Part shown: positions 1 through 64,000 of the stretch, one piece after another
Position numbering within the stretch: the stretch's first letter is position 1
Layout of the letters: each line of letters starts with the position of its first letter
Assembly (NCBI GenBank): GCA_937928775.1
Contig: CALFVI010000038.1
Coordinates: 1 to 64,000, forward strand
Source: an uncultured Elioraea sp.
Lineage (GTDB): Bacteria > Pseudomonadota > Alphaproteobacteria > Acetobacterales > Acetobacteraceae
Reading direction: 5' to 3'
DNA length: 64,000 nucleotides
Translations under genes and position numbers: made by a program
The notes under the pieces: model-generated
What the model was told of the DNA's origin: nothing
Databases searched by the model: none
The model's input: only the letters and a program-made list of their open reading frames with translations

Positions 1-452
1 GGGTTCGGGCTCGATGACGGCACGCCGGACGAGACGACGGTGTGCTGGTTGCGCAGCGCCCGGCGGAGCGCGGGCTTGCCGAGGCGGTGTTCGCGGAGGC
101 GAGCTGGCCCGCTCGATGCGGGTGGCCTGAGGCTGTAGGCGGGGACGATGATCGACGCTGCATTGGTTGAGGCGGCGGTGGCACGCCCGCCGGCCAGCGA
201 GGGCGAGGCGGGCATCACCGACGGCATCATGCCTTGCGCCCATGCTCGCCGCCCGCTCACCGCCTGGCAGCGCTGGACGAACCGCACGCGCACACCGACC
301 CGCGCCCTCGTTGAGCGCTGCTTCGGAACCCTCAAACGCAGCGATGGCGGGCAGCGGGTGCGCTCTCGCAGCGTCGCTTGCACCCGCGCCCACCTGCCCC
401 TCTGCTCTGCACCGCGCTGAACCTCCGCCGCGCCCAACGGCTCTTAGCCTGA
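1..452 (+). pseudogene. IS5-family-like transposase remnant, frameshifted and internally shortened, cut by window start
   Basis: Frame pieces read GFGLDDGTPDETTVCWLR, ERGLAEAVFAEAS, MIDAALVEAAVARPP, ALVERCFGTLKRS and (other frame) LCTALNLRRAQRLLA*, matching the typical order of IS5 transposase blocks but split over frames. Confidence 0.7.
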
Positions 453-877
453 CAGGAGAGGTGCGTCTGGAGACGACGTCCCAGCACAGCGAAGCGCCTA
501 GCACCGCGAGGCTTACCCCATTGCAACTACCCCTCGCAGCGATCCCCCAAACGAGCCTCATTCGCACGAGGTCTCCAGTGGCAGCCCCGGGTGTATGCGG
601 TGCCGACCAGCCACGCCGGCGGACGTGTCACGGTTGCACCTACCCTCTAGGTTCTAAACGGCCGCAGGAGTAGAAGAGCTCCTTGCTAGCTACGGCCGTG
701 GCGATTGCGTCAAGAATGGGCTTGTCGCGGGCGAGCTGTGTCTTGGCGCGCGTCTTCAAGCTGAGTTGCACGCTCCGAAGCGAAGACAATCTGCGAACAG
801 TCTCCCATTAGACTGTCAGCCTACAACTTCGTTTAAGTGTGTTTTTGTGGATGAATTTGTGAGCCAACCGCTTTGAT

Positions 878-953
<76 letters not shown>

Positions 954-1122
954 GACCCTGCAATGAGGCGATAGCAAAGCACGCCCGACCTGTCGATAGT
1001 CGGCCCCACTCGAGCGGCGCACATCCGTCCTGCATTCCCTCGAAGGTCAGCGCCGTCACCGGACTGCACAGAGAGTCCAGCAGACGCCCTCCTGTGCCGC
1101 CGTTGGCGACGTCGTGCGGTGC

Positions 1123-2265
1123 TCATCGTTCCTCCTTGGCCTCCACCTCCACCGCACGATGCACATGCACACTCATCAGCACGCCGAACCCCAGCAGCAC
1201 CGTCAGCATCGCTGACCCTCCATGGCTGATCAGCGGCAGCGGCACCCCACCGACCGGGATCATCCCCATCACCATCGCAATGTTGACGAACATATAGAGA
1301 AAAAAGTTCACAGAAATCCCGGTTGCAACAAGCCGCCCGAATTGATGATTGCACGCAAGCGCGATCGCCAAGCCGTAGAGTACGACGATCAGATTGAGCC
1401 CCATCACCGAAATGGCGCCAACGAAGCCCCACTCCTCCGCCAACATGGTGAAGATGAAGTCGGTCTGCTTTTCTGGCAGAAAGTTCAGCTGCCCCTGCGT
1501 GCCCTGCAGCCAACCGCGGCCAAACAGCCCGCCCGACCCGAGCGCGATCTTCGATTGGATGATGTGGTAGCCCGACCCCAGCGGGTCGCTCCAGGGGTCG
1601 AGGAAGGTGAGGATCCGTTGGCGCTGATAGTCGTGCAGGCTCTCGTAGGCCACTGGTGCTGCGATCGCCACCGCCGCCAGCACGAGGGCGAACATCCACC
1701 ACCGCACGCCGGCGGCGAAGAACACCGATCCTGCCACCATGAGTGTGATGAGAGCCGTGCCGAGGTTCGGCTGCTTCAGCACCAGAACCACCGGAATTGC
1801 GGTCGCGATCACGGGGGGGATCAGGAATAGCGGGTTGCCCACCCGCTCCAGGCTTGCGCGGTGGAACCAGGCTGCCAACGCGATGACGAGCAAGATCTTC
1901 ATCAGCTCGGACGGCTGAAGCTGGAAAGCGCCGAGATCGAGCCAGCGCTGCGCCCCCTTGCCGACCTCGCCATGCAGCGCGACCAGGACAAGCAGCCCTA
2001 GGCCGCCGGCATAGAGCGGCCAAGCAAGCTTGAGGATCCAACGGACGTCGACCAGCGCGATGCAGATCAACAACAACAGACCGAAGCCGAACCTCAACCC
2101 ATGGCGAAACGCCCATGGCTCCGCCGACCCACCGGCGGCGGAATAGAGCATCGCGTAGCCGACCGCAGCCAGAGCGCAGAGCAAGCCGACGAAAGGCCAG
2201 GAGACGGCGGCGAGTTTTTCGGTTAGGCGCAAGCCGCGTTCGCGTGCGAGCCGCCGCTCGATCAT
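1123..2265 (-). CDS. rodA: Rod shape-determining protein RodA
   Basis: SEDS protein sequence (MIERRLARERGLRLTEKL...; GYHIIQSKIALGSGGLFGRGWLQGTQGQLNFLPEKQTDFIFTMLAEEWGF); overlaps mrdA by a few nt. Confidence 0.95.
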   Translation of the reverse strand: MIERRLARERGLRLTEKLAAVSWPFVGLLCALAAVGYAMLYSAAGGSAEPWAFRHGLRFGFGLLLLICIALVDVRWILKLAWPLYAGGLGLLVLVALHGEVGKGAQRWLDLGAFQLQPSELMKILLVIALAAWFHRASLERVGNPLFLIPPVIATAIPVVLVLKQPNLGTALITLMVAGSVFFAAGVRWWMFALVLAAVAIAAPVAYESLHDYQRQRILTFLDPWSDPLGSGYHIIQSKIALGSGGLFGRGWLQGTQGQLNFLPEKQTDFIFTMLAEEWGFVGAISVMGLNLIVVLYGLAIALACNHQFGRLVATGISVNFFLYMFVNIAMVMGMIPVGGVPLPLISHGGSAMLTVLLGFGVLMSVHVHRAVEVEAKEER

Positions 2266-4163
2266 CGGCGTCTCTCCTTTTCCGGAGAGCCGACGTCCGC
2301 CACCTGCAGCGCTGGTGCCGGCGGCGTGCGCCGGCGGGCCGGGTCGCGGATCAGCGCCTCGGTGAGGATGTCGCGCGCAACCGGTGCGGCGGCAGAGGCC
2401 CCCCCTCCCCCGTGCTCGATGATCACCGCGCAGGCGTACAGGGGCTGGTCGGCCGGGGCGTAGCCAACGAACAGAGCATGGTGACGCCACTCGTAGGGCA
2501 GGTCCTGCTGTCGCTTGAGGCCCCGTTCGCGCTCAGCGAGCGTGATGCGCCGCACCTGGGTGGTGCCCGTTTTGCCCCCCATGCGGCCGCCTGCTTCAGG
2601 CGGCAGGCGTGAGGCCCAGGCCGTCCCCTGCCGCTCGTTCACCACCCCGTCCATCGACTCGCGCATGATGCGAAGATGCGCCTCGGGAATGCCCAGGCTT
2701 GGCCAGTCCTCAGCGCGATGCCCGCGCAGCAGTTGGCCGCCGATGGCGCGCGTCAGGTGTGGCTCGACCGCCCGCCCGCCGTTCACCATCCGTGCCGTCA
2801 TCACAGCGAGCGAGAGGGGCGTCGTCTGGATGTAGCCCTGGCCGATGCCATGCACGAGAGTATCACCAAGCACCCAAGGCTTGCCTGTCGTCGCCTGCTT
2901 CCAGGCGCGGGTTGGGATCAGACCCGGCCGCGCCCCAGGCAGTTCGATTGCGAGCGGCACGCCGAGCCCGAACCGGTTGGCCATCGCCGCGATGCGGTCG
3001 ATCCCCGTCCGCCTCGCGACCTCGTAGAAGTAGCAGTCGCAGGACTGCTTAATGGCTTCCCGCATATCCAGAGCGCCGTGGCCACCGCGTTTCCAGCAGT
3101 GGAACTTGGCATCGCCCAGTTCGGTGACGCCGGTGCAGACGATGCGCTCGCCGGGCGTCACTACCCCTGCCTCCAGCGCGGCCAGGGCCACCACCATCTT
3201 GAAGGTCGAGCCTGGGGCATAGAGCCCGGCGATCGCCTTGTTGGTCAGCGGCGCGCGGCGGTTGGTGGTCCATTCCCGCCACTGCGCGGCGCTGACTCCG
3301 GAGTCAAACAAAGAGGGATCGAAGGAGGGCGAGGAGGCCATCGCCAGCACCTCGCCATTGCGCACATCCAGCACCACGGCGGCCGCCGACTCAGTCGCGA
3401 TCCGCTTGAACACCGCCCTCTGCAGCCCGGCGTCCAGCGTCGTCGTCACGTCCTGGCCGGGAGATCCCTCCTCGCGGCCGAGCTCGCGGATGACGCGGCC
3501 AACCACGTTGACCTCGAGCTGTACGGTGCCGGCCCGCCCGCGCAGCACCCGATCATGCGCACGTTCAAGCCCGGTCCGGCCGACGCGGATGCCAGGCAGA
3601 GCGAGCATCGGTTCGCCGTCGAGATCGGCCTGCGCGGGCGGGGCGACGTAGCCGACAACATGGGCGAAAGCCTCACCACCCGGGTAGATGCGGTGCGACC
3701 CGACATCGGTCAGGATGCCGGGCAGATCCGGAGCATTCACCTCGAGCCGCACCATCTCGTCCCAGGAGAGGAAATCGCGCACCAGCACCGGTACGAAGCG
3801 ACGGCGGCGGCGGATCTCGCGTTCGATCCGCCCGCGCTCGGCCTCCGAGATCGGCAAGATTTTTGCGACATTGGCGAGGGTGGCAGCGATGTCGTCGGTG
3901 CGCTCGGCGACCAGCAGCGCGCGCCAGTTCTGCTGGTTCGCAGCAATAGGTTCACCGAAGCGATCAAGAATGCGTCCGCGCGGCGGAGGGATCAGGCGCA
4001 CGCTGATGCGGTTCTCCTCCGCAAGCAGCGTGTAGCGGTCGCTTTCCACGACCTGGAGCTGGTAAAGCCGCACGCCGAGTGCGCCGGTCAGCACGATCTG
4101 GCCGGCACCGATGAGCAGCACGCGGCGCGTGAACAGCGACCGGCGCGTCCTCTCTCGCTTCAT
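2262..4163 (-). CDS. mrdA: Penicillin-binding protein 2
   Basis: Transpeptidase motifs (APGSTFKMVVALAALEAG, KTGTTQ) and position upstream of rodA. Confidence 0.95.
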   Translation of the reverse strand: MKRERTRRSLFTRRVLLIGAGQIVLTGALGVRLYQLQVVESDRYTLLAEENRISVRLIPPPRGRILDRFGEPIAANQQNWRALLVAERTDDIAATLANVAKILPISEAERGRIEREIRRRRRFVPVLVRDFLSWDEMVRLEVNAPDLPGILTDVGSHRIYPGGEAFAHVVGYVAPPAQADLDGEPMLALPGIRVGRTGLERAHDRVLRGRAGTVQLEVNVVGRVIRELGREEGSPGQDVTTTLDAGLQRAVFKRIATESAAAVVLDVRNGEVLAMASSPSFDPSLFDSGVSAAQWREWTTNRRAPLTNKAIAGLYAPGSTFKMVVALAALEAGVVTPGERIVCTGVTELGDAKFHCWKRGGHGALDMREAIKQSCDCYFYEVARRTGIDRIAAMANRFGLGVPLAIELPGARPGLIPTRAWKQATTGKPWVLGDTLVHGIGQGYIQTTPLSLAVMTARMVNGGRAVEPHLTRAIGGQLLRGHRAEDWPSLGIPEAHLRIMRESMDGVVNERQGTAWASRLPPEAGGRMGGKTGTTQVRRITLAERERGLKRQQDLPYEWRHHALFVGYAPADQPLYACAVIIEHGGGGASAAAPVARDILTEALIRDPARRRTPPAPALQVADVGSPEKERRR

Positions 4164-4170
4164 CGCGCCC

Positions 4171-4710
4171 TCAGACCGGTTCGAGAGATCGTTCGAGACT
4201 CACAAATATGTAAGCAAGGATAGGATAAGCGGCGATCGTCACACAACACTCGAATAAACCTGGTGCAACCGGTTGAATTGTCAGCGAAAGCAGCGTCCTT
4301 ATCCCCCAGTTCAAGGCGAGCAGGACAGAGGCGAACACCGCAAAACCGATCCAGACAATGAGGAAAGACTGTTTCGCGAGAGCGCGCCGTTGCGTCATCA
4401 CGCCAACATGCAAGAGAAGCAGAAGCAACGGGTTGACCCCGAGCGGAGCGGCGGTGAGCAAGTCGGCCAGCACGCCAAGGCCAAACACGACCCAGGGCGG
4501 CATCAGGCCCGGGCGATATAGGGTCCAGAAAAAGACAGAAGCGAGCGGTGTCATTGGCATGCCGCCTTCGCGCGCTGCGGAACCTAGCGGCAGACCTGTG
4601 GCAAGCAGCAAAAGGACGGCAAGCGCGGCCGGGGCGGAGGCGCGCGCCAGTTGATCGAGGCGCGCCCAAAACCCGCGCGGCTGTGGCGGGCGGGCTACCG
4701 GACTAGCCAC
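4171..4710 (-). CDS. mreD: Rod shape-determining protein MreD
   Basis: Small multi-TM protein between mreC and mrdA; likely GTG start at 4710 overlapping the mreC end. Confidence 0.85.
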   Translation of the reverse strand: MASPVARPPQPRGFWARLDQLARASAPAALAVLLLLATGLPLGSAAREGGMPMTPLASVFFWTLYRPGLMPPWVVFGLGVLADLLTAAPLGVNPLLLLLLHVGVMTQRRALAKQSFLIVWIGFAVFASVLLALNWGIRTLLSLTIQPVAPGLFECCVTIAAYPILAYIFVSLERSLEPV

Positions 4711-5572
4711 CCGTGCGCCTCTGGCGTTGCGCTGGCCGCACCGACTGATCGGCTGAAAGGATGCCACTAAGCCCGAAATCGTGTACTCGGACGAAGTCGA
4801 GCCGGTCGAGATCAGCGAAGAGTTCAACTTCGAGTCCAGTGCGGCCCTCGCGCACGATGCCAACCGGTAGCCCAGCCGGCATCGCACCTGCCTCGGAGGA
4901 GGTGATGATACGGTCTCCCGGCTGCGGCTGCTCCGGCCCTGTCCAATACTGAATCCGTGGCCGCGGCGCGTTGGTGCCGGCTAGGATGGCCCGCGTGCCC
5001 GTGCGCTCGACCAGCACCGGGATGCGGGAGTTGATATCGGTGAGAAGCAGGAGCCGGGCCGAGCGATTGCCGACCTCGCTCACCCTGCCCACCAAACCGG
5101 CAGCATCGACCGCGACCTGGCCCTTGCGCACGGCATGGTTCGGCTCAAGAACAAGCAGCGCTGACCGGGCATAGGCACCGCCGACATCGGCAACCACGCG
5201 CGCCGTGGTAAAAATCGGTGTCGGGTCGGCTGGTGCGTTCAGCACGCGGCGCAGGGCGCGGTTCTCAGCCTCAAGCGCCAAGGCCCGGTCGTACCAGCGC
5301 CGAAGCCGGTCGTTCTCCTCGCGCAAGCGGGCATTCTCGGAGCGGAGCAGGATCAGCCCCCGCAGCTCGACGATCGCGTCTGTCACGGTGCCGATCGGGC
5401 GGCTGAGCACGGCGTAGAGCGGCACCACCACGTCGGCGAGCCGCGTCCGCACGCGCTCGACCAGCACCGTATCCGCTTTGCCGATGAGCATCAGGCCGAA
5501 GGAGGCAGCGATCAGCGCCGGCAGCATGAGCCGCGCCAGCGCCTGCCGTAGCGGCACGCTGAGCCGAATCAT
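4703..5572 (-). CDS. mreC: Rod shape-determining protein MreC
   Basis: Coiled-coil then beta domain (GLVGRVSEVGNRSARLLLLTDINSRIPVLVERTGTRAILAG); gene order. Confidence 0.93.
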   Translation of the reverse strand: MIRLSVPLRQALARLMLPALIAASFGLMLIGKADTVLVERVRTRLADVVVPLYAVLSRPIGTVTDAIVELRGLILLRSENARLREENDRLRRWYDRALALEAENRALRRVLNAPADPTPIFTTARVVADVGGAYARSALLVLEPNHAVRKGQVAVDAAGLVGRVSEVGNRSARLLLLTDINSRIPVLVERTGTRAILAGTNAPRPRIQYWTGPEQPQPGDRIITSSEAGAMPAGLPVGIVREGRTGLEVELFADLDRLDFVRVHDFGLSGILSADQSVRPAQRQRRTGG

Positions 5573-5651
5573 CTCGCCGCCCGCATTGTGCTCCGATTCC
5601 TCTCCTGCCCTGCCTCAGCCGTGCCGCCCGCGAGTCGGCAGCCCTCTGCGA

Positions 5652-6791
<1,140 letters not shown>

Positions 6792-6939
6792 TCAACCAGG
6801 TTTGCGTCCGCGTAGCTGCGCATGGGCAGGGGGCTGGGGTGATCACGCCTAGGTGAGGACAGGATCGTGCCTTGGCATCGCCGCGTTCGCTCGATCCTAT
6901 GTTGGCTCTGCCAGCGATTCGCTGATGAGGAGATCGACC

Positions 6940-7185
6940 ATGCGCAAGGCCATGCTGATCCTGGCCGCCCCTTTGGCACTGACTCTCGCGGGCTGCGGCA
7001 GTTCGACCACGGACCGCGCCCTGTCAGGCGCGGCACTTGGTGGCGCCGCTGGTGCCGGCGTGTCGGCGGTGACGGGCGGCAGCGTGTTGGGGGGCGCCGT
7101 GGTCGGCGGCGCGGTAGGCGCCGCGGCCGGTGCCCTGACCTCAGAAAGGGACGTCAACCTGGGGCGGCCGCTCTGGCGGCGCTGA
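6940..7185 (+). CDS. Small glycine-zipper lipoprotein
   Basis: Lipobox LALTLAGCGSS followed by glycine-zipper repeats GAALGGAAGAGVSAVTGGSVLGGAVVGGAVGAAAGAL. Confidence 0.75.
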   Translation: MRKAMLILAAPLALTLAGCGSSTTDRALSGAALGGAAGAGVSAVTGGSVLGGAVVGGAVGAAAGALTSERDVNLGRPLWRR

Positions 7186-7194
7186 CCTCGGCGC

Positions 7195-7217
7195 GAGGGG
7201 CGGCTCGGCTGCCCCTC
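7195..7217. terminator. Convergent hairpin between lipoprotein gene and leuA, no U-tract
   Basis: Inverted repeat GAGGGGC-ggctcggct-GCCCCTC between converging genes. Confidence 0.35.
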
Positions 7218-7226
7218 AGCCAACCG

Positions 7227-8831
7227 TTACACCACCACCACCCGCGCCGCCGCATCCGTCAGCTCGGGCTCCGGAGCCGTACGCAACCGCTTGACCATCA
7301 GCTTGTTCAACGCGTGGATGTAGGCGCGTGCCGATGCCACTAAGGTGTCGGTATCCGCCCCCTGGCCATCGACCAGCTTGCCCTTTTCCTCGAGCCGAAC
7401 CGTCACCTTCGCCTGCGCGTCGGTGCCTTCCGTCACCGCGTGCACCTGAAACAGCTTGAGAACGGCCTCGTGCGGGAAGAGGGTGCGAATCGCCTTAAAG
7501 GTTGCGTCCACCGGCCCGTCCCCGGTCGCTTCCGCCCGCCTCACCTCGCCGTCAATGTCGAGTTCGAGCACCGCGCGCTGCGGCCCCTTCGACCCCGCCC
7601 AGACCTCGAGCGAGACGAAGCGGATATGGTCATGCGCGCGCACCACCTCGTCGTCGACGAGGGCGATGATGTCCTCGTCAAACACCACCTTTTTCGCGTC
7701 GGCGAGCTTCTTGAACCGCTGGAAAGCGTCGTTCAACGCGTTCTCACCGATGTTGCCGTAGCCCAGTTGCCTCAGCTTGTCGCGGAAGGCGGCGCGGCCC
7801 GAATGCTTGCCGAGCACAAGGCTCGATTTCGCCCAGCCCACACTTTCAGGAGTCATGATCTCGTAAGTGCCGGCGTGCTTCAGCATGCCGTCCTGATGGA
7901 TGCCCGATTCGTGGGCGAAGGCGTTGCGGCCGACGATGGCCTTGTTCGGCTGCACGTCAAAGCCGGTGATGGTGGACAAGAGCTTCGAGGTGCGCACGAT
8001 GTTGCGCGTGACCACACCCGTATCCACGCCAAACGCGTGAGGGCGCGTCTTCAGAGCCATCACGATCTCCTCGAGTGCAGCGTTGCCCGCGCGCTCCCCG
8101 ATGCCGTTGATGGTGCACTCGACCTGGCGCACGCCGGCGCGGATCGCAGCGAGCGTGTTCGCCACCGCAAGCCCGAGATCGTTGTGGCAATGGGCGGAGA
8201 GGATGACGCGATCGGCCCCCGGCACACGCTCGCGCAGCATGGTGAAGATCGCCCCGAACTCATCCGGCACCGCATAGCCCACCGTGTCGGGGATGTTGAT
8301 GGTGGTGGCGCCGGCCTTGATGGCCGCCTCGACGCAGCGGCATAGGAAATCAGGGTCCGTCCGGCTGCCGTCCTCGGCAGACCATTCGACGTCGTCGGCA
8401 TAGTTTCGCGCGAGAGCGACACTTTCCGTCACTCTTTCCAGCACCTGCTCGGGCTCCAGCTGAAGCTTGTACTTCATGTGCAGCGGCGAGGTGCTGATGA
8501 AGGTGTGGATGCGCTTGCGCCTGGCGGGCTTCAGCGCCTCGGCAGCGGCGAGGATGTCGTTTCTTGCCGCCCGTGCGAGGCTGCACACCACAGCACCCTG
8601 GATCTTCTCCGCGATCGCGCGCACGGCCTCGAAGTCACCAGGCGAGGCGATGGCGAATCCGGCCTCGATCACATCGACGCCGAGGTCCTCAAGGGCTTCC
8701 GCCATGCGCAGCTTCTCCTCGAGATTCATGGAGAAGCCGGGAGACTGTTCGCCGTCGCGCAGTGTGGTGTCGAAGACGATGACGCGATCGGGAGCGAGGG
8801 TGCCGAAGGAAGGGTGGGTGATGCTGGACAT
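7227..8831 (-). CDS. leuA: 2-isopropylmalate synthase
   Basis: [31 protein letters not shown]...; [15 protein letters not shown]-terminal regulatory domain. Confidence 0.96.
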
Positions 8832-8917
8832 GGGGCTGTTCTGTTTCGGTCCGCGGTTGCGACTGGCCTGAGCACGACCCCTGAGCGGCGGAGCGGGCGA
8901 ACCCTCGCCCGGCCCAA

Positions 8918-9013
8918 TCACGCCCAGGGGCGGCTAAGTCGCAGCGGACGCGCGCCGAACTCCGCGCCGGGGCGGCGCGTCACTAACAAGGCCAAGGCGC
9001 GCATCTGAACCAT
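8918..9013 (-). promoter_or_regulatory. Candidate leuA leader peptide (31 aa, MVQMRALALLVTRRPGAEFGARPLRLSRPWA)
   Basis: Short ORF about 86 nt upstream of leuA on the same strand with clustered Leu codons (TTG, TTG, TTA), followed by hairpin GGGCGA-gggt-TCGCCC. Confidence 0.4.
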
Positions 9014-9134
9014 CACTACAAGCGAATAGCGAAATCGCGCGCCACCGTCCAGAACATTGTCTTTCCGCCGGTGCATGGTCGGAGGACCATGACGCGACCG
9101 CAACTCCTCACGAAAGGACCCCGATGCCTAGATC

Positions 9135-10091
9135 GTGCTCGAACGGCCGCTGCATCCGGCCGGGCGCGCCATCCTGGACGCCGCGCCCGACGTGACGGTC
9201 GCGGTCGCCACCGACGCGGCCGATTTCGCCTCCCGCGCCCGTGAGGCGGAGGCGATCCTGCTCTGGCTGACCAGGGTCGATCGCGCCTGTCTCGACTCCT
9301 GCCGGCGGCTGAAGGTGGTTGCCCGCTATGGGGTCGGGTTCGACACGGTGGACATCACCGCCTGCACGGAGCGCGGGCTGCCCGTGGCAGTGACGAACGG
9401 CGCCAACGACCTCGGTGTCGCCAAGCACACCATGCCGCTTTTGCTCGGCTTCGCCCGCCGGCTCACCCAGTACGACGCCATGGTGCGCCGCAGCGAGTGG
9501 CGTTCGCTCGACGGCCCTCGCATCGGCGAACTCGCCGGCCGCACCGTGCTCGCGATCGGCTACGGCCGCAGTGGCGCGCGCGTTGCTCGGCTCTGCGCGG
9601 CCTTCGGCATGCGGGGGATGGTGCACGACCCCGCCTTCCCCACTCCGCGCATCGCCGCCGACGGCCACCTCCCCGCCCCGCACTGGCGCGCCGCGTTGGC
9701 CGAGGCCGACGTCGTGACACTGCACTGCCCTCTGAACGACAGCACGCGCCACCTGATCGACGCCGACGCCTTCGCCCGCATGACGCCCGGGGTGTGGCTG
9801 ATCAACACGGCCCGCGGGCCGGTGGTGGAAGAGGCAGCGCTCCTCGACGCGCTTTGGTCGGGAAAGGTCGCCGCAGTCGGGCTCGATGTGTTGAGCGTGA
9901 AGCCCGCCCTGCCCGACAACCCCGTGCTCGGCATGGACAACGTCATCCGCACCCCGCACTCAGCCGCCTCGGCGCAGGAGACTTTGGCCAGGATGGCGGC
10001 GCGTGCCGCGCACAACATCCTCGATGTCCTGGCGGGCCGGATCGATCCCGGCTTCCTGGTCAATCCGGAGGTCCAGCGGTCCGGGCGATAA
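9135..10091 (+). CDS. D-isomer-specific 2-hydroxyacid dehydrogenase (phosphoglycerate dehydrogenase-like); 5' end appears frameshifted
   Basis: IGYGRSGARVARLCAAFGMRGMVHDP nucleotide-binding region, INTARGPVVEEAAL; ORF track start is GTG 9135, SD-preceded ATG at 9124 is out of frame. Confidence 0.85.
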   Translation: MLERPLHPAGRAILDAAPDVTVAVATDAADFASRAREAEAILLWLTRVDRACLDSCRRLKVVARYGVGFDTVDITACTERGLPVAVTNGANDLGVAKHTMPLLLGFARRLTQYDAMVRRSEWRSLDGPRIGELAGRTVLAIGYGRSGARVARLCAAFGMRGMVHDPAFPTPRIAADGHLPAPHWRAALAEADVVTLHCPLNDSTRHLIDADAFARMTPGVWLINTARGPVVEEAALLDALWSGKVAAVGLDVLSVKPALPDNPVLGMDNVIRTPHSAASAQETLARMAARAAHNILDVLAGRIDPGFLVNPEVQRSGR

Positions 10092-10143
10092 ACCGGTTTT
10101 TTTGTTGCGCTGCAGCATGGGAGGCCTGTAAAGCGCGAGAATT

Positions 10144-11265
10144 ATGACCCGTCGCACCCGTCGACTTCCGTCAGACCGCAAGCTGATCGATCTCGGCCTG
10201 CAGGGCGGAGGCGCGCACGGCGCCTTCACTTGGGGGGTGCTGGACCGACTGCTGGTCGATGACGGTATCGAGATCGACGGCATCAGCGGCACGTCGGCGG
10301 GGGCGATGAACGCCGTCGTGCTGGCGGACGGGCTCGCGCGCGGCGGGCGCGAGGGCGCGCGCGAACGCCTCGCCCTGTTCTGGCGGCGCGTGAGCGACGC
10401 CGCCCGCTTCTCCCCCATCCAACGCACGCCGCTCGATCATCTGCTCGGCCGCTGGACCCTCGACGCCTCGCCGGGCTTCCTCGCCCTCGACCTGATGAGC
10501 CGGCTCGTTTCACCCTACGAGTTCAACCCGCTCGGATTCAACCCTCTGCGCGACATCGTCGCCGAGGTGGTCGATTTCGACCGCGTGCGTTCGTGCGAGG
10601 CGGTGCAGGTCTTCGTCACCGCCACGCACGTGCCAACAGGACGGCCGCGCACCTTCGCGGGGCCGGAGATCACGCTCGAGGCGGTGATGGCCTCGGCTTG
10701 CCTTCCCTTTCTGTTCCACGCCGTCGAAATCGACGGCGAGCCCTACTGGGACGGCGGCTTCATGGGCAACCCGGTGCTGCATCCGCTCGTTGAACGCACC
10801 GATGCGCGCGACCTCATCGTGGTGCAGATCAACCCGCTCCTCCGCCCCGGCACGCCGAAGACGGCACGCGACATCCTCAATCGCGTCAACGAGATCAGTT
10901 TCAACTCGGCCCTGCTAAACAGCATCCGCACCATCCTGCTTCTGAAGGAACTGGCCGGAGAGGCGGGCTTTGCCGATGAACGCCTCTCCCACCTGATGCT
11001 CCATCGCATCCATGCCGAGGAGGAGATGGCCGAACTCGGCGTATCGTCGAAGTTGAACGCGGAGTGGCCCTTCCTCCAACACCTGCACGATGTCGGCTGG
11101 CGTGCCGCCGACCGTTTCCTCGCCGAACACCGCGACGATCTCGGCGTGCGCTCGACCTATCCGCTCGAGCATGTGCTGTGGGGTGTCGATCGCGTCATGC
11201 GCGCCGCGGCTGAAGCCGCCTGCACGGCTGAGGACGAGACGACCGATCAGTCAGGGGTGCGATGA
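10144..11265 (+). CDS. Patatin-like phospholipase family protein
   Basis: IDLGLQGGGAHGAFTWGVLDRLL...GISGTSAGAMNAV (GXSXG) and DGG motif (YWDGGFMGNPVL). Confidence 0.92.
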   Translation: MTRRTRRLPSDRKLIDLGLQGGGAHGAFTWGVLDRLLVDDGIEIDGISGTSAGAMNAVVLADGLARGGREGARERLALFWRRVSDAARFSPIQRTPLDHLLGRWTLDASPGFLALDLMSRLVSPYEFNPLGFNPLRDIVAEVVDFDRVRSCEAVQVFVTATHVPTGRPRTFAGPEITLEAVMASACLPFLFHAVEIDGEPYWDGGFMGNPVLHPLVERTDARDLIVVQINPLLRPGTPKTARDILNRVNEISFNSALLNSIRTILLLKELAGEAGFADERLSHLMLHRIHAEEEMAELGVSSKLNAEWPFLQHLHDVGWRAADRFLAEHRDDLGVRSTYPLEHVLWGVDRVMRAAAEAACTAEDETTDQSGVR

Positions 11266-12719
11266 TCGGCATCCTCGGCATCGTTCTGTCGCTGGGCCTG
11301 CTCATCCTTCTCGCTTTCCGCGGCTTGACCGTCCTTCTGGTCGCTCCAGCCATGGCGGTGCTCGCTGCCGCCTTTGACGGCGGCATGCCGCTGCTTGCCA
11401 CCTACACGCAGATCTTCATGCGCGCGGCGGCCGACTTCATCGCGCAGTTCTTTCCGCTCTTTCTGCTCGGTGCCGTGTTCGGCAAGCTGATGGAGGACAC
11501 GGGCAGCGCTGAGGCTCTGGCCCGCGGCCTGGTGGCGAAACTGGGGGCGGAGCGCTCCATGCTCGCCGTCGTGCTCGCTTGTGCCGTGCTCACCTATGGC
11601 GGCGTGTCGCTGTTCGTCGTCGCCTTCGCCGTCTACCCGATCGCCGCCGCCCTCTTCCGCCAAGCCGACATCCCGAAACGGCTCATGCCCGCCGCCATCG
11701 CGCTCGGCTCCTTCACCTTCACCATGTCGGCCCTTCCCGGCACGCCGGCGATCCAGAATGCGATCCCGATGCCGTTTTTTGGCACCACCGCCTTCGCTGC
11801 CCCGGGGCTCGGTATCATCACCGCGTTGGTGATGCTCGCCTTCGGCCTCGCGTGGCTGACTTGGCGCGAACGCAGCCTGAAGGCGAAGGGCGAAGGGTAC
11901 GGCGCGGCCGATGGCGAGCGGGTCAAGCCAGACAAACGCCTGCGCGAAGCCGCGCAGGATGAGGGGTTCGACCTGATGGAGATCGGCGACCACCCCGCCC
12001 CTGCCGGCACGCCCCTTCCGCGCGCCTGGCTTGCCGGCCTGCCGGTGGTGCTGGTGGTCGCGGTCAATCTGATCGTCACCGCCTTCGTCATCCCCCGCCT
12101 CGACACGGCCTATCTTGCCGAAGCGCGCTTCGGTGCCACCGACATCGCGGCCGTGCGCGGCATCTGGGCAATCATCGCGGGGCTTCTGGTCGCGATCCTC
12201 TTCCTCATCCTTGTCAATCGTTCGCGCCTCGCTTCGCTCTCCCGCACACTGGACGACGGCGCCAACGCCTCCGCCCTGCCGATCTTCAACACCGCGTCTC
12301 TGGTCGGGTTCGGGGCGGTCATCGCCTCGCTCGGCGCCTTCGCCACTCTCCGCGATCTGGTGCTCGGCGTCGGTGGCGGCAGCGTGCTGATCAGCCTCGC
12401 CTTTGCCGCCTCGGTCCTGGCCGGCATGACCGGCTCCGCTTCAGGCGGCATGACCATCGCGCTGCACGCGCTCGGTGCGACCTATCTCGAGATGGGTCAG
12501 GCGGCCGGCATCGCGCCCGACCTTTTGCATCGCGTAACCACAGTTGCAACCGGCGTGCTGGACACGCTGCCGCACAATGGCGCCGTCATCACCCTGCTCG
12601 CCATCTGCCGCCTCAAGCACGGCGAGGCCTACGGCGACATCGCCATGACCGGGATGGTCGGCCCTCTCCTCTCCCTCGTGGTGCTGGTCGGTCTCGGCAG
12701 TCTGTTCGGCTCGTTCTAG
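11262..12719 (+). CDS. GntP-family permease
   Basis: Multi-TM; GGVSLFVVAFAVYPIAAALFRQADIPKRLMPAAIALGSFTFTMSALPGTPAIQNAIP typical of GntP family. Confidence 0.85.
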   Translation: MIGILGIVLSLGLLILLAFRGLTVLLVAPAMAVLAAAFDGGMPLLATYTQIFMRAAADFIAQFFPLFLLGAVFGKLMEDTGSAEALARGLVAKLGAERSMLAVVLACAVLTYGGVSLFVVAFAVYPIAAALFRQADIPKRLMPAAIALGSFTFTMSALPGTPAIQNAIPMPFFGTTAFAAPGLGIITALVMLAFGLAWLTWRERSLKAKGEGYGAADGERVKPDKRLREAAQDEGFDLMEIGDHPAPAGTPLPRAWLAGLPVVLVVAVNLIVTAFVIPRLDTAYLAEARFGATDIAAVRGIWAIIAGLLVAILFLILVNRSRLASLSRTLDDGANASALPIFNTASLVGFGAVIASLGAFATLRDLVLGVGGGSVLISLAFAASVLAGMTGSASGGMTIALHALGATYLEMGQAAGIAPDLLHRVTTVATGVLDTLPHNGAVITLLAICRLKHGEAYGDIAMTGMVGPLLSLVVLVGLGSLFGSF

Positions 12720-14203
12720 CGCACTCGCTGCAGCAATCGCGGCGCGAAGAGAATGCCGGCGGCGACAAGCCAGAGGCCGAGGGCAATGGGACTTGCAAAA
12801 AGCACCAACACCTCGCCCCCGGAGAGAGCGAGCGCGCGACGGATGTTGTCTTCGATCAGGCGGCCGAGCACGAGACCAAGAAGCATCGGAAGAAGCGGTA
12901 CTCCGGCCTTTCTGCCGGCCCAGCCGAGCACACCGAAGGCGATGGCGAGGAAAAGATCGCGCACGGAGTTGTTCACCGCCCACACCCCGGAGAAGGCGCA
13001 GGCGACGACGGTTGGAGAGAGCGCCCAGGGCGGCAGCGCGAGAATCCGGATGAACAGCCCAACAAGCGGAAGATTGAGTACGAGCAGAACGACGTTGCCG
13101 ACAACGAAGGAGGCGATCAGTCCCCACACAATCTCAGGCCGCTGAATGAAGAGAAGCGGTCCTGGCGTGATGTTGTAGAGCATCAGGGCACCGAGCAGAA
13201 CGGCGGTGGTTCCCGACCCTGGAATGCCTAGCGCCAGCATGGGCACCATCGCGCCTGTCTGCGCCGCGTTGTCGGCGGTCTCCGGCGCGGCGACTCCCCG
13301 GATGTCACCAGTGCCGAACGTGCCCGTGCGATCGACGAGGCGACGCTCGAGCGTCCAGGACAGTGTCGCCGCGATTGAAGCCCCGGTTCCCGGCAACACG
13401 CCGACGACAAAGCCGACCAGAGCCGCGCGCAGCATCGTCGGCAGGGTATGCAGAATCTCTCCGATGGCGGGAAAGGAGCGTCCGAGCGGTGTCGAAACGA
13501 GCGAAACCATCGCTGCTCGCTCCTCGATGAGCGTCAGAACCTCCACAACGGCGAAGAGGCCGATGACCACGACCGTGAAGTCCACCCCATCGAGAAGTTC
13601 GAGTTCGCCGAATGTGAAGCGCTCGATGCCGGTTCCGCTGTCGGTGCCGACCGCGGAAAGCAACAGCCCGAAGGCTGCCGCCGCGATGGACTTCGCAGGG
13701 CGTGCACCGCCGACGCCTGCGAGAAGGGCGAAGGCGAAGACCATGAGAGCAACATATTCCGCCGGACCAAAGGCGAGGGCCGCGCGCGCGATCGCCGGAG
13801 CAGCGAGGATCATCAACACCGTCGCCCCCACCCCACCGATGAACGAACCGATTGCAGTGATCGACAGCGCGAGGCCACCCTCGCCGCGTCTTGCCATCGG
13901 GTAACCATCCAACGTTGTCATCACGGACGAGGGATCGCCCGGCACGTTGAGCAGGATGGCGGCGATCCGCCCACCATATCCGCCACCGTAATAGACCGCG
14001 GCAAGAACGATCAACGCGCTCTCCGGCGGCAGTTTTAGCGCATAGACGAGAGGAAGCAGGAGGGCGACCGCGTTCAGGGGCCCGATTCCCGGCAGTGCGC
14101 CGACAGCAGTGCCGACAAAGGCCCCGATCGCGGCAAGGGCGAGGTTCAGGGGGGTGAGCGCCACCGCGAAACCGGCACTGAGGGAATTGAGCGTTCCGCT
14201 CAT
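12716..14203 (-). CDS. Tripartite tricarboxylate transporter permease, TctA family
   Basis: GALPGIGPLNAVALLLPLVYALKLPPESALIVLAAVYYGGGYGGRIAAILLNVPGDPSSVMTTLDGYPMARRGEG. Confidence 0.95.
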   Translation of the reverse strand: MSGTLNSLSAGFAVALTPLNLALAAIGAFVGTAVGALPGIGPLNAVALLLPLVYALKLPPESALIVLAAVYYGGGYGGRIAAILLNVPGDPSSVMTTLDGYPMARRGEGGLALSITAIGSFIGGVGATVLMILAAPAIARAALAFGPAEYVALMVFAFALLAGVGGARPAKSIAAAAFGLLLSAVGTDSGTGIERFTFGELELLDGVDFTVVVIGLFAVVEVLTLIEERAAMVSLVSTPLGRSFPAIGEILHTLPTMLRAALVGFVVGVLPGTGASIAATLSWTLERRLVDRTGTFGTGDIRGVAAPETADNAAQTGAMVPMLALGIPGSGTTAVLLGALMLYNITPGPLLFIQRPEIVWGLIASFVVGNVVLLVLNLPLVGLFIRILALPPWALSPTVVACAFSGVWAVNNSVRDLFLAIAFGVLGWAGRKAGVPLLPMLLGLVLGRLIEDNIRRALALSGGEVLVLFASPIALGLWLVAAGILFAPRLLQRVR

Positions 14204-14628
14204 CCGATCACGCCCCGCGGCAGTGGGATATCGCGCCCCCGGTCGATGAGAGCCCAGAGTGCGACGGAGCCGAGGATCCCATAGGCTGCAGCCGCGATGA
14301 GGCGAGCGCCAAAGAGCAGAGCCCCGCCCGCAAGGACTGCCGCGGTCGTGGGGAGGAAACCGAGCAGGCGAAGCGTGGCGGCGTAAGCGGCCAGCCACGC
14401 GACAGCCGCCACCAGGAGAAGGAGGCACCTCAGACCCGGCCAGCGCGCGCCCTCGCGCGGAGCAAAGCCAATCGCCGCTCCGCAGAGGACGGGTGCACTC
14501 CCCGCAAAAGCGGGGAAGGCGCGCGGGCCCACGGGGTCGCCGGCGAACCGCACCTCCCACGAAACCGCCAGGAAAACCGCGGCGCCTCCGACCAGAACAA
14601 GCAGTGCGCCGACGACTCGATCCGTCAC
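14200..14628 (-). CDS. Tripartite tricarboxylate transporter TctB family protein
   Basis: Small 4-TM protein overlapping tctA. Confidence 0.8.
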   Translation of the reverse strand: MTDRVVGALLVLVGGAAVFLAVSWEVRFAGDPVGPRAFPAFAGSAPVLCGAAIGFAPREGARWPGLRCLLLLVAAVAWLAAYAATLRLLGFLPTTAAVLAGGALLFGARLIAAAAYGILGSVALWALIDRGRDIPLPRGVIG

Positions 14629-14652
14629 GCCCGGTGGCCCGACGAGCCGAGG

Positions 14653-15200
14653 CTACTGCACCAAGCCAATCTCACGGAGGAGCAAGCGCATTTCGCTGAC
14701 CCTCTGGATCGCCAGCGCGGTGAAGGCGTCCCCTGTCGAGGGGAAGGCGAACAGGCCCGCCTTCACCCGTTCCTCGACGAAGCGCGAGTCTGCGGTGAGG
14801 CGCGCCATCGCCTCGACCCAGAATCGATAGGCTTCGTCAGGAGCTGCAGGCGGCATGTAAAGCACGCGCACGATCGGCCATTCCACCGCAACACCCTGTT
14901 CCCGCGCCGTCGGCACGGACGCGAACGGGCCCGGAAGACGTTCCGGTGCCAGAACGGCAAGCAGCCTGATCCCGCCGGCCTCCAGCTGGCCCTTCACCTC
15001 GGACGCATCGCCCGGGAAGACTTGGATGTGGCCGCCGAGCAAGGCCGCCATCGCCTGGCCGCCGCCCTCGAAGCTCGCGTAACGAAGCCGACGCGGGTCG
15101 ACACCGGCCGCGCGTGCAACAAGCGCGACCTTCATCCAATCCTGGCTGCCGACGGTGCCGCGTGCCCTCGATGAACCATGAACGTCTCTCCCTGCAATCA
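14653..15200 (-). pseudogene. 5'-truncated TctC/Bug-family substrate-binding protein (C-terminal part only)
   Basis: GTVGSQDWMKVALVARAAGVDPRRLRYASFEGGGQAMAALLGGHIQVFPGDASEVKGQLEAGGIRLLAVLAPER...; no signal peptide or N-terminal half before the adjacent glycosyltransferase. Confidence 0.75.
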
Positions 15201-15235
15201 GCTCTTGCTGCCGCTAGGGTGCGAGGAAAAGCCAC

Positions 15236-16324
15236 TCACCCTCCCCCCGCGAACAGCCGCTGGTAGCGTTCAATCATCACCCGCTCATCGAACTCCGCTT
15301 CAGCCCTCGCACGGTTCGCCTCGCCGACACTGCGCCACAGGGCTTCGTCGTTGAGTACGCGCAACATCGCCTCGGCGAGAGCGCCCTCGTCCTTAGGCAC
15401 GATCAGCGGCGCGTTCTCAGCCGCCACCATGGCACGGATGTCGCCGACATCGGTCGCGACCACTGGCAGCCGCGACGCCATGCCCTCGAGAACGCACATC
15501 GGCATCTGTTCGGTGTCAGAGGAAAGGGCGACCAGATCGAAGCGGCGATAGAACGGAGCGGGATCGGCCTGTCGCCCGTGGAAGATGACCGCTTCGGCAA
15601 TGCCGAGCTCCTGCGCGAGTCGCTCCAGTCGAGGTCGTTCCGGCCCCTCACCGACGATCTCGAGCCGCACCGGCCGCCTCGCCCGTACAATCGCGACCGC
15701 GCGCAAAAGACGTTCAAGTTTCTTCTCGGCCCGCAGCACCGCTACCGTCCCGACCACCGGCTCCGGCGGCAGCGGCGAGGGAACGCGCGGGGCGAAGCGC
15801 GCCAGATCAATGCCGTTCGGCAAATAGCGTACACGCTCGCCTGGCAAGCGCCAAACTTCACGTGCAATTCGCTCTAGAGTTCGCGAAGGCAGCACGACAG
15901 TGGCACGACGCAGGACGAGACGTCGCGTCCATACACGCCTCGCCAACTGCCGCGTGCGCTCCTCGGGCCCGAACCCGTCCTCGATGTGCACATGACGGGC
16001 GAGCGGGACGAGGTTCGCCATCGCCCACTCGATCGAGCCCCAGTTGTGGGTGACGAGGAGGTCGGGCCGCAGCGTCCGCAGCAGTTGGCGAAACCGGCGG
16101 AGATTGCCGATCGTGTCGCCCTTCGCCACGGCGGCCTCCGGAAAGGTGACAACGAGCTCGCGCGGCAGACGCTCCGCACAGTCCCGCACCCCGTCCATGG
16201 CGACAATCGCATGGCGCCACGCAGGCCCGAACGCGGCAGCGAGGCGAACGAAGCGCACCTGCGCCCCTCCGACGGTGAACGTCGGAAACACCGAAAGCAT
16301 GAGGGGCGGCTGATCGCGTGGCAT
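15236..16324 (-). CDS. GT4-like glycosyltransferase
   Basis: VGTVAVLRAEKKLERLLRAVAIVRARRPVRLEIVGEGPERPRLERLAQELGIAEAVIFHGRQ...SSDTEQMPMCVLEGMASRLPVVATDVGDI. Confidence 0.92.
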   Translation of the reverse strand: MPRDQPPLMLSVFPTFTVGGAQVRFVRLAAAFGPAWRHAIVAMDGVRDCAERLPRELVVTFPEAAVAKGDTIGNLRRFRQLLRTLRPDLLVTHNWGSIEWAMANLVPLARHVHIEDGFGPEERTRQLARRVWTRRLVLRRATVVLPSRTLERIAREVWRLPGERVRYLPNGIDLARFAPRVPSPLPPEPVVGTVAVLRAEKKLERLLRAVAIVRARRPVRLEIVGEGPERPRLERLAQELGIAEAVIFHGRQADPAPFYRRFDLVALSSDTEQMPMCVLEGMASRLPVVATDVGDIRAMVAAENAPLIVPKDEGALAEAMLRVLNDEALWRSVGEANRARAEAEFDERVMIERYQRLFAGGG

Positions 16325-16511
16325 CGCAACTGCACTCTCCTGCGAAGCAGAGAAGCGAACGCGACCGCCCCTGTCCAGGAGCAACCGAACACCCGATGGT
16401 CCGCACGTTGCGTCGGCTTGCCGCGGCCAATTTCGCCGGTCACGATATATCCGGTCACGATCCCGAGGAACGCTGCATCGCAAGAGACCAGGAGAGGACA
16501 GAACCAGCCCC

Positions 16512-17534
16512 ATGACCGACCCGCCACCCGCCAGCACTTCCAAGGCAGAGACGCGCGCGGAACAGATCGCCCGCGTACACTACACTGAAGACGGGCGTCG
16601 GCGCTGGCCGTTCGAGGGGGTTGCAACCCTGCTCGACGCTCCGCTCGACGAGGCGGCAGCAAAGAATCCCGCAGCCTCCTCGCTCGACATCGCCCTCCTT
16701 GGCGTGCCGTTCGATCTCGGCGTCACCAATCGCCCCGGCGCACGCCTCGGGCCGCGGACGGTGCGCTCGGTCGAACGGATCGGTCCGTACGAACCCGTGC
16801 TCGATCTCGTCCCCCTTGCCCTCGCGCGCGTTGCCGACATCGGAGACATCCCCCTCCCCTCACGCTACGGGCTCGAACGCTGTCACGAGGCGATCGAGGC
16901 CTTCATCGGTCGTCTCGCGGCGGCCGGCATCCGACCACTCGTCGTCGGCGGGGACCATTCCATCACAGGGCCCATTCTGAAGGCGCTCGGCCGCGGCCGC
17001 CCCTTGGGCCTGATCCAGATCGACGCCCATGCCGACACCGCTGGCCCCCTTGAAGGCACGGGCGGGCACCATGGCGCGCCCTTCCGTGAAGCCGCCGTCG
17101 CTGGCGTTCTTGATCCGAAACGCACGATCCAGATCGGCATTCGCGGCGGCGCGACGTGGCTGTGGGAATATTCGCATGAGTCGGGCATGACCGTCGTGCC
17201 GATGCACGAGGTCGAGACGCTGGGCATCGCCGGCGTGATTGCGCGCGCGCGCGCCGTGGTCGGCGACGGCCCCTGCTATCTCTCCTTCGACATCGACGCG
17301 CTCGACCCCGCCTTCGCTCCGGGGACCGGCACGCCGGAGGTCGGTGGGTTCACGACGCGCGAGGCAATCGCGCTCCTGAGGGGCCTGGCGGGGCTCGACA
17401 TCCTTGCGGGCGACGTGGTCGAAGTGGCCCCGCAATACGACCCCACCACCGTCACCGCACAGGCCGCAGCGCAGCTCCTGTTCCAGATCCTCTGCCTGAT
17501 GGTGAAGGCCCCCTCGTTCCGCCCGCGTACCTGA
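16512..17534 (+). CDS. speB: Agmatinase/arginase (ureohydrolase) family protein
   Basis: VVGGDHSIT, QIDAHADT, GHHGAPFR, SFDIDALDPAFAPGTGTPEVGG metal-binding motifs. Confidence 0.85.
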   Translation: MTDPPPASTSKAETRAEQIARVHYTEDGRRRWPFEGVATLLDAPLDEAAAKNPAASSLDIALLGVPFDLGVTNRPGARLGPRTVRSVERIGPYEPVLDLVPLALARVADIGDIPLPSRYGLERCHEAIEAFIGRLAAAGIRPLVVGGDHSITGPILKALGRGRPLGLIQIDAHADTAGPLEGTGGHHGAPFREAAVAGVLDPKRTIQIGIRGGATWLWEYSHESGMTVVPMHEVETLGIAGVIARARAVVGDGPCYLSFDIDALDPAFAPGTGTPEVGGFTTREAIALLRGLAGLDILAGDVVEVAPQYDPTTVTAQAAAQLLFQILCLMVKAPSFRPRT

Positions 17535-17572
17535 TGCGCGCTTGCGCGGCGACGGCAACGCGCTGGGCTTAA

Positions 17573-17959
<387 letters not shown>

Positions 17960-17962
17960 TCT

Positions 17963-18326
17963 CGTTTGGCCTCGCCCAGCGCATTTCTCGGGGAGACAGC
18001 AGCAGCGTGCAGCGATCGCCCGCGCGCTCGCCATGCGTCCGCGCGTCCTGCTGTTCGACGAGCCGACCTCCGCGCTCGACCCCGAACTCGTGGGCGAGGT
18101 CCTGCGCGTCATCAGAGAGCTCGCAGACGAAGGGCGAACGATGCGTCTTGTGACGCACGAGATAGGCTTCGCACGCGAGGTGGCGGATCGCATCGTCTTC
18201 CTGCACCAGGGGCGGATGGAGTGCGATGGGCCGCCCGGCACGCTGTTCACCGATCCGCCTTCGGAACGGTTCGGCGCCTTCGTCACCCGCTTCCGCGAGG
18301 AGGAACGGCTGCGCGGCGCATGGTGA
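17963..18326 (+). pseudogene. C-terminal fragment of amino-acid ABC transporter ATPase (HisP/GlnQ type)
   Basis: [72 protein letters not shown]; no Walker A region upstream. Confidence 0.88.
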
Positions 18327-18366
18327 AGCGGAATCGTCAGAGCGGCGTCGAAGGATCAAAACCTGC

Positions 18367-18702
18367 CTACGCCACAGGCTCGGCCGTCTCTGCCCTGACC
18401 CAGGCGAGGAACTCGGCATCCCCGCCTGCTGCGGGCAGGGCAAGGATGGCAGGAAGCGAGTACGACGACAGAGCGCGAACGCATGCCGTGACGGCGGAAA
18501 GGCGCGACCGCGTGGTTTTGGCGATCAACGCGCTCTCCGCGCTTTCCTCGAGCCTGCCCTGCCAGCGGTAGATCGCCGTGTGGGAAGCGAGCACGTTGAC
18601 GCACGCGGCGAGCCGTTGCTCGACGAGCGTGCGGCCGATGCGCTTTGCCTCTTCCGCGGTCGCCGCAGTGACGTAGACGAGCAGAACCTCATTCTCCCCC
18701 AT
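18367..18702 (-). CDS. cutA: Divalent-cation tolerance protein CutA
   Basis: VYVTAATAEEAKRIGRTLVEQRLAACVNVL...YRWQGRLEESAESALIAKTT. Confidence 0.93.
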   Translation of the reverse strand: MGENEVLLVYVTAATAEEAKRIGRTLVEQRLAACVNVLASHTAIYRWQGRLEESAESALIAKTTRSRLSAVTACVRALSSYSLPAILALPAAGGDAEFLAWVRAETAEPVA

Positions 18703-18717
18703 CGCGGTCGCCTCTCC

Positions 18718-21387
18718 TTAGCCGGCAAAGGCGGGTGCCGCGGCGAGTGTGGCGCGCACGGCCTCGAGCGCCGCCTCCGCCTTGTCGCCCTCAGGCCCGC
18801 CCGACTGTGCCATGTCGGGACGGCCGCCACCGCCCTTGCCGCCGACTGCGGCGGCCGCCGCGCGCACGAGTTCGACTGCAGAGAAGCGTGGCGTCAGGTC
18901 AGGCGACACCGCGACCACGATCGAGGCCTTGCCGTCCATCGGCGAGACGAGTGCGACCACACCGGAGCCGAGGCTCCGGCGCAGCTCGTCCGCGAGGCCC
19001 TTCAGATCCTTCGGCGCCACCTCAACGATACGTCCAAGGAACGAAATGGAGCCGATTCGTTCCAGCCCTGCCGCTACACCTACGGCACTTGTGGCAAGCT
19101 TGCGACGCAGGTCGGTGACCTCGCTCTCGAGCCGGCGCTTTTCGTCGATGAGCGCCTCCACACGTGCCGGCACCTCGGACGGTGGGGCGCGAAGAGCAAC
19201 CGCGACCAACAGCAATGCGCGTTCCATTGCCGCGACATGCGCCAGCGCCGCCTCGCCAGCGACCGCCTCGATGCGACGCACACCCGCCGACACCGCACCT
19301 TCGGACACAATCTTGAACAGCCCGATATCGCCAGTCGCGCGCACATGCGTCCCGCCGCAGAGTTCGACCGAATAGAGCCCACCGCGCGCCGTCGCCTCGG
19401 GATCCGAGCCCATCGAGACAACCCGCACCTCCTCGCCGTACTTCTCGCCGAACAGCGCGAGAGCACCCTGCTTCACCGCCTCGTCTGGCGTCATCAGCCG
19501 GGTGACGACGGGAGCATTCTCGCGCACGCGCGCGTTCACCTCCGCCTCCACCCAGGCGAGCTCCTCAAACGTGATCGGCTTCGGGTGGCTGATGTCGAAC
19601 CGCAGCCGATCTGGCGCGACGAGCGACCCCTTCTGAGCCACGTGAAGCCCCAAGCGGCGCCGAAGCGCCTCGTGCAGAAGATGCGTGGCGGAGTGATGGG
19701 CGCGGATTGCTGTGCGTCGCGCATGGTCGATTTCCGCCACCACGGCCTGACCGACGCGGGCGATCCCCTGCTTCACGCGCCCCTGGTGCACGAACAGATC
19801 GCCAAGTTTTTTCTGCGTGTCCGTGATCTCAATGACCAAGCCGTCCTGCGTGCGGATCGTTCCGGTATCACCCACCTGCCCGCCTGACTCGCCATAGAAC
19901 GGTGTCTGATTGAGCAGGATGGCGACCTCATCGCCGCCCCGCGCCTCGTTGACCGGCTGGCCATTGGCAACGATGGCACGAATCTCGGCTTCTGCCATCT
20001 CCGCCGTGTAGCCGAGGAACTCGGTGGCGCCGAGTTTCTCCTTGAGGTCAAACCACACAGCCTCCGTCGCTGCCTCGCCGGAACCCACCCAGGCCGCGCG
20101 GGCACGCGCGCGCTGCTCCGCCATCGCGCGTTCGAAGCCCTCGACATCGACCCCGCGGCCTTCCGCCTTCAGCGCATCCTGGGTGAGATCCAGGGGAAAA
20201 CCGTAAGTGTCATACAAGCGGAAGGCGACCTCACCCGGCAGCGGCACGCCGCGCGGCAATTTCGCTGTCTCCTCGGCGAGGAGATGCAGTCCGCGCTCCA
20301 GCATTGCACGGAACCGCGTCTCCTCCGTGCGCAGGGTTTCGGTGATCAGAGCCTCCGCCCGGCCGAGTTCGGGGTAAGCGACGCCCATCTGGCGGATCAG
20401 GGCCGGCACGAGGCGCCACATCAGGGGTTCGCGCACGCCCATCAGATGCGCATGGCGCATGGCACGCCGCATGATTCGGCGCAGCACGTAGCCCCGCCCC
20501 TCGTTGGAGGGAAGCACCCCGTCCGCGATCAGGAAACAGGAGGCGCGGAGATGATCCGCCACCACGCGATGGCTGATTCGGTGCGGCCCGTCCGGGTCGG
20601 TGCCCGAGGCCTCGGCGGAGGCGAGGATGAGGGCGCGCAGCGTATCGGTATCGTAATTGTCGTGCTTGCCCTGCAGGATCGCCGCCGTCCGCTCAAGCCC
20701 CATGCCAGTGTCGATCGAGGGCTTGGGCAGCCGAACGCGCCGCCCGTCCGGCAGCTGTTCGTACTGCATGAAGACGAGGTTCCAGATTTCGATGAACCGA
20801 TCGCCATCGGCATCCGCGCTGCCCGGCGGCCCGCCCGGGATTTCGGGCCCGTGGTCGTAGAAGATCTCGGAACATGGCCCGCAGGGGCCGGTGTCGCCCA
20901 TCGCCCAGAAATTGTCGGCGGTGGCGATGCGGATGATACGCTCGTCCGGCAGCCCCGAAACCTTGCGCCAGGCTTCCGCCGCCTCGTCATCGTCGTGGTA
21001 GATGGTGACGAGGAGCCGCTCCTTCGGCAGGCCGAACTCTCGCCTGACAAGGGTCCAGGCGAGTTCGATCGCGACATCCTTGAAATAGTCGCCGAAACTG
21101 AAATTGCCCAGCATTTCGAAGAAGGTGTGATGACGAGCCGTGTAGCCGACATTGTCGAGATCGTTGTGCTTTCCGCCCGCGCGGACGCATTTTTGCGCCG
21201 TCACCGCGCGCGTGTAGGGGCGGTGTTCGAGCCCGGTGAATACGTTCTTGAACTGCACCATCCCCGCATTGGTGAACATCAAGGTCGGGTCGTTGCGCGG
21301 GACGAGCGGGGAACTCTCCACCACCGTGTGGCCGTGGCGACGGAAGAAGTCGAGGAAAGCGGCGCGGATGTCGTTCGAGGAAGGCAT
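18718..21387 (-). CDS. alaS: Alanine--tRNA ligase (start MPSSNDIR at 21387; in-frame ORF extends upstream to 21810)
   Basis: [52 protein letters not shown]; full editing and C-Ala domains. Confidence 0.96.
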
Positions 21388-21458
21388 GCGACGAAAATAG
21401 TCCCGTGCCATCGCCGCCGAAAGGCCTTCGGGAGACAGGTTAGAAGGGGTGTTCGTCA

Positions 21459-21810
21459 ACGGTGATAGGGGGCGGGAAGCAGCGAGGCTATCGCCAGCCG
21501 CCCGCGCCCGCGCAGGATCACAGTCCGCCGCATGGTCGAACAGGTGTTGGCAGCAGAGCCCGCAGGGTGAAACGACGGCGATCCGGCCTTGTTCGTCGGG
21601 CCTCCGGTGGCGCACCGCGACCACTGCCTCAATGGTGCTCTCTCCGCCCATGACCGCCGCGCCGACTGCCACCACCTCGGCGCAGACCGCCGCCCTGCCG
21701 ACAGTCGCATCGAGATTGACCGCCGCGTAGATGCGCCCCGTGGCGCCGCGCCCCCCAGTGTGGCGGCCATAGCGATAGCGCTGGCGTACGGCATCCACAG
21801 CCGCTTCCAC
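21459..21810 (-). pseudogene. Cytidine/blasticidin-S deaminase-like protein, apparently frameshifted near 21515; in-frame with alaS in one frame
   Basis: VGRAAVCAE and SPCGLCCQ zinc motifs; expected C-terminus [22 protein letters not shown] found in another frame directly after HAAD. Confidence 0.75.
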
Positions 21811-21895
21811 GAGCGCCCGGTCGGCCGCTCAGAGGAGAGGCGCGAGAGAACCTTCGGCCTTCACGGCCGCTGCAGCCGAAAGAGACGGAAGCCGC

Positions 21896-22930
<1,035 letters not shown>

Positions 22931-23259
22931 GCCGGCCTCTGTCACCTCTGCCTGCCGGGGATGCAACACTCGGTCGCGCAATCGCCCCGCCTCGTACATT
23001 GTCTCATAGCATGGGTGTGGGGCGGCGTCGCCGGATCTGCGAGTCGGCGACGGCCGGGGCCGGCGGTCGGAGTGCGGCCGCGGCTTTGTGTCACAGATGC
23101 GTGAAGCCAACCGACGGGAGGCGATATTGATCCAGCGCAACGCTTTCGAAACCCTTTTTCTCCATAAGGGAATGCAACGGACCCACCACGGTCCTGGGCG
23201 CACGATCCGGTTTCTCCCCACCGCGATCGGCGCGGCAGCCAACATCACGCTGCCACTTG

Positions 23260-23286
23260 GGCGCGACCCCGGTCGCGCCTTTTTTT
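23260..23286 (+). terminator. Strong intrinsic terminator on + strand upstream of gldA
   Basis: GGCGCGAC-cccg-GTCGCGCC followed by TTTTTTT. Confidence 0.85.
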
Positions 23287-23403
23287 CAGCTGCAGCGTCC
23301 TTGCGCCGCTGGCCGCCCCGCGGCTTGAGACCGGAGCCAAGCAACCCCACGTGCCACAGGTGCGTGGCCCGGCCCAACACGAACCATCATGAGGAGGGAC
23401 CCG

Positions 23404-24522
23404 ATGCTCACAACAGCCATCTTCCCCGGCCGTTACGTGCAGGGCGACGGCGCGTTGTCTGTGCTCGGCGAGGAGCTCGCCCGCTTCGGAGAGCGCGCCT
23501 TCGCCGTCATGGACCCCTTCGCTATGGCCTCGCTGCGCGAGGAGATTGAGGCGGGAATCGGCACCCACGTGCGCCTTTCAGCGGAGCGCTTCGCCGGCGA
23601 GTGCAGCGACGAGGAGATCGGGCGGCTGGCAGACGAGGCCCAGGCCGTCACCCCGCATGTCATCGTCGGCATCGGAGGCGGCAAGACGCTGGATACCGCG
23701 AAGGCGGTCGCGCACGCCCTTCGCCTCCCGGTCGCCATCGTGCCGACCATCGCCTCCACCGATGCGCCCTGCTCCGCTCTGTCTGTCATCTACACGCCCG
23801 ACGGCGCGTTCAAACGCTACCTCTTCCTGCCGCGCAACCCCGACCTCGTGCTGGTCGACACCGGTGTGATCGCACGCGCCCCGGTGCGTTTCCTGGTCGC
23901 CGGCATGGGCGACGCGCTCTCCACCTGGTTCGAGGCCGAGGATTGCCGGGTAAAGCGGGGGACGAACATGACCGGCCGGCTTGGGCCGATGACCGCCTAT
24001 GCGCTCGCCCGACTCTGCTACGACACGCTCCTGAAGTATGGCGTACTGGCCAAGGCAGCCTGCGCGCGCAAGGTGGTCACCCCCGCCCTCGAGCACATTG
24101 TCGAAGCCAACACGCTGCTCTCGGGGCTTGGCTTCGAGTCGGGCGGTCTGTCGGCCGCACATGCCATCCACAACGGACTGACAGCGCTGCACGAGACCCA
24201 CGCCTCCTGGCACGGCGAGAAGGTGGCGATCGGCACGCTTGCCCTGCTCATGCTCGCCGATCGTTCGCCCGCCCTGATCGACGAAGTGTTCGGCTTCTGC
24301 GAGCAAGTGGGGCTGCCCACCACGCTTGCCCAGATCGGGCTCGGCGACGCCGAAGAGACGGCACTGATGCGCGTGGCAGAACGCGCCTGTGCCGAAGGCG
24401 AGACGATCTGGAACATGCCGCACGAGGTGAGCCCCCGCCGAGTCGTCGCCGCCCTGCGTGCTGTGGACGAGGAGGGGCGCAGGCGCGCCAAGCTGGCGCA
24501 ACTGCCCGCCGCAGCGGAGTAG
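23404..24522 (+). CDS. gldA: Glycerol dehydrogenase-like iron-containing alcohol dehydrogenase
   Basis: FPGRYVQGDGALSVLGEEL, IGIGGGKTLDTAKAVAH, VPTIASTDAPCSALSVIY. Confidence 0.93.
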   Translation: MLTTAIFPGRYVQGDGALSVLGEELARFGERAFAVMDPFAMASLREEIEAGIGTHVRLSAERFAGECSDEEIGRLADEAQAVTPHVIVGIGGGKTLDTAKAVAHALRLPVAIVPTIASTDAPCSALSVIYTPDGAFKRYLFLPRNPDLVLVDTGVIARAPVRFLVAGMGDALSTWFEAEDCRVKRGTNMTGRLGPMTAYALARLCYDTLLKYGVLAKAACARKVVTPALEHIVEANTLLSGLGFESGGLSAAHAIHNGLTALHETHASWHGEKVAIGTLALLMLADRSPALIDEVFGFCEQVGLPTTLAQIGLGDAEETALMRVAERACAEGETIWNMPHEVSPRRVVAALRAVDEEGRRRAKLAQLPAAAE

Positions 24523-24618
24523 CGGCCGTAAGGCGGAGCGCGATGGGCGCGCGCTCCCCCCCCTTGCGCGGCGCTTCGCCCAGGCGCACTCCGGACCTGC
24601 GAACCGGAGATTTCGCCC

Positions 24619-25020
24619 ATGGACGTCGACGACCCCGACACGCTCGCAGAAGCCCGCACCGTGCTCGACCGCTACGAGGCGGCGCTGATAGCGAACGACG
24701 TCGCCGTGCTCGACCAACTCTGTTGGGATGATCCGCGCGGCGTCCGTTTCGGGGTCGGTGAAATCTTGCCGGATGCCGACGCCATTCAATGCTTCCGCCA
24801 GTCCCGCGCCGGCACCGGCTACCCGCAGCGGGAGCGGCTGGAAACGCTGATCACCGCCTTCGGGCGTGATCTCGCCGTCACCAACATCGTCTTCCGCCGC
24901 CTCGCCGACGGCACGATCGGGAGGGAGACGAAAATTCTCGCCCCCCTGCCGGGGCTCGGCTGGCGCATCGTCTCCGCCCACGTCTCGCTCACGCCGCCCG
25001 GCACGGCGATCGAGCGCTGA
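24619..25020 (+). CDS. AtzH/HpxZ-like (NTF2-fold, DUF3225) protein
   Basis: LDRYEAALIANDVAVLDQLCWDDPRGVRFGVGEILPDADAIQCFRQSRAG...GRETKILAPLPGLGWRIVSAHVSL. Confidence 0.75.
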   Translation: MDVDDPDTLAEARTVLDRYEAALIANDVAVLDQLCWDDPRGVRFGVGEILPDADAIQCFRQSRAGTGYPQRERLETLITAFGRDLAVTNIVFRRLADGTIGRETKILAPLPGLGWRIVSAHVSLTPPGTAIER

Positions 25021-25029
25021 GGAGCGCGG

Positions 25030-26292
25030 ATGTCGCGTCGGGTCGTCGTCATCGGCGCAGGCGCGGTCGGCGCGGCGTGTGCCTTCGTCCTCGCCCGCGA
25101 AGGCCATCGCGTTGTGCTGGTCGAGCCGGGGCCGCCGGGCGGCGCGCAGGCAGCTTCCCATGGCAACGCGGGCTGGATCAGCCCGGAAAGCGTGGTGCCC
25201 ATCGCCACCCCTGGCCTGTGGCGAAAGGTCCCCCGCCTCCTCTCTGACCCCGAGGGGCCGCTGACGGTCCGCCCCCTTGCCCTGCCCGGCCTTCTGCCCT
25301 GGCTCTGGCGCTTCCTCACTGCCAACGCCACCGCCGAGCGCGCAACGCGCACGTCCCGTGCGCTTGCCGCCCTCCTGCACGATGCGGTCGACCGCCACCA
25401 GGCGCTCGCCGCCGAGGCGGGCTGCCCCGACCTCGTGGTGCGGTCGGGGCACCTCTACATCTGGCGCGACCGCGCCGCCTTTGAGACTGACCGCTTCGGC
25501 TGGGCACTGCGGCGTGCTGCCGGCGTGGTTTGGCGCGACCTCTCGGCAGAGGAGTTGGCGCAGGAGGAACCCGCCCTCTCCCGCGCTTGGCGCTTCGGCG
25601 TGCTGGTCGAAACAGGCGGGCAGGTGTGCGATCCGTCGGCCCTGGTGAAGGCATATGTCGAGGCGGCGAGAAGGCTCGGCGCCGAGCACGTCTGCACGCG
25701 AGCCACCGGCTTTCGGCTCGAACATGGTCGGCTGCGCGCGGTGGAGACGGAGCGCGGGGCGATCGACGCGGATGCCGCTGTCATCGCAGCCGGTATCCGC
25801 TCAGGTGCCCTCGCGCGCGCCGCTGGAGACCGCATCCCTCTCGCCTCGGAACGCGGCTATCACGTGATGATCCGCGACCCCGAGGTTTCCGTCCGCACTC
25901 CGGTGATGGCGGCGGATGTGAAGGCGCCGCTGACGCCGATGACGGGAGGATTGCGCGTCGCCGGCCAGGTCGAGCTCGCAGCGATCGATGATCCGCCGGA
26001 CTGGCGTCGCGCAGCCATCCTGGAGCGGGCGGCGGCGAGCCTCTTGCCCGGCCTGCCGCGGCCGCTGCCGCGCGAACGCGTCACGGTCTGGATGGGTCAT
26101 CGCCCCTCCGTCGCCGATGGGCTGCCGGTGATCGGCGGCTCGCGCGCCTCCCCCGACATCCTCCTCGCCTTCGGCCATGGCCATGTCGGGCTCGCCGCCG
26201 CGCCGAAAACAGCCGCGCTGATTGCCGACCTTCTCGCCCATCGCCCTCCCTGCATCGACCTCGCACTCTATAGCCCAGCGCGTTTCCGCTGA
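25030..26292 (+). CDS. FAD-dependent oxidoreductase (D-amino-acid dehydrogenase DadA-like)
   Basis: RVVVIGAGAVGAACAFVLAREGHRVVLVEPG...; SHGNAGWISP; WMGHRPSVADGLPVIG. Confidence 0.9.
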   Translation: MSRRVVVIGAGAVGAACAFVLAREGHRVVLVEPGPPGGAQAASHGNAGWISPESVVPIATPGLWRKVPRLLSDPEGPLTVRPLALPGLLPWLWRFLTANATAERATRTSRALAALLHDAVDRHQALAAEAGCPDLVVRSGHLYIWRDRAAFETDRFGWALRRAAGVVWRDLSAEELAQEEPALSRAWRFGVLVETGGQVCDPSALVKAYVEAARRLGAEHVCTRATGFRLEHGRLRAVETERGAIDADAAVIAAGIRSGALARAAGDRIPLASERGYHVMIRDPEVSVRTPVMAADVKAPLTPMTGGLRVAGQVELAAIDDPPDWRRAAILERAAASLLPGLPRPLPRERVTVWMGHRPSVADGLPVIGGSRASPDILLAFGHGHVGLAAAPKTAALIADLLAHRPPCIDLALYSPARFR

Positions 26293-26352
26293 CGGAGCCG
26301 TCACTTCGCGCCGCACCGACCGCGCGTCACACTCATCGGCGAGGAGTGCCCG

Positions 26353-27317
26353 ATGTCCATCCGTTCGCGCCCCATGCCCAGGCCGCTCGATCCCCTGAAG
26401 GTCCGCGACCCGTGTCTCACTGCGAAGGGCGAACCCCGCGCCTCTGTCGCCCTCGAAGCGCTGCGCACGCTGTGGTTCAACACCGGCACGCTGTGCAACA
26501 CTGCGCACATTGCTACATCGAATCGAGCCCGCGCAACGATTGGCTCGTGTATCTGAGCGCCGCGGAGGTGGCCGCCTTTCTCGACGAGGCCGAGGCGCTG
26601 GGCGCGCCGGTTGAGACGGTCGGCTTCACCGGTGGCGAGCCGTTCATGAACCGCGCCCTCCCCGCCATGCTTGTCGACGTGCTCGCCCGGCCCTGTCGCC
26701 TCACCGCCATCGTGCGCACCAACGCCATGGCGCCGCTCGGGCAGAAGCGCGCCACCCTGCTTGCCCGACGCGATCGTTTCGGGCCGGAACGGCTGATCCT
26801 GCGCGTGTCGCTCGACCACTTACGCGCCGATCGCCACGACCTCGAACGGGGCCCGGGCAGTTTTGTCAACGCGATGGAGGGGCTCGCCTGGCTCGCCCGC
26901 GAGGGCTTCACTGTCCATGTCGCGGGCCGGGCAGGCTTCACCGAGGAAACCTAGGACGCGCTAAGCGAGGGCTTCGCCCGCTTGTTCACCGAACGCGCGA
27001 TCCCGATTGATGCAGAGGGTCCCATCGCGCTCACCCTGTTCCCCGAGATGGACCCGACCATCGACGTACCGGAGATCACGCAAGCCTGCTGAAGCATCCT
27101 CGGCAAGAGCCCGGCGAGCGTGATGTGCGCCACCTCGCGCATGGTGGTGAAAGGCAAAGGGCGGAGCGCCGGGCCGTGGTCGCCTGCCCCCTCCACCCCT
27201 CCGACCCGCAGTTCGAACTTGACGCCACCCTCGCCTCTGCATCACGGCCTGTGCAACTGAACCACCCGTACTGGGCGAAGTTCTGCGTCCTCGGCGGTGG
27301 TGCCTGCAGCCGCTGAG
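26353..27317 (+). pseudogene. Radical SAM family protein pseudogene (frameshift plus several stops)
   Basis: LWFNTGTLCN(frameshift)AHCYIESSPRNDWLVYLSAAEVAAFLDEAEALGAPVETVGFTGGEPFMN...; in-frame stops at about 26954 and 27091. Confidence 0.85.
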
Positions 27318-27324
27318 GTCTTCG

Positions 27325-28074
27325 TCATGGCGGCGGGAAGCGCCGCGGGCGAAGCCCCGCCTGGAACCAGGTGACGAAGCTCACGATGTCGAACACGGGC
27401 ACGCCGAGCGCCTCTTGTAAGTCGGCCGCATAGGGCGGCATATTGGTGCACTCGAGCACCACCGCGCCGACGTCGGGGTGCCTGCGCAGCAGCGTGCGCC
27501 CTGCCTCCAGCATATCCTCGCGCGCGAGGGCGATGTCGAGATCCTCGGCCTCGGCCTTGATGAGCACGCGGAACAGTTCGCGCCCGGTCTCGACCCCCAC
27601 CACAGGCGTATCCGGCGGGCAGCCTGCAGCGCGAAGATGCGCCTCCGTCAGGCTCGTCGCACAGATGGTGATCACCCCCACACGCTGCCCCGGCGGCAGC
27701 AGCGCCTGCACGAGCGGCACCTGCATCAGACTCGACGCGGCGACAGGAACGTTGACCCGGGCGGCGAGCTCAGCCTGGAACAGGCTGAGGAAGCCGCAAT
27801 TGGTGGTGATGCCCTCGCAGCCGAGCGCGACGAGCTCTTCCGCTGCACGGGCGAAGTCCTCGAACAGGCCGCGCGCCCCCTCCAGCACCACGCGTTCCGG
27901 GCTTGCCCCGCGCACAACCCGGAACAGCACCGGGAACGGCCAGGTCAGGCCGTTGCCCATGTCGCCCGGGATGCGCGGAAACCGCGCGTCCAGCATCAGG
28001 ATACCGACTGGACAGCCGTAGACGCTCTTGCCGCCGCGCGCCACCGGCACGGCGGGGGTGGTCCAGAGGTTCAT
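27325..28074 (-). CDS. Aspartate/glutamate racemase family protein
   Basis: EGITTNCGFLSLFQAELAARVNVPVAASSLMQVP...VGAVVLECTNMPPYAADLQEALGVPVFDIVSF. Confidence 0.85.
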   Translation of the reverse strand: MNLWTTPAVPVARGGKSVYGCPVGILMLDARFPRIPGDMGNGLTWPFPVLFRVVRGASPERVVLEGARGLFEDFARAAEELVALGCEGITTNCGFLSLFQAELAARVNVPVAASSLMQVPLVQALLPPGQRVGVITICATSLTEAHLRAAGCPPDTPVVGVETGRELFRVLIKAEAEDLDIALAREDMLEAGRTLLRRHPDVGAVVLECTNMPPYAADLQEALGVPVFDIVSFVTWFQAGLRPRRFPPP

Positions 28075-28143
28075 CGGGTCATCGTTGCGTGCGTTGCCAT
28101 TAGGGGCAGAATAGGGGCTGAAACCGAGACGCGGGAGGTCTCG

Positions 28144-29130
28144 ATGCGGCCTATTCGTTTCGCTCTCGCCCTGATCGCCCTGGCGGGACTGCTCTGCCAA
28201 CCGGCAGCGGCGCAAGCCTTCCCGCAGGCCGGCAAACCCATCACCATCGTCGGCGGCTTTCCGAACGGATCCGGCACCGACATCTATGCGCGACGCCTCG
28301 CCGACCCCCTCGGCCGCGCGCTCGGGGCGAGCGTCATCGTCGACAACCGCGTCGGGGCCGGCGGCAACATCGCCATGGACCAGGTGGCGAAGGCCGAGGC
28401 GGATGGCCACACCATTCTCTTCGCCACCTCGGCCATGCTGGCGATCAACCCCGCCCTCTATGCACGGATGCCGATCGATACGATGCGCGATCTCGCCCCT
28501 GTGATCGCGCTTGCCGAGGTGCCAAACGCGCTCACCGTCTCGCCCGAGAAGCGGCCGCACTTCACCGACTGCAGGGCAGTGATCGCGGCGGCCAGAGCAC
28601 GCCCCGGTGCACTGAACTACGCCTCGACGGGCAACGGCACCTCGACCCACCTCGCCGGCGCGCAGTTCGCCGCTGCTGCAGGGCTTGAGATCGTGCACGT
28701 GCCCTATCGCGGCGGCCCCTTCGCCATGCAGGCCCTGCTTGCGGGCGATGTCGACGTCTTCCTGCACCAGACCCCTGCCCTGGTTGGCCCCTTCCGGCAG
28801 GGCCAGGTGCAGCTGCTTGGCGTGACCAGCCGCGAGCCGCTGAAGGCCTTTCCTGGGGTGCCCACCATGGCCGACGCCTGCAGCCTGCCCGGCTTCGCCT
28901 CCACCACCTGGTATCTGCTCGCCGTGCCGGCGCGCACGCCCGAGGTCATCATTGCGCGGCTGGAACGCGCGGTGCGCGAGGTGATTTCAGCACCCGATTT
29001 CGTCGCCTGGGTGGAGGAGCTCGGCCTCACACCCATGGGCCAAGGTCCGGCAGAGGCGCGCGCCCTGCTGGCAAAGGACCTCGTCACCTGGGCCGAGGTG
29101 GTTCGCCGCGCCGGCGCGCGGGTCGACTGA
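28144..29130 (+). CDS. Tripartite tricarboxylate transporter substrate-binding protein (TctC/Bug family)
   Basis: Signal peptide; KPITIVGGFPNGSGTDIYARRLADPLGRALGASVIVDNRVGAGGNIAMDQVAKAEADGHT. Confidence 0.94.
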   Translation: MRPIRFALALIALAGLLCQPAAAQAFPQAGKPITIVGGFPNGSGTDIYARRLADPLGRALGASVIVDNRVGAGGNIAMDQVAKAEADGHTILFATSAMLAINPALYARMPIDTMRDLAPVIALAEVPNALTVSPEKRPHFTDCRAVIAAARARPGALNYASTGNGTSTHLAGAQFAAAAGLEIVHVPYRGGPFAMQALLAGDVDVFLHQTPALVGPFRQGQVQLLGVTSREPLKAFPGVPTMADACSLPGFASTTWYLLAVPARTPEVIIARLERAVREVISAPDFVAWVEELGLTPMGQGPAEARALLAKDLVTWAEVVRRAGARVD

Positions 29131-29149
29131 GACGCAGCGCTCGGAAACC

Positions 29150-30004
29150 TTAGAGACCGAGGATCCGTCGTGCCTGCACCAGGTGCGGGCGGTCGATCAT
29201 CCGCCCGTTTAGCGACACGACCCCCGCAGTCGGCGCGGCGTCGAAGGCAGCGATCACGGCTTCCGCCCAGGCCCTCTCCTCGGCCGTCGGAGCATAGGCC
29301 TCCTCGATGACGGCTACCTGCGCCGGGTGGATGGCGAGCCGACCGGCAAAACCGAGCCGCCGCCCCTCAGCGCAGTCGCGGCGCAATCCCTCGAGATCGC
29401 GGGCAGCGGCGTGCACGGTGTCGAGGGCGGGCACGCCGGCGGCCGCAGCGGCGATGAGGGTGAGAGACCGGGCGAGGCGATAGGGCTCATCCCAGCTGCC
29501 ATCCTCGCGCCGGTTCGCTTTCGCGCCCAAGGCAGCGGCGAGATCCTCTCCCCCCCAGGTCAGGGCGGCGAGGCGTGGTGCGCCCGCATACTCGCGCAAC
29601 GCGAAGAGCGCCGCTGGCGTTTCAGTCACGATCGGCAGCACTGCGATCGACCCCTCGCTCAGCCCCTCACGTGCCTCGAGCGCAGAGAGGGCGGCATCAA
29701 GCCGCACGAGGTCTTCGCGACCGGAACATTTCGGCAGCACAATCCCCGCGGGGCGGGCGGAGACGATGGCGGCGAGATCGGCCATTGTCAGACCCGTCTC
29801 CCACGCATTGACCCGCACCCAGGCGGAAGGTGAAGCGCCGCGCGTGCGCAGCCAGGCCGCTGCCATCTCGCGCGCCAGAGGCTTGCGGTCGGGACCGACC
29901 GAGTCCTCGAGATCGAGGATCACCGCTCCCGCCCCGCTCTCCCCCGCCCGCGCGAGCTTGCGTTCCGAATCGGCAGGGACGAACAGCCAGGAGCGCGCGA
30001 TCAT
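29150..30004 (-). CDS. HpcH/HpaI aldolase / citrate lyase beta-like CoA ester lyase
   Basis: RSWLFVPADSERKLARAGESGAGAVILDLEDSVGPDRKPLAREM... Confidence 0.93.
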   Translation of the reverse strand: MIARSWLFVPADSERKLARAGESGAGAVILDLEDSVGPDRKPLAREMAAAWLRTRGASPSAWVRVNAWETGLTMADLAAIVSARPAGIVLPKCSGREDLVRLDAALSALEAREGLSEGSIAVLPIVTETPAALFALREYAGAPRLAALTWGGEDLAAALGAKANRREDGSWDEPYRLARSLTLIAAAAAGVPALDTVHAAARDLEGLRRDCAEGRRLGFAGRLAIHPAQVAVIEEAYAPTAEERAWAEAVIAAFDAAPTAGVVSLNGRMIDRPHLVQARRILGL

Positions 30005-30468
30005 GCGGATGATGGCTCAGGCGGGCGCTTGCGCATCAGGGCCACACGCCGGCATCGCGCTACAACGGTCTCGTCCTGCTTCATCGCCTCGTGCAGGAAG
30101 GTGACGATGCCCTCGCTTGGGCGGGAGCGGCTCTCCCGCCGGCCAACGACCGTGGTGCGCACGCGGATCGTGTCGCCGGGGAAAAGAGGCGCGGGGAAGG
30201 CCACCTCGTCGAAGCCGAGATTGGCCACCGCGGTGCCGAGTGTGGTGTCGTGCACCGAAATCCCCACCATCAGCCCGAGCGTGTAAAGCGAGTTCACGAT
30301 CGGCCGGCCGAAGGGAGAAGCCTTCATCGCTTCGGCGTCGAGATGCAGCGCGGCCGGATTCATGGTCAGCGCGCAGAACAGAACGTTGTCGGCATCCGTC
30401 ACCGTACGGCGGATGGGATGCTCGATCACCATCCCCTCCCGGAACTCCTCGAACCAGAGGCCTGGCAT
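30001..30468 (-). CDS. MaoC-family dehydratase
   Basis: LWFEEFREGMVIEHPIRRTVTDADNVLFCALTMNPAALHLDAEAM; hot-dog fold. Confidence 0.9.
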   Translation of the reverse strand: MPGLWFEEFREGMVIEHPIRRTVTDADNVLFCALTMNPAALHLDAEAMKASPFGRPIVNSLYTLGLMVGISVHDTTLGTAVANLGFDEVAFPAPLFPGDTIRVRTTVVGRRESRSRPSEGIVTFLHEAMKQDETVVARCRRVALMRKRPPEPSSA

Positions 30469-30947
30469 TAGCGCACCCCGTTCGCCTTGGCGATGGGCTG
30501 CACGAACTGCGGCTCGGTATCCCAGGGGAACAGGATCCAGGTGTCCTGGCTCACTTCGGTGACGTAGGTGTCCACCATCGGTTTGCCGGCGGGCTTAGCG
30601 TAGACGGTAGCGAGATGCGCCTTCGGCAGCAGCTCGCGTACGGCGCGCGCGGTGGTGCCGGTATCGACCAGATCGTCGATAATCAACCAGCCCGCGCCGT
30701 CTCCCGCCGCTGCCGGTGGCTTGGTGACGCGCGGCTGGCCGCGATCCATCTCCTCGTAGGTGACGACGCTCACCGATTCGATCAGGCGGCAGTCGAGTTC
30801 GCGGGCAACGATGGCGGCGGGGATAAGGCCCCCGCGCGTGATGGCGACGATGCCGCGCCAGAGGCCGAGCGGGAGGAGCTTCCAGGCGAGCGCCTTGCCG
30901 TCGCGATGTAACTGGTCCCAGGTGACGGTATAGAACTTGCGGCTCAC
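30468..30947 (-). CDS. gpt: Xanthine phosphoribosyltransferase
   Basis: [21 protein letters not shown]...[37 protein letters not shown]...WILFPWDTE. Confidence 0.94.
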
Positions 30948-31059
30948 GGGCTCCTCGGTGGCAGATGCGGCGCTCTAGCATGCGGCCGCCGGGGCCGGGA
31001 GAGGCATGCGGGCGGGATCGGCGTTGCGCCGCCGGCCTCCCCTCCGGCATACGCTGCGC

Positions 31060-32325
31060 ATGGACGCCGCCCATCCTCTCATCGCAACGATCGGCCTTGG
31101 TCTCGTCTACGCGCTCGCCGGCGGCACGCTCGCCGCGCTGGCGCGGCTGCCGCCAATTGTTGGCTACCTTGCTGCCGGGATCATGCTCGGGCCGCATACG
31201 CCGGGCTTCGTCGGCGACCAGGCGACGGCGCTCGAACTTGCCGAACTTGGCGTTATCCTACTGATGTTCGGGGTCGGGCTGCATTTCTCTCCCGCCGAGC
31301 TTCTTGCAGTACGCCGCGTCGCCCTGCCGGGCGCGGTCGTGCAGATGGCGACCGCCACCGCGCTCGGCGCCGTGGTGGCGCGGCAGTGGGGCTGGCCCTG
31401 GCCCGCCGCCGTGGTGTTCGGCCTAAGCCTCTCCGTCGCGTCCACGGTGGTGCTTCTGCGCGCGCTGACCGAGCGCGGCACGCTCGCCTCGCCAGAGGGG
31501 CGCATCGCGGTCGGCTGGCTGGTCGTCGAGGACATCGTCGTCGTCGTCGCGCTCGTGCTGTTGCCGGCTGCGGCGGGGTTCCTTGGCGGCATGCCGGCTG
31601 GCCTCGCTGCGGCGAAGACCGAGGATGTGGTGTGGGCGCTCGGCCTGACCATCGGCAAGCTCGCTCTCTTCGTCGCGCTGATGGTGCCGTTCGGCCGCCG
31701 TGCTGTGCCTTGGCTTTTGGTGATGGTCGCGCACCTGAAGTCGCGCGAGCTGTTCACGCTTGCCGCGCTCAGCATGGCGATCGGCATCGCCTTCCTCTCA
31801 GCCAAGGTGTTCGGCGTGAGCTTCGCGCTGGGGGCCTTCTTCGCTGGCATGGTGATGCACGGCTCGGGGATGGCCACGCGTGCAGCGGAACAATCCCTTC
31901 CGTTTCGCGATGCCTTCGCCGTGCTGTTTTTCGTGGCGGTGGGGATGATGTTCGACCCGGCGACCCTGGTTGAGAACCCCCTCGCGGTCGCGGCGACGGT
32001 TGCCATCGTCGTGCTCGGCAAATCAGCGGCGGCGATTGCGCTGATGGTGGCCTTCCGCCAGCCGCCCGCCGTGATCTGGACGGTTGCCGCCGCTCTCGCC
32101 CAGGTCGGGGAGCTCACACTGGTGATGGCGGATCAGGCGTTGCGGCTCGGCCTCATGCCCGCGGCAGGGCGCGATCTTGCGGTTGCTGCGGTGTTGATCT
32201 CGATCGCGCTAAACCCATTCGCCTTCATCCTGGCCACCCGGCTGGGTCGAGTTCGGGCAAGCACAAACCGGAGAACAGAGGAGCCTGCGGCCGCTGCCAC
32301 AGGCTCCGTCACATCTTCTGACTGA
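31060..32325 (+). CDS. Kef/YbaL-type cation:proton antiporter
   Basis: GYLAAGIMLGPHTPGFVGDQATALELAELGVILLMFGVGLHFSPAEL; CPA2 TM pattern, no TrkA-N domain evident. Confidence 0.9.
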   Translation: MDAAHPLIATIGLGLVYALAGGTLAALARLPPIVGYLAAGIMLGPHTPGFVGDQATALELAELGVILLMFGVGLHFSPAELLAVRRVALPGAVVQMATATALGAVVARQWGWPWPAAVVFGLSLSVASTVVLLRALTERGTLASPEGRIAVGWLVVEDIVVVVALVLLPAAAGFLGGMPAGLAAAKTEDVVWALGLTIGKLALFVALMVPFGRRAVPWLLVMVAHLKSRELFTLAALSMAIGIAFLSAKVFGVSFALGAFFAGMVMHGSGMATRAAEQSLPFRDAFAVLFFVAVGMMFDPATLVENPLAVAATVAIVVLGKSAAAIALMVAFRQPPAVIWTVAAALAQVGELTLVMADQALRLGLMPAAGRDLAVAAVLISIALNPFAFILATRLGRVRASTNRRTEEPAAAATGSVTSSD

Positions 32326-32339
32326 GGTTCACTCTCTGT

Positions 32340-32795
32340 TCAGGCAGCCGCTTTGGCCTCAGTCTCGATCACCTGGGGCGCAGCCCGGCTGATCGGGATC
32401 TGCCGCGGGCGCAGGCTCTCCGGCACGACGCGCTTCAGCGCGATGTGTAGGAGCCCGTTCTCGAGGGTAGCGCCCTCAACCACCATGTGGTCGGCGAGCT
32501 CGAAGCGGCGTTCGAAGGCGCGACGGGCAATGCCGCGATGCAGGAACTGCCGCGGCTCCGCGTCTTTCGGCGCCCGGCCAGTAACGACGAGGGCATTGTC
32601 CTTTACCGTCACCTCGAGATCGTTCTCGCTGAACCCAGCGACCGCCATAGTCAGGCGATACTGGTCTTCGCCCAGCTTCTCGATGTTGTAGGGCGGGTAC
32701 CCACCATCAGCCGCCAACGCTCCCTCCATCAGTCGGGAAAGGCGGTCAAAGCCGATGGTGGCGCGGAACAGAGGGGTTAGGTCAAGCGTGTTCAT
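32340..32795 (-). CDS. Hsp20 family small heat shock protein
   Basis: FDRLSRLMEGALAADGGYPPYNIEKLGEDQYRLTMAVAGFSENDLEVTVKDNALVVTGR. Confidence 0.95.
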   Translation of the reverse strand: MNTLDLTPLFRATIGFDRLSRLMEGALAADGGYPPYNIEKLGEDQYRLTMAVAGFSENDLEVTVKDNALVVTGRAPKDAEPRQFLHRGIARRAFERRFELADHMVVEGATLENGLLHIALKRVVPESLRPRQIPISRAAPQVIETEAKAAA

Positions 32796-32915
32796 GGTCG
32801 GTCCTCCTTCTACGAAGCAAGGTCCGCCCGGCCGACCTGAGCGTGCACCTGTACGCGATGCGCATCGGTGAGCCCAAGCCCGGCCGAACCGTCGAGGCCC
32901 CGCAGGCACCTCGAC
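32796..32915 (-). promoter_or_regulatory. ROSE-like RNA thermometer candidate in hsp20 5' UTR
   Basis: 3' hairpin CGGACCUUGCUUC-gua-GAAGGAGGACCG sequesters the SD AAGGAGG with UUGCU and a bulged/mismatched G; upstream hairpin GTCGAGG...CCTCGAC at 32891-32915. Confidence 0.65.
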
Positions 32916-32981
32916 TAACGATGAGCTAGGCAACAGATGCGATCTGTTCAACCCCCGACGCGGTCCCAGACAGGACCAGAC

Positions 32982-33302
32982 TCACTTCTTCTTCTTCGCA
33001 GGCTGGCCCTTGGCGGGTGCGGCTGCGGCAGCCGGTGCCTTGCCGCCCTTGTTGACAGTCGCGGCCGCCTTGATGTTCACCTTCGAAAGATCGACCGCAA
33101 ATCGCTTGTTGAACTTCGACACCTGACCGCCTGTCTCCACCACCACGCGCTGCTGCCCGGTCCAGGCCGGGTGAGACTTCGGGTCGATGTCAAGGCGCAG
33201 AGTGTCGCCGGGCTTGCCCCAGGTCGAGCGGGTAACGAAGGAAGAGCCGTCCGTCATCACAACAGTGATTTCGTGGTAGTCGGGATGAATATCCTTCTTC
33301 AT
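32982..33302 (-). CDS. rpmE: 50S ribosomal protein L31 with A/P/K-rich C-terminal tail
   Basis: [50 protein letters not shown]. Confidence 0.95.
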
Positions 33303-33469
33303 CAGCTGCGCCCTTTGCACGGTAAGCTGCGGCGATGCCGACCGCCGCGCGAAGTGGGCCGATTAGCGGATGCCGGGCGGCAGCGCAACTCCGCGACCCA
33401 GCGGAGGATGGCGGCGGCAGCCGGCAGCGAGGTTGCAACGAACGCCCCACAGAACGGCATGTTCAGGTC

Positions 33470-34564
33470 ATGAGCAGAATCACGCGGATCGGCGTTCTCA
33501 CCACCGGCGGGGACTGCGCCGGCCTCAACGCTGCCATCCGCGCCGTCACCATCCGCGCGACGCGCGGCTACGGAGCGGAAGTCTTCGGCATCCTGCAGGG
33601 CACGCTCGGGCTGATGGAAGACCCGCCGCGCGCCATCCCGCTCAATGGGCAGACGAATGACACCGCACTGCTGCGCGCGGGCGGCACCATCCTAGGCAGC
33701 GTCAATCGCGGCAACCCGTTCCGCTTCCCAATCGAAGGCGGCGGGGAAGAGGACCGCTCCGCCTTGGTGCTGCGTGGGGTGGAACGGCTCGGGCTCGACG
33801 CCATCATCGGCATCGGCGGCGACGGGTCGATGCGCATCATGCATCGGCTGATGCAGGTTGGACGGTTTCCGTTCGTCGGCATCCCGAAGACGATCGACAA
33901 TGACCTCGCCGCCACCGAATATGCGATCGGCCACCACACGGCGGTCGAGGTGGCGATGGAAGCGCTCGATCGGCTGCAGCCGACCGCGGCCAGCCACACC
34001 CGCATCATGGAGCTGGAGGTGATGGGCCGGGATGCCGGCCACATCGCCCTCTCCGCCGGTGTGGCGGGTGGGGCAGACGTAATCCTGATCCCCGAGATTC
34101 CGTGGCGGCTCGAGGTGGTGGCCCGCGCCATCCTCGATCTGCGCGCGCGGGGGCGGAACTTCGCCCTCGTCGTGGTCGCCGAGGCCGTCCCCTCACCCGA
34201 GGGTGAGACGGTGCTCGCCGGCCCCTCTGCGGCGGGGGCGATGCCGCGGCTCGGCGGTGTGGGGGCGAGAATCGCCGCCGCGCTCGAGCGCGCCACGGGG
34301 GCGGAGGCGCGCGTCACGGTGCTCGGCCATGTGCAGCGCGGCGGCTCTCCAGGCACGCTCGACCGCCTGATCGCCTCCTCGATGGGCGTGCATGCGGTCG
34401 ATCTTGCAATGAGCGGGCAGTTCGGGCGCATCGTGGTCTGGCGCGAGGGCCGGGTGGGAGATGCGCCCGTGGAAACCGCTGCCCAGCCCGCCCGCCCGGT
34501 CGACCCGCAAGGCGATCTCGTCCGCGTGGCGCGCGCTTTGGGAATTTGCTTCGGCGATTCGTGA
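33470..34564 (+). CDS. pfkA: 6-phosphofructokinase
   Basis: GVLTTGGDCAGLNAAIRAV, GIGGDGSM, PKTIDNDL, MGRDAGHIAL. Confidence 0.93.
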   Translation: MSRITRIGVLTTGGDCAGLNAAIRAVTIRATRGYGAEVFGILQGTLGLMEDPPRAIPLNGQTNDTALLRAGGTILGSVNRGNPFRFPIEGGGEEDRSALVLRGVERLGLDAIIGIGGDGSMRIMHRLMQVGRFPFVGIPKTIDNDLAATEYAIGHHTAVEVAMEALDRLQPTAASHTRIMELEVMGRDAGHIALSAGVAGGADVILIPEIPWRLEVVARAILDLRARGRNFALVVVAEAVPSPEGETVLAGPSAAGAMPRLGGVGARIAAALERATGAEARVTVLGHVQRGGSPGTLDRLIASSMGVHAVDLAMSGQFGRIVVWREGRVGDAPVETAAQPARPVDPQGDLVRVARALGICFGDS

Positions 34565-34592
34565 CGAGCTCGCCGCCGCCGCGCTGCCGTGC

Positions 34593-35390
34593 TCAGCCCG
34601 CCTTGGCCACCGCCCGCTTCGCCATCACGCCGATCAGGTGCGCACGATATTCGCGCGAGGCGTGGATGTCGGTGGTGAGATTCTCCGCCGGCGTGGTGAT
34701 TCCCTCCAAAGCCTCGGGCGACCACGACTTGGCCAGCGCCTCCTCCATCGCCGCATGGCGGAACACGCCTTTCGCACCGGCGCCCGTGACCGCCACGCGC
34801 ACCCCCATCGGCCCCTTGGCAACGAAAACGCCCACCATGGCGTAGCGCGAGGCAGGGTTCGGAAACTTCACATAAGCCGCCTTGTCGGGGATCGGGAACT
34901 CGACCGCGGTGACGATCTCGTCGGGCTCGAGGGCGGTGGTGAACAGACCGGTGAAGAAATCATCCGCCGCAATCGTGCGCCTCGAAGTGTGCACGGTCGC
35001 GCCGAGGGCCAACACGGCGGAGGGGTAGTCGGCGGTTGGATCGTTATGGGCGATCGACCCGCCAATCGTGCCGCGGTTGCGCACCTGCGCATCCCCGATA
35101 TGCGAGGCAAGCTCGGCGAGTGCGGGGATCGCCCGCCTCACCTCCGCTGAGGCGGCGACGGCCGCATGCGTGGTGCGTCCCTTCACCGTCACCGTCGTTG
35201 CGCTGACGGAAATGCCCACCAGGTCCGGGATCGCACCGAGATCGATCAGCGCCGATGGCCGCGCCAGCCTCTGCTTCAGCACGGGGATCAGGCTCATGCC
35301 GCCGGAGATGAGCTTGGCCTCCGGGTCAGCAGCCAGCAACTTCACCGCTTCCGCCACACTAGCCGGCCGGTGGTAGGCGAACTCATACAT
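34593..35390 (-). CDS. coxM: FAD-binding subunit M of xanthine dehydrogenase/CODH family
   Basis: FAYHRPASVAEAVKLLAADPEAKLISGGMSLIPVLKQRLARPSALIDLG; IGDAQVRNRGTIGGSIAHNDPTADYP. Confidence 0.9.
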   Translation of the reverse strand: MYEFAYHRPASVAEAVKLLAADPEAKLISGGMSLIPVLKQRLARPSALIDLGAIPDLVGISVSATTVTVKGRTTHAAVAASAEVRRAIPALAELASHIGDAQVRNRGTIGGSIAHNDPTADYPSAVLALGATVHTSRRTIAADDFFTGLFTTALEPDEIVTAVEFPIPDKAAYVKFPNPASRYAMVGVFVAKGPMGVRVAVTGAGAKGVFRHAAMEEALAKSWSPEALEGITTPAENLTTDIHASREYRAHLIGVMAKRAVAKAG

Positions 35391-35409
35391 CGCGTGCTCT
35401 CCCCTTCCC

Positions 35410-37791
35410 TCACTCAGCCGCGAGGCGCTGCCGGCCCGCGTCGAGGATGCGCCAGATCTTGTGCGAGGTCGCCGGCATGTCGATGTGACGCACGCCGTAG
35501 TCGCGCAACGCATCGACCACCGCGCCGATCACCGCCGGCGGCGCGCCGATCGCGCCCACCTCGCCGCAGCCTTTCACGCCGAGCGGATTGTGCGTGCACA
35601 GCGTCACCGCGGTGCCGACCTGAATGTACGGGACATCATCCGCCCGCGGCATGGTGTAGTCCATCATGCTGCCGGAGAGGAGCTGCCCGGCCTCGTCATA
35701 CACGCACGTCTCGAACAGCGCCTGGCCGATGCCCTGCGCCACCCCGCCCTGCACCTGGCCTTCGACGATCATCGGGTTGATCACCCGTCCCACATCGTCA
35801 ACGGCGGTGAAGTTCACCACCTCCACCTCGCCCGTCTCCGGGTCGATCTCCACCTCGCAAATGTGGCAGCCGGCGGGAAAGGTGAAGTTCTTCGGGTCGT
35901 AGAACGCAGTCTCCTCTAGGCCCGGCTCCAGCTCCTCGATCGGGTAATTGTGCGGCACATAGGCGGCGAGACTCACCTCGGCAAACGACTTCGCCCTGTC
36001 CGTTCCGGCCACTCGGAACATGCCGTTCTTGAACTCAATGTCCTCAACGGAAGCCTCGAGCAGATGGGCGGCGATGCGCTTCGCCTTCGCGATGATCTTG
36101 TCGGAGGCTCTGACGATCGCTGAACCACCCACGGCGAGCGAGCGCGACCCGTAGGTGCCCATGCCGAACGGAACCTTGGCGGTGTCGCCATGCACGATTT
36201 CGACCTGGCTCATCGGCACCCCGAAACGATCGGCGATGAGCTGGGCGAAGGTGGTCTCATGGCCCTGGCCGTGGCTGTGCGTGCCGGTGAACACCGTGAT
36301 GCTGCCCGTCGGGTTGACTCGGATGTTCGCAACTTCATAGAGGCCCGCGCGCGCGCCAAGTGAGCCCACCACCGCCGAGGGCGCGATGCCGCAGGCCTCG
36401 ATGTAGGTGGAAATGCCGATGCCGCGCAGCTTGCCGCGACGGGCTGCCTCTGCCCGGCGCTGTTCGAAGGTGTCCCACTTGGCAGCCTTCAGTGCCTCGT
36501 CCAGTGTGCGGTGATAGTCGCCGCTGTCGTATTGCAGGGCAACCGGCGTCTGATACGGAAACGCATCCTTCGGGATGAAGTTGCGCCGGCGGATCTCAAC
36601 GCGGTCCATGCCCATCTCGAGAGCGGCGATATCGACCAGTCGCTCGATGAGGAAGGTCGCCTCCGGCCTGCCCGCGCCGCGATAGGCATCGACGGGAACG
36701 GTGTTGGTGAAGACGGCTTTCACCTCTGCGTAGATCGCGGGCGTGGTGTATACCCCGGCGAGCAGGGTGGCGTAGAGATAGGTTGGCACGCAGGGCGCGA
36801 AAGTGGAAAGATAGGCGCCCAAATTGGCGAGCGTGCGCACGCGCAGCGCCAGGAACCGCCCCTCATCGTCAAGGGCGAGTTCGGCCTCGGTGACGTGGTC
36901 CCGTCCATGCGCATCCGACATGAAGGACTCGGTGCGGTCCGCCGTCCACTTCACTGGTCGCTTCAGCTTGCCCGCCGCCCAGGTGACGATCGCCTCTTCG
37001 GCGTAATGGTGGATTTTTGAGCCGAAGCCGCCGCCGACATCGGGAGCGACCACCCGCAGCTTGTGCTCGGGGATGTTGAGCACGAAGGCGCCCATCAGGA
37101 GCCGGATCACGTGCGGGTTCTGGCTGGTCGTCCACAGCGTGTAGTCGCCCGTTGCAGGGTCGTACTCGCCGACAGCGCAGCGCGGCTCCATCGCGTTCGG
37201 GATCAGACGGTTGTTGCTGAGCTCGAGACGGGCAACCTTGTGTGCCCTGGCAAATGCTGCATCCACCGCGGTCTTGTCGCCGAGGTGCCAGTCGAAGCAG
37301 ACGTTGCCCGGAACATCGTCGTGCACCGACGGCGCGCCGGGCTGGAGCGCCGCCTGAATGGTGGCCGCCGCTGGCAGCACCTCCCAGTCGATGACGATCC
37401 GCTCGGCCGCGTCGCGCGCCTGTGGCTTCGTCTCCGCGACCACCACCGCCACAGGGTCGCCGACGTGCCGCACCTTGCCGACGGCGAGCACGGGGTGAGG
37501 CGGTTCCGCCATCGGCGTTCCGTCCTTGTTCTTCACCTGCCAGCCGCACGGCAGCCCGCCGATCTTCTCGGCCGCCATGTCCGCCCCGGTGAAAACCGCG
37601 ATCACCCCTGGCGCGGATCGCGCAGCGCTGGCGTCGATGCCGCGGATCCGCGCATGCGCATGCGGGCTGCGCACGATCACCGCGTATGCCTGATGCGGGC
37701 GGTTGATGTCGTCCGTGTAGATGCCGCGACCGGAAAGGAAGCGGAGGTCCTCGCGCCTGCGCACACTTGCGCCAATACCCTCGTAACCCAT
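35410..37791 (-). CDS. coxL: Molybdopterin-binding large subunit, CODH form II/xanthine dehydrogenase family
   Basis: [48 protein letters not shown] motif; [21 protein letters not shown]. Confidence 0.9.
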
Positions 37792-37882
37792 GGACGATCT
37801 CCCTCGGTCCTTGCCTGACGGCGACTGATCGCGCCGCCTTCCGTCATTGTTGGCGCGCCCCGCGGGCGCGCTGGCCGCCTGG

Positions 37883-38386
<504 letters not shown>

Positions 38387-38474
38387 GCGGCGTCTCCCTT
38401 CGTCGCAATCGCGGCCACAGCGCTTCGGCCGCCGTCACTTGAGGTCGGAGTGTCGCCAGCGGGGGCAAGCGGCG

Positions 38475-39485
38475 TCAAGCGACGTGCGCGCTGGCGGGGG
38501 CATCGTGCAGATGACAGGCGGCGACATGGCCTGGCCCGACCGCCCTCAGCGCCGGCTCCTCGACCCGGCAGCGGTCGAAGGCGCGCGGGCAACGCGTGTG
38601 GAACCGGCAGCCGGAGGGCGGGCGAATGGGGCTCGGCACGTCTCCCGCCAGGATGATCCGGGTGCGCCGCACGGACGGGTCCGGCACAGGAACAGCCGAC
38701 AGCAGCGCCTCCGTGTACGGATGCTTGGGGGCGGAGAACAGAGTTCGCTTTTCGGCGATCTCTACAATCTTGCCCAAATACATCACCGCCACCCGATGAG
38801 TGAGATGCTCGACGATGGCAAGGTCGTGGCTGATGAACAGCAGCGATAGGTTGAGCTCGCGCTGCAGATCGGACAGGAGATTGACGATCTGCGCCTTCAC
38901 CGACACGTCGAGGGCGGAGACAGCCTCGTCGCAGACGATCAGGTCAGCGCCTGGGGCGAGAGCGCGGGCGATGCCAATCCGCTGCCGCTGGCCGCCGGAG
39001 AATTCGTGCGGGAAACGGTTCATTGCATCGCGCGGCAGGCGAACCTTGTCCAGAAGGTCGGCGATGCGGTCGTCGAGGTCGGAGCGCGCCTTCGCGAGGC
39101 CGAAGTTGGTGATCGGCTCGGCCAGAATGTCGCGTACCTTCAGCCGCGGGTTGAGCGAGGAGAACGGATCCTGGAACACGACCTGCATCCGCCGCCGCAG
39201 AGGCCGCAGACGGCCGGGCGAGAGGTTGTCGATGCGCACTCCATCGAGCAGAACCTGGCCTGCTGTAGGCTTGAGAAGCCGCAGAACCGTGCGCCCCACC
39301 GTTGATTTTCCGCAACCCGACTCGCCCACGAGTGAGAGGGTCTCGCCGCGCGAGATGGTGAACGACACACCGTCAACCGCACGGACGTAGCCGGTGATGC
39401 CGGAGAAGAAGCCGGCGCGGATGGGAAAGTGTTTCTTTAGGTCGTTGACTTCTAGAAGCGGTCGACCATGTGCGGCAGCGTTCAT
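38475..39485 (-). CDS. dppF: Dipeptide/oligopeptide ABC transporter ATP-binding protein
   Basis: [36 protein letters not shown]-terminal oligo_HPY motif. Confidence 0.93.
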
Positions 39486-40480
39486 GCGGCGACCGCCTCG
39501 CGTGCAGCGTGGTGGCAGGCGACAAAATGTCCCGGCGCTTTTGCCTCGATGGCGGGAGCGACCTGCCGGCAAAGGTCGGTCGCTTCCGCGCAGCGGGAAG
39601 CGAAGGCGCAGCCGATGATGGGCTTCGTCAGATTCGGCACGATGCCGGGAATTTCGGCCAGGCGAGAGGGGGCGTCGGTCGCGAGCGAGGAGCCGAGTTT
39701 CGGCACCGCACCGAGAAGCCCGCGCGTGTAGGGGTGGCGGGGCGTGCGGAACAGATCTCTCGCACGCGCCTCCTCGACCTTGCGGCCGGCGTACATGACG
39801 ACAATGCGCTCCGCCATCTCCGCCACCACGCCCAGATCGTGCGTGATGAGGAGGATCGCAGCACCGACCTTCGCCTTCAACTCCTGCATTAAGTCGAGGA
39901 TCTGGGCCTGGATGGTGACGTCGAGCGCTGTGGTCGGTTCGTCAGCGATCAACAGCTTCGGGTTGCAGGCGAGCGCCATGGCGATCATCACCCGCTGACG
40001 CATGCCGCCCGAGAGCTGGTGCGGATACTCTCTAACGCGCCGCCGCGCCTCCGGGATGTGCACAAGGTCGAGCATCTCGATGGCACGCGCCTCCGCCGCC
40101 CGGTCGTCAAGCCCCTGATGCAGTTTCAAGGTTTCACGGATCTGCCGCCCCACCGTCAGCACCGGGTTCAGCGACGTCATCGGCTCCTGGAAGATCATGC
40201 TGATCTCGTTACCGCGAATGCGCCGCATCTCACGCTCGCTGAGCAACATCAAATCGCGACCGCGAAAGGCGATCCGCCCTGTCACCTTGCCAGGTGGTTC
40301 CGGAATGAGCCGCAGGATCGACATCGAGGTGACGGACTTGCCGCAACCGGATTCGCCGACGATGGCAAGTGTCTCACCTGCGTCGATGTGAAACGAGACG
40401 CCATCCACCGCGCGCACACTCCCGTCCGGCGTGCGGAAATGGGTGCGCAGCTCCCGAACCTCGAGCAGGCGTTCCGCCAT
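39482..40480 (-). CDS. dppD: Dipeptide/oligopeptide ABC transporter ATP-binding protein
   Basis: [81 protein letters not shown]. Confidence 0.93.
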
Positions 40481-40488
40481 CGGGTGCC

Positions 40489-41388
40489 TCATACGCGCTT
40501 CGCCATGCGCGGATCGAGCGCGTCGCGCAGCCCGTCCCCCAGCAGGTTCACCGACAGCACGGTGAGGGAGAGGAAGACTGCCGGGAAAAAGACGATGTAC
40601 GGCGCGACCTGCCATAGGGCGCGCCCCTCGGCCATGATGTTGCCCCAGGATGGAATGATCGGCGGCGTGCCTGCGCCGATGAAGGAGAGGATCGCCTCAG
40701 TGATCATTGCCGAAGCACAGATATAGGTTGCCTGCACGGTAAGCGGGGCGAGCGTATTCGGCAGGATGTGGCGGATGATGATTCGGGGTGTCGTGGTGCC
40801 GGCTGCGATTGCCGCCTCAACATAGGGCTGTTCGCGCAAGGAGAGCACCACGCCCCGCACCAGGCGCGAGACGCGCGGGATTTCGGCGATCGTGATGGCG
40901 ATGATCACGTTCTCGACCGAACCGCGCGTGGCCGCCATCAGAGCGATGGCGAGCAGAATGGGCGGGATCGACATCAGCCCATCCATCACGCGCATGATGA
41001 TGCCATCGGCGAGACGAATGAAGCCCGAGATCAGGCCGACGGCAAGACCTGCAACTGAGGCAAGGATCGCCACCGAAAACCCAACGATCAGCGATACCCG
41101 CGTGCCGTAGAGCACCCGGGAGTAGATGTCGCGCCCCAGCATGTCGGTGCCGAACCAAAATTCAGCCGATGGCGGGCGGACGCGAAGCCGAGGCGCAAGA
41201 GCCTGAGGATCCGTTGTCCAGAGATAGGGGGCGAGGAGCGCGATTGCGACCATCAGCGCGAGGATCGTGCCGCCGAGCACGATCGATGGGTGCCGGCGGA
41301 GGAAGGTGCGCATGCGCCCGCGCCGTGGTTCCTCCGCGAAAACCTGGACCGCAGCGGGGGCCGCAGCGACGGCTGTGTCGGGGCTCAA
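40489..41388 (-). CDS. dppC: Dipeptide ABC transporter permease
   Basis: [35 protein letters not shown]_transp_1-like loop. Confidence 0.93.
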
Positions 41389-42326
41389 TAGCGGATCCTC
41401 GGATCGAACAGGGTGTAGAGCAGGTCGATCAACAGGTTGATCAGGACGTAGACGAAGCTGAACAGGAGAACCACGCCCTGGATCACGGGATAGTCGCGGC
41501 GGAGGATCGCATCGACGGTAAGCCGTCCGAGCCCGGGGATCGCGAACACGCTCTCCGTCACCACCGCACCACCGATCAGAAGGGCAATGCCGATGCCGAC
41601 GACAGTGCTGATCGGCACGGCCGCGTTCTTCAGCCCATGCAAAAACAGGATCGGGAGCGTGCCGAGCCCCTTCGCCTTTGCGGTGCGGATGTAGTCCTGG
41701 GCCAGCACCTCAAGCATGCTCGCCCGCGTAATGCGCGCAATCAGTGCGATGTAGACGGTACCGAGGGCGATCGCTGGCAGGATCAAGTTCTCGAGAAAAG
41801 GCAGGAAGCCCTCGCTCAACGGTGTATAGCCTTGAACGGGTAGGAGCTCCCACTCGAGAGCGAAGAAATAAGCGAGCAGGTAGCCGACGACAAACACCGG
41901 AACGGAGAAGCCGAAGACGGCAAACAACATCACGCCGCGGTCGATCCACGAGCCGGCTTTCCAGGCGGCGACCACGCCAAGCGGCACCGCGACCGAAACG
42001 GCGAGCACGATGGTCAATACCATCAGCGCCAGCGTGGGCTCGATCCGCTGCGCAATCATGTGCGTGACGGGAAGATTGGTGAAGATGGACGTGCCGAGAT
42101 CGAGGTGTAGGAGGCGCCAGAGGAAGTCGGCGAACTGAACGAAGAAAGGCCGATCGAGCCCAAGGGCCTGGCGAATGCGCTCGACATCCTGTGGTGTCGC
42201 CTGATCGCCGGCGATGACCGCTGCTGGGTCGCCAGGCGCCAGCATCAGCATCGAGAACACCACGAAGGCGACCACGAGCATCACCGGGATGGTGGCAAGG
42301 ATGCGTCTGACGACGTAAGCGAGCAT
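41385..42326 (-). CDS. dppB: Dipeptide ABC transporter permease
   Basis: MLAYVVRRILATIPVMLVVAFVVFSMLMLAPGDPAAVIAGDQA...; DYIRTAKAKGL. Confidence 0.94.
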   Translation of the reverse strand: MLAYVVRRILATIPVMLVVAFVVFSMLMLAPGDPAAVIAGDQATPQDVERIRQALGLDRPFFVQFADFLWRLLHLDLGTSIFTNLPVTHMIAQRIEPTLALMVLTIVLAVSVAVPLGVVAAWKAGSWIDRGVMLFAVFGFSVPVFVVGYLLAYFFALEWELLPVQGYTPLSEGFLPFLENLILPAIALGTVYIALIARITRASMLEVLAQDYIRTAKAKGLGTLPILFLHGLKNAAVPISTVVGIGIALLIGGAVVTESVFAIPGLGRLTVDAILRRDYPVIQGVVLLFSFVYVLINLLIDLLYTLFDPRIRY

Positions 42327-42456
42327 CGATCCTTGTTCCCCTTCACCCTAGCCGCAACCTCATTCGACCCAGCCTATCCCCGTCGAGCAGCTGGATAGCC
42401 GGCTCCTGACAACATCCGAATCTGACGAGGCCACACCACCCCTCTGGCGCTCTTGC

Positions 42457-44038
42457 TCATGTTGGAGAAAGCATAATCGGGATCTTGATCACGCCCATCA
42501 CGCTGCGCCGATGCGCTGACGGGCTCGGCAACTGCCCGAGCGGAATGTCGGGAACGACGCAGAACGCCTCGCGCTGGATCTCGGTCACGATCCGTTTCTG
42601 CATGGCTTCGTTCAGCGCTTCAAACCATCGCTCGCGCTGGGCCTCCATGCGCTTGCTCGTCGGCACGGCGAACCAAGGCCTCGGTCCCATTCGCGCGCAT
42701 CGCAGGTGTCGAGTTGGGCTCCACCCAAGCAGGCCCAGACCAGATCTTGTGGAAGATATTCCACCCGCCGAGCTCGATCGGCTCGCGCCATGCACGCTGC
42801 TGCACCACCGTACCCCAGTCGGTTGCGACGAACTCGAGCGTGGGGTCGAGTCGGTGCAAAAGGTCTGCGGTCACCTGGCTAAGCCCGGCGAGGCCTGGAA
42901 AGTCGGAGGCAGTGATTTGCACCACGCGCTGCCCGGCATACCCTGCCTCGCGCAACGCTGCACGCGCTCGGTCGAGACTTTTGACGCGGAGTGGCTCAGA
43001 ACCCTCCTTGGTCTGCATCGGCCTGCTGCGTGACCGGAAACTGTGCGACGTCGCATACATGCCGCGGTCGTCGCCAACCACGGCGAGAAGAAAATTCTCC
43101 TCATCGACTGTGAGCATCAGGGCGCGGCGCAGCGCCCGATTGTCGAAGGAAGCAACCAGGTGGTTGAAGCGCAGCATACCGACCGAATCGGTCCGGTCGC
43201 GCACCACAAGCTCGATGTTGCAATTGCGACGAAGCACCGGAAGGAGGTCGTGCAAGGGAATTTCCGAGAATTCGACTTGCCCCGACTGCAGGGCTGCCCC
43301 CGCAGTCGCCCGGTCCGGAATGATGTGCCGCTCCATCCGCCCGGCTTTGGCAAGTTTCGCCCCCGCCGTCCCATCTGTGGGTTCCCGTCGTGGCACGTAT
43401 CCATCGAACCGGGCACAGACGAGACGTAAGCCCGCGCTCCACCCCTCGCGCACGAACCGATACGGCCTCGATCCGAGCTCCGAGGTGATCTGTGTACGCG
43501 TGTCTGTCCCGGCAACACTGTCTGGCATCACAAAACAAGGCAAAGCGTTCGCCTTGCCGTTTGCCTTCATGGGGAGCGCGAAGGGTTTCTGCAGTGTCAG
43601 TCGCAGGTGACGATCGTCGACCGCAACAACGTGGGCCGCATGGCGCTTAGCAACCTCCTGCCCGAACCCGTTGCGCGCCAACCATCTCTGGATGGGAGCT
43701 CCCACATCGCGCGCGGTCACCTTTTCGCCGTTGTGGAACCGCAAACCGTCGCGCAAGGTAAACGTGTTGACCTTGCCGTCGTCCTCGATCGGCCACCCTT
43801 GCGCCATCTGTGGCAGCGGATGGAACAAGGAATGCAGGCCCAGCAACGTGTCGTACACGAGGTAGGCATGAGTGCGGGTGATGGTGGCGGTGGCCCGGAT
43901 TGGATCGAGTCTGGTGAGGTTGGCCTGTGGAACACCGCGCAGGACGCGCACAGCCGATGCCTGACCAAACACGCCAGACGCGGTGAACCTTGCTGCACCG
44001 TCGACCGCAGCGTCAGGAAGGTCTGGCCGCCTCATCAC
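42457..44038 (-). pseudogene. Dipeptide-type ABC substrate-binding protein, frameshifted and divergent
   Basis: ORF 42620-44038 resembles the next two SBPs (FVATDWGTVVQQRAWREPIELGGWNIFHKIWSG) but the C-terminal segment (RWFEALNEAMQKRIVTEIQREAFCVVPDIPLGQL) lies in another frame. Confidence 0.8.
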
Positions 44039-44114
44039 AGGCTCTGCCTCAGGCCTTGGACACGCCCCAGAACCAGGGCAGAGGCCCCGGCACTATGCCC
44101 GAAACGTTCGTCCG

Positions 44115-45647
44115 TCACGCCTGATAGGCGCGATAGAAGCCTGTCGGCGTGAAGGGCTGGCTGATCATCGCCGCCCGATTGATCTCCTCACACGCGGCGC
44201 GCTCTTCCTCCGCGTTGCGGGCGACGAACCACTTGTCGCGCCCACGCTCAATGGCCGGGTCGTTCGGCCAGCCGAACCAGGCCCCTTCGCCGTGCGCGCG
44301 AAGCCCAAGATAGCTCGCCGGATTGGTGCAGTCCGCACCGGCGAACCAGGTGAAGAAGATGTTCCACCCGCCGCGCTCGCGCGGTTCCCGGCTCGCCCGC
44401 CGTGCGCCCACCGTGCCCCAGTCCGTGGCGACGTACTCGACGTTCATCCCGATGCTGCGCAGAAGCGCGTTTGCCACCTGGCCCATGGCAGAAAGTGGTG
44501 CGAGGTCCTGCGCCACCAGCATCACTACCGGCTCGCCATTGTAGCCTGCCTCCTGCAGGAGCCGACGCGCCATGGCCGGATCGCGCGTGTTCTTCAGGAT
44601 CTCGGAGCCGGCCTCGGTGTAGTTGGGCGTCTCCGGCGTGAAGTAGCTGAACATCGGCCGCCACAGGCCATCATCGCCTCCCACCACCGCGCGCATGAAG
44701 TCAGCCTGATTCACCACCCAGGCGATGGCTTGACGGGCGCGCACGTCGTTGAACGGCGGATGGAGATGGTTGAAGCGAAGGCAGCCGACATTGCCGAGGG
44801 GATCGGCGATGTCGATGCGGATGTTGCGGTTCCGGCGCAGCACGGGGACGAGGTCGGTCAGCGGTGTTTCCCACCAGTCAACCTCGCCGGCTTGCAGAGC
44901 CGCTGCAGCCGTCGCGGGGTCAGGCTGGATGATCCACTCGATGCGATCGACCAGCATGCGCTTGCCGCCCGAAAGCCAGTTCGGCGGTTCGTCGCGCGGC
45001 ACATACTGCTCAAAGCGGCTCCAGGTGGCGCGCGCCCCGGGCACCCATTCGGCACGGTTGAAGCGCATCGGGCCCGAGCCGACGAACTCCGTGATCTGCT
45101 GGAACGGGTCGGTCTTGGCAATCCGCTCCGGCATCATGAAGGCGATCGGCGTGTTGTTCTTGCCGAGCGCGAACAGGAGTTTCGGATACGGAGCCGACAG
45201 GCGAAGCCGGAATGTGCGATCATCCACCGCCACCAGTTCCTGGCGCAGGGCGCGGATCATCTGCCCCATGCCATCGCGCACCATCCAGCGCTCGAGGCTC
45301 GCCACACAGTCGCGCGCCAGGACCGGTTCGCCGTCGTGCCAGCGCAGGCCAGGACGGAGGCGGAAGGTCCAGGTCAGCCCATCGGCGGAAACCTCCTCGG
45401 ACTCCACCATCTGCCGGCGCGGGGTGAAGCTGTTGTCGATGCCGTACAGCGTGTCCCACACCAGCATCGAGGCGTTGCGGACGACGAACTGCGTGCCCCA
45501 GATCGGGTCGAAGTTGGCGAGGTTTGCCTGGGGGACGAACCGGAGGACGCGGGCGGCACCCTGCGCGATCGCGGGCGCCGGCAACCCGGTCGCCGCTCCT
45601 GCCGTCAACGCTGCCGCTGCCTTGAGAACGCTGCGACGCTTCATCAT
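44115..45647 (-). CDS. Dipeptide-type ABC transporter substrate-binding protein
   Basis: MMKRRSVLKAAAALTAGAATGLPAPAIAQ signal; SBP_bac_5-like sequence. Confidence 0.93.
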   Translation of the reverse strand: MMKRRSVLKAAAALTAGAATGLPAPAIAQGAARVLRFVPQANLANFDPIWGTQFVVRNASMLVWDTLYGIDNSFTPRRQMVESEEVSADGLTWTFRLRPGLRWHDGEPVLARDCVASLERWMVRDGMGQMIRALRQELVAVDDRTFRLRLSAPYPKLLFALGKNNTPIAFMMPERIAKTDPFQQITEFVGSGPMRFNRAEWVPGARATWSRFEQYVPRDEPPNWLSGGKRMLVDRIEWIIQPDPATAAAALQAGEVDWWETPLTDLVPVLRRNRNIRIDIADPLGNVGCLRFNHLHPPFNDVRARQAIAWVVNQADFMRAVVGGDDGLWRPMFSYFTPETPNYTEAGSEILKNTRDPAMARRLLQEAGYNGEPVVMLVAQDLAPLSAMGQVANALLRSIGMNVEYVATDWGTVGARRASREPRERGGWNIFFTWFAGADCTNPASYLGLRAHGEGAWFGWPNDPAIERGRDKWFVARNAEEERAACEEINRAAMISQPFTPTGFYRAYQA

Positions 45648-45809
45648 TCGGTCCCTTGCCCGCTTGTCCCAGACATCATTGGCCTGCGCGACCGCGAAGG
45701 CCTCCCTGCTGCCATCCCGTTCGTCCACGTGGCGGGTGGCATTCGTTGCCGATCAGAGTAGCGCCCCGGTTTGGCCATCGCCAAGGGGCAACTGCAGCCG
45801 CGCGTTCGA

Positions 45810-47393
45810 TCAGGCGCGACGCACGTTCCAGAACACGGGAATGCCAAAGGGCTGCATCACGCCGGTGATGCTGCGCCGGTGCGCGAGCGGCTGGAAGAAC
45901 TGACCGAGCGGAATATAGGGTACCTCGTCCAGCACGACCTTCTGGATCTCGGCGGCGATCCGCTTCTGCGCCTCGAGATCGGGCGCCTCGAACCAGGCAT
46001 CGCGCAGCTCCTCGATGCGCGGGATGTCCGGCCAGCCGGGCCAAGCCTGCGCGCCGGAGCCGCGCATAGCGTGGTGGCCTGCAGGATTGATGTGGTCAAG
46101 TCCCGCCCAGTTGGTGCAGAAGATGTTCCAACCGCCGCGCTCGATCGGCTCGCGCGAGGCGCGCCTCTGCACCACTGTGCCCCAGTCCATCGCCTGGTAA
46201 TCGACATTGAGGCCGAGGCGCCGCAACAGGTCGCCCGTCACCTGGCTCAGCGCGGCGAGGGAAGCGATGTCGGTGGTGGCGAGCAGCACAATGCGCTCCC
46301 CATTGTAGCCGCTTTCGCGGATCAGTCGGCGGGCTTCGTTCAGGTCGCCCTGCATGAGATCGAGCCCGACGTCGGTCGCAAGCGGCGTACCAGGCGTGAA
46401 CACGCCAACTCCGGTTTTCCAGTACTTCGGATCCGCCCCCATCACCGCGGCCATGTAGTCGGCCTGGTTCACCGCGCGCAGAAGCCCCTGGCGGAACCGC
46501 TTGTTGTTCGTCGGCGCGGTCAGGAAGTTCGGCCGCAGGATTGAGATCGAGCCGAGCGGGTCGGGCGTAAAAATGTTGACGTTGCGGTTGCGTGATAGGA
46601 TCGGGATGTAATCAGCGGTGAGGGTCTCCCACCAATCCACCTCGCCGGATTGGATCGCTGCGGCCGCAGTCGCGAAATCAGGGATGATGTGCCATTCGAT
46701 GCGGTCGAAATGAACCACCTTCGGACCGGCAGTGCCTGAGACCGCGCCGGACGCCCGCGGCTGGTAGCCGGCGAACCGCTCGTAGACCACGCGCGACCCG
46801 GCGACGAACTCGTCGCGCTTGAAGGTGAAAGGCCCGGAACCGATGATCTGTTCCGGCCGGATCTGGGTGAAAGCATCCGTCGCCGCGACCCGTTCGGGCA
46901 TGATGAAACAGACGTTCGAAGGCGGTTTCGCCAACGCATCGAGCATCAGGCCGAAGGGCCGCTTCAGGCGGATGCGGAAGCGCCGATCGTCGATCGCCGC
47001 CATCTCGTCGGTAAGTGCGGCAAGCCGGGCACCCATCGCGTCGCGCTTCGCCCAGCGCGCGATGGAGGCGACACAGTCGCGCGCCCGCACGGGCTCGCCG
47101 TCGTGAAACCGCAGCCCCTCGCGCAGCGTGAAGGTCCAGACCTTGCCGTCGCCCTCGACCGTGTGCCCCTCCACCATCTGGGGCTGCGGGCGATACTGCT
47201 CGTCGAGGCCGTAGAGCGTGTCCCAAACGAGGAAACCGTGGTTGCGGCTGACATAGGCCGTCGTCCAGACCGGGTCGACGACCGTGAGGTTGGCGTGCGG
47301 GATGAACTTCAGCGTGCGCGCGGCCTGCGCACGCGGAAGCGAGGGGGCGGCAAGGGTGGCGGCCGCTGCGCCGAGAAAGGTGCGACGCTTCAT
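45810..47393 (-). CDS. Dipeptide-type ABC transporter substrate-binding protein
   Basis: MKRRTFLGAAAATLAAPSLPRAQA signal; SBP_bac_5-like sequence, paralogue of 44115-45647. Confidence 0.93.
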   Translation of the reverse strand: MKRRTFLGAAAATLAAPSLPRAQAARTLKFIPHANLTVVDPVWTTAYVSRNHGFLVWDTLYGLDEQYRPQPQMVEGHTVEGDGKVWTFTLREGLRFHDGEPVRARDCVASIARWAKRDAMGARLAALTDEMAAIDDRRFRIRLKRPFGLMLDALAKPPSNVCFIMPERVAATDAFTQIRPEQIIGSGPFTFKRDEFVAGSRVVYERFAGYQPRASGAVSGTAGPKVVHFDRIEWHIIPDFATAAAAIQSGEVDWWETLTADYIPILSRNRNVNIFTPDPLGSISILRPNFLTAPTNNKRFRQGLLRAVNQADYMAAVMGADPKYWKTGVGVFTPGTPLATDVGLDLMQGDLNEARRLIRESGYNGERIVLLATTDIASLAALSQVTGDLLRRLGLNVDYQAMDWGTVVQRRASREPIERGGWNIFCTNWAGLDHINPAGHHAMRGSGAQAWPGWPDIPRIEELRDAWFEAPDLEAQKRIAAEIQKVVLDEVPYIPLGQFFQPLAHRRSITGVMQPFGIPVFWNVRRA

Positions 47394-47459
47394 CGTCCAT
47401 TCTCCCCGTAGGCACGGTTCTCCTCAACGTCAGAGCATGACGCGGCCAAGCCGTCCCGT

Positions 47460-49001
47460 CTATGGCGGAAAGTGACCAAAGTCGATCTTCGGCTGATCTT
47501 CCGTCTCGATCCAGACCGCCTTGGGGCGAGTGTAGGCCGCCAGCGCCTCGCGCCCCGAGGATCGACCGTGGCCCGAGGCAGCAAAACCGCCAAAGGGCAC
47601 CGAGACATGGATGGTGCGGTAGCCGTTCACCTACACGGTGCCTGCGCGCAGCGCTGCCGCAACCCGATGCGCGCGCGAAACGTCGCGCGTCCACACACCG
47701 GCGGCAAGGCCGAAGCGCGTGCCGTTGGCAAGCGCGATCGCCCCCGCCTCATCGGCAAAGGGGAGCACCGCAAGCACAGGGCCGAACACCTCCTCCTGCG
47801 CGACCTCGGCCTGCACCGAAGCGGGAGCAAGAATGGTCGGCGCGAGCCAGAACCCCCCTCTTGGCAGGCCGGACGGAGCCGACCCGCCGCAGAGCAGGCG
47901 CCCGCCCTCCGCCACCGCCTGCGCTACCATGCCGCGCACCCTGGCAAACTGGCGCGCATTCGCGATCGGGCCCATCTCGGTCGCCGGGTCGAGAGGGGCG
48001 CCGACGACGATCCGCGCCGCCCCGCAGACGAGGTCGGCGAGGAACCGCTCGAGGATACTCTGCTGAACAAGAAGCCTCGAGCCCGCCACACAGGACTGCC
48101 CGCAGCCGGCGAAGATCGCGGCCTGAGCGCCACGCACCGCCGCCTCCCAGTCGCAGTCGGCGAAGACGATGTTGGCACTCTTGCCGCCGAGTTCGAGCAG
48201 CACAGGTATGCCGCGCTTCGCGCAGGCGACCGACACCGCAGCCCCGCCTTCCGCTCCGCCGACATAGGTCGCCATCGCCACGCTCGCATGGGTCAAGAGC
48301 GCCTGCGCTGTGGTGGCACCCGCTCCGGGCACCACCGTCAGCACGCCGGGGGGCAGACCAGCCCGTTCCGCGAGTGCCGCGAACGCAAGCGAGGTGAGAG
48401 GTGAAAGTTCCGAGGGCTTGAGGATACAGACATTGCCGGCGGCAAGAATGGGCGCGACGTTCCAGCCGGCGGTGAAGAGCGGGGCGTTCCACGGCGTGAT
48501 CGCGACCACGATGCCCTGCGGCTCGTGGGTGACGAGAACCCGATGCGAGGTCGGAACGGGCACCACCCGCCCTTCGAGCTTGTCCGCCCACCCCGCCCAG
48601 TAGCGCAACATGTCGGCCACCGCTGCCACCTCGCGCCGGCAATCGCGGATCGGCTTGCCGCTCGCCGCCGCCTCGAGTTCGGCAAGCGACTCTCCCGCCG
48701 CCGCCACGGCCTCGCCCCACGCCCACAGCAGACGCCCACGCGCCGCGGCCGTCAGCCGCGACCAGACGCGGAACCCCGCCTCCGCCGCCCGCACGGCCTC
48801 GGCGGCGAGACGCGCACCGGCGTCGCGGTAGCGCAGGATCTCCTCGCCGGTCGCAGGGTCGACCAAAGCAATCTCTTCGCCCTCTCCAGAAGCGAGCGAC
48901 CCTGCGATCCACGCGCCGGGAACAGCCCCCTCGCCCATCAGCTCACGCCAGCGCACGAGGGCAATCGCGGGCGACGCGGGCGGTAAGACGGCGTTAGTCA
49001 C
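47460..49001 (-). pseudogene. Aldehyde dehydrogenase family gene with one internal TAG (47631-47633)
   Basis: ORF 47631-49001 is ALDH (FTAGWNVAPILAAGNVCILKPSELSPLTSLAFAALAERAGLPPGVLTVVPG); same frame continues after TAG as VNGYRTIHVSVPFGGFAASGHGRSSGREALAAYTRPKAVWIETEDQPKIDFGHFPP*. Confidence 0.9.
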
Positions 49002-49851
49002 CCCGTGGCTCCTCGATCAAAGCGGCAGGCACGCGGTTGAAATCGGCCACATCGGGTACGGCGCTCGCCAGCCAGCGCCGCACCGCCTCGAGAACGAGCC
49101 CCTCGCTCAGCCCAACCTCCGCCGCAAGCGCGGCCGCCAGCTGCAGGTCCTTGCGCATCAGCCCGGCGGTGAAACCGGAATCGAACCGGCCCGAGAGGAT
49201 CCAGCGGGGCAGGTTCACCTCCGTCGCCGCCGACCGCCCCGAAGCGCCATTGATCGCCTCTAGCGCACGCGCGGGCTCGACCCCGGCACGACGCGCGAGC
49301 GCCATCACCTCCGCCGCTGCGATCAGGTTCGCACCCAGGAGGAGGTTGTTGGCGAGCTTGGCGACCGCGCCCGCCCCGGGCCCCCCGACATGGACGATGC
49401 GCGCGGCGAGATCCGCGAGCACAGGGCGGGCGACAGCCAGCGCCTCCGCCTCGCCGCCCGCCATCACCAGAAGCCTTCCCTCCGCAGCGCCGGCAGGACC
49501 GCCGGAGACGGGGGCGTCGATCCAGCCAAGGCCCAAGGCGGCGAAGGGGCCGGCAAGCGCGCGCGGTGTCGCCGGCGCAACCGTGGAGGTGTCCACCACC
49601 ACCCCGCCCGCGCGAATTCCGGCAGTCTGCAGCCGTTCCGCCACCGCCCGCACCGCCAAATCGTCTGGCAGCGAGAGCAGGACGACCTCCGCCCCCAAAG
49701 CAGCCTCCTCGGTCAACACAATGCCCGCGGCGTGCGCCTCGTCGCGCCGGCCGAGGGCTGTGTCCCAGCCCCGCACCGCGTGCCCGCGCTCGACCAGCCG
49801 GCGTGCCATGGCACGCCCCATCCGGCCGAGGCCGATCCCCGCGACATCCAT
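48994..49851 (-). CDS. NAD(P)-dependent oxidoreductase, 3-hydroxyisobutyrate dehydrogenase-like
   Basis: GLGRMGRAMARRLVERGHAVRGWDT; APVSGGPAGAAEGRLLVMAGG; KLANNLLLGANLIAAAEVMAL. Confidence 0.93.
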   Translation of the reverse strand: MDVAGIGLGRMGRAMARRLVERGHAVRGWDTALGRRDEAHAAGIVLTEEAALGAEVVLLSLPDDLAVRAVAERLQTAGIRAGGVVVDTSTVAPATPRALAGPFAALGLGWIDAPVSGGPAGAAEGRLLVMAGGEAEALAVARPVLADLAARIVHVGGPGAGAVAKLANNLLLGANLIAAAEVMALARRAGVEPARALEAINGASGRSAATEVNLPRWILSGRFDSGFTAGLMRKDLQLAAALAAEVGLSEGLVLEAVRRWLASAVPDVADFNRVPAALIEEPRGD

Positions 49852-49858
49852 CGTTCCC

Positions 49859-50602
49859 TCACAGGCACAAGCCGCCGTCCACGCCGATCACCTGGCCGGT
49901 GACGTAGGAGGCCTCGCGCGAGAGGAGGAAGGCGATCACGGCTGCCACTTCGTCGGGTTCGCCCCTGCGGCCCATCGGGATCTCGAGCTCCACCGGCTGG
50001 CCCGGCGGCAAGGCGGAGGGGACGCGCTGGTCCTTGCGGATAAAGCCGGGCACGACCGCGTTCGCGGTTGCCCCGCGCGGAGCGAGGGCGACAGCAAGCG
50101 AGCGCACCAGCGCCTCGAGGGCGGACTTGGCGGCGGCGGAGGCCGGGAACTGCGGCAGGCGCGGCCGCATCGCGTGCGCGACGAAGGAGCCCACCGCGAC
50201 CACCCGCCCGCCTTCGCCGAGATGGGGCAGCGCCGCCTCGGCCATGGCGGCGAACGCCCGCGCGATCGGGGCAAACGAACCGTCCAGTCGTGCGGGCGCG
50301 AGCGACCCCCAAGGCGTCGGGTCGGAGAAGCCGGCGTTGGCGACGAGGCCGTCCAGCCGACCGAAGCGGTTACGGCAGGTGCCGATCAGCGCCGGTGCGA
50401 CGGCAGGATCGGCGAGATCGCCCAGAACCGTCTCGACACGCGCACCCGCCGTCTCGGCCGCGGCAGCGACCCGCTGCAGCCGGTCCGCGCTGGCTCGTGT
50501 GTGCAGGACAAGGGCGACGCCCGGGCGGGAGAGGCGGACCGCGGTCGCCGCCCCGATGCCGCTCGCCGCCCCGGTGATCACGATCGCGCGCTCGACCATC
50601 AC
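49859..50602 (-). CDS. SDR family oxidoreductase
   Basis: ITGAASGIGAATAVRLS; LVANAGFSDP; C-terminal GQVIGVDGGLCL. Confidence 0.9.
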   Translation of the reverse strand: MMVERAIVITGAASGIGAATAVRLSRPGVALVLHTRASADRLQRVAAAAETAGARVETVLGDLADPAVAPALIGTCRNRFGRLDGLVANAGFSDPTPWGSLAPARLDGSFAPIARAFAAMAEAALPHLGEGGRVVAVGSFVAHAMRPRLPQFPASAAAKSALEALVRSLAVALAPRGATANAVVPGFIRKDQRVPSALPPGQPVELEIPMGRRGEPDEVAAVIAFLLSREASYVTGQVIGVDGGLCL

Positions 50603-50724
50603 GGGCGAAGCTAGGCCGGAACGGAGGACGGTGGTAGCGGGGCAGACGCGATGGCGTGATCGTCGCCCCTGGTTCCGTTGAGCGGCCGCCCTGCTATAGG
50701 GCGGCGGTCGTCGGAGGTCGGTCG

Positions 50725-51549
50725 ATGTTCAGCGTCGTTCAGGTGTCGGACAGCCACGTCTCGCTGCGCCTGCCCCGCTTCAACGCGAACTGGGAGGCCG
50801 CGGTGGCCGCGGTGAACCGGCTTTCGCCCGATCTCGTCGTGCACACAGGCGATGCAACTCTGGATGGTGCGGATTCGGAGGAGGACTGCGCTTTCGCTGC
50901 CCGCAGCCTCGCCGCCCTTTCGGCTCCCGTGCGGATCGTGCCCGGCAATCACGACGTGGGCGACGGGAGGTCGCGCAGCCAGCCCGCGACCCGGGATCGC
51001 CTGGCGCGGTTCGAGCGTCATTTCGGCCCAGCCCTCTGGACGGAGGACCGGCCGGGGTGGCGTCTGATCGGGCTAAACAGCCAGGCGTTGGGCGCGGGAG
51101 ACGGGCTCGATCACGCCGTGGCGGAGGCCATCGCGGAGGCTTTGCGAAGCCTCGGCGATCGCCGGATGGCGGTGTTTTTGCACAAGCCGGCGCTCATCAC
51201 GGCGTTGGAGGAAGGCGAGGTCGGCTACTGGGCGGTGCCGCCTGAAGCACGCGGCCCCCTCGCCGCCCTGCTCACCCACCCCGCGTTGCGCCTCTTGGCT
51301 TCCGGGCATCTCCACGTCGCGCGGCTCTCCGCCTTCGGCCCCGCCACCCTCGCCTGGTGCCCGGCGACGGGGTTTTTGGTCGGCGAGAAGCTTTTGCCGG
51401 ACGCGCAGGGCGGGATGCGCCAGCTCGGCCTGATGCGCCACGTGTTCCGCGAGGATCGGGTCGAGACGGAGATCCTCGCCATTCCCGAGGCGGAACCGAT
51501 CGAGATCGATTCCTTCGTCGACGAGATCTATCCCCCGGAAAAGGGCTGA
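50725..51549 (+). CDS. Metallophosphoesterase
   Basis: VVQVSDSHVSLR, VVHTGDATLDG, VPGNHDVGDG, SGHLHVARL motifs. Confidence 0.92.
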   Translation: MFSVVQVSDSHVSLRLPRFNANWEAAVAAVNRLSPDLVVHTGDATLDGADSEEDCAFAARSLAALSAPVRIVPGNHDVGDGRSRSQPATRDRLARFERHFGPALWTEDRPGWRLIGLNSQALGAGDGLDHAVAEAIAEALRSLGDRRMAVFLHKPALITALEEGEVGYWAVPPEARGPLAALLTHPALRLLASGHLHVARLSAFGPATLAWCPATGFLVGEKLLPDAQGGMRQLGLMRHVFREDRVETEILAIPEAEPIEIDSFVDEIYPPEKG

Positions 51550-51550
51550 G

Positions 51551-52012
51551 GTGCGCGTGACGTCGACCCCGCCCTCGCCCGCTGCGCCATCACGCGGCAT
51601 CGCCGGCCCGCTGCCGCTGGCGGCACAGGTCCTGCGGTTCGGCGTCATCGGCAGCCTTGGCTTCCTGGTCGATACGGCGACCGTGTACGCGGCGCATTTC
51701 GGCTTGGGCCTCGGGCTTTATGTCGCCGGCGTGCTCGGCTTTCTGGTCGCTGCCAGCTTCACCTGGGCGATGAACAGGCGCTTCACCTTCCCCGAGGCGC
51801 GAGGAGAGGCGCGCGGGCGGCAATGGGCACGCTTCGTCGCCACGCAGACGCTCGGATTTCTGGTCAACCGCGGCACCTATGCCGGGCTGGTCGCCTTCGT
51901 TGCTGTCGCGCGTGAACACCCCGTCCTGGCCGTCGCTGCAGGCTCGCTTGCGGGCATGGCGCTGAACTTCCTCACCGCCCGCACCATCGCCTTCCGCGCA
52001 GGGGGTGCATGA
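51551..52012 (+). CDS. GtrA family protein
   Basis: QVLRFGVIGSLGFLVDTATVYAAHFGLG...FTWAMNRRFTF. Confidence 0.9.
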   Translation: MRVTSTPPSPAAPSRGIAGPLPLAAQVLRFGVIGSLGFLVDTATVYAAHFGLGLGLYVAGVLGFLVAASFTWAMNRRFTFPEARGEARGRQWARFVATQTLGFLVNRGTYAGLVAFVAVAREHPVLAVAAGSLAGMALNFLTARTIAFRAGGA

Positions 52013-52940
52013 CTGCCCCCCCTGCCCGCCTCGCAGGCGAGGTCGCGGCTGCGCCGCGCATTGCCGTCCTCATTCCCTGTTTCAACGAGGCAGCGGCGAT
52101 CGCAACGGTGGTGCGGGACTTCCGCGCCGCTCTGCCGGACGCAATCGTCTACGTCTACGACAACAACTCGACAGACGGCACGGCGGAGGTCGCGCGCGCC
52201 GCCGGGGCGGTGGTGCGGCGCGAGCCGCTGCAGGGCAAAGGCAACGTGATCCGCCGCATGTTCGCCGACATCGAGGCGGACTTCTACGTGCTGGTCGACG
52301 GCGACGCCACCTACGACGCCGCGGCCGCCCCTGCGATGCTTGAACGCGCGTGCCAGGAAGGCCTCGACATGGTTACCGGCGTGCGGGTGGCCGAAGGCGG
52401 GGCCGCCTATCGCCGCGGCCACCGCTTCGGCAACCGCCTGCTCACCGGCCTGGTTGCGTTCGTCTTTGGCAACCGCGTCAGCGACATGCTCTCCGGCTAC
52501 CGCGTCTTCTCGCGCCGCTTCGTCAAGAGCTTTCCCGCCCTTGCCTCAGGGTTCGAGACAGAGACGGAGTTCACCGTGCATGCGCTCGAGCTCGCGATGC
52601 CGATCGGCGAAGTGCCGGTGCGCTATCGCGAACGCCCCGCCGGCACGGCGAGCAAGCTGAACACGATCCGCGATGGCGTGCGGATCCTGCGCACCATCGT
52701 CCAGCTCGTGAAGGAGGAGCGCCCCCTTCCCTTCTTCTCGATCGCCGCTGGCCTCCTGTTCCTGTTCGGGGTTCTGCTGTTCTGGCCTGTGCTCCTGACG
52801 TACCTGGAGACGGGGTTTGTACCACGGCTGCCCACCGCCATTCTGTCGCTTGGCCTCGTGCTTCTGTCCTTCCTCTCGCTCGCCTGCGGGCTGATCCTTG
52901 ACACGGTGACGCGCGGACGGCGGGAAGCGAAACGCATCGC

Positions 52941-53969
<1,029 letters not shown>

Positions 53970-54462
53970 GGTTCGGCTAGTTTCCGTTGCGAGGATAGCT
54001 CACCACCGCAGCCGCGAGCCGGTGCCGAAGTCCACGATTGGGCGAAACGCGCGACAAAGCCCGCTCCGGTCGCGGCGGGGTGGCCAGGCGATGCCGATGA
54101 GGCCGAGTGCGCGTGCACCGAGACGCGGCTGCTGATCGCCCTTCCGCAGCCCCCCGGCGGCGCAGGCCGGCGCCGGGATGGTCGCGTCGAAGGGCGCAAC
54201 CTCGGCGATTCGCCGCGAGAGGGTCGCGGCCTAGGGAAGGGCTCCGTCATCGAACCGGCACGGTGCGATGCGCCACACGGCACAGCAAGAGTGCCGCATT
54301 GCGCGGCAGCTTGCCTCTCCGAAAGGCAAAGGGGCGGCACGCGAGCCAGCTTGATGTGCCCCCTCGCGCGCAGCACCTTTGCATTCCATTTGCATGCCGC
54401 GAAATGGTTGCCCACGCGCGACCGACCGGCACAGGATCTCAACGGGAACGGGAGACGAAGCG

Positions 54463-55479
54463 ATGACGATGATGAAGTGGCGGATCGATCGGCGGCGCGC
54501 CCTCGGCCTCATCGGCGGCGCCGCCTTGGTTCCGGTGCCAAATGCGCGCGTCAATGCCCAAATGCTCGACAAGGTGTCGTTCCAGACCAATTGGAGAGCC
54601 CAGGCCGAGCACGGCGGCTACTATCAGGCGGTCGCTGCCGGCATCTATCGCCGCTACGGCATCGACTGCGACCTGCGCATGGGCGGGCCGCAGCAGAATC
54701 CCGGCCAGCTCCTGCTTGCCGGACGGGTCGACATGATCATGTCAGGCGGCTTTTCGGCCCTCAACTACGTGCGCGAGGGCCTGCCCTTCCTCTGCATCGC
54801 CGCCATCATGCAAAAGGATCCCCAGATCCTGATGACGCACGAGGGCAACGGCATCAACAGCTTCGAGGACATGCGCGGGCGGCCGATCCTCGTTGGCGCG
54901 GTCGGGCGCGTCACCTACTGGCCGTTTCTGCGGGCGAAGTTCGGCTTCACCGATGACCAGATCCGCCCCTACACGTTCAATCTGGCGCCCTTCCTGCAGG
55001 ACAGGATGGCGATCCAGCAGGGCTTCCTCTCCTCCGAACCTTATGCCGCGCAGCAGGCAGGGGCGAAACCGAAGGTGTTCCTGATCGCCGACGCCGGATT
55101 CGAGAACTACCAGACCACGATCGACGTCTCCCGCCGCATGATCACGGAGAAGCGGGATCTTGTACAGCGCTTTGTCAACGCCACCATCGAGGGCTGGTCG
55201 CAATATATGCGGCGGCAGGACATCGAGGCGGCGAATCGCCTCATCATGCGGGATAATCCGGAGATGACGCAGGACAAGATCGACTACGCAATCGATGTGA
55301 TGAACCGCCACGGCATCGTCATCTCCGGCGACGCCGAACGGCTGGGCATCGGGGCGATGACGGACGAACGCTGGGAGCGTTTCTACACCACGATGGCGAA
55401 TGCCGGCATCTATCCGCAGGGGATGGCCTTCCGAAACGCTTACACGCTCGAGTTCGTCAACAAGCGGGTTGGGCTCTGA
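54463..55479 (+). CDS. ABC transporter substrate-binding protein, NMT1/THI5-like
   Basis: KVSFQTNWRAQAEHGGYYQAVAAGIYRRYGIDCDLRMGGPQQNPGQLLLAGRVDMIMSGG. Confidence 0.9.
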   Translation: MTMMKWRIDRRRALGLIGGAALVPVPNARVNAQMLDKVSFQTNWRAQAEHGGYYQAVAAGIYRRYGIDCDLRMGGPQQNPGQLLLAGRVDMIMSGGFSALNYVREGLPFLCIAAIMQKDPQILMTHEGNGINSFEDMRGRPILVGAVGRVTYWPFLRAKFGFTDDQIRPYTFNLAPFLQDRMAIQQGFLSSEPYAAQQAGAKPKVFLIADAGFENYQTTIDVSRRMITEKRDLVQRFVNATIEGWSQYMRRQDIEAANRLIMRDNPEMTQDKIDYAIDVMNRHGIVISGDAERLGIGAMTDERWERFYTTMANAGIYPQGMAFRNAYTLEFVNKRVGL

Positions 55480-55550
55480 CCACGACGACGACAACGGCTG
55501 CGGCCGAGTGGGCGGCGCAGACGCCCCGTCCACTGGTTCGTCTGCGCGGG

Positions 55551-56291
55551 GTGGAGAAGCGCTTCAGGAACGGCACGCTCGCGCTTCGCGGTGTTGATCT
55601 CGACATCGGCCGCGGCGATTTCCTCTCCCTTCTGGGCCCCTCGGGGTGCGGCAAATCCACTCTGCTGCGGATCCTGGCCGGCTTGATTGAACCGTCTGCC
55701 GGTTCGCTCGATTGGCCGATGGCGGTGCACGACTCGCGCGGGGCAGCGAAGCCGAAGCTTGGCTTCGTCTTCCAGGAGCCGACTTTGCTGCCGTGGGCGA
55801 CGGCGCTTGCCAACGTCGCTCTTCCCTTGCGCCTCGAGGGCATGGCGCGGTCGGAGCGGGAGCACCGCGCCGCCACCGCCCTGGCGCGGGTCGGTTTGGC
55901 TGGGTTCGAAACGGCCTATCCACGCGCCCTGTCAGGGGGCATGAAGATGCGCGTTTCCATCGCGCGCGCCCTCGTCACCAGCCCCGACATCCTGCTGATG
56001 GACGAGCCCTTCGCCGCGCTCGATGAGATCACCCGCTTCCGCCTCAACAACGACCTTCTCTCGATCTGGCAGGAGGCCGGCTTCACCGTGGTCTTCGTCA
56101 CCCACTCCGTCTTCGAGAGCGTCTATCTCTCCGAACGCGTCGTCGTGATGGCTGCGCGTCCTGGGCGCGTGGTGCGCGAGATCGCGATTGCAGCACCCTA
56201 TCCGCGCGACGAGGCCTTCCGCACCTCGGCCGAGTACGCGGCCCTCTGCCGCACGGTGAGCCTCTGCCTCGGCGAGGCGATCGCGGCATGA
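55551..56291 (+). CDS. ABC transporter ATP-binding protein (nitrate/sulfonate/pyrimidine type); true start may be upstream in frame
   Basis: LLGPSGCGKSTLLRILAGLIEPSAG; ALSGGMKMRVSIARALVTSPDILLMDEPFAALDE. Confidence 0.92.
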   Translation: MEKRFRNGTLALRGVDLDIGRGDFLSLLGPSGCGKSTLLRILAGLIEPSAGSLDWPMAVHDSRGAAKPKLGFVFQEPTLLPWATALANVALPLRLEGMARSEREHRAATALARVGLAGFETAYPRALSGGMKMRVSIARALVTSPDILLMDEPFAALDEITRFRLNNDLLSIWQEAGFTVVFVTHSVFESVYLSERVVVMAARPGRVVREIAIAAPYPRDEAFRTSAEYAALCRTVSLCLGEAIAA

Positions 56292-57151
56292 GCGAGGCGA
56301 TCGCGCTGCCTCGGGTCGAGGAGGAGGCACGGCCGCGCCCGGCCGTGCGCCGCGTGTTGGGCCTGTCGCGCGATGCCTGGCCGCGAATCCTGATGCCGCT
56401 GATCATCGGCATCGCCTCCCTCGGCGCCTGGGAGACCGCGGTGAGGGTGAACGAAGTGCCGCCCTGGATCGTGCCCGCACCCTCCGTGATCTGGGCGACG
56501 CTGCTGCGCGATTGGCACACGCTCTCCGTCTCGCTCTGGATCACGCTGCAGATCACCTTCGCTGCGCTTGCCTCTGCCGCCGGGCTTGGCCTGCTGCTCG
56601 CCATCCTGTTCGCGCAGTCGAAATGGATCGAACTGAGCCTATTTCCTTATGCCGTTGTGCTGCAGGTCACCCCGATCGTCGCCATCGCACCTCTGATTAT
56701 CATCTGGGTAGATGACGTTCGGCTGGCACTCCTCATCTGCGCCTGGATTGTCGCCTTTTTCCCAATCCTCTCCAATACCACGCTAGGGTTGAATTCCGCC
56801 GATCACAATCTGCGCGACCTATTCCGTCTCTATCGCGCCTCGCGGGTGCAGGAGCTGTTCTTGCTCCGCCTGCCGGCAGCCATGCCGCTGTTCCTCGCTG
56901 GGCTTCGCATCTCGGGTGGGCTTGCCTTGATCGGTGCCATCGTCGCCGAGTTCGTCGCCGGCACTGGTGGGCGGTCCTCGGGCCTTGCCTACCGCATTCT
57001 CGAGGCGGGCTATCAGCTGCAGATCCCGCGCATGTTCGCTGCCCTTTTCCTGATCTGCGTGACGGGGATCGTGATCTTCCTCGTTCTCGGCTTTGTTCAA
57101 CACCTGCTGCTGCGGCACTGGCACGAAAGCGCTGTGCGCCGCGAAGGCTGA
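56288..57151 (+). CDS. ABC transporter permease (SsuC/ThiX type)
   Basis: PLIIGIASLGAWETAVRVNEVPPWIVPAPSVIWATLLRDW; permease loop. Confidence 0.92.
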   Translation: MSEAIALPRVEEEARPRPAVRRVLGLSRDAWPRILMPLIIGIASLGAWETAVRVNEVPPWIVPAPSVIWATLLRDWHTLSVSLWITLQITFAALASAAGLGLLLAILFAQSKWIELSLFPYAVVLQVTPIVAIAPLIIIWVDDVRLALLICAWIVAFFPILSNTTLGLNSADHNLRDLFRLYRASRVQELFLLRLPAAMPLFLAGLRISGGLALIGAIVAEFVAGTGGRSSGLAYRILEAGYQLQIPRMFAALFLICVTGIVIFLVLGFVQHLLLRHWHESAVRREG

Positions 57152-57157
57152 CCCGCG

Positions 57158-58462
57158 ATGACCTGGTGTGCCTTGCCCGAAACGGGGGCCTACTGGCTGC
57201 GCGACGTACGCGTGCCGGGCGAGCCGCCCGAAACGCTGATCCGCGCCGACCTGCGCATCGAGGAGGGCCGCATCGCCGCGATCGAACCACGCGGAACCGC
57301 AGCGGAGGGCCCCTCCGCCGATGGTGGGATGGTGCTGCCGTGCTTCGTCGATGTGCACACACATCTTGACAAGGGCCACATCTGGCCGCGCTGCCCCAAC
57401 CCTGACGGCACCTTCATGGGCGCGATCACGGCGGTGTCGAATGATCGCGCGGCGAATTGGTCGGAAGCGGACACGCGCGCGCGCTTCGAGTTCGGCCTCC
57501 GCTGCGCCTTTGCTCACGGCACGGCGGCGATCCGCACCCATCTCGACACCTACCTGCCGCACGCCCGCACCACCTGGCGCGTGTTCGCCGAACTGCGCGA
57601 TGCCTGGGCGGGCAGGATCGACCTTCAGGCCTCCTCCATCTGCCCGATCGACCGGCTCGCCGGCGAGGAGGGGGTGGCAGTCGCCGATCTCGTCGCTGAG
57701 CATGGCGGCGTGCTCGGCTTCGTCACCCGCTTCACCGGCCAGGGCCACGACGCGATCCCGCCAGGCTTCCAGGATCTGCTCGATCGCGCCTTCCAGCTAG
57801 CTGAGGAGCGCAGGCTTGATCTCGACCTGCACGTCGACGAAGGGCCCGACACGGCCGCCGCCACCTTGCCGATCATCGCGCGCACGGCGATCCGGCGCGG
57901 CTTCCGCGGCAGGATCCAGGTCGGGCACATCTGCTCGCTCAGCCTGCAGCCCGATGCGGTGATCGAAGAGACCATCCGCCTCGTGCGCGATGCCGGCATG
58001 GCGGTAGTGTCGTTACCGATGTGCAACATGTATTTGCAGGACCGCGCGCCCGGTCGCACCCCACGCTGGCGAGGGGTGACGCTCTTGCACGAGCTTGCCG
58101 CTGCCGGCGTTCCCGTCTCCGTCGCCTCAGACAATTGCCGTGATCCGTTCTACGCCTATGGCGATCACGACATGCTGGAGGTGTTCCAGTCCGCCGTGCG
58201 AATCGCGCAGCTCGATGCCCCGCTCGGGCGCTGGCCCGAGGCGGTGGCGCACACACCGGCGACGGTGATGGGGCTAGCCGAGCGCGGTCGGCTTTGCCCC
58301 GGCGCGCCGGCCGATTTCTTGCTTTTCCGCGCCCGCTTCTGGCATGAACTCCTCGCCCGCCGCCACGCCGACCGCATGGTCATCCGGTCCGGGCGTGCGA
58401 TCGATACCAATCTGCCCGACTACCGCGAACTCGATGCGCTCGTCGGCCTCACCAGTGGCTGA
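57158..58462 (+). CDS. Cytosine deaminase-like amidohydrolase
   Basis: VLPCFVDVHTHLDKGHIWPRCPNPDGTFMGAI; DLDLHVDEGPD; VGHICSLSLQ; SVASDNCRDPFYAYGDHDMLEVF. Confidence 0.9.
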   Translation: MTWCALPETGAYWLRDVRVPGEPPETLIRADLRIEEGRIAAIEPRGTAAEGPSADGGMVLPCFVDVHTHLDKGHIWPRCPNPDGTFMGAITAVSNDRAANWSEADTRARFEFGLRCAFAHGTAAIRTHLDTYLPHARTTWRVFAELRDAWAGRIDLQASSICPIDRLAGEEGVAVADLVAEHGGVLGFVTRFTGQGHDAIPPGFQDLLDRAFQLAEERRLDLDLHVDEGPDTAAATLPIIARTAIRRGFRGRIQVGHICSLSLQPDAVIEETIRLVRDAGMAVVSLPMCNMYLQDRAPGRTPRWRGVTLLHELAAAGVPVSVASDNCRDPFYAYGDHDMLEVFQSAVRIAQLDAPLGRWPEAVAHTPATVMGLAERGRLCPGAPADFLLFRARFWHELLARRHADRMVIRSGRAIDTNLPDYRELDALVGLTSG

Positions 58463-59030
58463 AAAGCGTCGCCACACGGTTTCGGAATACCTCGCACTCC
58501 GCGCGCGTGCGCCGATCCATGCGCGTCAGCGACAGCCAATCCAGCGTGCAGCCGCGTGCGCAGAGGCGTCGGATGCCGCGCCCGATCACCTTGCGATCTG
58601 GGTTGCCGATGGCAAACAGCAGCCAGCGCGGGCTGCCATAAGTCGTCACCACCGCGAGCCGGCGGATGTTGGAAAGTCCGGCCCTGATGGCGCCGGGGCC
58701 CAGAGTGAACGCCACACCCGGCACCCAGACGCGGTCAAACCAGCCTTTCAGCATCGCGGGCATGCCGTACCACCAGGTGGGGTAGACGAGTACCAGCGCC
58801 TCCGCTGCGCGCAATCGGGCAACGTGGTCCTCGATGCCGCTGAGATTGTCGCCCTCGGTGTGGTAGCGGCCTCGCTCCTCGGCGGAGAGCACGGGGTTGA
58901 ACCCCTCGGCATGGAGATCGAGCAGATCCACCGCATGGCCCCGCCCCTGCAGACTGCTCACCACGGCGTCGCGCAAGGCGGCGCAGAAACTGTCCATGCG
59001 CGGATGACAGTAGACGACCAAAACGCGCAT
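58449..59030 (-). CDS. NAD(P)H dehydrogenase (quinone) family flavodoxin-fold protein
   Basis: MRVLVVYCHPRMDSFCAALRDAVVSSLQGRGHAVDLLDLHAEGFNPVLSAEERGRYH; YPTWWYGMPAMLKGWFDRVW. Confidence 0.92.
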   Translation of the reverse strand: MRVLVVYCHPRMDSFCAALRDAVVSSLQGRGHAVDLLDLHAEGFNPVLSAEERGRYHTEGDNLSGIEDHVARLRAAEALVLVYPTWWYGMPAMLKGWFDRVWVPGVAFTLGPGAIRAGLSNIRRLAVVTTYGSPRWLLFAIGNPDRKVIGRGIRRLCARGCTLDWLSLTRMDRRTRAECEVFRNRVATLFSHW

Positions 59031-59071
59031 CGTTCCTTCCCGAAACCCAACCCTGCAGCGGAGATGCAGCG

Positions 59072-59512
59072 ATGATGCCAGCCCCCGCCATCGCCAAGAG
59101 CCCCGACACCTACCGCGCCTTCAAGATCAAGCCCCAGGACACGAACTGGTTCATTCCGCTGCTCGACCCGGTGGCGGATGGCGTCTCCTTCACCTGGGTG
59201 GTGGAGGTGTTCGAGCCGGGCGGCGCCACACCACCCAACACGCATGAGGCCGCGGAGGAAGCATTCATGGTGCTGCGCGGGCGCGGCGTGGCGCACGTTG
59301 CGGGCCAGGCGATTCCCCTCTCGCCGGGGGCTTGCTTCGTCGTCCGCGCCGGCGAGGAGCACATCGTCGAGAACCCTGGCCCCGATCGGCTTTATTGTCT
59401 TACCGTCATGACCCCCGATGAGGGCTTCGCCGCGCTCATCCGCAACGGCACGCCCTGGCCGATGGACGAAGAGGATCAGGCTGTGGTCAGAGGCCTCGCG
59501 GCACGAGGCTGA
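59072..59512 (+). CDS. Cupin domain protein
   Basis: EVFEPGGATPPNTHEAAEEAFMVLRGRGVAHVAGQAIPLSPGACFVVRAGEEHIVENPG. Confidence 0.92.
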   Translation: MMPAPAIAKSPDTYRAFKIKPQDTNWFIPLLDPVADGVSFTWVVEVFEPGGATPPNTHEAAEEAFMVLRGRGVAHVAGQAIPLSPGACFVVRAGEEHIVENPGPDRLYCLTVMTPDEGFAALIRNGTPWPMDEEDQAVVRGLAARG

Positions 59513-60099
59513 TGCGCGTTCTCTTCATCACCGCCCACCCGGTCGAGACCTCGTTCAACGCCGCGGTGCACGCTGCTGCGAGGCGTGCCTTGCGCGAGGC
59601 GGGCCACGAGGTCGATCACTGCGACCTCTACGCCGAAGGTTTCGACCCCGTGCTCTCGCGCGAGGCGAGGCTCGTCTACCACGACCCCGCGCGCAATCGG
59701 GCCGGCGTGGAAGGCTACGTGGCGCGGCTGCAGGCTGCCGAGGCGCTGGTCCTGGGCTTTCCCGTCTGGTGCTTCAACCTGCCTGCCATCCTCAAGGGGT
59801 GGTTTGACCGGCTGATCCTGCCCGGGGTGGCGTTCGAGCTCGAAGGCGGGAAAGTGACGCCCACCTTGCGCCACATCAGGGCGGTCGCCGGCATTGCCAC
59901 CTACGGGCGGCCGCGCTACATGGCCTGGTGGATCGGCGACCCTCCCAGGCGGATCGTGACCCGCTACCTGCGCTGGTTCGTCCGCCCCGGCGCGCCCATC
60001 ACCTATCTCGCCCAGTACCACATGAACGTCTCGACAGAAGCCACGCGGGCGCGTTTCATCGCGCGAGTCGAACGCGTCATGCGAAGGTTCGGGACATGA
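59512..60099 (+). CDS. NAD(P)H dehydrogenase (quinone) family flavodoxin-fold protein, paralogue of 58449-59030
   Basis: MRVLFITAHPVETSFNAAVHAAARRALREAGHEVDHCDLYAEGFDPVLSREARLVYHD; FPVWCFNLPAILKGWFDRL. Confidence 0.92.
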   Translation: MRVLFITAHPVETSFNAAVHAAARRALREAGHEVDHCDLYAEGFDPVLSREARLVYHDPARNRAGVEGYVARLQAAEALVLGFPVWCFNLPAILKGWFDRLILPGVAFELEGGKVTPTLRHIRAVAGIATYGRPRYMAWWIGDPPRRIVTRYLRWFVRPGAPITYLAQYHMNVSTEATRARFIARVERVMRRFGT

Positions 60100-60284
60100 C
60101 AAGGCCCAATCCGACGTTCAGCGACGCCGCTTTGGCCAAAGCCGCCGCTCGCCGCGCCCGCGAGGCGGCTGCCTTGCGCGAGAATTTGCGCAAACGCAAG
60201 GCTCAGGCACGAGCGCGCCAGGAACAGCCCCCCTCCACCGCCGCTGCGCAGCCGCGACGCGGCGACCAACCGGCCGAGGCTTGA
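60096..60284 (+). CDS. Small basic Ala/Arg-rich protein upstream of dcd
   Basis: 62-aa ORF overlapping the previous stop; MTRPNPTFSDAALAKAAARRAREAAALRENLRKRKAQARARQEQ. Confidence 0.55.
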   Translation: MTRPNPTFSDAALAKAAARRAREAAALRENLRKRKAQARARQEQPPSTAAAQPRRGDQPAEA

Positions 60285-60339
60285 CTGAGAAGCCCGGGCG
60301 TGGCCCGTCCCGCCACCGCCCGCGCGGGAGTCTTTGCAA

Positions 60340-60894
60340 ATGCCTCTGATGCCAGACACCTGGATTCGCACCATGGCGCTCGAACACCGCATGATCGAGC
60401 CCTTCGTCGAGAAGCAGACGCGCGACGGTGTGATTTCCTACGGCCTCTCGTCCTACGGCTACGACGCACGGGTCGGCCACGTGTTCAAGATTTTCACCAA
60501 TGTCGATGCGGCGGTGGTCGACCCGAAAGCCTTCAATCCGGCCTCCTTTGTCGACCGCGCGACGGATGTCTGCATCATCCCGCCCAACTCCTTCGCTCTT
60601 GCACATACCGTCGAGTATTTCCGCATCCCACGTGAAGTCCTCGTCATTTGTCTTGGCAAGTCGACCTACGCGCGCTGCGGGATCATCGTGAACGTGACAC
60701 CGCTGGAACCAGAATGGGAGGGGCAGGTCACGATCGAGATCAGCAACACCACGCCCTTGCCCGCCCGCATTTACGCCGGCGAGGGGATCTGCCAGTTCCT
60801 GTTCCTCAAGGGCGAATCGCCGTGCGAAACCTCCTATGCCGATCGGGCAGGGAAATACATGCGCCAGCGCGGCGTGGCCCTGCCGCGGTTGTGA
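60340..60894 (+). CDS. dcd: dCTP deaminase
   Basis: [93 protein letters not shown]. Confidence 0.96.
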
Positions 60895-60942
60895 GGCGAC
60901 GGCACACGCAGAAGGCGAGACCGAGGAGGGCGACACGGCGCG

Positions 60943-62205
60943 ATGGACCGGATCAGGATCCGCGGCGGAATCCCGCTGGCCGGCACGATTACGATCGGGG
61001 GCGCAAAGAATGCCGCCCTGCCTCTGATGGCCGCTGGCCTGCTGACGGAGGAGCGTCTTGTGCTCCACAACGTGCCGCGGCTTGCCGACATCGACACGAT
61101 GGCGCACCTTCTCGCTACGCTCGGGGTGAGCGTGGAGCGGTGCGACAATGATGGCCGCCAGCTGGCCATCGGCGGCACCATCACCTGCACCGAGGCGCCC
61201 TACGACATTGTGCGCAAAATGCGCGCTTCGGTGCTCGTCCTCGGCCCTCTGGTGGCGCGCTGCGGCGAAGCGCGGGTCAGCCTGCCTGGCGGTTGCGCGA
61301 TCGGCACCCGGCCGATCGATCTGCACCTGAAGGGGCTCGAGCAGATGGGGGCGCACATCGTGCTCGAGGGCGGCTATGTCCATGCGCGTGCGCCAAAAGG
61401 GTTGAAGGGTGGGCGAATCGTCTTCCCCTTCGTCTCGGTGGGGGCAACCGAGAACTTGCTGATGGCGGCCACCCTGGCCGACGGCGAGACCGTGCTCGCC
61501 AACGCTGCGCGCGAACCCGAGATCGAGGATCTCGCCCGCGCGCTCGTCGCCATGGGAGCGCGGATCGACGGCATCGGCACCGACCGACTGATCATCCAGG
61601 GCGTCGCCCGCCTCCATGGCGCGACCCACAGCATCATTCCCGACCGTATCGAGACCGGAACCTATGCCTGTGCCGCCGCCATAACAGGTGGCGAGGTGGT
61701 GCTCGCCAACGCCCAGCTCGATCATCTCGGCGCGGTGGTGCGCATCCTTCGCGAGGCGGGGGTGGAGATCAGCGAGGTGGAGGGTGGGCTGTCCGTCAAA
61801 CGGCTGAACGGCCTGCATGGGGTGGATGTGATGACCGAGCCCTATCCAGGATTTCCCACTGACATGCAGGCGCAGTTCATGGCTCTGATGTGCGTTGCCG
61901 AAGGGGCGGCAATGGTGACCGAGACAATCTTTGAAAACCGCTTCATGCACGTTCCCGAACTGAACCGCATGGGGGCGCGGATCAACGTGCACGGCGCCTC
62001 GGCCATCATCCGCGGCGTGCCGTCCATGTCGGGCGCGCCGGTGATGGCGACCGACCTGCGCGCCTCGGTAAGCCTCGTCCTCGCCGGCCTCGCCGCGCGC
62101 GGTGAGACGATCGTCAACCGGGTCTATCATCTCGACCGCGGCTACGAGCGGATCGAGCAGAAGCTCGCTGCCTGCGGGGCGCAAATCGAGCGCATCCCCG
62201 GTTGA
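60943..62205 (+). CDS. murA: UDP-N-acetylglucosamine 1-carboxyvinyltransferase
   Basis: [53 protein letters not shown]. Confidence 0.97.
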
Positions 62206-62758
62206 GCGCGCGCTCGCGCGGCGCGCCCGGGAGGCGCCATGGATGCAGGAGCTGGTCACACAGCACCGCGACCTAAGGGGTGGTGTCCCGCAAGGCCAAG
62301 CTCTGTTCCCACCCGTCTTGCTCCACGTACCGAAGCCCGCACTGGGGGTGATCAGGCTTGGCGCGCTCTCCCCTCTCAGACGCTCGGCAAACGGCCTTCG
62401 TCCTCCGTGCCCATGCGGCTGCCGTGCTCCTCCTTTCGCTGGCCGAGGGTTTGAGACTTCCTTAAGACTTGGTCCGAAGCAAAGGTTTCACGCCGGCCTA
62501 GGCTCAGGTTACTTCGGCTAAAATGCTGTAGGTGCGACGTGACGTGATGTTCTGGACGCGTTCCTCGCGGGCTCAGCGTGACTACTGTAGGCGGACACGG
62601 CAGCATGAGAGGACCCGCTTGATCGGACGGGCGGCAGTTGAGCAACCGTCTGCCCCTCTGCTGTGCGACAATACGGGCCGACCCCGTCGCCACGGGCATC
62701 GCACCGTCGCGCTGACGGGGCTGGCCGCCCTGCCGTCAGTGATGCTAGGCGAACCGGT

Positions 62759-63457
62759 GTGAACCTGCCGCTCTCCTCCGCCGCCCTGGCTCGGCCGTTG
62801 GCGCGCGATGAAACCGTCGTGCTGGCTTTGCCGAAAGGGCGGATCTTGACTGATCTCGCTCCCCTCCTTGCCCGGGCGGGGATCGAACCGGCGCCCGACT
62901 ACATCGACGAGGACAGCCGCCGCCTGCGCTTTCCCACCAACGACCCCGCTCTCGACGTGGTGCGCGTCCGCCCCTTCGATGTCGCCACTTTCGTTGCTTT
63001 CGGCGCCGCGGCCATCGGTGTCGTGGGCTCGGACGTGCTGATGGAGTTCGATTATCCGGAACTCTACGCGCCGCTCGACCTCGGCATCGCGCGCTGCCGC
63101 CTCTCCATCGCCGCCCCCCGCGATGGCATCAGCGACGACCCATTTCGCTGGAGCCACGTGCGCATTGCGAGCAAGTATCCCAACATCGCGCGCAGGCATT
63201 TTGCAGCCCGCGGTGTGCAGGCTGAGGTGATCGAACTCTCGGGGGCGATGGAGCTCGCCCCCTCGCTCGGGCTCTCACGCCTGATCCTCGATCTCGTGCA
63301 AACCGGCTCCACCCTAAGGGCGAATGGTCTTGTTGAGATTGAGCGTGTCGCCGACGTTTCTGCCCGGCTCATCGTCAACCGCACCGCTCTGAAGACAAGG
63401 CCAGAGGTCATCGGCGCCTGGATCGCGCGCTTCCGCGCCGCACTCGCCTGCCGATGA
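62759..63457 (+). CDS. hisG: ATP phosphoribosyltransferase, short form
   Basis: VVLALPKGRILTDLAPLLARAGIEP; IGVVGSDVLMEFD; ELSGAMELAPSLGLSRLILDLVQTGSTLRANGL; likely GTG start. Confidence 0.94.
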   Translation: MNLPLSSAALARPLARDETVVLALPKGRILTDLAPLLARAGIEPAPDYIDEDSRRLRFPTNDPALDVVRVRPFDVATFVAFGAAAIGVVGSDVLMEFDYPELYAPLDLGIARCRLSIAAPRDGISDDPFRWSHVRIASKYPNIARRHFAARGVQAEVIELSGAMELAPSLGLSRLILDLVQTGSTLRANGLVEIERVADVSARLIVNRTALKTRPEVIGAWIARFRAALACR

Positions 63458-64000
63458 AGTCCCCCCGGCGCCTGGCGACGGCTGACCCCGGCTTCGACAC
63501 CGCCTTCGCCGCCCTGCTCGCCGACCGTGACGAGCCGGTGCCCGGCGTGGCGCAAGCGGTGCGCGCCATTATCGCTGCCGTGCGAGCGGAGGGAGATGCG
63601 GCACTCATCCGCTACACGCAACAGTTCGATCGCGTCTCGATCACGCCCGATCGTCTTGCGCTGAGCGAGGCAGAGATCGCAGACGCCGTCGCCGCGGTGC
63701 CGGCTGATCTTGCCGCCGCGATCGACCTCGCTGCCAGCCGCATCGAGGCCTTCCATCGTGCCCAGATGCCGTCGGATCTCGCTACGCGCGACGGCGCCGG
63801 CGTGCATCTCGGGATGCGCTGGCGTCCGCTCGACTCCGTCGGGCTCTATGTTCCGGGGGGCAAGGCAGCCTACCCCTCTTCCGTACTGATGAATGCGATT
63901 CCAGCGCGGGTAGCGGGGGTGGCACGGATCGCGATGTGCGTGCCATGCCCGGGCGGCGTGGTCAACGCCGCTGTCATCGCTGCGGCGCAGCGGGCTGGTG
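63454..64000 (+). CDS. hisD: Histidinol dehydrogenase, partial at window end
   Basis: LGMRWRPLDSVGLYVPGGKAAYPSSVLMNAIPARVAGVARIAMCVPCPGG; overlaps hisG stop. Confidence 0.95.
   Translation, partial: MKSPRRLATADPGFDTAFAALLADRDEPVPGVAQAVRAIIAAVRAEGDAALIRYTQQFDRVSITPDRLALSEAEIADAVAAVPADLAAAIDLAASRIEAFHRAQMPSDLATRDGAGVHLGMRWRPLDSVGLYVPGGKAAYPSSVLMNAIPARVAGVARIAMCVPCPGGVVNAAVIAAAQRAG

Follow-up and report, generated by a model that had tools for sequence, protein, structure and literature searches.

The 1030-codon open reading frame that runs into alaS on this Elioraea contig is very probably composed of a decaying cytidine deaminase pseudogene and a normal alaS gene, and its fused state is most probably a by-product of decay without functional meaning. 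The deaminase copy is best regarded as a pseudogene because it carries at least three disabling lesions and shows relaxed selection. The window (the whole analysed stretch of 64,000 nucleotides) contains the following features at this locus, all of them on the minus strand.

21896-22930 (-): recA, intact upstream neighbour that marks the conserved recA-deaminase-alaS order
21456-21864 (-): cytidine deaminase pseudogene; ancestral extent from the conserved GTG at 21864 to the now out-of-frame stop at 21458-21456, from alignment with genomes G001, G004 and G005
21829-21831 (-): premature TGA, 11 codons past the conserved start; a Ser codon in the relatives
21751-21752 (-): site of a 9-nt deletion that took most of the conserved V-G-A-A-V segment, from nucleotide and codon alignments
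21521-21522 (-): site of a 5-nt deletion that, with a 1-nt intergenic change, puts the deaminase remnant in frame with alaS, from alignment
21417-21422 (-): TTTCGG, putative conserved -35 block; CTT-CGG is invariant across all seven Elioraea genomes compared
21394-21399 (-): TATTTT, putative -10 block; a 17-nt spacer separates it from the -35 block, and 6 nt lie between it and the alaS ATG
18718-21387 (-): alaS, alanyl-tRNA synthetase, 889 amino acids from the ATG at 21387 (TIGR00344, 941.7 bits; cut-off 457)

The deaminase gene in Elioraea and in the window

The open reading frame listing and its translation confirm an unbroken frame at 18718-21810 (-), 1030 amino acids from GTG 21810, which leads from a deaminase-like N-terminus into AlaS as the original prediction described. 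Its first ~97 residues resemble cytidine deaminases and residues 147-1005 correspond to AlaS (TIGR00344, 941.7 bits). Profile searches with the intact relatives identify the deaminase as a member of NF005314/PRK06848, a cytidine deaminase related to blasticidin-S deaminase and of the PF00383 fold, in agreement with the cytidine/blasticidin type that had been proposed; its best solved relatives are the blasticidin-S deaminases 3oj6 and 1wn5. All six other Elioraea genomes hold one copy of this deaminase, with no stop within the match. The order recA-deaminase-alaS is found in the three closest genomes (G001, G004 and G005), where the deaminase is a separate gene whose open frame, intact and 162 codons long, stops 66-67 nt short of the alaS ATG. 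The gene upstream of alaS in relatives, to which the original prediction had looked for a check, is thus present and intact. The close relatives identified by name are Elioraea thermophila and two genomes from uncultured Elioraea. Among the papers searched, none dealt with both Elioraea and cytidine deaminase, and broader queries likewise returned nothing relevant.

It is evident from the alignment that the window copy spans the whole length of the family and yet differs from it in several respects. Intact Elioraea orthologues carry the C-A-E and PCGxC motifs and score 162.9 and 171.9 bits against NF005314, whereas the window copy, with its premature stop, 9-nt core deletion, frameshift and lost conserved residues, scores 94 bits, below the curated cut-off of 131. 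Similarly, the PF00383 score falls from 36.6 in an intact relative to 23.8 or 17.0 in the window copy (curated cut-off 25). The conserved start at position 21864 is GTG or TTG across the aligned genomes, and between this start and the conserved C-terminal LLPxPYxR the window copy has no uninterrupted frame, owing to the TGA at 21831-21829 and the 5-nt deletion at 21522/21521. The 9-nt deletion removes most of the conserved core VGAA[VLI]R, and conserved residues after PCGLC are also lost (CRELL to CCQHL). The zinc-ligand motifs C-A-E and PCGLC (PCxxC) are retained, as had been noticed before, but with the core mostly deleted and CRELL changed, a catalytically intact deaminase does not follow from them.

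The 22-residue tail that had been recognised in another frame, inside the open reading frame at 21456-21794, does match the C-terminus of the intact relatives' deaminase and ends at TGA 21458-21456. The indel suspected near 21515 can be placed at 21522/21521, where the loss of 5 nt leaves the native stop in another frame; it is one lesion among several, since the TGA, the change from CRELL to CCQHL and the deletion of 9 nt around 21752/21751 had been overlooked. The intergenic stretch of the window also has one extra base relative to G001, G004 and G005, and the -5 and +1 changes jointly put the deaminase remnant in the alaS frame. The TGA, both deletions and the 1-nt intergenic change are unique to the window in comparison with these three relatives, on which the polarity of the lesions is based. 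Elsewhere in the genome, which is 81.5% complete, there are two further PF00383 matches, which by their length are probably TadA and RibD; no second copy of the alaS-adjacent deaminase was found in this incomplete assembly.

Selection on the deaminase and the start of alaS

We counted the changes found in one lineage only in a codon alignment of the window with G001, G004 and G005. The window deaminase shows 14 non-synonymous and 8 synonymous lineage-unique changes, whereas the deaminases of the three relatives together show about 6 and 35, respectively (P = 1e-4, Fisher's exact test). The same contrast is seen with the window's own alaS (14 non-synonymous and 71 synonymous changes; P = 3e-5, Fisher's exact test), which is under purifying selection, and the window recA has 0 non-synonymous and 28 synonymous changes. 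With only 8 lineage-specific synonymous changes in the window deaminase, the branch estimate is rough. Judged from these counts, the deaminase is the only one of the three genes to have lost constraint, and only in the window lineage.

The start ATG 21387 and the length of 889 amino acids are identical in the four genomes (the window, G001, G004 and G005). Of the two starts previously considered for alaS, ATG 21411 is not conserved in the alignment of relatives, and translation very probably begins at ATG 21387. The window AlaS is full-length for its family, with its first 146 amino acids 98% identical to those of the two nearest relatives, and nothing sets it apart except that the frame upstream happens to be open.

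Two conserved blocks, CTT-CGG and TAT-T, lie with a spacing of 17 nt in the 36 bases before the alaS ATG of the seven Elioraea genomes. Where ten-base bins include these blocks, column identity reaches 0.83 and 0.81, compared with 0.44-0.56 for the bins covering -80 to -41 and -30 to -21. A consensus sigma-70 scan gave no match before alaS, and the blocks are visible only by comparing relatives. These patterns suggest a promoter belonging to alaS itself and an alaS mRNA that is leaderless or almost so. If the mRNA is leaderless, the deaminase remnant would go wholly untranslated. Ahead of alaS, nothing resembling a T-box or other RNA leader scored above the Rfam threshold.

On this reading, selection on the deaminase would have been lost in the window lineage, and the nonsense mutation, the two deletions and many amino-acid changes would have built up. 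The 5-nt deletion and the 1-nt intergenic change would have aligned the remnant with the alaS frame by chance and so produced the uninterrupted open reading frame. AlaS would still be made as a normal 889-amino-acid enzyme from ATG 21387, probably via its own promoter directly upstream. The fusion protein is presumably absent from the cell, and cytidine salvage may have been lost.

Decay elsewhere in the window

Decay has also affected several further genes in the window. At 17630-18326 (+) there is a remnant of an amino-acid ABC transporter, in which an N-terminal fragment of a solute-binding protein of family 3 adjoins a C-terminal ATPase fragment and ~2.5 kb of the G001 sequence are missing. 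A radical SAM gene at 26346-27310 (+), open in G001, is broken by two stop codons and by frame changes. Relative to G001, the solute-binding protein gene at 42446-44035 (-) has a C-terminal frame break, and the neighbouring solute-binding protein gene at 44052-45665 (-) has a late Trp-to-stop change. The conserved genes recA, alaS, cutA, agmatinase and mreB are intact. That core genes are intact while others have decayed argues against general sequence error.

It was also observed that tripartite tricarboxylate transporter genes at 12716-15135 (-) are absent at the same place in G001 and G005; TctA is apparently complete, and TctC (14653-15135) lacks its 5′ part.

The fused frame and its alternative explanations

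An open frame leading into alaS is, taken alone, nothing unusual. Upstream DNA was usable at ~28 alaS loci, and at four of them, counting the window, the frame ahead of alaS stays open for 97 codons or more; such frames are therefore not rare. The open codons before alaS at these loci number as follows.

L031: 500 codons
L037: 164 codons
the window: 147 codons
L033: 97 codons

From translations read by eye, the 500-codon frame of L031 overlaps, in a different frame, an apparently unrelated gene on the same strand, and the 164-codon frame of L037 lies opposite an apparent repeat protein gene. Open frames ahead of alaS in GC-rich genomes are thus a weak signal. With its several independent lesions, raised amino-acid change, intact neighbours and other decayed genes close by, the locus resembles the usual bacterial pseudogene in which GC-rich DNA leaves a frame open by chance; it differs in that the remnant happens to share its frame with the next gene.

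A functional deaminase-AlaS fusion of ~1030 amino acids, translated from GTG 21810 or from some other start in that frame, would account for the uninterrupted frame and for the retained C-A-E and PCxxC motifs. We consider it very unlikely, as the TGA at 21831-21829 cuts off the ancestral start, the VGAAV core is mostly deleted, the residues after PCGLC are lost and selection on the deaminase part is relaxed. In addition, anti-SD pairing at GTG 21810 is weak (-2.5 kcal/mol), none of the three relatives with this gene order has a fused frame, and AlaS still has a conserved start and a promoter-like element of its own. The meaningful fusion raised in the original prediction is thus unsupported in the face of the lesions and relaxed selection, which fit instead the decaying gene that it had offered as another option. 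It is just as improbable that AlaS is produced in part with an N-terminal extension derived from the dead deaminase, which, if true, would show a pseudogene giving rise to a longer form of a tRNA synthetase. A fusion as a conserved architecture was rejected, the genes being separate in the three relatives with this gene arrangement and no deaminase-alaS fusion being found at the other long-frame loci. A programmed frameshift was ruled out because the same gene also has the upstream stop and the core deletion.

The draft state of the genome (81.5% complete, 77 contigs) could be taken to favor an error of sequencing or assembly, with the deaminase gene itself unbroken. A nonsense substitution, 9-nt and 5-nt deletions and a non-synonymous excess within ~400 nt exceed one slip, the locus is well within an 80-kb contig, and recA, alaS, cutA, agmatinase, mreB and other conserved genes on the contig have no frame breaks, so that such an error has very little probability. 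The shortened remnant, or its translation, might also have been kept for a new role, such as translational coupling to alaS, as it persists and adjoins that gene. This we hold to be scarcely credible: the substitution pattern is near unconstrained, no Rfam element is above threshold, and in the relatives the alaS start already lies 66-67 nt past the deaminase stop, behind the conserved promoter-like element.

With the deaminase read as a pseudogene, the open frame implies no new kind of system, and the loss of an NF005314-type deaminase is suggested for one lineage of Elioraea, at a place where several other genes are decaying too. Gene callers may report a 1030-amino-acid "deaminase-AlaS" at this locus, where the likely product is an 889-amino-acid AlaS encoded after a dead gene.
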